DNA of 44,249 nt from Akkermansia muciniphila (GTDB taxonomy: Bacteria; Verrucomicrobiota; Verrucomicrobiia; Verrucomicrobiales; Akkermansiaceae). Shown one piece after another: positions 1 through 44,249 of the stretch (positions within the stretch are counted from its first letter, which is position 1; each line of letters opens with the position of its first letter). A program made the translations under genes and the position numbers. The stretch spans positions 1 through 44,249 of the forward strand of contig CAMAQB010000018.1 in NCBI GenBank assembly GCA_945860285.1. Direction: 5' to 3'. Under the pieces are notes generated by a model. The model saw nothing but the letters and a program-made list of their open reading frames with translations, was not told the origin of the DNA and searched no databases.

Positions 1-2
1 AT

Positions 3-134
3 CAACAAGTTGCCGATGCGACCCGACAGGCAAGGGCCGACCTTGAGTCTCAGATCGACACTCACCCGCTTGTAGTGGCAGCTCAGAAGCAAGCCGCGCC
101 ATATCACCGCAGGGGCGAACTTGTCCAAGTGTAA
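3..134 (+). CDS. C-terminal end of an unidentified protein (5' truncated by the window)
   Basis: An open frame enters from the window edge and runs 43 codons to TAA. The residues begin QQVADATRQARADLESQ and end RRGELVQV. The piece is hydrophilic and helical at first. A strong plus-strand terminator follows 27 bp later, which supports a real gene end. The closing pattern HPLV..A....G.LV.V faintly recalls the tail of DNA polymerase III gamma/tau subunits, but 43 residues cannot decide this and I assign no function. Confidence 0.55.
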   Translation, partial: QQVADATRQARADLESQIDTHPLVVAAQKQAAPYHRRGELVQV

Positions 135-161
135 AAATTTCTGCTATGCAGATGTTCACAG

Positions 162-191
162 GCCTGTCCCCACGGTGGGGGCAGGCTTTTT
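162..191 (+). terminator. Rho-independent terminator of the upstream partial gene
   Basis: GCCTG-T-CCCC pairs with GGGG-G-CAGGC around a five-base loop (ACGGT), giving a 10-bp stem with one G-T pair, followed at once by five T. It lies 27 bp after the stop at 134 and ends that transcription unit. Confidence 0.9.
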
Positions 192-320
192 GTTTCCGAT
201 CAAGGGACACCATCTCCCACGCTCTAAAAGCGCGCTATGTCTTTTCAATACATATAAAGGGGGTGTTTTTTGTTTCGATCAGGGGACGCATTTTCTCATG
301 CTCTAAGAACGTGCTATGTT
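187..320. repeat. Imperfect direct repeat, two copies of about 54 bp
   Basis: The segments 187-241 and 266-320 match along their length. Each starts TTTTTGTTTC, continues GATCA-GGGAC, then GCTCTAA, and closes with GCTATGT. The GGGGAC and GCTCTAA words also occur in the broken tRNA-Met gene 200 bp away, so these may be debris of attachment-site-like sequence. No open frame of convincing quality lies in 135-483. Confidence 0.7.
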
Positions 321-359
321 CATTCCAGCCCATTTTTTCAATTTTTCGCAGTGCATCCC

Positions 360-394
360 AAAATGCATCCCTAGTCCAAAAAAGGATGCATTTT
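360..394. repeat. Perfect 11-bp inverted repeat
   Basis: AAAATGCATCC (360-370) is repeated in inverted form as GGATGCATTTT (384-394) around a 13-base loop, with an extra half site TGCATCC at 352-358. There is no T-run typical of a terminator. The arrangement resembles a regulator or recombinase-arm binding array beside a tRNA gene, but no protein that would bind it is visible. Confidence 0.7.
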
Positions 395-483
395 GACCCT
401 TTTTAGAGCGTTTTTTCAAGTGATGAAATCGCCGGAAACCCTTTATCTACAACGGTTTGCGACAGTTTGAAAAACGTCATTTT

Positions 484-525
<42 letters not shown>

Positions 526-545
526 GTCTTTATACAGGAGAACTA

Positions 546-620
546 TGGAGCCGGTTGTCGGATTTGAACCGACGACCTGATCATTACAAATGAACTGCTC
601 TACCACTGAGCTAAACCGGC
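546..620 (-). tRNA. tRNA-Thr(TGT)
   Basis: On the minus strand the acceptor strands GCCGGTT and AACCGGC pair fully. The D arm is GCTCAGTGGTAGAGC. The anticodon loop TTTGTAA places TGT at positions 34-36, and the T arm GTCGG-TTCGAAT-CCGAC is perfect. A discriminator T and an encoded CCA end the gene. The anticodon stem has one T-T mismatch. It is intact, unlike the tRNA-Met remnant just behind it. Confidence 0.95.
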
Positions 621-720
621 GTCAAAAAAAACCGTGCCGCATGTGCGGTCGGACGGCTTTTGTAACGGTGCGGCGTGACTGTCGCAAGCATATTTTTGTG
701 CGATCCTGCACAGTGAGCTC

Positions 721-870
721 AAGGCAGGGAAGTTTCTCCCCGGGGAGCGGGTTTTCGCCAAAGATCACGCGAGGGAACAGCAAACGAAAGCGCGGGATGA
801 AGGTAGGTCACGTCAGCATGATTCGCATCCGCCCCCCGCCGGAACACTCGGAGATCGTTCCTTGCCCTTT
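721..870. repeat. A/B intergenic repeat element, copy 1 (B followed by A)
   Basis: The stretch begins AAGGCAGGGAA and ends TTCCTTGCCC, near-inverted ends. The left part (B: GGGAAGTTTCTCCCCGGGG and onward) and the right part (A: GATGAAGG..GGTCACGTCAG to CGGAACACTCGGAGATCG) both recur near 23.5-23.9 kb. It carries no credible gene. The rest of the 621-918 spacer shows nothing else. Confidence 0.85.
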
Positions 871-918
871 TTTGATCGACCTAAACCATGTCGACATTTT
901 TTCCTCTTGCTGTTTACA

Positions 919-932
919 TGTTCTTGTGAACA
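919..932. promoter_or_regulatory. LexA-type SOS box
   Basis: TGTTCTTGTGAACA is a perfect palindrome of the form TGTTC-N4-GAACA and sits 9 bp upstream of the polymerase start codon. This is the LexA recognition pattern reported for Verrucomicrobia. Its position, overlapping where a leader or promoter must lie, fits repression of a damage-inducible translesion polymerase. The match is seen in the sequence; LexA binding is inferred. Confidence 0.8.
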
Positions 933-941
933 GTATTTGAC

Positions 942-2156
942 ATGCGCCGGACGGTGGTATTCATCGATTTCAACAGTTACTTCGCTGCGGTGGAGCAGCA
1001 CGCGAATCCGTTGCTGCGCGGCAAGCCGGTGGCGGTGATTGCGACGATGGCGGAAACGACCTGTTGCATCGCCGCCAGTCGCGAGGCGAAACGTTTCGGC
1101 ATCAAGACGGGCACGGGTGTGCGCGAGGCCCGTTCCCGCTGCCCGGACATTGTGTTCGTGCTCAGCGATTCGAAAAAATACATGGACTATCACCGCCGTC
1201 TGGTCGCTTTGATGGAGGAGGAAATCCCCGTGGAAAAGGTTTGTTCGGTCGATGAAATGTACGGCGTTTTCACCGGACCCTACGCGGAAAAAGAACAGGT
1301 TTGGAAAACCGCCGAACAGGTGAAGCGCCGGCTCGCGAGGGACTTCGGCGGGCCGCTGACCTGTTCGATCGGTCTCGCGCCGACGGTGTTTCTCGCCAAA
1401 ACCGCGAGCGACATGCAGAAGCCCGATGGTCTGGTGTGGCTCGATGCCGCACAGCCCGGCCCGGCGTTTTTTGAACTGGAGTTGCAGGACCTGTGCGGCA
1501 TCGGTCGCAACATGCACGAACGTCTGAAATACCGCGGCATCCGCACGGTGAAGGCCTTGTGGGAGGCGAGCGCGGAAAAATTGCGCGGCGTCTGGGGCGG
1601 GATTGAAGGCGAGCGATTCTGGCAGGCGCTGCATGGCATCGAACCGCTGCGACCGGCGATCATTGCGCGCCAGGTCGGACACTCGAAAATCCTCCACCCC
1701 GACCTGCGTCATGAAAACGGCGTGCGCGCGATGCTGGATCGGCTGGTGTACAAAGCCGCGCTGCGACTGCGCAAGGAGGGCCACGAATGCGGCGAGATGT
1801 GCGTCTATGTGAAAATGAATCGCGAGTACGCCGGCTCCTCATGGTCGGTGATGGCGCGATTTCCTTCCACGCAGGAAGTGCGGCCGCTGCTGGAAGTGTG
1901 GCGGGCACTGTGGGAGCAACGTCCGCGACCGCTTTCTCACCCCTTTGCCTGCGGCGTGGATCTCTGCCGCCTGCAAGACCCGGGCGATCCCCGCCTGCCC
2001 TTGTTCGCAGAGGATCCGCGCGATGCCGCCATCAGCAGCCTGCTGGATCGCATCAACAAACGACACGGTGCCAATGCGTTGTGGTTCGGCAGCGCGCACA
2101 GCGCCGTGGCCGAGGACGTGCCGCGCATCGCATTCCACACCCTGCCCGACGTGTGA
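942..2156 (+). CDS. Y-family translesion DNA polymerase (UmuC/DinB type)
   Basis: This 404-residue enzyme would copy past damaged bases with low fidelity. The palm begins FIDFNSYFAAVEQ, with catalytic Asp9 and the DxN pattern of UmuC-type members. The second catalytic pair is Asp104-Glu105 in CSVDEMY. Helix-hairpin-helix residues follow around 180-230 (LCGIGRNM, KYRGIRTVKAL), then the little-finger domain. Near residue 345 PRLPLF resembles a beta-clamp-binding peptide. The ATG at 942 follows a LexA-type box by 9 bp, so SOS control is likely. No umuD or imuA partner lies beside it; the next gene, a transporter, starts 57 bp downstream. The family is certain, but UmuC versus DinB is not settled. 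Confidence 0.93.
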   Translation: MRRTVVFIDFNSYFAAVEQHANPLLRGKPVAVIATMAETTCCIAASREAKRFGIKTGTGVREARSRCPDIVFVLSDSKKYMDYHRRLVALMEEEIPVEKVCSVDEMYGVFTGPYAEKEQVWKTAEQVKRRLARDFGGPLTCSIGLAPTVFLAKTASDMQKPDGLVWLDAAQPGPAFFELELQDLCGIGRNMHERLKYRGIRTVKALWEASAEKLRGVWGGIEGERFWQALHGIEPLRPAIIARQVGHSKILHPDLRHENGVRAMLDRLVYKAALRLRKEGHECGEMCVYVKMNREYAGSSWSVMARFPSTQEVRPLLEVWRALWEQRPRPLSHPFACGVDLCRLQDPGDPRLPLFAEDPRDAAISSLLDRINKRHGANALWFGSAHSAVAEDVPRIAFHTLPDV

Positions 2157-2213
2157 GGAAATGCGGCAGTTTTCCATTGCCCTGCGCGCTGGTTTCTTTC
2201 CATACTCCCGGCC

Positions 2214-4100
2214 ATGAACCGGGAAATCAGCACTGTTCCGATTGATTCGCCACTGATGCCGCCGGGCATCCCCTACATCATCGGCAACGAAGCGGCGGAA
2301 CGCTTTTCGTTTTACGGCATGCGCGCCATTCTGGTGGTGTTCATGACCAAATACCTGTGGCTGATGGACGGACGCGCGGGCACCGCGGTGTCCGATGCCG
2401 CCGCCACCGAGCACTATCACAATTTCGTGGCGTGGGTGTATTTCACTCCCCTGCTCGGCGCCTTGCTGAGCGATATTTTGTTAGGGAAATACCGCACGAT
2501 CATGTTGCTGAGCATCGTTTACTGCCTCGGCCACGCGGCGCTGGCGTGCATGGACCTGGCGGGCAACTCGCCGAACTGGCTGATAGCCGGGCTGGTATTG
2601 ATCTGCCTCGGTTCGGGCGGCATCAAACCATGCGTCTCGGCCCACGTCGGCGACCAGTTCGGCCGCAGCAACCAGCACCTGCTTTCGAAAATCTACAACT
2701 GGTTTTATTTCTCGATCAATTTCGGTTCGTTCTTTTCCACCCTGCTGACGCCGTGGTTGCTGGAGTGGTACGGCCCGCACTGGGCCTTCGGCGTGCCCGG
2801 AGTGCTGATGGCGATCGCGACGTTCATGTTCTGGATGGGGCGGAAAAAATTCATCCACGTCCCGGCGGGAGGCATGAAATTTTTCCGCGAACTGTTTTCC
2901 GTCACCGGTCTGGTTGCCCTCGCGAAATTGCTGCCCTTGTTTCTCTTCATCGCACTGTTCTGGGCCCTCTACGACCAAACCGGTTCTTCGTGGGTGCTGC
3001 AGGCCGAACACATGAACCTGAACTTCATGGGCATCACCTGGCTGGAATCACAGATCCAGGCGATCAATCCGATCCTGATCCTGGTTTACATCCCGCTGTT
3101 TACTTTTCTCGTTTATCCTCTGGTCCACAAGGTGTTCCCACTCACGCCGCTGCGGAAAATCGGCATCGGTCTGTTTCTCGTCGCCGCCTCGTTCGCAATC
3201 ATCACGCTGATCCAGTCGTGGATCGACGCCGGCCAACGACCGTCGGTCGCCTGGCAGTTGCTGGCCTATCTGATCATCACCGCCGCGGAAATCATGATCT
3301 CGATTGTCGGCCTGGAGTTTTCCTACACCCAGGCGCCGAAAAACATGAAGTCGCTGGTCATGGCGTTCTATCTGCTCGCCGTGTTTCTCGGCAATATTTT
3401 CACCGCGCAGATCAATCATTTCATCCAGATTCCCTCGTCGGCCGACGAGCAGTTCGCCGCCTTGGTGGCATCGCAACAACCGGAACTGCTCAAGGACGCA
3501 CACAACGCGATCCTGCCCGGCTACGACAAAATCACCGGCACCGAGGACGACCTGGTCGCCCGGCTCAACGGCGGCGCGCTGAAGTCGATCGAATTCCCGG
3601 AAGCGACGCAGCAGGCACTGGACAAAGCCGCACAGGTGGTGATCACCATGGCGCAGAGCCAGAAAAACAAACTGCCGCAGGTCGATCAGCTCAGCGCGGA
3701 AAAACTCGGCCGCGATCCATGGGGCAACCCGATCGAATATGCGATCACCAGCCAGAATTCCTGCCGTTTGATCTCGGCGGGACCGGACAAAACCCGGGGC
3801 ACGAAATGGGACATCGGCCTGACCATTCAAATCACCCAGCCCGCCGGGCCGCGCGAGGCATCATGGTCGGACCGCTTCCATCCACATCAAACATGGCTCG
3901 AAAACCGCGGTCGGGAACTCGGTGTGGAAACAAAGAAAGAATCATCCACCACGTATGACAAGAGCTATTTTTCCGGCGGTCAAACCAAGCTGGAAGGACA
4001 ACATTATTACCGGTTTTTCACGGTGCTGATGCTGGTTTTCGCGGTGCTCTACATTCCCTTCGCGATGCTCTATCGACCAAAAGCATATCTGCACGAATGA
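2214..4100 (+). CDS. POT/PTR2 proton-coupled oligopeptide transporter with a pseudopilin-like extracytoplasmic insert
   Basis: The 628-residue membrane protein would import di- and tripeptides with protons. Family signatures are clear: ERFSFYGMRAILVVFMTKYL near residue 29, GGIKPCVSAHVGDQF near 140, and FYFSINFGSFF near 165. About a dozen membrane segments are visible. The last two are separated by roughly 200 hydrophilic residues (about 405-600). Inside this loop, LGRDPWGNPIEYAITS, then LISAGPDKTRGTKWDIG near residues 498-535, closely follow the C-terminal motif of GspG-type major pseudopilins (DPWGNPY..., ..YS.GADG..., DI). The usual topology puts this loop outside the cytoplasmic membrane. 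The gene ends against a palindrome shared with convergent tatD. Confidence 0.92.
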   Translation: MNREISTVPIDSPLMPPGIPYIIGNEAAERFSFYGMRAILVVFMTKYLWLMDGRAGTAVSDAAATEHYHNFVAWVYFTPLLGALLSDILLGKYRTIMLLSIVYCLGHAALACMDLAGNSPNWLIAGLVLICLGSGGIKPCVSAHVGDQFGRSNQHLLSKIYNWFYFSINFGSFFSTLLTPWLLEWYGPHWAFGVPGVLMAIATFMFWMGRKKFIHVPAGGMKFFRELFSVTGLVALAKLLPLFLFIALFWALYDQTGSSWVLQAEHMNLNFMGITWLESQIQAINPILILVYIPLFTFLVYPLVHKVFPLTPLRKIGIGLFLVAASFAIITLIQSWIDAGQRPSVAWQLLAYLIITAAEIMISIVGLEFSYTQAPKNMKSLVMAFYLLAVFLGNIFTAQINHFIQIPSSADEQFAALVASQQPELLKDAHNAILPGYDKITGTEDDLVARLNGGALKSIEFPEATQQALDKAAQVVITMAQSQKNKLPQVDQLSAEKLGRDPWGNPIEYAITSQNSCRLISAGPDKTRGTKWDIGLTIQITQPAGPREASWSDRFHPHQTWLENRGRELGVETKKESSTTYDKSYFSGGQTKLEGQHYYRFFTVLMLVFAVLYIPFAMLYRPKAYLHE

Positions 4101-4141
4101 ACCCGAGTTCCGAAGTTAACACCAAGAGTTCAGGCGAATTT

Positions 4142-4261
4142 AACCACTGATACACTGAGTTCCACTGAAAACGCTGAGTGGGAAGGCACTGCAAATCGAT
4201 TACTATATTGTGTTTTTGTATTTTCACAGTGAACTCAGTGGTTCTCAGTGTATCAGTGGTT
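4142..4261. repeat. Large CACTGA palindrome between convergent genes
   Basis: Left arm 4142-4177 starts AACCACTGATACACTGAG and is mirrored by 4227-4261, identical over the outer 18 bp and then imperfect (..CCACTGA). The loop is about 50 bases. It fills the gap between convergent POT and tatD genes and ends in a T-run on the plus strand, so it probably stops transcription from both sides. A related palindrome lies at 32597-32675. Confidence 0.8.
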
Positions 4262-4305
4262 TTTAGGCTTCAATCCATCATTCAACTTCGGTTTTAGGGA
4301 TGAAC

Positions 4306-5118
4306 TCACAACTCCGCCAGTCGCGGGAAAAATTCCAACGCGGCCTGGCTCGTGTGAGCAGCGAGATCATCGAAAGATTCCCCGCGCGCCGCAGCGATGC
4401 ACGCGCAGGTGTGCGCGACATAGGCCGGCTCGTTGCGCTGTCCCCGATGCGGCACGGGAGCCAGATACGGGGAGTCGGTTTCTAACAAAAACGTGCCGAG
4501 CGGCAAGCCGGACGCCACCGCCAGCACGTCGCGCGCGCTTTTGAATGTCGTCACCCCGCCGAAGGAAACCAATCCACCTAACGAAATTACCTTTTCAGCA
4601 TTTTCCCGACTGCCGATGAAACAATGAAACAATGCACGCACCTTGTCGGCGTGACGTTGATAGATTTCCCGTGCGTCGTCGAACGACTGGCAGCCACTGC
4701 GGTCACGGGTATGAATCACCACGCCCAGCCCGCTGCGCGCCGCCAATAAAAAATGCTGTTGCAAAAAATTCTTCTGCCGCTGACGGAAATCCTCCTCGCT
4801 CCAGCCCTCGGGCGCAGGATGGTAATAGTCGAGTCCGGTTTCCCCGATGCCCACCACCCGACGATCGTTCGCGAATGGCTTGATGACCTCAACCGCATTG
4901 TCCGGTGCGTTGTGAACATCGCAGGGGTGAATACCCACGCAAATCCCCACGCCGGGAAAGATGTCGGCGATGGTAAGATTGTCCGCGATGTCCTCGAGGC
5001 AGGTCGCCAGGCTAACGATTTTTTTCACTCCCGCCAGCGAAGCGCGATGGACAATGCCCTCCCGCTCCGATGGCTCGAACTTGTGCGATGCCAGATGGCA
5101 GTGGGAATCGATCAACAT
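4306..5118 (-). CDS. tatD: TatD-family metal-dependent hydrolase (DNase)
   Basis: This 270-residue TIM-barrel metallohydrolase belongs to the TatD family of 3'-5' exonucleases and deoxyribonucleases. Metal and catalytic motifs are present in order: DSHCHL (His6, His8), GETGLDYYHP (Glu93), VIHTRD (His136), FHCFIGS (His165) and LLETDSPYLAPVPHRG (Asp215). I start at the ATG at 5118, giving the family-typical MLIDSHCHL and an AGGA about 10 nt upstream. A GTG at 5139 would add seven residues. It faces the POT gene across a palindrome. The membrane-protein pair upstream starts a separate unit about 100 bp away. Confidence 0.93.
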   Translation of the reverse strand: MLIDSHCHLASHKFEPSEREGIVHRASLAGVKKIVSLATCLEDIADNLTIADIFPGVGICVGIHPCDVHNAPDNAVEVIKPFANDRRVVGIGETGLDYYHPAPEGWSEEDFRQRQKNFLQQHFLLAARSGLGVVIHTRDRSGCQSFDDAREIYQRHADKVRALFHCFIGSRENAEKVISLGGLVSFGGVTTFKSARDVLAVASGLPLGTFLLETDSPYLAPVPHRGQRNEPAYVAHTCACIAAARGESFDDLAAHTSQAALEFFPRLAEL

Positions 5119-5221
5119 GTGCGCCGATCCTACAAGCACCGCAGCACCGCAGGCAAGACGAATGAAAGGAGGGAAATGGTTGCGGGCTTTTGGCCCTCAG
5201 CCTCGATTGGCTGCAAGGCAC

Positions 5222-6052
5222 TCATTGACCGTCATACGAGCTCCGGCTCTCACCGCGGGTCGGTTCGCTGGCCTCTGGGACCTTGGTTGCATCCGTGGGT
5301 GGCGTGCTCGTGGTTGTCACTCCCTGGGTCTCGCCGAGCCAATCGCCCCAATGCTGGAGGAAGAACTTCTTTTCCTGGGTAAAGGCGTGTTCCGAACGTC
5401 CGAGAATCGGGCGCAGCGAGGTGGTCATCTGCAAAGTGACGAGAACAAAAACAAAACTCCAGATCACTATCGGACTGCTCTGGGTGGCCCCGGCGGCAAA
5501 ACAGGCGGTTTTCAGAAAGCGCAGGCCGAACAGCAGTGCGATCAACCATGCGCCAATTCCAAGAAATCCCATGAAGCCGTATGAGTTCGTCGACTCAGCG
5601 AAGATCCAGATCGCCGGGGCGAAACCCAACAGCAACAATCCTGCCAATGCCAGCGCCCCGGCCAGACAGGCGCCGAGTTGATGCACCGAAAATTTTCCGC
5701 CAGCGAGGGTTGAGAAAATGTAGAGGCTGGGAAAGCAGATCGCGCCCGCAATGAGGAGCCCGCCGGTGATTTTCAGCGGAGCCAACCAGAGCTGCTCGTG
5801 TTTCGCGAAGCAGCCGAGCACCACGCCGAACAGCAGGAATGAAATGATCGCCAGCAGCGTGAAGCGACCCGTCGCGCCATGGCCTGGACTGGCGAGGCGA
5901 TGAACGAGGTCGCGCGGACGACGCAACAGGGCTTCGAACAAGGCTCGCAGGTCGAGCGTTTCCTCAAGAGGGGCTTCGGGCAGTGCCGGATAGGGGGGTG
6001 GAGCGGGCGGATTGATCGGGTCGACTGGATTCATGGGATTGGTTGGATTCAT
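5222..6052 (-). CDS. Polytopic membrane protein of unknown function
   Basis: The 276-residue protein begins with a Pro/Asn-rich stretch (MNPTNPMNPVDPINPP) and a charged segment, LFEALLRRPRDLVHRL. About five hydrophobic helices follow between residues 65 and 225 (for example FTLLAIISFLLFGVVLGCF). A soluble Thr/Ser/Glu-rich tail ends the protein. I recognise no enzyme motif. Its ATG overlaps the stop of the upstream membrane protein in an ATGA, so the two are probably made in fixed ratio and may form one complex. A second ATG at codon 7 is an alternative start within the Asn-Pro repeat. Confidence 0.75.
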   Translation of the reverse strand: MNPTNPMNPVDPINPPAPPPYPALPEAPLEETLDLRALFEALLRRPRDLVHRLASPGHGATGRFTLLAIISFLLFGVVLGCFAKHEQLWLAPLKITGGLLIAGAICFPSLYIFSTLAGGKFSVHQLGACLAGALALAGLLLLGFAPAIWIFAESTNSYGFMGFLGIGAWLIALLFGLRFLKTACFAAGATQSSPIVIWSFVFVLVTLQMTTSLRPILGRSEHAFTQEKKFFLQHWGDWLGETQGVTTTSTPPTDATKVPEASEPTRGESRSSYDGQ

Positions 6053-6828
6053 GATGTTGGTTTGTAGTAGGCTGTGATGGCGGATTTGAGGGCTGCGATC
6101 ACCGGGATCGCGAGAACGGAAACAATGACGAGCAGGAAAACGATGGAGATGTTCGCATGGCCGCCGCTTAATTTATCGATCGAATGCCAGACCGACTCGT
6201 AGAAATTTCCCTTCATCGGGTCGGGCCGCAGGAAGGCGACATTCAGATTAGGACTGCCGAAGAAGGGTCGCAGCACCCACGAAAACTGCGCACCGAGGAT
6301 GCCGTTCCCCGCCAGCCAGGCGAGCAGGGTGATGGTGGCGGAACTGCGGTTCGGAGCCCGCGTGGCAAGCAGGCGGTGGAGATGCACGTTCGCGGCGATC
6401 CCGGCGAAACCGATCAGGAAAGTGTGGGTCACCAGATACGCCGAGTGGGCCATGCCGGCGTTCACGGACTCGGGAGGCGGTGCATTCCACGCGAGGAAAA
6501 ACGTGATCGGCGCCAGTGAGCCGAGAATCAGGGCCGCCAGTGCGAAGGACATCAACAGCGCGAGCAGGGATTGCCGGAAACCAAGACCGGTGCCGAGCAG
6601 AAGACCTAACAAACCATTGAGCAGCCCGTTGCAACCCAGCGTGCAGGCAACCAGCAGCGGCATCTTGATCGCCACATAGGCGCCCATCAGTGGCGAACGC
6701 CACCAGCCGACCGTAAAACCATACGCCGCCAATCCGAGGATGGTGACCGCCGCGACGCCGAAGATCCGGCGCGGATGGGGATCATCCAGCCATGCGGCAT
6801 CGGGTTGAAGGAGTGAGCGCAAGTTCAT
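6049..6828 (-). CDS. Polytopic membrane protein, translationally coupled to the next gene
   Basis: The 259 residues contain about six hydrophobic helices after an N-terminal cytoplasmic segment, LLQPDAAWLDDPHPRRI. The first is IFGVAAVTILGLAAYGFTVG and the last ISIVFLLVIVSVLAIPVIAAL. The pattern of the first 100 residues (WRSPLMGAYVAIKMPLLVACTLGCNGLLNG) suggests a YIP1-like or permease-like fold, but I cannot assign it. It shares an ATGA stop/start with the following gene, forming a two-gene operon. A possible 23-codon leader ORF lies about 60 bp upstream. Confidence 0.75.
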   Translation of the reverse strand: MNLRSLLQPDAAWLDDPHPRRIFGVAAVTILGLAAYGFTVGWWRSPLMGAYVAIKMPLLVACTLGCNGLLNGLLGLLLGTGLGFRQSLLALLMSFALAALILGSLAPITFFLAWNAPPPESVNAGMAHSAYLVTHTFLIGFAGIAANVHLHRLLATRAPNRSSATITLLAWLAGNGILGAQFSWVLRPFFGSPNLNVAFLRPDPMKGNFYESVWHSIDKLSGGHANISIVFLLVIVSVLAIPVIAALKSAITAYYKPTS

Positions 6829-7134
6829 GTGAACGAAGGCGATTCAAACGCGCCTGCATGAAAGTCTGATGCGGGATCGATAAGAAATACGTGAAAAGGA
6901 GGTGAAGTCATACATCTTCCTTCGATCACCTCTCCACTGTCGAGGAGTAAACAACGGACTTTTTTGTTGTCAGCTTTTTTGACAGAATTTCAGAATTTTC
7001 CGAATGTAAAAATAGTTGGATTCGTTCTAACAGATGCATCGGTGAGGAAACGCTCTGCAAAACTGTATGCCGTGAAATTTCGCCAGAGAATTATCCGTTG
7101 ACGGCAAGTGATTGCGGGTTACCCTGTGCGCACC
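6829..7134. other. Divergent intergenic region with a possible leader ORF and repeat debris
   Basis: This 306-bp gap separates a minus-strand operon from a plus-strand gene. A perfect anti-16S sequence AAGGAGGTGA lies on the plus strand near 6898 but no plus start codon follows it. On the minus strand an ATG preceded by AAGGA opens a 23-codon frame (MYDFTSFSRISYRSRIRLSC..). ACAGAATTTCAGAATTTTC near 6982 belongs to a degenerate repeat seen elsewhere in the window. No other gene is visible. Confidence 0.5.
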
Positions 7135-7482
7135 ATGTCGGTTAGCATCCATCCTTATTTCAAAGCCCATGCCGGCATGACCGCCGCATGCCACGCCCTG
7201 CTCCCTGCTTTTGTTGAAACCACCAGTCCGGACAAGGACTGTCTGTATTACGAATTCACCGCGCACGATGATGAAATCTTCTGCCGCGAGGCCTACACCG
7301 ATGGCGCAGCGACGCTGGCGCATATTCAATCGGTCGGTTCGCTGCTCGACGAGATGCTCAAGATCGCCGACCTGACCCTCCTGGAAATCCACGGACCTGC
7401 GGAAGAATTGGAGATCCTCAAACCCGCACTGGCGGCCTTGAATCCCACCTGGTTTGCCAGCGTTTGCGGGGTGGTAAAATGA
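7135..7482 (+). CDS. Antibiotic biosynthesis monooxygenase-domain (YgiN-like) protein
   Basis: The small protein (115 residues from the ATG at 7135) has the ABM fold signature: an N-terminal strand SVSIHPYFKAH, the helix AGMTAACHALLPAFVETT, then CLYYEFTAHDDEIFCREAYTDGAATLAHIQSVGSLLDEMLKI and a second LTLLEIHGPAEELEIL strand-helix unit. Such proteins dimerise and act as cofactor-free oxygenases or quinol monooxygenases; the substrate here is unknown. A GTG at 7108 would add nine residues unlike the family start. It converges on the methyltransferase gene 15 bp away. Confidence 0.85.
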   Translation: MSVSIHPYFKAHAGMTAACHALLPAFVETTSPDKDCLYYEFTAHDDEIFCREAYTDGAATLAHIQSVGSLLDEMLKIADLTLLEIHGPAEELEILKPALAALNPTWFASVCGVVK

Positions 7483-7497
7483 CCACCGGCCGAGTGG

Positions 7498-8091
7498 CTA
7501 TTTCCGGGTCATGAACAGCAGGCTTTCCTCCCCTTCCCTGCTGGCAAATGTCGGATGCGCGCCTTGATGTTTTTCGATAGAGAAGTGCGGCGCGAACTTC
7601 GATTCCAGCTCGGGCATCTCGCAGTTCCACGGTGGCCCTGAGCCATCATCGTCCATGTTGGTAAAAAACACGCCGACCAGCAATCCGCCGCTTGGCAGGA
7701 GTTGGGCGACGCGGGCGACGTAGGAATCGCGCAGCGACGGTGGGATCGCACAAAAGCAGGTATGCTCCCAGATCAGGCCGGGCGGGTTTGGTGGCGTCCA
7801 CTGGGACTCGTCAAAAAAATCCGCCTGCCGCACCTGCACATGGGGCAGGTCTTTGCAAAGGATCGAGGCATCGCGAACCGCCGAAGCGGAGAGGTCGATA
7901 CCTGTCACCGCGTGATCGGGATAGGCACGCGCCAGCCATTGCAAATCCCAACCCCGACCGCAGCCGGGCACGATGATCGAACCGCGGAACGTGATTTTTT
8001 TCAACAGGATCTCCAGCGCGGGATGCGGCACGCCCTTGTCCCAAGGTGTGTCCTCGTTTTGATAGCGGGATTCCCAATCGACGTCGGACAT
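7498..8091 (-). CDS. TPMT-family S-adenosylmethionine-dependent methyltransferase
   Basis: The 197-residue protein matches the thiopurine S-methyltransferase superfamily. It has the entry motif WDKGVPHPALEILL, the SAM-binding loop IIVPGCGRGWDLQWLA (about residues 39-54), the acidic ribose contact GIDLSASAV, QADFFDE, and the EHTCFCAIPPSLRDSYV segment typical of this family. Bacterial members methylate thiols, halides, selenium or tellurium compounds; the substrate is not readable here. Its ATG shares one base with the upstream stop (TGATG) and is preceded by GGGAGG, so it ends a co-directional run that begins at lysS. Confidence 0.88.
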   Translation of the reverse strand: MSDVDWESRYQNEDTPWDKGVPHPALEILLKKITFRGSIIVPGCGRGWDLQWLARAYPDHAVTGIDLSASAVRDASILCKDLPHVQVRQADFFDESQWTPPNPPGLIWEHTCFCAIPPSLRDSYVARVAQLLPSGGLLVGVFFTNMDDDGSGPPWNCEMPELESKFAPHFSIEKHQGAHPTFASREGEESLLFMTRK

Positions 8092-9083
8092 CAGACCTCC
8101 CTGCCGCCCTGGATGACAGTTGGAACCTCCTCCGCGGCAACATCCTCGACGACAACAGCATCCGTCACAACTTCCTCGGCTACAACTTCCTCGATGAAGG
8201 CTTTCTCCGCGACAACATCTTCAACGACAACATCTTCAACGACAACATCGGCTGCAACGACAACCGCTGGTGCTGCCACCAGGCTGGCGGCGAGATGCGC
8301 GGCTTCTTCATTCTGCTTCTGTTTGCGTTCCTCATTGAGTCGGGCGACTTCCGCGCGGGCTTTGGCGACGTTGTCTGACACGACAGCGGGCATGGCGGAA
8401 GCGAAAGAATGCAGAGGTGCCGGAGCGGAAATCACCGGGGTGCCGACTGCTGAAAGCTTCTCCCATTTCGCCTTGCTGGATTCCAATTCCTCGGCCAGGG
8501 CCGCTTCGCGTTTTCTTGCCTCTCCGGCGAAACGGGTGGAGTTGGCAACACTTTCGCGCATCCGTTCGAGTTCCTTGCGAAGCTCGGTGCTGTCGTCGCC
8601 CTTGCCCTGCAGGTCCAGCAACTCCGCACGGGTTTTCGACAGCTCATTCTCCAGTACGAAGATCCGCGATTTTTCATCCTTCACGGCGGCGTTGGCCTTC
8701 GAATGAAACGCGCTGATCGTCTCCTGGGCTTTTTTCAAATCGGCTTCCAGCGTGGCAATACGCTGACGTTCGAGATCAACGGATTTTTTTGTCTCGGCCA
8801 GCGACTGCGCCGCGGCCTCGTGATCCAACTTGCTGACCGACGCGGTGCGGATAGCATTCAGTTCGTTGGTCAGCGAATGATTCAATGCCTCCGATTTGTG
8901 CAATTTTTCCTGCATTTTTTTCAGGCGCACCTGGTCGTCCTTCGAATGATTGACCGGTTCGGCATGACTGCCGCGTTGTTGGACCAATTTGTGATGGAGA
9001 TACCAGCCGACAAAACCGGCGATCAGCGAGCAACCACCCAGATACGGGAGGATTTTGAGAATTAACCAGATGTTACCGTTCAT
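8091..9083 (-). CDS. Membrane-anchored coiled-coil protein with a Val/Glu repeat tail
   Basis: One N-terminal membrane helix (LILKILPYLGGCSLIAGFVGWYL) leads into a long charged coiled coil from about residue 45 to 210 (KMQEKLHKSEALNHSLTNEL, KKSVDLERQRIATLEADL). The last 70 residues are a low-complexity run of hydrophobic and acidic residues (VVVEDVVVEDVVAE..EEVVAEEVVTD). No enzymatic motif is present. It follows the BON-domain protein by 39 bp and overlaps the next gene by one base. The two envelope proteins may act together, perhaps linking the cytoplasmic membrane to other structures. Confidence 0.8.
   Translation of the reverse strand: MNGNIWLILKILPYLGGCSLIAGFVGWYLHHKLVQQRGSHAEPVNHSKDDQVRLKKMQEKLHKSEALNHSLTNELNAIRTASVSKLDHEAAAQSLAETKKSVDLERQRIATLEADLKKAQETISAFHSKANAAVKDEKSRIFVLENELSKTRAELLDLQGKGDDSTELRKELERMRESVANSTRFAGEARKREAALAEELESSKAKWEKLSAVGTPVISAPAPLHSFASAMPAVVSDNVAKARAEVARLNEERKQKQNEEAAHLAASLVAAPAVVVAADVVVEDVVVEDVVAEKAFIEEVVAEEVVTDAVVVEDVAAEEVPTVIQGGREV
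8210..8249. repeat. 15-bp in-frame tandem repeat
   Basis: CGACAACATCTTCAA occurs twice in tandem, followed by a partial third copy. It encodes the Val-Val-Glu-Asp-Val repeat of the coiled-coil protein's tail. The unit keeps the reading frame and could expand or contract by slippage. Confidence 0.85.
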
Positions 9084-9122
9084 AGCGTGTGGGAATCAAT
9101 TCGTTTTTGTTAGGGTGATCGA

Positions 9123-10052
9123 TTATTTCGGAGCGGCGTCCTTGGCGTCGGCGGAATCCTTGACGTCGCTTTTGCCGCCCTCAGTTGCGGGTGCCGCCGG
9201 AACTGCCTGTTCCGCTTTTGCCTTCGCATCCGCCTCGGCTTTTGCCTTCGACTCGGCCATGGCCTTCTCCAACTGCTGCCGCACAGCTTCGGCTTTTTTC
9301 AACTCCTCGGCCTTTTTCCTGGCGACTTCCTCCGCGCTCGGCATCGTGCGCAGGTCATTCAAAGCCATGCTCACCTGTTTCGCCGTCACCCGCGATGCCT
9401 GCAAATATTCCGCCACCTCATCGTCGGTGACTTCGGGCGGGAAGACCTTCCACTCGCCATCGCAGTTCGTCGCCGCAACCAACGATGCCTCCTTGTCCTT
9501 TTTGCCTTCGAGCAATTTCGCGAAGTCGGGCAGCGTCGCGATGGTCTTCTGCCAGTCCTTCACCGGCAGCGATTTTTCATCGACGATCGCCTGTCGATTG
9601 AGCTTCGCGCCCGGAAGATTTCCGCCAAGCGAGGAAAACAACTGCAGGCTTTGATCGGCTGACTTGAGATAGCCATCGACGCGGCGCGACTCGCCGAACG
9701 ACGTCGCGATCAGCCAGGGAGCGTGGGCCAGTTCCGGATTCACCTCGATGTTGTTGTGCACCGCGATCACCGGATTGCGCGTCGGTTGTTGATCCGGCAG
9801 GCGGACTTGTTCACGAACGATTTTTTCGACTTCGGCGCTTTGTTCCGCCGTCGCGACTTTTCCACTGAGAACCGCCTCCTGACCCGAAAAACTCACGCTC
9901 ACTTCGTCGAACACCCCTCCGTATTGTTTGCCGCTGATGGTTTTCCTCGCTGCCTCGGCAAGATCCTTTTGCACGGCGGGAAGATACAAATTCACGCCGA
10001 GGACCCAGAGCAGGAGGAAAAGAACAACGCTCAAATAGTGGTATTTTTTCAC
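9123..10052 (-). CDS. BON-domain, coiled-coil membrane protein
   Basis: From the GTG at 10052 the protein (309 residues) begins VKKYHYLSVVLFLLLWVLGVNLYLP, a signal anchor. A BON-like domain follows (residues about 35-80: FDEVSVSFSGQEAVLSGKVA, AEVEKIVREQV), then a domain containing NPVIAVHNNIEVNPELAHAPWL. The C-terminus is a long Lys/Glu/Ala coiled coil and a disordered Ala/Pro tail. In related envelope proteins BON modules precede an OmpA domain, which is absent here. The open frame extends upstream to 10205 but that would overlap the previous gene by about 95 bp, so I prefer the GTG. No clear ribosome site is visible. Confidence 0.72.
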   Translation of the reverse strand: MKKYHYLSVVLFLLLWVLGVNLYLPAVQKDLAEAARKTISGKQYGGVFDEVSVSFSGQEAVLSGKVATAEQSAEVEKIVREQVRLPDQQPTRNPVIAVHNNIEVNPELAHAPWLIATSFGESRRVDGYLKSADQSLQLFSSLGGNLPGAKLNRQAIVDEKSLPVKDWQKTIATLPDFAKLLEGKKDKEASLVAATNCDGEWKVFPPEVTDDEVAEYLQASRVTAKQVSMALNDLRTMPSAEEVARKKAEELKKAEAVRQQLEKAMAESKAKAEADAKAKAEQAVPAAPATEGGKSDVKDSADAKDAAPK

Positions 10053-10108
10053 GCGCGGACAGGTGTGGCGCACAAGCGGCCCGAGGTCAATTCTTTTCCC
10101 CCTTGATC

Positions 10109-10981
10109 TCAGGGCCAACGGACGCGGGAAAAGACCGGAAAATGGTCGGACGCGGGATGATTCCTGGCGGCGGGATAGCCGATTTCCGCTGAAACGATAT
10201 GACATGGTTTGCTGACGAGGATGTGATCCACCTTGGCCCAGCCGTCCTTGTTATTGTTCCAAAAATGCAAGGTGCGTCGCGCCTTCACGCCGGCATGCAG
10301 GGCTTGATAGGTGTCGAGCAGCGCATGGGACCAGCCGCCACTGCGACCGGCGAGCAGGTCAACCGCGGGATTGCCTTCGGTCGAATTGAAATCCCCGAGC
10401 AGCGCCACGGGTTCGTCGCGATGTTTGCGCGCATCGATGCGCTGGCTGATCAGCGTGGCGGACTTTTCGCGCGATCCCTGATGAATGTGATCCCAATGGG
10501 TGTTGAAAACCGTCAGGCCGCGACCGCTGTTGTTGTCGCGAAGATGCAACCAGGTGGCGATGCGCGGGATTTGGTTGCCCCAGGTCATCGATCCGGGCTG
10601 CTGCGGGGTGTCCGACAGCCAAAATGTGCCTGCGTCATCGGGATCGAGAGTCAATCGTTGACGTCGGTAAAAGATCCCTGAGTACTCCCCATGCTTCCTG
10701 CCATCGTCGCGACCCGCGCCGTAGAATTCGTAATCGGTCAATGACAGTCGAAGATCCGCGACCTGTGCGTTCAACGCCTCCTGCACCCCCAGCACGTCGG
10801 GATTCATGCGTCGGATGGTCGCCACCAGGCGTTGCAACCGGTCAGGCCACGAGCGCCAGGCGCGGTCCTCGTTGTTTTCGTAGCGGATGTTGTACGAGGC
10901 TAATGTCAACTCCAGCGGGGCGGCTTCCAACAAAGCTGTTAGACCGATGCTTGCCAACACGATGCGAACGGCCCGCGACAT
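10109..10981 (-). CDS. Secreted endonuclease/exonuclease/phosphatase (EEP) family hydrolase
   Basis: A signal peptide (VRIVLASIGLTALLEAAP) precedes a complete EEP fold. Visible active-site motifs are LASYNIRYENNED, VLGVQEAL (metal-binding Glu), TVFNTHWDHIHQGSREKSA, ALLGDFNSTEGNPAV (Asp and Asn) and the terminal HPASDHFPV with the catalytic Asp-His. Members cleave phosphodiesters in nucleic acids, lipids or inositol phosphates, and the substrate is unknown. The start lies 3 bp after the lysS stop, so the two genes are probably co-transcribed. Confidence 0.88.
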   Translation of the reverse strand: MSRAVRIVLASIGLTALLEAAPLELTLASYNIRYENNEDRAWRSWPDRLQRLVATIRRMNPDVLGVQEALNAQVADLRLSLTDYEFYGAGRDDGRKHGEYSGIFYRRQRLTLDPDDAGTFWLSDTPQQPGSMTWGNQIPRIATWLHLRDNNSGRGLTVFNTHWDHIHQGSREKSATLISQRIDARKHRDEPVALLGDFNSTEGNPAVDLLAGRSGGWSHALLDTYQALHAGVKARRTLHFWNNNKDGWAKVDHILVSKPCHIVSAEIGYPAARNHPASDHFPVFSRVRWP

Positions 10982-10984
10982 CGG

Positions 10985-12457
10985 CTACTCGGTTTTTTTC
11001 TTCAGTTGCGGAAAGAGCACCACGTCGCGGATTGTCGGCGCGCCGGTGAGCATCATGATCAGGCGGTCGATGCCGATGCCAATGCCACCCGCAGGCGGCA
11101 TGCCGTGTTCGAGCGTCTCGATGAATTCATAATCGACCTTCTGTTCCTCGCCGCCGGACTGGTGCTCCAGACGCTGACGCTGCACGTCGGGGTCGTTGAG
11201 TTCCGAATAGCCCGGCGAGATTTCCTGGCCATTGATGATCAATTCGTAGACCTCCACCGTTTTGCCACCGGGTGACACTTTCGCCAGCGGCACCAGTTCG
11301 GCGGCCATGCGGGTGACGAACACCGGATCGAAATTTTTCTCCTCGACCAGTTTTTCGAACACCTGCTGGATGACCTCGTGATCGACCATGCCTGCGGAAA
11401 TTTCCACGCCCAGTTCCTGGCAGCGCAGGCGGCGTTGTTCGGCGGTGATGGTAAAGAAATCGGCTCCGGCGGCGTCTTCGATCAACTCGCGATAACCGGC
11501 CCGTTTCCAGGGTCTTGTTAGATTGATGGTGCGGATCAGATTTCCCTCCTCGTCCTTGTGTTCGATGTGCAATCCGCCGCAAAATTTCTCCGCCAGCGTG
11601 CAGGTCAGTTCCTCGACGAGATCGGCCATTTCCTCGAAGTCCGAAAATGCCCAGTAGGCTTCCAGCATGGTGAACTCGGGATTGTGACGGCGCGAAATCC
11701 CCTCGTTGCGGAAATTGCGGTTGAGCTCGAAAATTTTCGTGAATCCGCCCACAAGCAGGCGTTTGAGGAAAAGTTCCGGAGCGATCCGCAAGGTAAGCGG
11801 CATTGCCAGCGCGTTGTGATAGGTTTCGAAAGGACGGGCCGCAGCGCCGCCCGCGACATCCTGCAACATCGGCGTCTCGACTTCAAGGAACCCCCGCTCC
11901 TGGAAAAAGCGGCGTATCTCCGCCACCATCAGGATCCGCTTCACAAAAATCGCCGCACTGTCCGGATTGCCCATCAGATCGAGATGTCGTTTGCGATACT
12001 TGATCTCGCGGTCGGCCACGCCATGCCACTTGTCGGGCATCGGCCGCAGCGACTTCGAAAGCACGGTGAAACTTTCGATCTTGACGGTCGGTTCGCCGGT
12101 GCGGGTGAGAAACGTTTCCCCTTCCACGCCGATCCAGTCGCCGCGATCAAGGCATTGCCAGGCCGCCGCGTCATTTTCCGACAGGGTCTTGAGTCCGAAG
12201 TAGCCTTGGATCGAACCGAGAACATCGCTCAACTGGAAAAACACCGATTTGCCCATGTCGCGCAGCGCGGTGATTCTGCCGGCAATTTTCACCTTGACTC
12301 CCTCGCTGAAATTTGTCTGCAGTTCGGCAGGGCTGGTGCTGATCACGAAGCGGGCGCCAAAGGGATCAATCCCCAGCTCCCGCAACCTGGCAAGCTTTGC
12401 GCGGCGAACAGCGATCAATTCAGCTTCGGTGGAGTGATGAGTGGTGTCTTCGGACAT
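10985..12457 (-). CDS. lysS: Lysyl-tRNA synthetase, class II
   Basis: This 490-residue enzyme charges tRNA-Lys with lysine. An OB-fold anticodon-binding domain is followed by the class II core. Motif 1 is FFQERGFLEVETPML, motif 2 FRNEGISRRHNPEFTMLEAYWA, and motif 3 GGIGIGIDRLIMMLTG near the C-terminus. I start at the ATG at 12457 (MSEDTTHHSTEAEL), which matches the family length. A TTG-initiated extension to 12544 is less likely. There is no Shine-Dalgarno sequence in front. It heads a minus-strand run of five closely spaced genes. Confidence 0.96.
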   Translation of the reverse strand: MSEDTTHHSTEAELIAVRRAKLARLRELGIDPFGARFVISTSPAELQTNFSEGVKVKIAGRITALRDMGKSVFFQLSDVLGSIQGYFGLKTLSENDAAAWQCLDRGDWIGVEGETFLTRTGEPTVKIESFTVLSKSLRPMPDKWHGVADREIKYRKRHLDLMGNPDSAAIFVKRILMVAEIRRFFQERGFLEVETPMLQDVAGGAAARPFETYHNALAMPLTLRIAPELFLKRLLVGGFTKIFELNRNFRNEGISRRHNPEFTMLEAYWAFSDFEEMADLVEELTCTLAEKFCGGLHIEHKDEEGNLIRTINLTRPWKRAGYRELIEDAAGADFFTITAEQRRLRCQELGVEISAGMVDHEVIQQVFEKLVEEKNFDPVFVTRMAAELVPLAKVSPGGKTVEVYELIINGQEISPGYSELNDPDVQRQRLEHQSGGEEQKVDYEFIETLEHGMPPAGGIGIGIDRLIMMLTGAPTIRDVVLFPQLKKKTE

Positions 12458-12630
12458 GGCAAGCACTGGCTTACGCGAGGACGCAGTCTTTGAAAACAGG
12501 GAAATGAAAACTTTTTCACAAATTTTAACTTTTCCTCTTGCCAAACTGAAAAATTCGGCTACCTCTTGTTCAGGCAGGTAACAGTTTCGTCACAATTACT
12601 TGCTTTCTTAATCATTTTTTTGGGGGTTGA

Positions 12631-12671
12631 AACCCTGTCGATAGTTCGCTGTCGGCAGGGTTTTTCTTTTT
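12631..12671 (+). terminator. Strong plus-strand terminator hairpin with a TTCG tetraloop
   Basis: AACCCTGTCGATAG pairs with CTGTCGGCAGGGTT over 14 bp (two G-T pairs) around TTCG, followed by TTTCTTTTT. The orientation with the long T-run is plus, yet no plus-strand gene ends nearby: lysS starts leftwards at 12457 and the YbjN-like gene ends leftwards at 12696. It could also serve the minus-strand gene weakly, since only three T follow on that side. The remainder of 12458-12695 holds no protein gene. Confidence 0.85.
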
Positions 12672-12695
12672 CCTGCGTGATCCACAGCCGCCAAC

Positions 12696-13211
12696 TCAAG
12701 GCAGGTCATCTTCGTCGCCCGGTACTGGCGGAATCAAATCATCCCTCTCCAGCAGCCGCTGCAGGTCGAGATCTTTCAGCAAGTCCCGCGGCGTGCGCTG
12801 GACAATCGCCGCGTAGGGAGTGATGCGGTCGAGTTCGGCAATCGCGCAATGCACCATCGAAGTGACAATGTCGGCATCGTAGCGCTCCTTTTCAAAAATG
12901 TTGGTGATCCGGAAAACCAGGAACTGGCGTTCGAGATCGAATTCGAAGCTTCCGAGGTTGAGGTACTTGTTAGCCCGGCACAGCAATTCCAGCACATAGG
13001 GGAGGTGCGCCGCCGAGAGCGCCAGCGGACATTCGCCGACCACGGCAAGGGCGTTGATCGGCGTGTACGACTGCGCGTGCAGTTGGATCTTGGTATGGTG
13101 CGCGGAAAAAGAGGCGCGCAACACGTCGCGGCCGTCGAGCAGCTCGCAGTGCCAGCCGTTGTTGCCGAAAGTGGATTCCACGGAGAGGATTTGCAGGGAT
13201 GGCGGACGCAT
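12696..13211 (-). CDS. YbjN-domain protein
   Basis: The 171-residue soluble protein matches the YbjN/type III secretion chaperone-like fold: VVGECPLALSAAHLPYVLELLCRANKYLNLGSFEFDLERQFLVFRITNIFE is the characteristic central region, with a final helix AIAELDRITPYAAIVQRTP. Family members are poorly understood and linked to stress and motility regulation. The acidic C-terminus (PVPGDEDDLP) is unusual. It starts 5 bp after the stop of the membrane-protein gene at 13217, so the two form an operon. Confidence 0.78.
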   Translation of the reverse strand: MRPPSLQILSVESTFGNNGWHCELLDGRDVLRASFSAHHTKIQLHAQSYTPINALAVVGECPLALSAAHLPYVLELLCRANKYLNLGSFEFDLERQFLVFRITNIFEKERYDADIVTSMVHCAIAELDRITPYAAIVQRTPRDLLKDLDLQRLLERDDLIPPVPGDEDDLP

Positions 13212-13216
13212 GAGGA

Positions 13217-13744
13217 TTAAGAGGATGGGATGTGGCGTTTGCTCATCAGCGTGCGGACGGCGTGATCGAGCAGCAATCGTTGGGCGGCGAGTATGGGCGA
13301 GAGCGACAGGATCACGCCAGAGGATTTTTCGGCATTGTAATGCAGCGACAAGCGCCTGGCAGCGAGATCCACATCGAGGTCGTGAACTTCATGCCAGGTG
13401 ACCAGCATCATGTGTTTCTCCGGTCGGAACAGCGGAAAAATCTCCAGACCCAGCGGCGTGAAAATCAGATAGGCGTGGCGGATGCAGCGAAATCCGTAGC
13501 GGATCAAGACCAGCGACACCGGCAGCGGCAGCAATGCGGTCCAGGCGTAGCCTTGCAGGCGCGGTGGCTCCATGTCCGTGCCCTGCGTGGCCAGGACCAG
13601 AAGTCCGAGCGACAGCGCCAGGAAAAATGCGGCGAGCACCAGCAACAAACGCCCCTGGGCTGCCCGGGTAAAACGGATTTCCTTCTCGGGAGAGCGGATT
13701 TTTTTCGGTGCGGCCATGCGGGAATCAATTTGTGAAGCCAGCAT
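13217..13744 (-). CDS. Small membrane protein with two helices and a soluble tail
   Basis: After a basic N-terminus, two hydrophobic helices (LLLVLAAFFLALSLGLLVLAT and WTALLPLPVSLVLIRYGF) are followed by a soluble domain of about 85 residues (YLIFTPLGLEIFPLFRPEKHMMLVTWHEVHDLDVDLAARRLSLHY). That layout resembles proteins with a bacterial PH-like membrane domain, which is only a suggestion. ATG codons at 13744 and 13717 are both possible; neither has a clear ribosome site. It precedes the YbjN-like gene by 5 bp. Confidence 0.7.
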   Translation of the reverse strand: MLASQIDSRMAAPKKIRSPEKEIRFTRAAQGRLLLVLAAFFLALSLGLLVLATQGTDMEPPRLQGYAWTALLPLPVSLVLIRYGFRCIRHAYLIFTPLGLEIFPLFRPEKHMMLVTWHEVHDLDVDLAARRLSLHYNAEKSSGVILSLSPILAAQRLLLDHAVRTLMSKRHIPSS

Positions 13745-13838
13745 GCCCGGAATCGCGTCACGGTCAATCGCGAAGCTCGTGCCGCATATTGTCCAAAAAT
13801 TTTCTTTCCCTGCCCCGGCAATCTGCGAGACCTAACGC

Positions 13839-14600
13839 ATGCATCGCATCGAAATCGCCCGCACACGCTTCCAACGTGTCGAGGTCTGGAAGTCCACGAT
13901 GCAGGTGGAATTCCGCGTTCAACAGGCCGTTCACGCCTGGTGGCATGCTCAGCGTTTCCTCACCGGCCTGGCGTGGGACAATCTGATCGCGGCTTCGCTG
14001 CTCCATCCTTCGGGGGCACCCGGATCGATTCTTATGCTCGGACTCGCCGGCGGCACCACCTTTCACGGACTGCGCCATTTGCTCCCCGATGCCCGGTTGA
14101 CTGCGGTCGATATCGACGGCGAAATCGTCGAACTGGCGCGAAAACACATGCACCTCAACGACCTGAACTGCGAGGTTCACATCGCCGATGCCTACGAATG
14201 GGTGAGGAACAGCACGCAGCGATTTGATGTCGTCATCGACGACGTCTATCTCGCCGGCACCAACGATGTGTTTCGTCCGGGAAACTGGGATGCCGCCGCA
14301 ATGGGGCAGTTGCAACAATTGCTCGCACCCGGAGGAATCCTGCTCACCAACCTGGTCCGCGGCACGGGTCACCGCGCACTGCAAAGCCGCATTCGCGGGC
14401 TGTTCCGCGACTCCTTTCCCTGCGTTCGCGAGGTCCGCACTCCGGCGGGACTCAACGAAACCTTGTGCGGCGGCGAAAAAATCCTGCCCGCTTCAGCACT
14501 GCGGTCGTGGCGGGAAAAATTCCGATCTTCCCGCGACCGCGACCTCTGGGATAGAATCACCGTGCGCTCCCTGCCGAACCGACAACCAAAACGATCATGA
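13839..14600 (+). CDS. Spermidine synthase-like SAM-dependent methyltransferase
   Basis: The 253 residues carry a Rossmann methyltransferase core. The glycine-rich loop is ILMLGLAGGTTFHGLRHLLP (about residues 64-83), then LTAVDIDGEIVELARKHM, then EVHIADAYEWV and FDVVIDDVYLAGT. This order and the DAY/VVIDD motifs are those of the spermidine synthase superfamily. The protein lacks convincing polyamine-site motifs, so it more likely modifies another substrate. Its stop overlaps the next ATG (ATGA), tying it to a second methyltransferase. Confidence 0.82.
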   Translation: MHRIEIARTRFQRVEVWKSTMQVEFRVQQAVHAWWHAQRFLTGLAWDNLIAASLLHPSGAPGSILMLGLAGGTTFHGLRHLLPDARLTAVDIDGEIVELARKHMHLNDLNCEVHIADAYEWVRNSTQRFDVVIDDVYLAGTNDVFRPGNWDAAAMGQLQQLLAPGGILLTNLVRGTGHRALQSRIRGLFRDSFPCVREVRTPAGLNETLCGGEKILPASALRSWREKFRSSRDRDLWDRITVRSLPNRQPKRS

Positions 14601-15982
14601 GCGACGCGGTATCCGAAGCTTACAACAACGACTCCTACCCGGCGATGAGCCATCCCGCCGGACATCCCGCCGTGATGGCCGCATCGGCATTGCTCGGGGG
14701 ACTGAAAACATCTGAGGTGGGGAAAGCGCGCATCCTCGAAATCGGTTGCTCGTCCGGCCACCACATCCTGCCCATCGCGGCGGCGTTTCCCGATACCTCG
14801 TTCACCGCAATCGATATCTCGACACCGGCGATCCAACAGGCCCGGGCACTGGCGGACCGGGCGGGCATTCGCAATGTGCAATTTCACGATGCCGATATCC
14901 TTTCGTGGACGAATCACGCGGAACCGTTCGACTACATCATCGCCCACGGCTTTTTCTCCTGGGTCGCCGACGAGGCGAAAACCGCCCTGTTGCGGCTCTG
15001 CCATGATTCGCTGAGCAAAAACGGTGTCGCCATGATCAGCTACAATACCCTGCCCGGTTGGTCGCTGCGGATACCCTTGCGGGATATCATCCAAACGCTG
15101 CGACGATTGCCATCTTGCCATGACTCATCGATTGCCGCGCTAGATTTGCTCGAATCCGCAATGAGGGGAGCGAACAGCGACTACGGTAAACATCTTCAGG
15201 CAATCATCCGCGATGCCCGCGCCAAGGGGGAACAGCAATTGAAATTCGACGACCTCGCCCCGGTCGTCGATCCCTGCTATTTCAGCCAATTCGTCCATTG
15301 GTGCCGGCAAGCGGGCCTTAAGTATCTCCATGAAAGCAACCTTGCACCCGGCAGTCCGGCGTTGCTGCCAGAAGGAGCCGCGCCGGTGTTGCAGGAATTG
15401 CGCGCCGATCCACTGCTGCAACAACAGCTCGCCGATTTTTTCACGGGCCGAACCTTCCGCACCAGCTTGCTTTGTCGGCACGATGCCGCATTGCAGACGC
15501 CCGATTTTCAGACACTCATGCGGCTGTGCGTGGAAGTCCTCGTGACCTTGCCCGAAACCGGAAATGCTGTCACCGACCGGGTTTGCGACGCCCTCCGCGC
15601 GACCCAACCTCAATGCGTTTCGATTGCTTCGTGGATCGATCAAGTCGACTCGTGCAGCCCGGAGCAAGCGGTCAGCGTGATTCTGCAACTGACGCAACTG
15701 GGCATGGTCCGCCTGCGCAGCACCCCGGTGATTTTTTCCGAGCTGATTCCGGAAAAACCCGCGCTGTCGGCATGGAACCGGGAATTCCTCAAGCAGCATA
15801 ATCCCGTGGTCGATGCCTTCCACCTGCCCTGCCAGTTCGCGGCGGACGACCGCGCGATTCTCCAATCATGCGATGGCAGCCGGAGTTTTGCGGAAATCAT
15901 CGACTCCTGCAAAAACAGCGGTCAAATCGATGCGGCTCACGCCCTGTTCCTGCACCTCGGGCGGCGCGGATTGCTGCTCTGA
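14597..15982 (+). CDS. Class I methyltransferase with a C-terminal methyltransferase regulatory domain
   Basis: The 461-residue protein begins with YNNDSYPAMSHPAGHPAV and a SAM-binding core (ARILEIGCSSGHHILPIA, FTAIDISTPAIQQAR, FDYIIAHGFFSWV). AMISYNTLPGWSLRIPLRDI then leads into a long domain with the pattern of the methyltransferase regulatory domain, and a terminal winged-helix-like part (LQSCDGSRSFAEII) follows. The target is unknown; relatives often sit beside surface or peptide-modification genes. It is translationally coupled to the preceding methyltransferase and converges on a small secreted-protein gene one base away. Confidence 0.85.
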   Translation: MSDAVSEAYNNDSYPAMSHPAGHPAVMAASALLGGLKTSEVGKARILEIGCSSGHHILPIAAAFPDTSFTAIDISTPAIQQARALADRAGIRNVQFHDADILSWTNHAEPFDYIIAHGFFSWVADEAKTALLRLCHDSLSKNGVAMISYNTLPGWSLRIPLRDIIQTLRRLPSCHDSSIAALDLLESAMRGANSDYGKHLQAIIRDARAKGEQQLKFDDLAPVVDPCYFSQFVHWCRQAGLKYLHESNLAPGSPALLPEGAAPVLQELRADPLLQQQLADFFTGRTFRTSLLCRHDAALQTPDFQTLMRLCVEVLVTLPETGNAVTDRVCDALRATQPQCVSIASWIDQVDSCSPEQAVSVILQLTQLGMVRLRSTPVIFSELIPEKPALSAWNREFLKQHNPVVDAFHLPCQFAADDRAILQSCDGSRSFAEIIDSCKNSGQIDAAHALFLHLGRRGLLL

Positions 15983-15983
15983 A

Positions 15984-16280
15984 TCAACCCTGCGCTTTCA
16001 CATCGATCACGTGATAGAACTTGGCACGCCGCCCGAGGGCATCGATGAGTTGTTCCTTGGTCGGTGATGCATCCTTGCTGCAGATCACAAAAATTCGCTG
16101 GTTCGCCGCGGGAGCTTTGTCGCGAGGCAGGATCAGGACTTCCGTCACGCCGGGAAGTTTTTCCCAGATGCTCTGGATCGCCAACTGGCGGGTGCGGCAG
16201 CCCGATCCATCGACCAGCACCCGGCAATCCGCAGCCAGGGCGGCCTGAACCAGTAAAATGACGAGCAGTAAAACCTTCAC
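15984..16280 (-). CDS. Small secreted protein, possible HMA-like fold without CxxC
   Basis: From a GTG at 16280 the 98-residue product starts VKVLLLVILLVQAALAADC, a clear signal peptide. The mature part (CRVLVDGSGCRTRQLAIQSI, GVTEVLILPRDKAPAANQR, ASPTKEQLIDALGRRAKFYHVIDV) has the beta-alpha-beta beta-alpha-beta spacing of heavy-metal-associated domains. The usual CxxC is replaced by Cys-X8-Cys spread along the first strand and loop. Metal binding is therefore uncertain. The longer frame to 16358 would hide the signal peptide. It is divergent from pilB. Confidence 0.68.
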   Translation of the reverse strand: MKVLLLVILLVQAALAADCRVLVDGSGCRTRQLAIQSIWEKLPGVTEVLILPRDKAPAANQRIFVICSKDASPTKEQLIDALGRRAKFYHVIDVKAQG

Positions 16281-16396
16281 GACAGCGAATGTAGCGCGGA
16301 TTCGCTGACACGCAAGTCGGGTGGGCAAATGCCGCCTAACCCCACGGCGCGCAAACATTTTTCCAAGACAAGTTTGCCAAGCAGCGGTTTTTGTAA

Positions 16397-16411
16397 GACA
16401 AGAATCTTGTC
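16397..16411. promoter_or_regulatory. Perfect palindrome immediately before pilB
   Basis: GACAAGAATCTTGTC is a perfect palindrome with 7-bp arms and a one-base centre, ending 3 bp before the ATG at 16415. A half site, AAGACAAG, recurs at 16365-16372, about 30 bp upstream. The place and symmetry suggest an operator controlling pilB-pilC or the divergent secreted-protein gene. The binding protein is unknown. Confidence 0.6.
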
Positions 16412-16414
16412 ACC

Positions 16415-18130
16415 ATGATGGAAATACTGATCGACCCCGCCCGCCGGTCCGGCTGCGAAGACATTCAAGGCCTCGAAAAGGTCATTGAGGCCTCGTCATT
16501 GCGGCAGAAATCCCCTCTCGACGACATCCTCGATGCCAATGTAGTCGATGAGGAAAAGTATCTCCGCGAACTGGCGCACGACATCGGCATGGAGTGGCTC
16601 GAAAGCATTCCTCCGGTCGAACATCCCCTGCCGCTGCGCGAACTCTGCGGTCCGCGCATCGCCCTGCGCCACCGCCTTTTGCCGATCGCGATCACCGAAG
16701 AAGGTGAGAAAAAACGCCTGAAACTCGCGACTTTCGATCCTTTCAATCTGGTCGCCCGTCAGGCCGCGGCACAGGAATTGAACGTGTCGATCGACTGGTG
16801 CATGGCGTCGCGACGCCGCATTCACGAGTCGCTGCGCCGCCTCTACGGTGTCGGTGCGGACACTTTCGAACAAATCCTCGAAGGCCGCGACCTCGACTAC
16901 GAGCGTCTGGAAAGCCACGACGAGGCGAACGTGATCGACAACGACGACGACGAAGAGGCAAGCGTGGTCAAGTTCGTCAACCAGATCATCCGCGAGGCAC
17001 TCGACCAGCGCGCGACCGACATTCACGTCGAGCCGCTTAGCACCAATCTGCGCATCCGTTATCGGATCGACGGCAAACTGGTTGAAGTCACCGTGCCGGA
17101 AAACATCAAAGCGCTGCAAAGCTCGGTGATCGCGCGTCTGAAAATCATGTCGCGCCTCGACATCGCCGAACGGCGGATGCCGCAGGACGGACGGATCAAC
17201 CTGCAATTCGAAGGACAAACCATCGACGTCCGCGTCGCCACCGTGCCCACCGTGGAAGGCGAGAGCGTTTCGCTGCGATTACTCAACCAGGAAAAATTCA
17301 GCCTGGAAAAACTCGGCATGGAGCCGTTTGTGCGCAAGCGGATTGAATCGCTGCTGCACCTATCGAACGGCATCATCCTGATCACTGGACCAACGGGATC
17401 GGGCAAGTCCACCAGCCTCTACAGTTTCCTCACCGAGGTGAACCATCCCGACCGCCGCATCGTTACGGTGGAAGATCCGGTGGAAAACAAATTGCCCGGC
17501 GTGATGCAGATCGCGGTGAAATCGGAAATCGGCCTGACCTTTGCCACCGCGCTGCGATCGATTCTCCGCGCCGACCCGAACATCGTGATGATCGGGGAGA
17601 TCCGCGACCTCGAAACGGCGGAGATTGCGATCCGTGCGTCGTTGACCGGTCACTTGGTATTCTCAACTCTGCACACCAACGATGCACTCGGCGGACTGAG
17701 CCGTCTGATCGACATGGGCGTCGAACCGTTCCTCGTCGCCGCCGCCGTGCGCGCTTTCCTCGCCCAGCGTCTGGTGCGCCGGCTATGCCCTGTTTGCAAG
17801 GTCCCGCGCTCGCTGAGCACCCAGCAACGCGTGGAATTCGGCATTCCGCTCGACATCCTCGGTCAGGCCTACGATCCGGCTGGATGCGACCGCTGCCGCA
17901 ACACCGGCTTCTCCGGTCGACTGGCGATTTATGAAGCAGCCGTCATCACGCCGGCGATTCAAGAGCTGGTCACCCACCTTGCGCCCGCCGCCGACATCCG
18001 CGCCCAGGCCCTGAAGGATGGCTACATGCCGATGCGCCACTACGGCTGGTTCAAGGTGATGCAGGGACTCACCACCATCGAGGAAATCATTTCCGTCACC
18101 GCCACCGACATCGGTGGGGACGACGTCTAA
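16415..18130 (+). CDS. pilB: Type IV pilus/type II secretion assembly ATPase (PilB/GspE)
   Basis: The 571-residue hexameric ATPase powers pilus or pseudopilus extension at the cytoplasmic membrane. An MshEN/GspE N-terminal domain (residues about 1-170) precedes the core. Walker A is GPTGSGKST (from Gly325), the Asp box follows in TVEDPVENKLPGVMQI, Walker B is NIVMIGEIRDLETAEIAIRA, and the His box is GHLVFSTLHTNDA. A zinc site of four cysteines (LCPVCK and CDRCRNTGF) is intact, as in extension ATPases and unlike PilT. The platform protein gene starts 11 bp later. A palindrome abuts the start. No pilin, pilD or secretin gene is in the window, so pilus and secretion roles cannot be separated. 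Confidence 0.94.
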   Translation: MMEILIDPARRSGCEDIQGLEKVIEASSLRQKSPLDDILDANVVDEEKYLRELAHDIGMEWLESIPPVEHPLPLRELCGPRIALRHRLLPIAITEEGEKKRLKLATFDPFNLVARQAAAQELNVSIDWCMASRRRIHESLRRLYGVGADTFEQILEGRDLDYERLESHDEANVIDNDDDEEASVVKFVNQIIREALDQRATDIHVEPLSTNLRIRYRIDGKLVEVTVPENIKALQSSVIARLKIMSRLDIAERRMPQDGRINLQFEGQTIDVRVATVPTVEGESVSLRLLNQEKFSLEKLGMEPFVRKRIESLLHLSNGIILITGPTGSGKSTSLYSFLTEVNHPDRRIVTVEDPVENKLPGVMQIAVKSEIGLTFATALRSILRADPNIVMIGEIRDLETAEIAIRASLTGHLVFSTLHTNDALGGLSRLIDMGVEPFLVAAAVRAFLAQRLVRRLCPVCKVPRSLSTQQRVEFGIPLDILGQAYDPAGCDRCRNTGFSGRLAIYEAAVITPAIQELVTHLAPAADIRAQALKDGYMPMRHYGWFKVMQGLTTIEEIISVTATDIGGDDV

Positions 18131-18141
18131 CACATCGCCCC

Positions 18142-19461
18142 ATGCCTGTCTTCACCTACAAAGCGCTCAACAACAAAGGCGCAGTCAGCCAGGGCGACAT
18201 CGACGCCGCGGATCGCACCGATGCGATGCGCTTGCTCGACCGGAAAGGCCTGCAACCGGTGTCGATCAAGGAAGCCACGGCCGTGAATTCCGCGTCGGCC
18301 AAACAGGCAAAGCCGGCTGCAAAAGCGGCGGCCAAACCGGCGGCAAAGCCCATCGCCCGCGGCGGTGCGGAGGGGGAAAAAGCCAAGAACACCGAAAAAT
18401 CCGATGGCCTGCTGAAAATGAAGCGCGCCGAAGTGGTGATGTTCACCGAGGAGCTTTCGGACATGCTCGGCGGCGGACTGCAATTGGAACCAGCGCTGCT
18501 TGCGATGGAAAACCGCCAGGAGCTCGGTAATCTCAAGAACATCGCCCGACGCCTCCGCCAGGATGTGCGCGACGGCATGAATTTCTCCAACGCCCTGCGC
18601 CGCACCAGCGCGGGCTTCGACCCGCTCTATTGCAGCCTTGCCGCCGCTGGTGAGGCATCGGGCGCGCTCGACACCATCCTGCGCCGCCAGGCCCACTACC
18701 TGAAGACCATTCAGGAACTGCAGGCGAAATTCGTGCTCGCCCTGATCTACCCGGCGTTCCTGGTCCTTTCCTGCATCGGCGTGTCGATCCTGCTGGTCAC
18801 CACGCTGATTCCCCAGTTGACCTCGCTGATCAAGAGCACTCCGGGAGCCAAGGTGCCTCTCGGTGCCGAATTGATGATCGGCATGTCCAATTTCCTGAGT
18901 CATTGGTGGCACGTGATCACGCTGGTGCTGGTGGCGGCGGCGATCTTTTTCAAGGCATGGCGCGACAATCCCGACAACAAAGCGACGTGGGACGGCATGA
19001 AGCTGCGCATGCCGCTTTTCGGCAAACTGATCTCGAGCCGCTTCTACGTGCAGTTCCTCGAAACGATGGCCAACCTGGTCAGCAACGGCCTGCCCTTGCT
19101 GCGCTCGTTGGAGCTTTCCCGCGATGCCACGGGCAATCTGGTGATGCGCAAGCAGCTCGACACCGTGATCTCGCAAGTCGGCGATGGTCGGTCATTCACC
19201 AAGGCGCTCACCCGTGCCGGGGTGTTTCCACCGCTGCTGATCGACATGGTCGCTGTGGGTGAGCAAACCGGGAAAATCGACATTTCGCTGCGTCGGGCCG
19301 CTGAGCGCTACGACCGCGAAATGGCAAAGGACATGCAGCGCTTGATGGCTCTGGTCACCCCGATCATCCTGGTGATCATGGCATTCCTGATCGGCAGCAT
19401 GATGTATCTGATCTTCACTTCGATCTTCCAGACCATCTCCGGTCTCAACGGCAAACACTAA
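18142..19461 (+). CDS. pilC: Type IV pilus/type II secretion platform protein (PilC/GspF)
   Basis: The 439-residue inner-membrane platform works with the PilB ATPase. It starts MPVFTYKALNNKGAVSQGDI, the usual N-terminal domain. An unusual Ala/Lys-rich linker (residues about 51-85: AKQAKPAAKAAAKPAAKP) follows. Two T2SSF domains come next, each a helical bundle with a membrane segment (LALIYPAFLVLSCIGVSILLVTTLIP and the terminal VTPIILVIMAFLIGSMMYLIF). The motif VAVGEQTGKIDISLRRAAERYDRE is diagnostic. A strong terminator ends the pilB-pilC operon directly after the stop. Confidence 0.94.
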   Translation: MPVFTYKALNNKGAVSQGDIDAADRTDAMRLLDRKGLQPVSIKEATAVNSASAKQAKPAAKAAAKPAAKPIARGGAEGEKAKNTEKSDGLLKMKRAEVVMFTEELSDMLGGGLQLEPALLAMENRQELGNLKNIARRLRQDVRDGMNFSNALRRTSAGFDPLYCSLAAAGEASGALDTILRRQAHYLKTIQELQAKFVLALIYPAFLVLSCIGVSILLVTTLIPQLTSLIKSTPGAKVPLGAELMIGMSNFLSHWWHVITLVLVAAAIFFKAWRDNPDNKATWDGMKLRMPLFGKLISSRFYVQFLETMANLVSNGLPLLRSLELSRDATGNLVMRKQLDTVISQVGDGRSFTKALTRAGVFPPLLIDMVAVGEQTGKIDISLRRAAERYDREMAKDMQRLMALVTPIILVIMAFLIGSMMYLIFTSIFQTISGLNGKH

Positions 19462-19463
19462 CG

Positions 19464-19489
19464 CAGCCGCCAGCAGCGGCTGTTTTTTT
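19464..19489 (+). terminator. Rho-independent terminator of pilB-pilC
   Basis: CAGCCGC pairs with GCGGCTG around CAGCA and is followed by seven T. It begins 2 bp after the pilC stop. Confidence 0.93.
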
Positions 19490-19534
19490 ACTGCCGGCCC
19501 TTGCGCGATCTCGTCTTCCCGTTATAGTAGCAAA

Positions 19535-20740
19535 ATGTCAGCCATTTGCCAAACAATCCCAGACTATCTCAACGAAGAAATCCTGCTTCATCCGGAAAAG
19601 CGAAACTTCCCCGCCTTCGACCTCTCCCGCATGCTCGATACGGTCTTCACACCCACCCAAGGCTGCAAGATCTGCATTCTGGTCGACTTCGAAAATCCTG
19701 CGGAAATGATGCGGGACTTTGGTTTTCTCAAGAAAGAAGGCTACCCGATTCAAAAGCGCGCCTGGCAGCATTTTTACCAAGGACTGCACCTGGGTGTCAT
19801 GGAACAGCTCGGCATGCACGGCGGCGAAATGTTCGCCTACAAAATGACCCACGGATCGAATCTCGACCTCGCCGATGAAGTATGGGACAGCAACGGCACA
19901 CTGCGCTCGTTCGATCGCGACATCTACCCGCACTACAATCTGATCCTGTGCATCTCGACTTTCTCGGCAACCGCGCCGCTGACCGCGAAAGCAAAGGAGT
20001 TCGGCTTCCGCGGTGCCACCCTTCACGGGGTCAATGACGTGATCCTGAATTCAGGTCTCGCCGTGGATTACCATCTGGTCTCGCGCGATGCTGAAAAACT
20101 GCGCCTCGCCCTGACCCGCGCGGACTCGATCGAAATCGACTTCGCCCTCGAAGACGGACGGGTGCTCACCGCATGGCTGGGCTTGAACGGCCAGGAGGCG
20201 CAAAAGTCGCACGGCCTGTGCAACGGGCTCACACCGGACATCGCCAACCTTCCGGCGGGCGAGGTGTATTTCGTGCCCAGCGACGCTCGCGGCCAGTTCC
20301 CGATGAAATATGAAGACGGCACGCTCGGTGTGCTCGATGTCGAGAACCGCAACATCGTCCGTTCGACCTTGATCCAGGGGAATCAGTCGACCATCGATGC
20401 CCACAACGACCGCCTCGCCGACGACCCGATGACCGGCACGCTCGGCGAACTCGGCTTCGGCACCCAGGTGCTGCCGGTTTCCGGTGCGGACATCCAGGAT
20501 GAAAAAGTTCTCGGCACCTGCCACCTCGCCACCGGACGCGACGACCATCTCGGTGGCGATATCGTGCCTTCGATGTTCAAGAAGCATGAGAACTCGACCC
20601 ACGACGACATCCTCTTCGCGCCACACAAGACACCGAACTTCAACATCAGCCAGGTGCGGATGAAACGCGGTGCACAGGAGGAAATTCTCATCGAAAATTT
20701 CCGCCCGGCCCGCTATTTGATGGATGCCCTCACCGCCTGA
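19535..20740 (+). CDS. M29-type aminopeptidase-like protein
   Basis: The 401-residue protein resembles the thermophilic aminopeptidase family M29, which removes N-terminal residues with a two-metal centre. Visible parts are GLCNGLTPDIANLPAGEVYFVP (ligand Glu in the PAGEV motif), LGTCHLATGRDDHLGGDI and NSTHDDILFAPH (His-Asp). In M29 enzymes the central motif usually carries a Tyr that I do not see here, so activity needs caution. The protein may be a family variant rather than a classical peptidase. The gene follows the pilC terminator and precedes an OvoA-C methyltransferase by 8 bp, suggesting a two-gene unit. Confidence 0.75.
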   Translation: MSAICQTIPDYLNEEILLHPEKRNFPAFDLSRMLDTVFTPTQGCKICILVDFENPAEMMRDFGFLKKEGYPIQKRAWQHFYQGLHLGVMEQLGMHGGEMFAYKMTHGSNLDLADEVWDSNGTLRSFDRDIYPHYNLILCISTFSATAPLTAKAKEFGFRGATLHGVNDVILNSGLAVDYHLVSRDAEKLRLALTRADSIEIDFALEDGRVLTAWLGLNGQEAQKSHGLCNGLTPDIANLPAGEVYFVPSDARGQFPMKYEDGTLGVLDVENRNIVRSTLIQGNQSTIDAHNDRLADDPMTGTLGELGFGTQVLPVSGADIQDEKVLGTCHLATGRDDHLGGDIVPSMFKKHENSTHDDILFAPHKTPNFNISQVRMKRGAQEEILIENFRPARYLMDALTA

Positions 20741-20748
20741 AGAACGCT

Positions 20749-21495
20749 GTGCCCACCGCGAACATCTACGAATCCCCGCGCCTGCTCGACGAGTATCTGC
20801 TTTTCCACTTCGCGGAGGAAAATGACATCTTCCCCCTCAATGGCATCCCCTATCCGAAAGCGATGAGGGAGGCGACAGGTTTCACCAAACGCACGGTGGG
20901 TCATTTCAAGCAATCACCTATCGAGCGCGGTCTGGACCTCGGATGCGCGGTCGGGGCCTCGACATTCGCGATGGCCCGTCACTGCGCGGAGGTCATTGGC
21001 ATCGACTACTCCCACGCCTTCATCCACGCCGCCGCGCAACTCCAACAAGGCCGGGATATCCGCTATCGTCGGCACGACGAAGGCCATCACTTCACCGAAC
21101 TGACCGCTGCTGTGCCCGACGCAGAAGCAGGATCACGCTGCACATTCGAACAAGGCGATGCCCTGAACCTGCGCGGCGACCTCGGCACCTTCGACCGCGT
21201 CCACGCCGCCAACCTGCTCTGCCGTCTGAACCGGCCTGTCGAATTGCTGAAAAAACTTCCCTCACTTGTTAGACCCGGCGGTGAGCTGGTCCTCGCCACC
21301 CCCTGCACGTGGCTGGGAGAATTCACCCCGCCCGAGCAATGGCCGGTCGGCAGCACGGCGGAGTGGCTGGAAGAAAACCTGCAAAACCATTTTTCCCTCG
21401 TCAAATCCACCCACGAACCCTTCCTGATCCGCGAGACGGCCCGAAAATTCCAGTGGTCCAGCTCGCTGGTCACCGTGTGGGAAAAATCTTCCTAA
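20749..21495 (+). CDS. Stand-alone OvoA C-terminal-type methyltransferase (putative 4-mercaptohistidine N1-methyltransferase)
   Basis: The 248-residue product starts at a GTG 8 bp after the peptidase stop. NIYESPRLLDEYLLFHFAEE is the characteristic opening of the methyltransferase domain that forms the C-terminus of OvoA, the ovothiol enzyme. A SAM-binding loop (GLDLGCAVGASTFAMA), GIDYSHAFIHAAAQLQ and RVHAANLLCRL follow. The long HDEGHH and AEAGSRCTFEQGDAL segments also fit that family. The iron-dependent sulfoxide synthase half of OvoA is not in this window, so N1-methylation of mercaptohistidine is inferred from the family only. Coupling to a peptidase-like gene is notable. Confidence 0.83.
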   Translation: MPTANIYESPRLLDEYLLFHFAEENDIFPLNGIPYPKAMREATGFTKRTVGHFKQSPIERGLDLGCAVGASTFAMARHCAEVIGIDYSHAFIHAAAQLQQGRDIRYRRHDEGHHFTELTAAVPDAEAGSRCTFEQGDALNLRGDLGTFDRVHAANLLCRLNRPVELLKKLPSLVRPGGELVLATPCTWLGEFTPPEQWPVGSTAEWLEENLQNHFSLVKSTHEPFLIRETARKFQWSSSLVTVWEKSS

Positions 21496-21595
21496 GCGCA
21501 AGGCAACAGCATGTTGAGGTGTCCATGATTGGGGCCACACAAATGAGAATTATTCCTACATGGGAAAATGAATGAAGACCAATAGCTCTTAGCTG

Positions 21596-21955
21596 TTAGG
21601 AATACGGAACTACACGCGGCTCTCCTGTGAGTCCATGGTAAATAATCATGTATTCCTCCGGCACGATGGCGCGAACTTCTTTTGCGAGCTCGAAGCCACG
21701 GTGATCCCAGTCGCGCCATTTTGGAGCAGCGGGATCGGGATCGGGGTCTTTGGGATGGTCAGGAAACTCATCGGCCCACTCGGAGAACCGAGCTTCCAAG
21801 TCTTCATTCCCTTCAGTCCACTCACCGAGATTGATATTCACTCCCGCTTGCCACATAAAAGAACCTAACGAATCAGGGTAAATCCTGAGCAGCCGACATT
21901 CCTCGTAGTCCTCAGAATCAAAATTTTCGCGTGGATGCATTGGAGTAGTATTCAT
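21596..21955 (-). CDS. Small acidic protein of unknown function
   Basis: The 119-residue protein is strongly acidic (FDSEDYEECRLLRIYPDSL, DEFPDHPKDPDPDP) with several Trp residues and no membrane segment or known motif. Size, acidity and isolation are like immunity or antitoxin proteins and small cytosolic adaptors, but nothing proves this. It lies alone between the OvoA-C gene and the J-domain gene, in AT-richer sequence. No toxin-like gene is beside it. Start is the ATG at 21955; a second Met six codons in is possible. Confidence 0.55.
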   Translation of the reverse strand: MNTTPMHPRENFDSEDYEECRLLRIYPDSLGSFMWQAGVNINLGEWTEGNEDLEARFSEWADEFPDHPKDPDPDPAAPKWRDWDHRGFELAKEVRAIVPEEYMIIYHGLTGEPRVVPYS

Positions 21956-22185
21956 GAATGCGTATGCTATCTGATCATTGAATAATCGAACATGGATTTG
22001 CTAATTTGGACAGGGGATTACCTTCACAAAAAAAACTGCAAACTCATTTTTTGAGCTCATTTTTTGCGCGTGAAATTTCCCCGCGTGTGAAAGTGAGTGA
22101 ATTCCGCGCGGCAGGAGGGTGCTCTAACGGATTTCGAGTTGAATCAAGTGTGCATACACCGAGCTACAAGAGAGCCGCACACGCC
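21956..22185. other. AT-rich spacer with a tRNA-like remnant
   Basis: No gene is visible. On the minus strand, TTGTAGCTCGGT (near 22160-22171) and GTTAGAGCACCC (near 22117-22128) are D-arm-like words in the right order but separated by about 30 extra bases. No T arm or CCA is present. This is at most decayed tRNA sequence. Confidence 0.35.
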
Positions 22186-23358
22186 TCAGAAGGGGCAGTC
22201 AGGATTGGATTTGGCCCGTTGGCGATCATCGGCCCATTGCTCCAGCATGCCGTGGACTTCGTCTCCGCCACTTTGCAGTGTGTTTTTCAAAGAGAGCAAG
22301 TGATTCAGACTTTTTTGCAGACCGAGTATGATTCTATCGGGATGAGGCAAGGTTCCGACCACCGGGTTGACGAAGCGATGCAACAAACCGTATTGCGGCT
22401 GGTCGATGAGCCACGCGATTTGGTGCTTTACGTCGGCGATCTGTTCCTTGAGCACCGAGCAATAGACCTTGAGTTTCTCTTCGCCAGCGGTGGCGAGATT
22501 GCTCGCCTCTTCGCCGAGCCATTCCATCTCGATTTGCAAAAGTTCGCGAAGATCGACAGCCGCGTAGGCTGCGGTCAGGCGTTTCATCCATGATTCCTTG
22601 TGTTGCTTAAGCTGCGGATTTGCTTCGAGATCAGGATGGAGCGCCTTGGCGAGTTGCTTGTAGAGCGATTTGAAATCGCGTTTGCGTGCTTCTTCCTGTT
22701 CCTCAAGTTTGCGGGCTTTTTCCAGTTGTGCCTTTGTTTGCTTGCGGGGCGCTTTGGCTGTTTTGGCACCAGCGGTATCGAGGGCGGTGTGGAGACGTTC
22801 GTACATTTCACGCTCCAACTCGGCGGGATCCATGTCAGGCGTCAGGTCAGAGAAGTCGAGGTCGATGCCCATGTCCCGGACGGCATGCTCCATCATGCCG
22901 CGCATGTATTCGAAATCCTGCGCCATTTCCTCATCAGCGCGTTTTTTTGCATACGGTGGCTCGAATTCCGCGATGATTTTTTCCAGTTTGATGAGATCGT
23001 CATCGTCGAGACCGCAGGAATCGTGGAGCAAGTCGGCAGCTCTCTCGATTATCAAATCCTTGAGGAGGCGGCGGCGCTTTTTATTGAACTTGATTTCCTT
23101 GACGGCATTCACGGTGAGGAAAACGATGTCGCGATTGGCGCGGTGGATATCATCGATGAAGGGCAAGATATCGCGGATCGTCATGGACAGATAGTCATCG
23201 AGCCGCGCCTCTTCACGGGAGAGTTTGCTGCGGGCGTTCTCGAGCCTTTTCATCATCCGGTTGAATTCGATCTGGGCGGGGCTGAGCGCTCGTTCCGAAT
23301 CCTTCGTGATAAGCAGGCCGGACTTGTTCACTGGTTTCTTGACAGGTTGATCTGGCAT
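22186..23358 (-). CDS. J-domain-like protein with an internal HPD motif
   Basis: The 390-residue, highly charged, mostly helical protein has a J-like segment at about residues 230-285 (DFKSLYKQLAKALHPDLEANPQ, MKRLTAAYAAVDLRELLQIEME). It contains the HPD tripeptide that stimulates Hsp70 ATPase in DnaJ proteins, but the first helix is short and divergent. The N-terminal 200 residues are coiled-coil-like with no known domain. I start at the ATG at 23358 (MPDQPVKKPV); another ATG at 23385 adds nine residues. It lies about 850 bp from groEL on the same strand, separated by repeats and a terminator. A co-chaperone role is plausible but inferred. Confidence 0.7.
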   Translation of the reverse strand: MPDQPVKKPVNKSGLLITKDSERALSPAQIEFNRMMKRLENARSKLSREEARLDDYLSMTIRDILPFIDDIHRANRDIVFLTVNAVKEIKFNKKRRRLLKDLIIERAADLLHDSCGLDDDDLIKLEKIIAEFEPPYAKKRADEEMAQDFEYMRGMMEHAVRDMGIDLDFSDLTPDMDPAELEREMYERLHTALDTAGAKTAKAPRKQTKAQLEKARKLEEQEEARKRDFKSLYKQLAKALHPDLEANPQLKQHKESWMKRLTAAYAAVDLRELLQIEMEWLGEEASNLATAGEEKLKVYCSVLKEQIADVKHQIAWLIDQPQYGLLHRFVNPVVGTLPHPDRIILGLQKSLNHLLSLKNTLQSGGDEVHGMLEQWADDRQRAKSNPDCPF

Positions 23359-23496
23359 GCATTTTGATAAGTGGAGCCGTTTCACCGGTCAACCGTAAAA
23401 ACATCGTTTCCGCAGCACACAAGGTTGAAATTTTGTCATGGTTCAAACAAGCAATTCCTGAGCACGGCGATCAAGCCAGGGCGATGCTCAAAGGCA

Positions 23497-23862
23497 CTGG
23501 CGTTGTTTGCGCGCGAGAGCGTGGGCTGAAGGTTGATCACGTCAGGGTGATCCGCGACCGTCCCCCACCGGAACGCTCGGAGATCGTTCCCTGCCTTTTG
23601 ATTCAAAGGCAGGGAAGTTTCTCCCCGGGGAGCGCCTGCGTCCCGCAGGCTGCGTTCGGCATCCTGCCGGACGCGGGTTTTCGCGAATGAACATGCAACA
23701 GCGCCGCGAACATTGCCTTTTGGGAAGGATTCATAACTCTCGATGATCCTTCCTGACTCACCGGCGTTGTTGGCGAACGAGAGCGCGGGGTGAAGGCAGA
23801 TCACGTTAGGGTGATCCGCGACCGTCCCCCACCGGAACGCTCGGAGATCGTTCCCTGCCTTT
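23497..23862. repeat. A/B intergenic repeat element, copies 2 and 3 (A-B-spacer-A)
   Basis: Unit A lies at about 23500-23598 and again at 23763-23862, over 90 percent identical by eye. Both run through TGATCCGCGACCGTCCCCCA to CGGAACGCTCGGAGATCG and CCCTGCC. Unit B (23605-23690) starts AAAGGCAGGGAAG and continues into TTCTCCCCGGGGAGCG. At the A-B junction TTCCCTGCCTTT and AAAGGCAGGGAA form a perfect 12-bp inverted repeat around TGATTC. Open frames that cross this region are translated repeat. The rest of 23386-24173 contains only an AGAATTTC-type repeat near 23958. Confidence 0.88.
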
Positions 23863-24173
23863 TGATTGCGACATTTCTTGTCAATCCTTTCCCTGGCTTG
23901 ATCGCCATGAAATCCTGAAGGAATCGGGTGCCATCGTGGTTAGTTGCATTATGGAACAGAATTTCAGAATTTCAAAAAATCAGTGGCTTCAGGGGCGATC
24001 AGTCAATCTGTGGTTAGATCGGACTGTCCAAGCTTGTGGATGCCTAGCCATGGTCTGCTCAGTATGTAACACAGGCTGTATTCGCATCACGTTGATGAAA
24101 CTCGTTGAAAATCCGCATTGAACTGCGCCCATCCGCGGCTCCCCTTCTTTTCTGAGGCGATCCTTCAGCCGAC

Positions 24174-24206
24174 GAAAAAAGCCGGGCAGCATGGGCTGCT
24201 CCGGCT
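24174..24206 (-). terminator. Rho-independent terminator of groEL
   Basis: On the minus strand AGCCGG-AGCAGC pairs with GCTGC-CCGGCT around CCAT, followed by six T. It lies 29 bp past the groEL stop and ends the chaperone cluster. Confidence 0.93.
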
Positions 24207-24234
24207 TGGAATTGTTTTCGGACGTGCGGGGAGA

Positions 24235-25930
<1,696 letters not shown>

Positions 25931-25932
25931 CA

Positions 25933-26223
25933 TTATTCCATGATGCCGAGGATATCGGTCTCGGAAATGATCAGATGCTCGACGCCATCGATTTTGACTT
26001 CGGTGCCGCCGTATTTGGAGATCAGCACCCGATCGTTCGCCTTAACGGTGAACTCGATGAGTTTGCCGTTGTCGTCGCGACCGCCGGTGCCGACGGAAAT
26101 GACGAGAGCTTCCTGCGGTTTCTCCTTGGCAGTGTCCGGGAGGACAATGCCGCCTGCGCTGATTCCTTCAGCTTCGATGCGTTTCACGAGAACGCGTTGA
26201 CCAAGTGGTTTGATGTTTGCCAT
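25933..26223 (-). CDS. groES: Co-chaperonin GroES (Hsp10)
   Basis: The 96-residue lid of the GroEL chamber is complete: [17 protein letters not shown] at the start, the mobile loop around [18 protein letters not shown], and [31 protein letters not shown] at the end. It lies directly upstream of groEL. It is separated from the preceding fic gene by 180 bp of repeat-like sequence, so a promoter may lie there. No CIRCE element or clear heat-shock sigma promoter is visible. The leader lacks both G and a Shine-Dalgarno site. Confidence 0.97.
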
Positions 26224-26258
26224 GGTAGTATTGTGTGTTTGGTGTGTTGTTGGTTAGA
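26224..26258 (-). promoter_or_regulatory. G-free CA-rich leader of groES
   Basis: The 35 coding-strand bases before the ATG (CTAACCAACAACACACC, then AAACACACAATACTACC) contain no G and no ribosome site. They share the CTAACCAAC word with the groEL leader. Confidence 0.6.
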
Positions 26259-26286
26259 CAAGCCGGTTTGACTTGAAAGTGGGAAA

Positions 26287-26324
26287 AGTGATGAGTGTGA
26301 AGTGAGCGGTGATCAGTGGGGGAA
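26287..26324. repeat. GTGATCAGTG-type repeat on the 3' side of fic
   Basis: AGTGATGAGTGTGAAGTGAG, then CGGTGATCAGTGGGGGAA, resembles 27130-27166 on the other side of the fic gene. Further on, ACAGAATTTTCGGAATTTCA (26381-26400) belongs to another degenerate family. These occupy most of the fic-groES gap. Confidence 0.6.
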
Positions 26325-26403
26325 ATTTCGGGAGGGGGCGATGGGATGGAGAGTCGTTAGGTGACGGGGACTTGAGGGAGACAGAATTTTCGGAATTTCA
26401 GAA

Positions 26404-27123
26404 TTAGGTGTTGGTGAGTGCGGCGAGCCATGTGTCGAGTTCGCGGTGGAGTTGTTGCTCAAGGAATGATTGGAATGCGGGCAGGTTGTCCTGATCGGCG
26501 GCTTCGAGGGCTTGGTAGTAGGCGATGCGTTCCGCAGGGGAAATCGAAACCGGTGGATAACCGGCGGCCAACAAAATGAAGTTCATCGCCAAGCGCGCGC
26601 TGCGGCCATTGCCATCGGCGAACGGGTGAATGCGCGTGATTCCATGATGCAACGCAGCGGCTTTGCTGAGAGGATCGGTTATTGCCGCCACCTCCGCAAA
26701 GAGCTGTTCCATCAGTTCGGGGACCTTGACGGCATTCGGAGGAACAAGGAGAGAGCCGGAAATTCGCACCGCGCCACTGCGGTAACTGCCGGCGTATTGG
26801 TCCTCAACACGGGTCAGCACGATGCGGTGAATGGAGAGCAGGTCGGTATCGGTGAGTTGCGATGCCTTAGCCGCAAGAGTCTTCACATGTTCCCAGGCCT
26901 TTTCCAAATTGATTGCCTCGATATGATCCTTGAGCGGCTTGCCGGAAATGGTGATGCCTTGGGCAAGAACCAGGTCCGTCTCGCGCAGCGTCAGCGAATT
27001 GCCCTCGATGCTGTTCGACTCATAGATCATGTTCGTGTCCCAAGCCGCCGAAAGACTCGCCACCGCGGCCGCGGCAAGCGGACGCAGGGACTTGAGTGTT
27101 TCGAGCTTTGCGGAGAGGGACAT
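26404..27123 (-). CDS. fic: Fic-domain AMP-transferase with an N-terminal inhibitory helix
   Basis: Fic enzymes transfer AMP (sometimes other groups) to target side chains. The 239-residue protein has the catalytic motif HPFADGNGRSAR with His166, Asp170, Asn172, Arg174 and Arg177, matching HxFx(D/E)GNGRxxR exactly. Upstream, SNSIEGN (Ser36-Glu40-Gly41) fits the (S/T)xxxE(G/N) inhibitory motif, so the protein is a self-inhibited class II Fic. It lies 45 bp after dnaK and before groES on the same strand, with no terminator behind dnaK. Degenerate GTGATCAGTG repeats flank it, suggesting a cassette inserted into the cluster. Hsp70 or GroEL as target is a hypothesis from position. Confidence 0.92.
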   Translation of the reverse strand: MSLSAKLETLKSLRPLAAAAVASLSAAWDTNMIYESNSIEGNSLTLRETDLVLAQGITISGKPLKDHIEAINLEKAWEHVKTLAAKASQLTDTDLLSIHRIVLTRVEDQYAGSYRSGAVRISGSLLVPPNAVKVPELMEQLFAEVAAITDPLSKAAALHHGITRIHPFADGNGRSARLAMNFILLAAGYPPVSISPAERIAYYQALEAADQDNLPAFQSFLEQQLHRELDTWLAALTNT

Positions 27124-27129
27124 GGTGGA

Positions 27130-27166
27130 AGTGACGAGTGATCAGTGAGAAATGATCAATGGGGAA
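27130..27166. repeat. GTGATCAGTG-type repeat on the 5' side of fic
   Basis: AGTGACGAGTGATCAGTGAG, then AAATGATCAATGGGGAA, matches the element at 26287-26324 in the same orientation and fills the dnaK-fic gap. Confidence 0.6.
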
Positions 27167-27168
27167 CA

Positions 27169-29352
<2,184 letters not shown>

Positions 29353-29386
29353 CTACTAACTTCGCGCCCCGCCACCCGCAAAATCA

Positions 29387-29476
29387 GGGCAGATGTCAGA
29401 GTGGTCGAATGAGCACGCTTGGAAAGCGTGTGTAGCAGCAATGTTACCGAGGGTTCGAATCCCTCTCTGTCCGCCA
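29387..29476 (+). tRNA. tRNA-Ser(GGA)
   Basis: The acceptor GGGCAGA pairs with TCTGTCC (one G-T pair). The anticodon arm is CACGC-TTGGAAA-GCGTG with anticodon GGA. A long variable arm, TGTAGCAGCAATGTTACC, marks a class II tRNA. The T arm GAGGG-TTCGAAT-CCCTC is perfect and GCCA ends the gene with CCA encoded. Nothing else is visible between here and 29620. Confidence 0.96.
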
Positions 29477-29620
29477 TTTTTCAAAACCCACGCCAATTTG
29501 CGCAGTCAAAAGCTGTGAATCAACCCAGCGCTCAGGGATTGCCCCCCCTGAACAGTTCGAGCCGCGGGACAGCCCCTAGATCATCGCAGGCAATTTCTCT
29601 CATACCGCGCGGGAATGATA

Positions 29621-30076
29621 TTAGAGGAAGGGATTGATGGCAGTGATGCCATCGATGCCTGCAAAGTCCTTTGCATTTTCGGTGAGTATGGTGGGGATTC
29701 CTTCGCGGAGCATGAGTGCGGCAAGTTGGCAGTCATAATAGTTCTGGCGTGTTACATTGCCCGCTACGCAGAGGTCGAGTGTGTGGTGAACGCTTTCCAG
29801 AGTGAGCGGAAGCACGGTCAACCCGCGCAGGCGGGACAGGGAAAGGATTTTTTCACGTGCCAAGCTGGGGCTATCCGGCGGCTGATTTTTGGGGCCCGTG
29901 AGATTCGGATACATTTCCGCCAGATTTTGCACGGAGACAAACAATTCCACATCAGGACGGTGGCGAAGGGAAAGCACTGATCTTGCTTGACCGTGGCGCG
30001 CATCCGCCGCCAGCGTGGCGTAGATCAGCACGTTGGTGTCGACCAAAACACGGCCTTTCACCTCCTCAACGCTCAT
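29621..30076 (-). CDS. PIN-domain toxin (VapC-like ribonuclease)
   Basis: The 151-residue protein has the PIN-domain acidic set that binds Mg or Mn for RNA cleavage: Asp13 in VLVDTNVLIYA, Glu54 in VQNLAEMYPNL, Asp115 in NYYDCQLAALM and Asp137 in TENAKDFAGI. It overlaps the upstream antitoxin gene by 11 bp, typical of type II toxin-antitoxin pairs. The toxin would be neutralised by direct binding to the ribbon-helix-helix partner. The RNA target is unknown. Confidence 0.88.
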   Translation of the reverse strand: MSVEEVKGRVLVDTNVLIYATLAADARHGQARSVLSLRHRPDVELFVSVQNLAEMYPNLTGPKNQPPDSPSLAREKILSLSRLRGLTVLPLTLESVHHTLDLCVAGNVTRQNYYDCQLAALMLREGIPTILTENAKDFAGIDGITAINPFL

Positions 30077-30275
30077 AGGTTTCCTCCCGGCTGAAGCGCC
30101 CGACGAAATGCCCGCTGGAAGTCACGACATCATCGTCCACTGCAATCCTCTTATGCAAAAATTCCTCCAACGCCATTTCGATGATCTGACTGCGCGAGCG
30201 TCGCTCCTCCAAACCGTAACGATTCAAATCCTCCAGGAGCTGGTCGTCGATTGTAGCACTGATATGTGATTTCAT
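30066..30275 (-). CDS. Ribbon-helix-helix antitoxin
   Basis: The 69-residue protein begins KSHISATIDDQLLEDLNRYGLEERRSRSQIIEMALEEFL, an RHH DNA-binding fold (strand, helix, SRSQII turn, helix). A flexible toxin-binding tail rich in acidic residues and ending GRFSREETYER follows. It should repress its own promoter, and a perfect palindrome lies within the promoter just upstream. The ATG at 30275 coincides with the predicted transcription start, so the mRNA may be leaderless. The PIN toxin gene overlaps its end. Confidence 0.87.
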   Translation of the reverse strand: MKSHISATIDDQLLEDLNRYGLEERRSRSQIIEMALEEFLHKRIAVDDDVVTSSGHFVGRFSREETYER

Positions 30276-30281
30276 AACATG

Positions 30282-30310
30282 ACAGTATTACACACGATAG
30301 ATCGTGTCAA
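30282..30310 (-). promoter_or_regulatory. Toxin-antitoxin promoter with an embedded palindromic operator
   Basis: On the minus strand a perfect -35 TTGACA (30305-30310) and a -10 TACTGT (30282-30287) are 17 bp apart. The spacer holds most of the palindrome ACACGATCTATCGTGT (30292-30307), 7-bp arms around a 2-bp centre. An RHH repressor bound there would block RNA polymerase. Transcription should begin about at the start codon. Confidence 0.75.
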
Positions 30311-30547
30311 TTCCAATGTTCAAAAACTCGGGAGAGTCGGAAGCAGGCGGCAGAGATCAATCGAAAAGGATGACGGACCACAATCGGGACGCGAGAATGA
30401 CCAGTCCTACGATCAAAACATCACCATCCGCCAGCGTCCCTCCCTGTCCGCGCGGGAATGAATTTGAATCATGCGGCAATTTCCCGGCATCACGTTGCGG
30501 ATTATGCGTGCCTTATTGGAAAAAATCTGCTTTGTTGGTGACACCCC

Positions 30548-31924
30548 ATGCCTCAAAAACCCACAGAACAGGTTGTTCTCATTGTCGATCAGGAGATCGA
30601 ATTCCTTGATTGGGCTACGAAACACCTCGCCGCCAAGGATCTGAAAATCCTTCGCACCGACAACGCGGAAAACGCGGTGAAAATCACCGGCAAAACCCAC
30701 ATCGATGTGGTGCTGTCGTCGATCGACCTGCAACCCTTCGACGGCATGGAGTTGCTGGGAAAAATCAAGGCGCAGTCGCCGTCCACGCTGGTCATTTTGA
30801 TCGCAGGATTTCCCACCACCGGCCAGGTGATCGAGGCGACCCAGCGGGGCGCGCATGATGTCCTACGCAAGGAGTCGCTGGCCTTCGAACTGCGCCCGGT
30901 GTTGGAATCGGCGCTGCAGCTTGCCGAGGACCGCCGCGCCGCCGACACCAGCCCCAGCATACACCCCTCGTATGACGGTCGCGTGAAAATCATCGGCGTT
31001 TCCCGCGCGTTGCAGGATGTGTTCAAAATCGTCGGCCGCGTCGCCCGATCGGACGCGCCGGTTTTGGTTTCCGGCGAAAGCGGTTCGGGCAAGGAGCTGA
31101 TCGCCAAGGCCATCCACGAATACTCGCCGCGTCGATTGAAGGAAATGATTCCGCTGAATTGCGGGGCGATTCCCGAAAATCTGCTCGAGTCGGAATTGTT
31201 CGGCCACGAAAAAGGCTCGTTCACCGGTGCCATCGCGCGGCGGGCCGGACGTTTCGAACAAGCGGATGGCGGCACGTTGTTTCTCGATGAAATCGGCGAC
31301 ATGCCGCTTTCGATCCAAGTCAAGCTGTTGCGGGTTTTGCAGGACGGCTCATTCTCGCGTGTCGGTTCCAACGAGACCCTGACCAGCGACGTGCGCATCA
31401 TCACTGCCACTCACAAGGATCTGGCGAGCGAAGTTGCCGCGGGGCGTTTCCGCGAGGACTTGTACTACCGTCTCAACGTCGTGGAAGTCCGCATCCCGCC
31501 GCTGCGGGACCGCAAGGAGGACATTCCGCTGCTGGCCGAATATTTTCTCCAGAAAATCACCCGCAAGAACGGCATGGCCCGCATCCTTCTCTCGCAGGAG
31601 GCGATCGCGGCGATGCAGTCGCACAACTGGCCCGGCAATGTGCGCGAACTCGAGAACACCATCGCCCGCGCCTGCGCTCTGGCTTCGTCCTCGGTGCTGC
31701 TGCCTGCCGACATCCCGCTGGCCACTTCAACGATCGCCTCGCGCATCAAACTCGACGATGCCATCGACCGCATCCTCAATTCCGCGCCGTCGGGCAACAT
31801 CATCAACTGGGTGATTTCCCAACTCGCCCAACGCGCTGTTGAACTTTCCGATAGCGACTTGAAACAAACCTCGATCAACCTGGGCATCAGCCAGCAGGAG
31901 TTGAAAAAAATCCTGGCTCCCTAA
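30548..31924 (+). CDS. Sigma-54 enhancer-binding regulator (NtrC type) with a non-phosphorylatable receiver
   Basis: The 458-residue regulator has a receiver-like domain (residues 8-120), a AAA+ ATPase and a C-terminal Fis-type helix-turn-helix (DLKQTSINLGISQQELKKI). The AAA+ part carries Walker A GESGSGKE from Gly176, the sigma-54 contact GSFTGA (223-228, Ala replaced by Ser) and GGTLFLDEIGDMP. The receiver is degenerate: the phospho-acceptor Asp is Ser58 (DVVLSSIDLQPFDG), the acidic pair is Asp14-Gln15, and the conserved Thr is Ile85, while Lys108 remains. It probably responds to something other than phosphorylation. upp starts 5 bp later. No kinase gene is adjacent. Confidence 0.9.
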   Translation: MPQKPTEQVVLIVDQEIEFLDWATKHLAAKDLKILRTDNAENAVKITGKTHIDVVLSSIDLQPFDGMELLGKIKAQSPSTLVILIAGFPTTGQVIEATQRGAHDVLRKESLAFELRPVLESALQLAEDRRAADTSPSIHPSYDGRVKIIGVSRALQDVFKIVGRVARSDAPVLVSGESGSGKELIAKAIHEYSPRRLKEMIPLNCGAIPENLLESELFGHEKGSFTGAIARRAGRFEQADGGTLFLDEIGDMPLSIQVKLLRVLQDGSFSRVGSNETLTSDVRIITATHKDLASEVAAGRFREDLYYRLNVVEVRIPPLRDRKEDIPLLAEYFLQKITRKNGMARILLSQEAIAAMQSHNWPGNVRELENTIARACALASSSVLLPADIPLATSTIASRIKLDDAIDRILNSAPSGNIINWVISQLAQRAVELSDSDLKQTSINLGISQQELKKILAP

Positions 31925-31929
31925 AAACC

Positions 31930-32547
31930 ATGTTTCAGGAAATCTCCCATCCGCTGATCGCCCACGAAATGGGAATCCTCCGTCAGAAGGATTGCCCGCC
32001 TGCGTTGTTCCGTCAGAGCGTCCGACGCGTGGCCGCGCTGATGACACCTTACATCTGCGAATCCTTCGCCACCTCGGCCTACGAAATCGAAACTCCGCTG
32101 GAAACAACCACGGCTCGACGCCTGCAACACGATGTCGTGCTCGTGCCGATCCTGCGCGCCGGGTTGGGATTTCTCGACGGCTTTCTCGACATGTTGCCGC
32201 ATGCGATCGTCGCCCACATCGGCCTCCGGCGCAATGAAGAGACACTGCAACCGCACACCTACTATTCCAACCTGCCGTTGGCGGTGGAGAGTGCCGAAAT
32301 CATTTTGCTCGACCCGATGCTCGCGACCGGCGGCTCGGCGGTGGAGGCGGTGAAACAACTGCGCGATGCCGGGGCGAAAAACATCCGCTTCGCCTGCCTG
32401 GTCGCGGCGCCGGAAGGCGTTGCATATTTTACCAAAGCATGGCCTGACGTGCCGGTTCACGCCGCCGTGCTCGACCGCTGCCTCAACGAAAAAGGCTACA
32501 TTCTCCCCGGCTTGGGCGATGCCGGCGACCGCTTGTTCGGCACCTGA
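31930..32547 (+). CDS. upp: Uracil phosphoribosyltransferase
   Basis: The 205-residue salvage enzyme makes UMP from uracil and PRPP. The PRPP loop is ILLDPMLATGGSAVEAV, VPILRAGLGFLDGFLD lies in the core, and GLGDAGDRLFGT at the C-terminus forms the uracil-binding hood. The start lies 5 bp after the regulator stop, so the two are co-transcribed, a pairing with no obvious functional logic. A CACTGA palindrome lies downstream, between upp and the convergent glycosidase gene. Confidence 0.95.
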   Translation: MFQEISHPLIAHEMGILRQKDCPPALFRQSVRRVAALMTPYICESFATSAYEIETPLETTTARRLQHDVVLVPILRAGLGFLDGFLDMLPHAIVAHIGLRRNEETLQPHTYYSNLPLAVESAEIILLDPMLATGGSAVEAVKQLRDAGAKNIRFACLVAAPEGVAYFTKAWPDVPVHAAVLDRCLNEKGYILPGLGDAGDRLFGT

Positions 32548-32596
32548 ATACGGAGTAGTCCATAGTTGGGGCTGCACATGGTTGGACAGTCTGATC

Positions 32597-32675
32597 GAAC
32601 CACTGAGGACACTGACACCCACTGAGGTCACTGATTGATTTCCATTTTCAGTGCTTTCAGTGGATCTCAGTGGAA
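32597..32675. repeat. CACTGA palindrome, second copy, between convergent genes
   Basis: GAACCACTGAGGACACTGAC and CCCACTGAGGTCACTGA on the left are mirrored by TTTCAGTGCTTTCAGTGG and ATCTCAGTGGAATCAG on the right, imperfectly. It shares the CCACTGAG words with the 4142-4261 palindrome and again lies between convergent genes. Confidence 0.75.
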
Positions 32676-32692
32676 TCAGCCCGACAACCGAA

Positions 32693-32812
32693 GTTTAACC
32701 ACAGATTGCACAGATTTAACAGATTATAAAACCATTTCAGTCCAATTCTCTATTTCTAGAATGGTGAACCCTAATTTTCAAAAAAATCTGCGTAATCTGC
32801 GGTTCGAATTTT
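32693..32812. repeat. ACAGATT palindrome between convergent genes
   Basis: TTTAACCACAGATTGCACAG and ATTTAACAGATT on the left are mirrored by AAATCTGCGTAATCTGCGGT on the right, with a loop of about 50 bases. This is a different word family from its CACTGA neighbour but has the same architecture. The rest of 32813-32920 shows only GTGGTTCTC-like debris. Confidence 0.75.
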
Positions 32813-32920
32813 GTTGGTGATAAGACTACCTCGGATTTCAGGATCAGTGGTTCTCTGAGTCCTGAGATTTCAAAGTCTCGAGTTGTCGTCCAGGCCGCAG
32901 ACAATTAAAAAAAACGCCCG

Positions 32921-35332
32921 TCACTCCGGAAAAATCCATCGACTGTCGAAGTCCTGGATCGTCTCGCCCTTCTGGATTTTCCAATAACGATCCACATAGC
33001 GTTCCACTCCCTTGCGGTAGCTCAGCTCCATGTTGCCTTTGCGCGTCCATTGAAAACGAACCTCGCTCACATCGGACGGCAGTTCGATCACGCGGTCCTT
33101 GGCCTCCACGGCCTTGCCATCCGCGACGGCGGAACGCAGTTCGACAAACCAGGGGATGTGGAATCGCAGGCCGGCGGGAGCCTTGCGCCATTGTGCTTCG
33201 AATTTTAGAGTCGCGCCTTCTTCCGTTGCATCAAGCGTGTAGGAAACAGGACCGTAATCGGTGGGGGCTTGTTTGACTTTCACACTTCGACCGGCGACCA
33301 GCCATTCGGGTGAAAGGGCCGATGCCAGATGCAGCAGTGGTTCCTGCATGTCCTCGCGGACCAGCATGTTGCGCAGGCACTCGTTGTAGCGTGCGGCGCA
33401 CCATCCGTGCGGCGGGTAGTTGTTGTGGAAATTGCGGTCGCGCCAAGCCCAGATGTCGTATTCAAATCCGGTGTGGGTGCTGCCGGTGTGGACCAGGAAG
33501 GAATAAAAATCGGTAACCACCTCGCGGTCCATCCCCAGCGCAAGCAAGGTCTGCAACACCTGGAATGTTTCGTAGTGATGGATCACGGTGTGCTCAGGCT
33601 TCGACCAATCGGCGGCTTTGCCCTCCTTGCTCTTCAGCACTTTGTAGGCATTGTGTTCGTAGGTCATGATCCCTTCCTGATAGGCGTAGTTGCGCACCGT
33701 TTGCACCGTGTTTTTCACCATCGGATCCGCGGCGCTGATGACACCGAAAGGATACACTCCGCCCGAGGCGTTCTCCCAGTCCATGCCGGCCAATGGGTCG
33801 TCGAGACCCGGAGGAATGTAACCACCGGTGCGATCGGTGATGTTCTTGAGCCGGGTCAGAAACTTCGCCTTGTAGGCATCGTGCAGTTTGCGGAAACGCG
33901 CGGCATCGGCATTCCTGCCCACGGCGGTGGCGAGTTCGACGGCATCCTGCAATCCGCGCAACACCCAGAAGCTGTGTCCGGTGTAATGGCCGTCGATGCG
34001 CTCGTTGTCATAGGGCCCGGCCGCCGGCCAGAGTCCCCAGGGATCGGTTGCGATTTCTTTTTCGAGAATCTTGATGTGCGGGGGCACTGCGGCATAGACC
34101 CGTTCGACAAACGCCTGGTCGCCGGTGATCCGATAGTGTGCGGCCAGTGTCCACAAAGCCTGACCCCATGCGTCGGGATGGGTGCAGCGCAATCCGGTGA
34201 TCGCGCCTTTTTCATTTTTCAACAACACATGGGTGATGCACTCCTCGGCGATCTTCGGCAATCCCAGCATGTCGTAGGTGTGAATGATGAATGCGGCATC
34301 ACGTGAGAAAAAGTCATCGTACTGTACGTCGCTGACCGTCTGGATCCAGGTTTTGCGGTCCTGTTCGAGGTCGCGCGCCATCAAGTCATACATCAGCGAT
34401 GCCTTCTGCATTTCCATCACCTTCTGCTCGGGAACTTCCAGCACCGCTCCCTGGTTCAGTTGTTCAAGCCAGAACTTGTTGCTGCGTTCAAGGTAATCGT
34501 CGAATCCGGCATCGGCGACTTCCTTGATGCGTTTGGCACGATCGTCCGCCACCGGCACGAAGGGAACGACGATGTCCACCGAAGCCGACTGTCCGGCCGC
34601 CAGTTGAATGACAAACTCGAAGGGTTCCACGTTGGCCGGAGCGTCGATCACCTTCCAGCCCGAATCGTCAGGACGATAGCGGAAGATCAGGTGCTTGCTG
34701 TCGGTGCGGTGAACTTCGCCGGCATTGCGGACCTCGGTCGGCTCCCACAATTTCCACGGCTGCCATGTTTTCTGATCGATGAATTGATTGGCCCACCACA
34801 TCGGTTTGGTGCGATCGAACAACGGATGCCGCCACGCTCCCTCGTGCTCATAAACCCGGGCACCGATCGCGGCGCGCTGCTCCGTTTTGCCGGGATTGGT
34901 TGCGGTGATCCGGAAAAAACCTAACAAATTTCCGTGCGGATCAAGCGCCACCGGAGCGGCGAACGATTTCACGCGGTATTCAATCCCGTCGAGCAGGGAA
35001 CTGTATTGGATCACCGGGAGGAAGCCCTTTTCCAGAGTCCTGACCCTGCTGTTCAATGGTTTGAGCGGCGTACCAGCTGTCAGGGTCAATTCACCCCAGT
35101 TGCCGCTGAAGGCCCCGTCGGCGGTCAGTTGAAAGGCCTTGGGCGCATCCATGAAGCCGATCGCATCACTGGGGTTGAGAAAATAGTTGAAGGGAGCCTG
35201 CAAATCACGACTGCGCTCATCGGTGCGCGGATCATCGAGATACCCTTGGGCGGCAAGGAGTGGTGAGGCGCCGAATCCAAAAAGGCAGCAAAGCTGCCAG
35301 CCACAAAAAATCGAAAGGCGATGTTTGTTCAT
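32921..35332 (-). CDS. Secreted six-hairpin glycosidase-like protein
   Basis: From the ATG at 35332 (803 residues) a signal peptide (RLSIFCGWQLCCLFGFGASPLLAA) leads to an N-terminal beta domain of about 270 residues. An (alpha/alpha)6 barrel follows, with DDFFSRDAAFIIHTYDMLGLP, CTHPDAWGQALWTLAAHYRITGD, GLWPAAGPYDNERIDGHYTGHSFWVLRGLQDAV and HYETFQVLQTLLAL, and then a C-terminal beta domain. The layout is that of amylo-alpha-1,6-glucosidase and GH63-type enzymes acting on polysaccharides. The substrate cannot be read and the exact glycoside hydrolase family is unassigned. It is divergent from another secreted protein gene. Confidence 0.82.
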   Translation of the reverse strand: MNKHRLSIFCGWQLCCLFGFGASPLLAAQGYLDDPRTDERSRDLQAPFNYFLNPSDAIGFMDAPKAFQLTADGAFSGNWGELTLTAGTPLKPLNSRVRTLEKGFLPVIQYSSLLDGIEYRVKSFAAPVALDPHGNLLGFFRITATNPGKTEQRAAIGARVYEHEGAWRHPLFDRTKPMWWANQFIDQKTWQPWKLWEPTEVRNAGEVHRTDSKHLIFRYRPDDSGWKVIDAPANVEPFEFVIQLAAGQSASVDIVVPFVPVADDRAKRIKEVADAGFDDYLERSNKFWLEQLNQGAVLEVPEQKVMEMQKASLMYDLMARDLEQDRKTWIQTVSDVQYDDFFSRDAAFIIHTYDMLGLPKIAEECITHVLLKNEKGAITGLRCTHPDAWGQALWTLAAHYRITGDQAFVERVYAAVPPHIKILEKEIATDPWGLWPAAGPYDNERIDGHYTGHSFWVLRGLQDAVELATAVGRNADAARFRKLHDAYKAKFLTRLKNITDRTGGYIPPGLDDPLAGMDWENASGGVYPFGVISAADPMVKNTVQTVRNYAYQEGIMTYEHNAYKVLKSKEGKAADWSKPEHTVIHHYETFQVLQTLLALGMDREVVTDFYSFLVHTGSTHTGFEYDIWAWRDRNFHNNYPPHGWCAARYNECLRNMLVREDMQEPLLHLASALSPEWLVAGRSVKVKQAPTDYGPVSYTLDATEEGATLKFEAQWRKAPAGLRFHIPWFVELRSAVADGKAVEAKDRVIELPSDVSEVRFQWTRKGNMELSYRKGVERYVDRYWKIQKGETIQDFDSRWIFPE

Positions 35333-35511
35333 GAGAATGGAGGAGCGGATGAAAATCACCGGAAGCTGGCTTGGCAGTAGGCGGATGGACTAGCCATCGT
35401 TGAAAAAACATGCAAACTCAAGAAGAAAAACTTCCGCATCAGTGATCGGGCGAGTTTTGTCTTCCCAATGGTCCGGCCGATTCCCATACTGACGCGAGTC
35501 CCGCCAACGCC

Positions 35512-36369
35512 ATGAAAAACACCGCGAATTTTTTCCCGAAAATTTTCCTCTCCGCCCTGTCACTGCTCTGCTTTCCCGGCACGGCAGCGGAAACCAACGA
35601 ATTTTTCGCGATGGACACCATCGCCCGCGGCCGACCTGCGGAAGTCGTGCCGTTGTTGAAAGAACTGGGGTATTCCGGACTCGGTGGCGCGGTCGGTGAC
35701 GGCGAAATGGCGGTGGCCTTGAAAGCCGCCGGATTGCGCTACTACAATGGTTATCTAACCATTTCGTTCGATGCGGAAAAACCGGCGCTGGATGACAAAC
35801 TGCGCCAGCAGATCGAGGCGATGAAAGGACACGACGCCGCATTGTGGCTGGCCGTGGACAAGGTCCGCAAGAACAACCAGGCCTATGCGAATTCATCAGC
35901 CGATGCCGACGACACCGTGTGCGCCAAACTCCGCGAGATCGCTGCTTTCGCCGGGCCGCGCGGTGTGAAAATCGCGCTCTATCCACACACTTCGACATGG
36001 TTGGAGAAAGTCGAGGTCGCCACGCGCATCGCCGACAAAATCAACAGTCCCGAAGTGGGAATGACATTCAACCTTTGTCACTGGCTGAAAGTGGAAGGTA
36101 GCGAAACCGATCCGATGCCGGTGCTGAAAGCCTCACTGCCACGGCTGATGTTCGTGACCATCAACGGTGCGGATGGTGGCGACACCCGCGCGATGGGCTG
36201 GGATCGATTGATCCAACCGCTGGGACAGGGAAGTTATGATGTCGCGGCTTTCGTGAAAGGCGTTCGCGCCGCCGGCTACAAAGGCCCGGTTGGTTTCCAA
36301 GGATACGGCATTCAAGCCGCGCCGCGCGAAGTGCTGAAAAAAACCATGGAGGCCTGGAAGGGTTTCTGA
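35512..36369 (+). CDS. Secreted sugar phosphate isomerase/epimerase-like TIM-barrel protein
   Basis: A signal peptide (FFPKIFLSALSLLCFPGTAAE) precedes a xylose isomerase-like TIM barrel. Visible strands and loops are VVPLLKELGYSGLGGAV, KIALYPHTSTWLEKVEVATRIADKI, VGMTFNLCHWLKVEG and PVGFQGYGIQ. Potential metal ligands are in YPHT, FNLCHW and the late VTINGADGG. Length is 285 residues. Secreted relatives are common in polysaccharide-degrading Verrucomicrobia and Planctomycetes and may act on free sugars. It shares the 179-bp divergent region with the glycosidase. Confidence 0.85.
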   Translation: MKNTANFFPKIFLSALSLLCFPGTAAETNEFFAMDTIARGRPAEVVPLLKELGYSGLGGAVGDGEMAVALKAAGLRYYNGYLTISFDAEKPALDDKLRQQIEAMKGHDAALWLAVDKVRKNNQAYANSSADADDTVCAKLREIAAFAGPRGVKIALYPHTSTWLEKVEVATRIADKINSPEVGMTFNLCHWLKVEGSETDPMPVLKASLPRLMFVTINGADGGDTRAMGWDRLIQPLGQGSYDVAAFVKGVRAAGYKGPVGFQGYGIQAAPREVLKKTMEAWKGF

Positions 36370-36394
36370 CGGACGGGCAGGACGTTCACCGGTC

Positions 36395-38632
36395 CTACAA
36401 GAGATTTTCATCGACACGAGTGCGATAACTCTCGACCGCGCGACTCCAGGAGCTGTGGAGTTGTTCAAAAGGCCGGGACCAGACGCTGCGGTGCATCTGC
36501 AGCATGCCTTGCGAACTGTACATCACCTCGGTCAGTTCGTTTTTATCCAGCGCCTCACTCCCGGCCATCAACCATTTTTCGATCAACGGCTCCTGATAGT
36601 CGTCGCTGTCGGGATCGAGCAGCGAAACATGAACGCCGTTGACATACGGGTCCACCACTGCGGCGATCACTCCTTCGCGGAAGGGTGCGTTGGCGGTCAA
36701 CGCGACATCCACTGCAGTGACCGAAGCATCGGCGAGTCGAATGACCTCAGGCGGATACAATTCCTCCGGGATCGCGAGAATTTTCTGCGCAAGCAGGGCG
36801 CGACCGTAGCGGGACCGGCTGGTCCAAACGGAAACGACGGGCGCAAGCAACAGACCGGCGAGGATGGGCGACATCCAGCAGGCGAAGGCCGGGCTGATGT
36901 ACCATGCCAGGGTCGACCAGCCGATGCCGAGCAGCACGGCGGGGCCGTGAAAAGGAATCGCTTCGAACCACGAGGTGCCGTCGGTTTCGCGCGTTTGATT
37001 GCCCCAGTTCACCGTGCGCCCGAGCACCATGCTCAAGACCATCAGCGTGTGGGTGACCATTACCGACGGTGCAAGCAGGGCGGAGAGCAGCATTTCCATC
37101 AGCACGCCCACGGTCAGCGAAAACGAATTGCCAAATCCCTTGCGCAATCGTGAATGAAACAGCACGCCGAGATACGCGAGGATTTTCGGTGCGAACAACA
37201 AGCCCATCACCATCGCCGCAAGAATCATCGCCTGTTCATTCCAGGTCAATCCGAGGTGTTTTCCGAAAAATCCCGCGTAGCTGACCGAAGTGAGATTGCT
37301 GACACGGAAGTCCCATGCCGACCAGGTGCTGATCAGCAGAAACAAAAACCACAACGGACTAACGAGATACGCCATGATGCCCATGAACAAATGCGCGCGA
37401 CTCGGCAGCGGGAATCCGCGGGCGAACACCAGCCACATGTGTTGGAGATTTCCCTGGCACCAGCGGCGGTCCCGCTTGAGGTGATCGATCAACGTGGGTG
37501 GTGCTTCCTCGTATGTGCCCTCCAAATCCCACGCCAGCCAAACCTCCCAGCCAGCCTTGACCATCAAAGCGGCCTCGACAAAATCGTGGCTTAGGATTTT
37601 CCCGCCGAACGGCTCCTTGCCGGGCAATGCGGGAAGTTCACAGAACTCCGAAAACGGTTTCACGCGGATCAACGCGTTGTGACCCCAATAACTGCCCTGG
37701 CCGAGCTGCCAGAAATTCAGTCCGCGAATGAACATCGGACCATACAAGCGCATCGCAAACTGCTGCAGGCGCGAGAAAACCGACTGACCGCGGATCAGCT
37801 TCGGCGGTGTTTGCAAGATCCCCAGCCGGGGACTGATGTCCATGATTTGCGCCATCGAAACAATGTCGCGTCCCTCCATCAGGCTGTCGGCATCCAGCAC
37901 CAGCATGCCTTCGTATCGTCCGCCCCAGGTCTTGACAAAATCACCGATGTTGCCCGCCTTGCGGTTCTCGTTGATGCGGCGGCGGCGGTAGAAGATCCGA
38001 CCGAAGGCGTTGAGTTTGCGGCTCATGTTGGTCCACGCCACCTCCTCCTCCACCCAGAGTTGCAGCTTGGTGGTGTCGCTGAGGATGAAGAAGTCGAACG
38101 ACCCCAGCCTGCCGGTGGCCTCGATTGACCGATAGATCGCCTCGACGCGGCCGCAGACCTTGATGATGTCCTCGTTGTAGACCGGCATCACCACCGCATA
38201 ACGATTGGTGAGTCCGCCGCTTTGCAGCTTGCTCAAATCGGTGATCCGCACCGAGCGCCAGCTCCAAATCCAGTCCCATACACCGGCGAGCGCGTGAAAC
38301 GATCCGAGCACCAGCAGGCCGTTGAGCAGAGCGAAAATGAGCAGCAAAAAAATATGGGAATTGTTGAAACCCAGGCGGTCGTACAAATCCGCCAGCCACA
38401 AAATCGCAAACAGGTTGAACAGCGCGACGAGCCCGAAAAACATCAGCCGCCGCAAGCGCACCCGAAAACGACTGACCAAAGCGGGCGCGCTGGGAGGAGG
38501 AGAGATCGACGGCGGAACCTCGGCACCAATCCCCTGCCCGGGTTCGGGCGGCTCCTCGCGGGCGGCAACGACATTTTGGAAGTTCGCAGCCTCGACATCC
38601 GGTTCGTCGCACTCGTAGTCCTCTTCCCGCAT
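36395..38632 (-). CDS. opgH: Glucan biosynthesis glucosyltransferase OpgH (MdoH)
   Basis: The 745-residue membrane GT2 enzyme builds the beta-1,2-glucan backbone of osmoregulated periplasmic glucans. After an acidic/Pro-rich tail come two membrane helices. The catalytic domain has RYAVVMPVYNEDIIKVCGRV, LVLDADSLMEGRDIV (DxD near residue 245), QLGQGSYWGHNALIR and HLKRDRRWCQGNLQHMWL near 388. Further membrane helices and a cytosolic tail follow. It starts 4 bp after the stop of the small membrane protein, within the opgG operon, and converges on the TIM-barrel gene 25 bp away. Confidence 0.94.
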   Translation of the reverse strand: MREEDYECDEPDVEAANFQNVVAAREEPPEPGQGIGAEVPPSISPPPSAPALVSRFRVRLRRLMFFGLVALFNLFAILWLADLYDRLGFNNSHIFLLLIFALLNGLLVLGSFHALAGVWDWIWSWRSVRITDLSKLQSGGLTNRYAVVMPVYNEDIIKVCGRVEAIYRSIEATGRLGSFDFFILSDTTKLQLWVEEEVAWTNMSRKLNAFGRIFYRRRRINENRKAGNIGDFVKTWGGRYEGMLVLDADSLMEGRDIVSMAQIMDISPRLGILQTPPKLIRGQSVFSRLQQFAMRLYGPMFIRGLNFWQLGQGSYWGHNALIRVKPFSEFCELPALPGKEPFGGKILSHDFVEAALMVKAGWEVWLAWDLEGTYEEAPPTLIDHLKRDRRWCQGNLQHMWLVFARGFPLPSRAHLFMGIMAYLVSPLWFLFLLISTWSAWDFRVSNLTSVSYAGFFGKHLGLTWNEQAMILAAMVMGLLFAPKILAYLGVLFHSRLRKGFGNSFSLTVGVLMEMLLSALLAPSVMVTHTLMVLSMVLGRTVNWGNQTRETDGTSWFEAIPFHGPAVLLGIGWSTLAWYISPAFACWMSPILAGLLLAPVVSVWTSRSRYGRALLAQKILAIPEELYPPEVIRLADASVTAVDVALTANAPFREGVIAAVVDPYVNGVHVSLLDPDSDDYQEPLIEKWLMAGSEALDKNELTEVMYSSQGMLQMHRSVWSRPFEQLHSSWSRAVESYRTRVDENLL

Positions 38633-38636
38633 AGAA

Positions 38637-39206
38637 TCATCCCTTCCAAATCAACCAGCCGATCGCGGCGATGCATGCCAGAATCCCCCCGTAGTACATT
38701 TTTTTCATCAGCGGGCGACGTTCCATCATGCCAAACCATTGGGCCGCACCGCTGCCCAGTGCATTCAGTTCCAGCGGCTGCGGGGTCATGGTCAGCAGCG
38801 CGAACTGAGGACCGGCGGCGAGATACGCGGAGCGCATTTTTTCCACAAAAGGCCGGGGCCATGGCGACTGGGCGAGGAAAACCGGTTGCCATTTGCCCGG
38901 CATGTCCGCTAGCAACAACGCAAGCCGGCCGCGGGCGGCGAGTCGGTTGTCCTCCAACTGCACGTCGAGCACGTCGGATGTCCAGTCGGCCACCGCCTTC
39001 AAGGTTTCCTCCATCGCCAATATCCGCGGCACTTTTTCCGGCTCGCGGGCCTGGCGGTCCGATGCGCGAAAGAGAATCGCGCGCACCATGTCGGCCACCA
39101 GCAGGCGGTTGCGAACTTGCAAGGCGCGCAGATAGCACTCCACGGAAATGTAGGCCTGCTCCCACTCGGCGAGTTCCACCTCGCTGAGCGGACGCAGCGG
39201 GTTCAT
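38637..39206 (-). CDS. Tail-anchored protein between opgG and opgH
   Basis: The 189-residue protein is helical (LSEVELAEWEQAYISVECYL, LLVADMVRAILFRASDRQAR) and ends in one membrane segment (YGGILACIAAIGWLIWKG), so it is probably tail-anchored facing the cytoplasm. I do not recognise a family. I choose ATG 39206 because it overlaps the opgG stop as ATGA, indicating coupling. The frame extends to 39266 into opgG. opgH follows by 4 bp. The position implies a role in glucan synthesis, such as an OpgH regulator or scaffold. Confidence 0.78.
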   Translation of the reverse strand: MNPLRPLSEVELAEWEQAYISVECYLRALQVRNRLLVADMVRAILFRASDRQAREPEKVPRILAMEETLKAVADWTSDVLDVQLEDNRLAARGRLALLLADMPGKWQPVFLAQSPWPRPFVEKMRSAYLAAGPQFALLTMTPQPLELNALGSGAAQWFGMMERRPLMKKMYYGGILACIAAIGWLIWKG

Positions 39207-40753
39207 GGCTGGATTCGATATATCCATGTTTCTGTTAGGAAATCCTCGCCTTTTTTCAGGCAGCAACGCATTTCCACGGGACCGACATCGGCCAGCTTGC
39301 CTTCGTCGGCAGCCGGTGCGAGCAGGAATCCAAGCCGCCAGCGATTGCCTTCCATTTTCTGCACGTTGCTGAATTTCACTTTCAGTTTGGCAGCCGCATC
39401 GCCACAGATTTCGATCATGGGAGTGAGTTCCGACGGCTCCTTGATTTCATCGAGCTTGCCGCCGCTGAATTCGACGATCATGGTGCGTTGCTCGGGTTCC
39501 CAAGCATGCACGCCGGTGCGGGTGGCCACGACATGCCCGCCTGCCGCAGCCAGATCCTCACGCAGGGTCCAGTGCTGGCGATACTTGAATTCCAATCGCT
39601 GCCCCGGTTGCGGGGTTTCATCCGGCACCCAGGTCGCAACAATGTTGTCGTCCAACTCCCGCACCGTCGGAATCTCCATCAACATGACTTTCCCCTTGCC
39701 CCAGTCGTTCGTCGGCTCGATCCACACCGAGGGCCGCAAATGATAGGCGGCCTCGCCATCCTCGTAGGCGACGAAACGTCGATCGCGCTGCGCCAGTCCG
39801 AAGCCCTTCAACTGAGTCGCTTCGAAGAAACTGAACTCCAGTCGTCCGCTGTCATTGGTGATCGGCCTCCAGATTTTCTCCCCGGACGCCATGTGGACCA
39901 CCAGACCGTCGGAGTCGTGCACCTCGGGCCGGAAATCATCGAAGCGGCGTTTGGAGTTTTCCCCGAACCAGTACATGCTCGACAGCGGTGCCACCCCGAA
40001 TCGTTTGCAAGCCTTGCGGGGAAAGAGCACCGCGCGCACATCAACCACCGTGTCCTCGCCGGGAGTGATGGTGAAATCATACGCGCCGCTCGTCGAGGGA
40101 CTGTTGAGCAGTGCGAGGAACCGCACCCCGGTGGCATCCGTCTTGGGCTTGGCGAGCCAGAACTTGGTGAAGCGGGGAAACTCCTCCGGACTACCCTCCG
40201 CACCGGTATCGATCGCCAGTCCGCGCGCGGAGAGCCCGTAGCGCAGGTTTTTCCCCAGCGCACGCCAGTAGCTCGCCCCTTGAAACACTGCTAGTTCATC
40301 GATCACGCCTTTGCCTTGAAAATCAGTCAACAGTTTGAAGCCAGCATAACCGACATTGCCATTCTCCTCCGCATGTTCGCTGACGAGTCTGCCATACGAG
40401 AACAAGTCCTGCGAAAAACGGATCTCCTGCTGATGGGTGTCGGTAAATTCGTTGAGCACCACCGACTCGCGAAACAAATATCCCGGATGAAAAAACTGCG
40501 CGCGGAAGGGAAGTTTGTCAGCGGACCACAAGGACTTCTCATCCAGAAAACGGATATCGCGATACTGATCATAGGTGAGATCCTTCATCCAGGCGGGCAT
40601 CGCCGTGCTGTCGGAAGCACGGTACTCGCTTTCCGACATCTCCCGGGCCTTGGCTTCGACCATCTCAAACTTCACTTCACCGCGCTCCCAGGCACCTAAC
40701 GAAAAAGGGAGCAGCAGCACGGTACAGTAAGTCTTGGCGGAAAAATGTTTCAT
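39203..40753 (-). CDS. opgG: Periplasmic glucan biosynthesis protein OpgG (MdoG)
   Basis: The 516-residue protein has an N-terminal signal peptide (FSAKTYCTVLLLPFSLGAW) and a large beta-sandwich plus immunoglobulin-like domain. Family segments include LTYDQYRDIRFLDEKSLW, FFHPGYLFRESVVLNEF, GYAGFKLLTDFQGKGVIDEL, FQGASYWRALGKNLRYGLSARGLAIDTG, PLSSMYWFGENSKRRFDDFRPEVHDSDGL and the C-terminal WYRIQP-like WIYRIQP. It processes periplasmic beta-glucans made by OpgH. It is first in opgG - small gene - opgH. A TPM gene lies 89 bp upstream. Confidence 0.95.
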   Translation of the reverse strand: MKHFSAKTYCTVLLLPFSLGAWERGEVKFEMVEAKAREMSESEYRASDSTAMPAWMKDLTYDQYRDIRFLDEKSLWSADKLPFRAQFFHPGYLFRESVVLNEFTDTHQQEIRFSQDLFSYGRLVSEHAEENGNVGYAGFKLLTDFQGKGVIDELAVFQGASYWRALGKNLRYGLSARGLAIDTGAEGSPEEFPRFTKFWLAKPKTDATGVRFLALLNSPSTSGAYDFTITPGEDTVVDVRAVLFPRKACKRFGVAPLSSMYWFGENSKRRFDDFRPEVHDSDGLVVHMASGEKIWRPITNDSGRLEFSFFEATQLKGFGLAQRDRRFVAYEDGEAAYHLRPSVWIEPTNDWGKGKVMLMEIPTVRELDDNIVATWVPDETPQPGQRLEFKYRQHWTLREDLAAAGGHVVATRTGVHAWEPEQRTMIVEFSGGKLDEIKEPSELTPMIEICGDAAAKLKVKFSNVQKMEGNRWRLGFLLAPAADEGKLADVGPVEMRCCLKKGEDFLTETWIYRIQP

Positions 40754-40842
40754 TGCTCAACCGGAACTCTGCCCGATCCCGCGAATCGGGTCAAGACATT
40801 GCTCCCGTGAATCATCGAAAAGCGGTCGATTCGCCGCAGCAC

Positions 40843-41643
40843 TCAGCCCCGATGTCGGTTATGATTCGACTGCGCTTCACGATCAACCACGGATCGGCCA
40901 TCGCCGTTGGCATACTGCCTATTGCTGATCATGCCACCGCTGACACCTCCGAGCCGGATCGGCAGGGCGATCCGCGGGAAACGATAGATGCTGGCGTTTT
41001 CCCTGCGTCTTTGATCGGCGAGCCGCACATTCGCATTCACAATCCACCAGAACACCAGCAAACCAAGCAGCAACAAAGCAACCACGGCACTTACGACTGC
41101 CCAGGTCGGCACGCGGGCGGATGCGGGGCGATGCAATTGATCGCCGATGACCTTGAGCATGCCCAAAGTGTAATGTTCGACCAGCGGGATTCCGTTGATA
41201 TGCCGGGCTTTTGCGCTGTCGGCCAGACTGTTGCAGGCGGGGCGAATCACGGCGGGCATCTCCCTCAGCAACCGCGGGGTGTAGGACGCGCCGCTCACAT
41301 CATCGAGCGAAATCGGATTTTCCTCCAGATGCAACCGGAAGTCGCCGATGTCGACACACAACAAAACGCCATCCTTGTTCTCCAACCATTTTTGACGGGT
41401 GAACATCAGACTCTCCCCGATGTCAAAGCCGATCGAGTTGTCGATGACGATCAGATAAACGCTGTAATTGTTGCGCTCGCGGAATTCGATGAGCGCATTT
41501 TCCAACTCCGCTTTTTTCGCCGGTGCCCTTTCAAAAACAGCATCCTTGTCCCATAGCATTCGCGCGGGTGCGGCGGGAATGACAAACGACTTAGCTTCAA
41601 CAAGTATAGGGCACGAGATCAGCAACATGCCCACGAGAGACAT
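40843..41643 (-). CDS. TPM-domain membrane protein
   Basis: From ATG 41643 the 266-residue protein has a signal peptide (MSLVGMLLISCPILVEAKSF). A TPM domain (KKAELENALIEFRERNNYSVYLIVIDNSIGFDIGESLMFTRQKW and DGVLLCVDIGDFRLHLEENP) follows, then one membrane helix (WAVVSAVVALLLLGLLVFWWIV) and a basic tail. TPM domains occur in periplasmic, membrane-attached proteins, some with phosphatase activity. Upstream Met codons at 41721 and 41691 are alternatives that would bury the signal peptide. It lies upstream of opgG on the same strand. Confidence 0.8.
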   Translation of the reverse strand: MSLVGMLLISCPILVEAKSFVIPAAPARMLWDKDAVFERAPAKKAELENALIEFRERNNYSVYLIVIDNSIGFDIGESLMFTRQKWLENKDGVLLCVDIGDFRLHLEENPISLDDVSGASYTPRLLREMPAVIRPACNSLADSAKARHINGIPLVEHYTLGMLKVIGDQLHRPASARVPTWAVVSAVVALLLLGLLVFWWIVNANVRLADQRRRENASIYRFPRIALPIRLGGVSGGMISNRQYANGDGRSVVDREAQSNHNRHRG

Positions 41644-41721
41644 CCGAATGTTCGCAAATGTGGCAGCTAGCTGCGGTATGGCAGTGCGCATGCTGAACAC
41701 AAAGTGATTGATCCGCCGCAA

Positions 41722-42251
41722 TGACGCAAGGAGAATCCTCGGACGTGTCGGCGTTCCGAAACCGTCATGCGGGCGGATACCTTAACGCTTTCGAACCCGG
41801 GTCTAGAGACAATGCCTTTAGAAAATGACGCTTGTCTCAAATGTTCAACAAATCGACAGATTTTTTAAGTGAATCATAAGCCATCAAACCGTGGCAGAGG
41901 CGTCTCGCCTCCCTGCCCTCTTCATCAAAAACACACCAAAAACTCAACCCTCCGCGTCCTCCGCGTCCTCCGCGTCCTTCGCGGCTTCGCGTGAAATCGT
42001 GCATTTTAAAACCCAACTTCTATCAATTCTGTAATTCTGCCAAAAATCCTTCAAGCTCCGTAAAATCCGTCGTAAAAACTCAGCCCTCTGCGCTCTTCGT
42101 GTCTTTGCAGTTCATACAACTCAATAAATGACAGATTGCCTGCGCAGTGAGCCATTACCCCTAAAGGCATTGAGTCTAAGGTAAGTTTTGCTTTGCGAGC
42201 AATCCCTCATCAGCGATGCTTGGAGCTGTGCTTTCACTGTGGGTGGCTTCA
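41722..42251. other. Gene-free region with repeats beside a RAYT-type transposase
   Basis: No protein gene is visible. GGCAG-AGGCG-TCT-CGCCT-cc-CTGCC (41893-41917) is a strong hairpin. CCTCCGCGT is repeated three times in tandem with a fourth, decayed copy (41949-41984). CAATTCTGTAATTCTGCC near 42024 and CTCTGCGCTCTTCGTGTCTT near 42091 are further degenerate repeat words. Confidence 0.7.
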
Positions 42252-43364
42252 TTATGCTCGATCCAATCGTAAATCTCGCATGCTCCATAGCTGGTCTCGT
42301 GCTGTGTGTGCTGCATGGCCCTTCATACTCCTTGCTCCGTCTTTGCGCTTCTCGCTGAATCGTTCGCGTGCATTCGCAAATGCCTCGTTTACAAAGATTT
42401 TACTGCCAATCACCGCCCCTGCCGTGAAGTAGCGGATGCGATGACCTAGCATCGCGGCCATCTCTAGCTCGGGCAATGCCGTGTTGTTGTCTTCTTGCTT
42501 CACGGCATTCGGGTCTGGCTTTGCGCCGGGTTTGCGAGATTTCTGCGTCACGGCTTGCAGTCGCTTGCTTTTCGCGGCCGTGACTTCCTCACTCGCTCGA
42601 CCGCTCTTGCGCTCCAGTGCCAGACCTAACAGTTTCCGATACGTTTTCGCCACTTCCTGCCATTTCTCCGCCTCAAAGCCCGCGCCTTTGTGGCTCATGC
42701 ACGCGCGCACCAAGCCTTCGCGCGCTTTTTTGCCATTGCCTTTCGCGCCGCCGCCCACGGCTTCGCCGTAGCTGCTCCAACGGTATTGCGCGGGGTCGCT
42801 GACCATTCCGGCTCTAACAGGATTGAGGTCGATGTAGGCCGCCATCATCCGTGCCGCGATGCCACTTTCCACGATCACGCTCTTGAAACGATCTTCCCAC
42901 AAGGTTCCCGTGCGCTGATTCTGCCGATTGTACCAACGCGTCATGCGTTGCATCAAGGTGCGCATGAATTCACTCAAATCATGCATCCGGTAGGTATAGC
43001 GGGCATGAATTTCCGCAGTCCATTCGGTGAGTTTCTTTTCACGCGCTTCCTGCAATTGTCCCGCCACCTCGTTGACAATCGCTTCGCTGTAGAGCCCGCC
43101 CAATCGTTTGAGCAACTCCTCATCACTGATGCCGCCCTCCGGCATCGGCGGCACTTCGAGCAGCACGTGAACATGATTCGACATCACGCAATACGACAGC
43201 ACCCGACAGCCGGAAAATTTCTCCATCATCCGCATAATGATGCGAAACTGCTCTCGTTCGAGGTCCCCAAAGGCAAACCGCCGCTCCACTACCCTAGAGA
43301 TGCAGTGGTAAATCACCGGTTTTTCCCGTGAATTCTTCCATGGAGATAAAAATCGTTTACTCAT
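42252..43364 (-). CDS. RAYT-like Y1 HUH transposase (IS200/IS605 superfamily)
   Basis: Starting at ATG 43364 the 370-residue protein has the Y1 transposase fold. PVIYHCISRVVERRFAFG comes first, then the HUH motif in VMSNHVHVLLEVP. The catalytic Tyr region is FMRTLMQRMTRWYNRQNQRTGTLWEDRFKSVIVE, and YIDLNPVRAGMVSDPAQYRWSSYG follows. The C-terminal 130 residues are basic and extend past the usual domain. Such domesticated single-copy enzymes act on short palindromic repeats rather than on an IS of their own. No left or right IS end is visible. The 5' part of the longer frame overlaps the divergent gene and is not coding. Confidence 0.88.
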   Translation of the reverse strand: MSKRFLSPWKNSREKPVIYHCISRVVERRFAFGDLEREQFRIIMRMMEKFSGCRVLSYCVMSNHVHVLLEVPPMPEGGISDEELLKRLGGLYSEAIVNEVAGQLQEAREKKLTEWTAEIHARYTYRMHDLSEFMRTLMQRMTRWYNRQNQRTGTLWEDRFKSVIVESGIAARMMAAYIDLNPVRAGMVSDPAQYRWSSYGEAVGGGAKGNGKKAREGLVRACMSHKGAGFEAEKWQEVAKTYRKLLGLALERKSGRASEEVTAAKSKRLQAVTQKSRKPGAKPDPNAVKQEDNNTALPELEMAAMLGHRIRYFTAGAVIGSKIFVNEAFANARERFSEKRKDGARSMKGHAAHTARDQLWSMRDLRLDRA

Positions 43365-43444
43365 TGTTGCTTCTTTGTGCGCCCATTCTACCGCCGCGCT
43401 CCCGCATGGCAAGGACTTTTTCTGCATATTCTGCGGGAACTTGT

Positions 43445-43927
43445 ATGAACAATGCGCTGGATGCTTTCCTCGAAGCGGTGCGCCGCCAGGAAGGCCGCAT
43501 CCGCGCCGAGTACGATAAAGAATCCGCCGTTTATGCCGAATTTTATCCTCAAGGGCTGAATGAATACAACCAAGCCAGCCTCGCCGATGTGGAAGCCTTG
43601 ATGCTCCGCTACGCACAAGCCGCCGAGCGCCATGTCGCGCTGCTGGGACAGAATTTTGTCGACACCTTCAAGGATTTTCATGCGGAATTCACCGCCGCGC
43701 GCACCGCGCAACTGCTGGCGATCGGCGGAGTGAAAGCCGAAAAAACGGACACCCGCAGCAACCGCAATGCCCTGGAAGACCAATTGATGGACAATTTGTT
43801 CACGCTGGCGATGAAATTCAAACGAGATGCGGATGCCGGAATGGCCTACTTCGATCAATCCTTCCTACGCGACACCGACGCGGCAGAAGAGGAAGCAGAC
43901 GATGCCCCGCCACCACCGCAGGCATGA
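43445..43927 (+). CDS. Small helical protein of unknown function
   Basis: The 160-residue protein from ATG 43445 (MNNALDAFLEAVRRQEGRIR) is almost wholly helical, with no membrane segment. Features are YDKESAVYAEFYPQGLNEYNQASL, KTDTRSNRNALEDQLMDNLF and an acidic/Pro tail. No family is recognised. It is divergent from the RAYT-like transposase gene, about 80 bp apart, and could be a passenger of that locus or an independent host gene. Confidence 0.6.
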   Translation: MNNALDAFLEAVRRQEGRIRAEYDKESAVYAEFYPQGLNEYNQASLADVEALMLRYAQAAERHVALLGQNFVDTFKDFHAEFTAARTAQLLAIGGVKAEKTDTRSNRNALEDQLMDNLFTLAMKFKRDADAGMAYFDQSFLRDTDAAEEEADDAPPPPQA

Positions 43928-44004
43928 GCGCGCCGCCGATTACTTCAACCAATCCCTGTCAAGCAAGTTCCCAGACTACGAGATGGGGACTGACAAATTA
44001 GGGC

Positions 44005-44076
44005 AAGGTGGCCAACGCACCTGTGCCGGGGCATTTCCAATTTCGGAAGGTGGCCAAGTTCCGCGTGCCGGGGCAA
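44005..44076. repeat. Imperfect 42-bp-period tandem repeat
   Basis: AAGGTGGCCAA..C.TGTGCCGGGGCA at 44005-44034 recurs as AAGGTGGCCAA..CGTGCCGGGGCA at 44047-44076. It lies in the 3' gap between the small helical protein gene and gnd. Confidence 0.7.
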
Positions 44077-44098
44077 TCATTGCGCCCGACCGCACCAC

Positions 44099-44249
44099 TC
44101 ACCCGATCACATCCGGCCAGTTGGTGTGGAACATCTCGCCGCGTGGTTTGTCGATGCGCTCGTAGGTGTGCGCACCGAAGAAATCGCGCTGGGCTTGTAG
44201 AAGGTTGGCGGGGAGTACGGCGCTGCGATAGCTGTCGTAGTAGCCCAAC
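44099..44249 (-). CDS. gnd: 6-phosphogluconate dehydrogenase, decarboxylating (C-terminal end)
   Basis: The last 49 residues are visible: [49 protein letters not shown]. The [15 protein letters not shown] and GAHTYER.D..G.FHTNW words are characteristic of the C-terminal tail that reaches into the partner subunit and closes its active site. The enzyme oxidises 6-phosphogluconate to ribulose 5-phosphate with NADP in the pentose phosphate pathway. The gene continues beyond the window. Confidence 0.93.

Follow-up and report, generated by a model that had tools for sequence, protein, structure and literature searches.

A stand-alone hairpin with the features of a plus-strand intrinsic terminator next to lysS in a genome of Akkermansia muciniphila

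Introduction

Upstream of lysS in a genome of Akkermansia muciniphila, a strong terminator-like hairpin lies on the plus strand between two minus-strand genes, with no plus-strand gene in front of it. Which transcript, if any, does such an orphan terminator end? The original prediction was that it closes a small RNA transcribed divergently from lysS. We examined this proposal in the stretch of 44,249 nucleotides that contains the locus (hereafter the window), from a genome of 3.7 Mb that is 98% complete. As an ordinary terminator the hairpin would matter little; if it were the true end of a real RNA, that RNA would exemplify a small RNA of recent origin in a host in which Hfq was not detected. 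The features of the locus are listed in Table 1.

Table 1. Features of the lysS upstream locus, in window coordinates
Feature	Position	Strand	Evidence
lysS, lysine--tRNA ligase	10985..12457	-	PF00152; TIGR00499 at 482.1 bits (cut-off 427.6)
lysS-proximal upstream region	12456..12512	-	Inner part aligns with six same-genus genomes compared
Segment peculiar to this genome among those compared, bearing the hairpin	12513..12695		Alignment and DNA search; absent in relatives G006 and G007
Best plus-strand promoter-like site (TTAACT-18-AAAAAT)	12525..12554	+	Score 7.9; 129/300 shuffles as good
Weaker second hairpin upstream of the very likely terminator	12572..12605	+	12565-12612 at -10.6 kcal/mol, z = -3.4, 1/500 shuffles as good
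Very likely terminator hairpin, 16 pairs, TTCG loop	12629..12664	+	-24.9 kcal/mol; 0/600 intergenic shuffles reach -20
U-tract (TCTTTTTCC) after the hairpin	12665..12673	+	Sequence
Gene without assigned function, 171 aa	12696..13211	-	No Pfam match, no NCBIfam match near cut-off

Results

The hairpin is strong and its U-tract lies on one strand only

The stem at 12629-12664 is formed by 16 consecutive standard pairs, 13 of them Watson-Crick and three G-U (one terminal and two internal); the original prediction was right in calling it strong and short of the mark in giving it 14 bp. The TTCG loop and the T-run described on the plus strand are both there: the loop is closed by a G-C pair, so that it does not have the cUUCGg form, and the stem ends in TTTT followed by TCTTTTT on the plus strand only. 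Folded as minus-strand RNA, the same hairpin reaches -15.0 kcal/mol, as against -24.9 kcal/mol for the plus strand, because the two internal G-U pairs turn into A-C mismatches, and the sequence that follows the stem in that direction, CAACCCCC, holds no U-tract.

Shuffled sequences confirm this stability, with z = -6.3 for the plus strand of 12622-12672 (0/500 shuffles as good) and z = -4.7 for the minus strand (1/500), so that even the minus-strand hairpin lies beyond its shuffles. Among 600 dinucleotide shuffles of 12456-12695, a plus-strand terminator-like hairpin appeared in 56 at -10 kcal/mol, in 10 at -15 and in none at -20 or below. A loose terminator scan of both strands of 11500-14000 listed three sites, against a shuffle mean of 3.6; the bare pattern is therefore unremarkable in this region, and it is the strength of the hairpin that is special. 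The locus combines a stable, GC-containing hairpin beyond chance with a U-tract directly after the stem, as in intrinsic terminators, which makes the hairpin a very likely intrinsic terminator of the plus strand. In a bidirectional terminator a U-tract follows the stem in either direction, whereas here it is present on the plus strand alone.

Strong terminator-like hairpins without a same-strand gene upstream are not commonplace in this genome

The two genes flanking the hairpin, lysS and the 171-aa gene, are separated by 238 bases. The start of lysS is most likely the ATG at 12457; a TTG start at 12544 was rejected, since in the relative G007 a TGA stands in frame just ahead of the ATG. On the plus strand, the frames that start within 12513-12695 have TTG or GTG starts only, and a frame with an ATG start, 25 codons in length, begins at 12504.

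We counted intergenic terminator-like hairpins in 444 kb of the genome (the window together with 20 further stretches, each of 20 kb), calling genes with a simple program of our own that can miss short ones, and dropped hairpins lying more than 30% inside a called gene or without called genes on both sides. At -18 kcal/mol or below there were eight, six of which had a same-strand gene upstream; the hairpin at 12629-12664 belongs to the two that had none, so that a strong orphan terminator is not commonplace here. At weaker thresholds the fraction without such a gene was 6/18 at -14 kcal/mol and 21/49 at -10, and these we take to be mostly chance hairpins. Elsewhere in the same genome, another strong terminator-like hairpin without a same-strand gene upstream was observed on the minus strand (L155:13359-13395, -24.5 kcal/mol, tail GTTTTTTCG); no Rfam family matched in L155 at its gathering score.

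The bases in front of the hairpin resemble shuffles in promoter score and overall fold

The original prediction noted the motif TTGCCA and an AT-rich stretch ahead of the hairpin and judged the promoter to be weak. TTGCCA sits at 12538-12543, the G+C content of 12540-12630 is 39.6% against 57.3% for the window, and the best plus-strand promoter-like site was no better than those of shuffles. In its favour, only 3.4% of 267 mid-gene stretches attained its score, as against 27% of the 386 taken from in front of called genes; the stretches in these comparison sets were slightly shorter and not matched in A+T content. A consensus promoter scan listed no plus-strand site near the hairpin, hence none that uses TTGCCA. 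The weight matrix was of the E. coli type; transcription start mapping in A. muciniphila and three other species, in the cited part of PMC4782308, reports -35 and TATAAT-like elements, which makes such a scan a fair though rough test.

As a whole, the upstream stretch 12540-12625 folds no better than chance on the plus strand (z = -0.9, 87/500 shuffles as good). Within it lies the second hairpin of Table 1, which on the minus strand gives -8.3 kcal/mol for 12565-12612 (z = -2.3, 12/500 shuffles as good). With the terminator hairpin included, 12540-12675 has z = -4.2 and -4.4 in two runs for the plus strand and -2.4 for the minus strand.

No Rfam family reached its cut-off around the hairpin, and in the whole window only two tRNAs attained the gathering score. 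Two low-scoring hits were rejected, namely the rnk_pseudo leader (RF01772) on the plus strand, with 19.3 bits against a gathering score of 55 (E = 0.98), and sR38 on the minus strand at 12694-12748, with 18.6 bits against 50 (E = 0.057). Hfq (PF17209) had no match in this 98% complete genome; five of 14 control genomes were matched.

The hairpin lies in a segment found whole in one genome only

We searched 12525-12690 as DNA against 260 genomes of the family, scoring up to three candidates per genome. Apart from the window's own genome, none matched the full segment: matches at E <= 0.001 were found in three genomes, two of them over 46-47 bases only. The lysS upstream sequence was also compared in nine of ten same-genus genomes, the window's own included (the match in the tenth ended at a contig edge), and an alignment of seven of these nine regions, again with the window, showed the last ~40-55 bases before lysS to be common to all. 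By eye, a homologue of the 171-aa gene lies directly upstream of lysS in G000, G006 and G007. The gap between the two genes is 91 bases in G007 and ~73 in G006 (the latter counted by eye), and no hairpin is present between them in either genome.

These comparisons go against the conservation of the ~90 bases upstream of the hairpin that had been put forward as a check on the small RNA. Nor did the converse outcome occur, in which conservation limited to the hairpin would have marked it as the terminator of the 171-aa gene: the hairpin itself is not conserved, and it has no U-tract in the direction of that gene.

On the lysS side of the segment, the bases of 12456-12512 (minus strand) align whatever lies further upstream and show no obvious sigma-70 promoter; they may act as a promoter or leader element of lysS.

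A partial likeness was seen in one other genome, G085, where 47 bases of L132:1501-1550, ~300 bases away from the end of a contig, resemble window positions 12579-12625 at 80%. The motif reads TTTCGTCA, followed by TTTCTTAATC and a T-run; searched as a pattern in the 260 genomes, it was present in two, one of them the window's own. Two other G085 contigs carry the more distant flank at their ends. A ribosomal RNA leader was considered and set aside; Rfam gave no match at that locus. The likeness is possibly due to chance.

A repeat or a mobile element was set aside as a source of the hairpin: its pattern occurs at one place only in its own genome, plasmids gave no match, and viral contigs held no exact match to two typed patterns. 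One 28-base match was obtained among phages (E = 0.06).

The gene next to the 171-aa gene changes frequently among relatives

A search for relatives of the 171-aa protein found 102, of which 80 were kept, with 56-87% identity, in Akkermansiaceae and related Verrucomicrobia. In 38 of these 80 loci the homologue and its next gene share a strand, in 36 the next gene is convergent, and in six none was called. Since the next genes differ in this way, the neighbourhood is often rearranged, and the loss of a convergent neighbour is plausible. Of the 74 loci in which a next gene had been called, three carried an antisense terminator-like hairpin of -12 kcal/mol or lower, none similar by eye to the one described here, and no relative was found in which a plus-strand gene ends at a similar hairpin; the 3' flank was inspected by eye in 12 of the 80 loci.

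Discussion

What the hairpin may do

We regard 12629-12664 as probably an ordinary plus-strand intrinsic terminator that stands alone in a lineage-specific segment of ~180 bases, probably left over from a rearrangement, and that would stop stray transcripts. RNA polymerase moving along the plus strand would arrive from the lysS side by antisense or divergent transcription; the hairpin would form in the RNA, and the polymerase would halt in the U-tract at ~12665-12673, before entering the 3' end of the 171-aa gene in antisense. Such a role would be one of passive insulation. As to origin, a rearrangement seems most likely: the hairpin may, for instance, have terminated a plus-strand gene that formerly converged with the 171-aa gene, rather than having closed a gene dedicated to a small RNA.

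The proposal of a small RNA survives in its terminator and gains little from the promoter, the upstream fold as a whole, the conservation or Rfam. In its more explicit form, this would be a young species-specific RNA of ~110-130 nt that starts near 12545-12565 and acts by base pairing, in which a linker rich in A and U and containing a U7 run would join a 5' hairpin (12572-12605) to the terminator. This layout is in its favour, as are the fold of 12540-12675, the 5' hairpin, which exceeds its shuffles, and the precedent of the IgR#2 locus of Sinorhizobium meliloti in the cited part of PMC2573895. The promoter-like site that 129/300 shuffles equal, the chance-like fold of 12540-12625 and the lack of an Hfq match in the 98% complete genome speak against it. 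Conserved structure or sequence is usual, though not obligatory, for a small RNA; the whole segment was found in just one of the 260 genomes, whereas IgR#2, according to the same part of the source, had matches in other species. Apart from the terminator, the arrangement of the parts and a single weak hairpin, little points to such an RNA, which has little independent support, and we consider it unlikely. About as unlikely is the full claim of a species-specific regulatory RNA of recent origin, ~110-130 nt long, divergent from lysS, within a lineage-specific segment and in an Akkermansiaceae host in which no Hfq was found.

Two readings would place the hairpin in a minus-strand transcript. It begins only 31 bases beyond the stop codon of the 171-aa gene, and its stem forms on the minus strand too, so it could serve that gene as a terminator or both directions as a bidirectional one; since the minus-strand stem is weakened by its mismatches and runs into CAACCCCC instead of a U-tract, we assign the hairpin to the plus strand as a terminator, and the homologues adjoining lysS in G006 and G007 do without any such hairpin, which makes this reading improbable. 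The position upstream of lysS would also suit a minus-strand regulatory leader (riboswitch or attenuator), and the minus strand of 12450-12695 folds beyond its shuffles (z = -2.9), a minus-strand ORF of 18 codons, three of them for lysine, begins at 12615, and a promoter-like site for that strand appears in the consensus scan at 12641-12614, within the hairpin region. The best weight-matrix site on that strand, at 12552-12522 (score 10.25; 23/300 shuffles as good), lies however between the hairpin and lysS, so that the hairpin would fall outside any transcript from it; moreover, no leader family in Rfam reached its cut-off, and the relatives inspected have no such segment ahead of lysS. We therefore hold a lysS leader to be very improbable.

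Comparison with known systems

The putative terminator resembles other Rho-independent terminators in its GC-containing stem, short loop, U-tract and intergenic position, and departs from the usual ones in lacking a same-strand gene upstream and in having a full-length match in just one of the genomes searched. Stems that lie near the 3' end of a gene and form on the other strand too are also found in the bidirectional terminators of Zymomonas mobilis (PMC7566282); those described in the cited part of that study are located between convergent genes, unlike the hairpin at 12629-12664, whose flanking genes are not convergent and whose U-tract is on the plus strand only.

A further likeness is with IgR#2 of S. 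meliloti, in which an orphan forward terminator lies between two reverse genes and which is listed with experimental evidence; 14 of 18 candidates picked there by several criteria were detected, and IgR#2 had its matches in related species (PMC2573895, in the part cited here). The present locus shares with IgR#2 an orphan terminator between two opposite-strand genes. It differs from the S. meliloti small RNAs with orphan terminators, as presented in that part of the study, in having neither a promoter-like site better than those of shuffles nor conservation and in being known from sequence alone.
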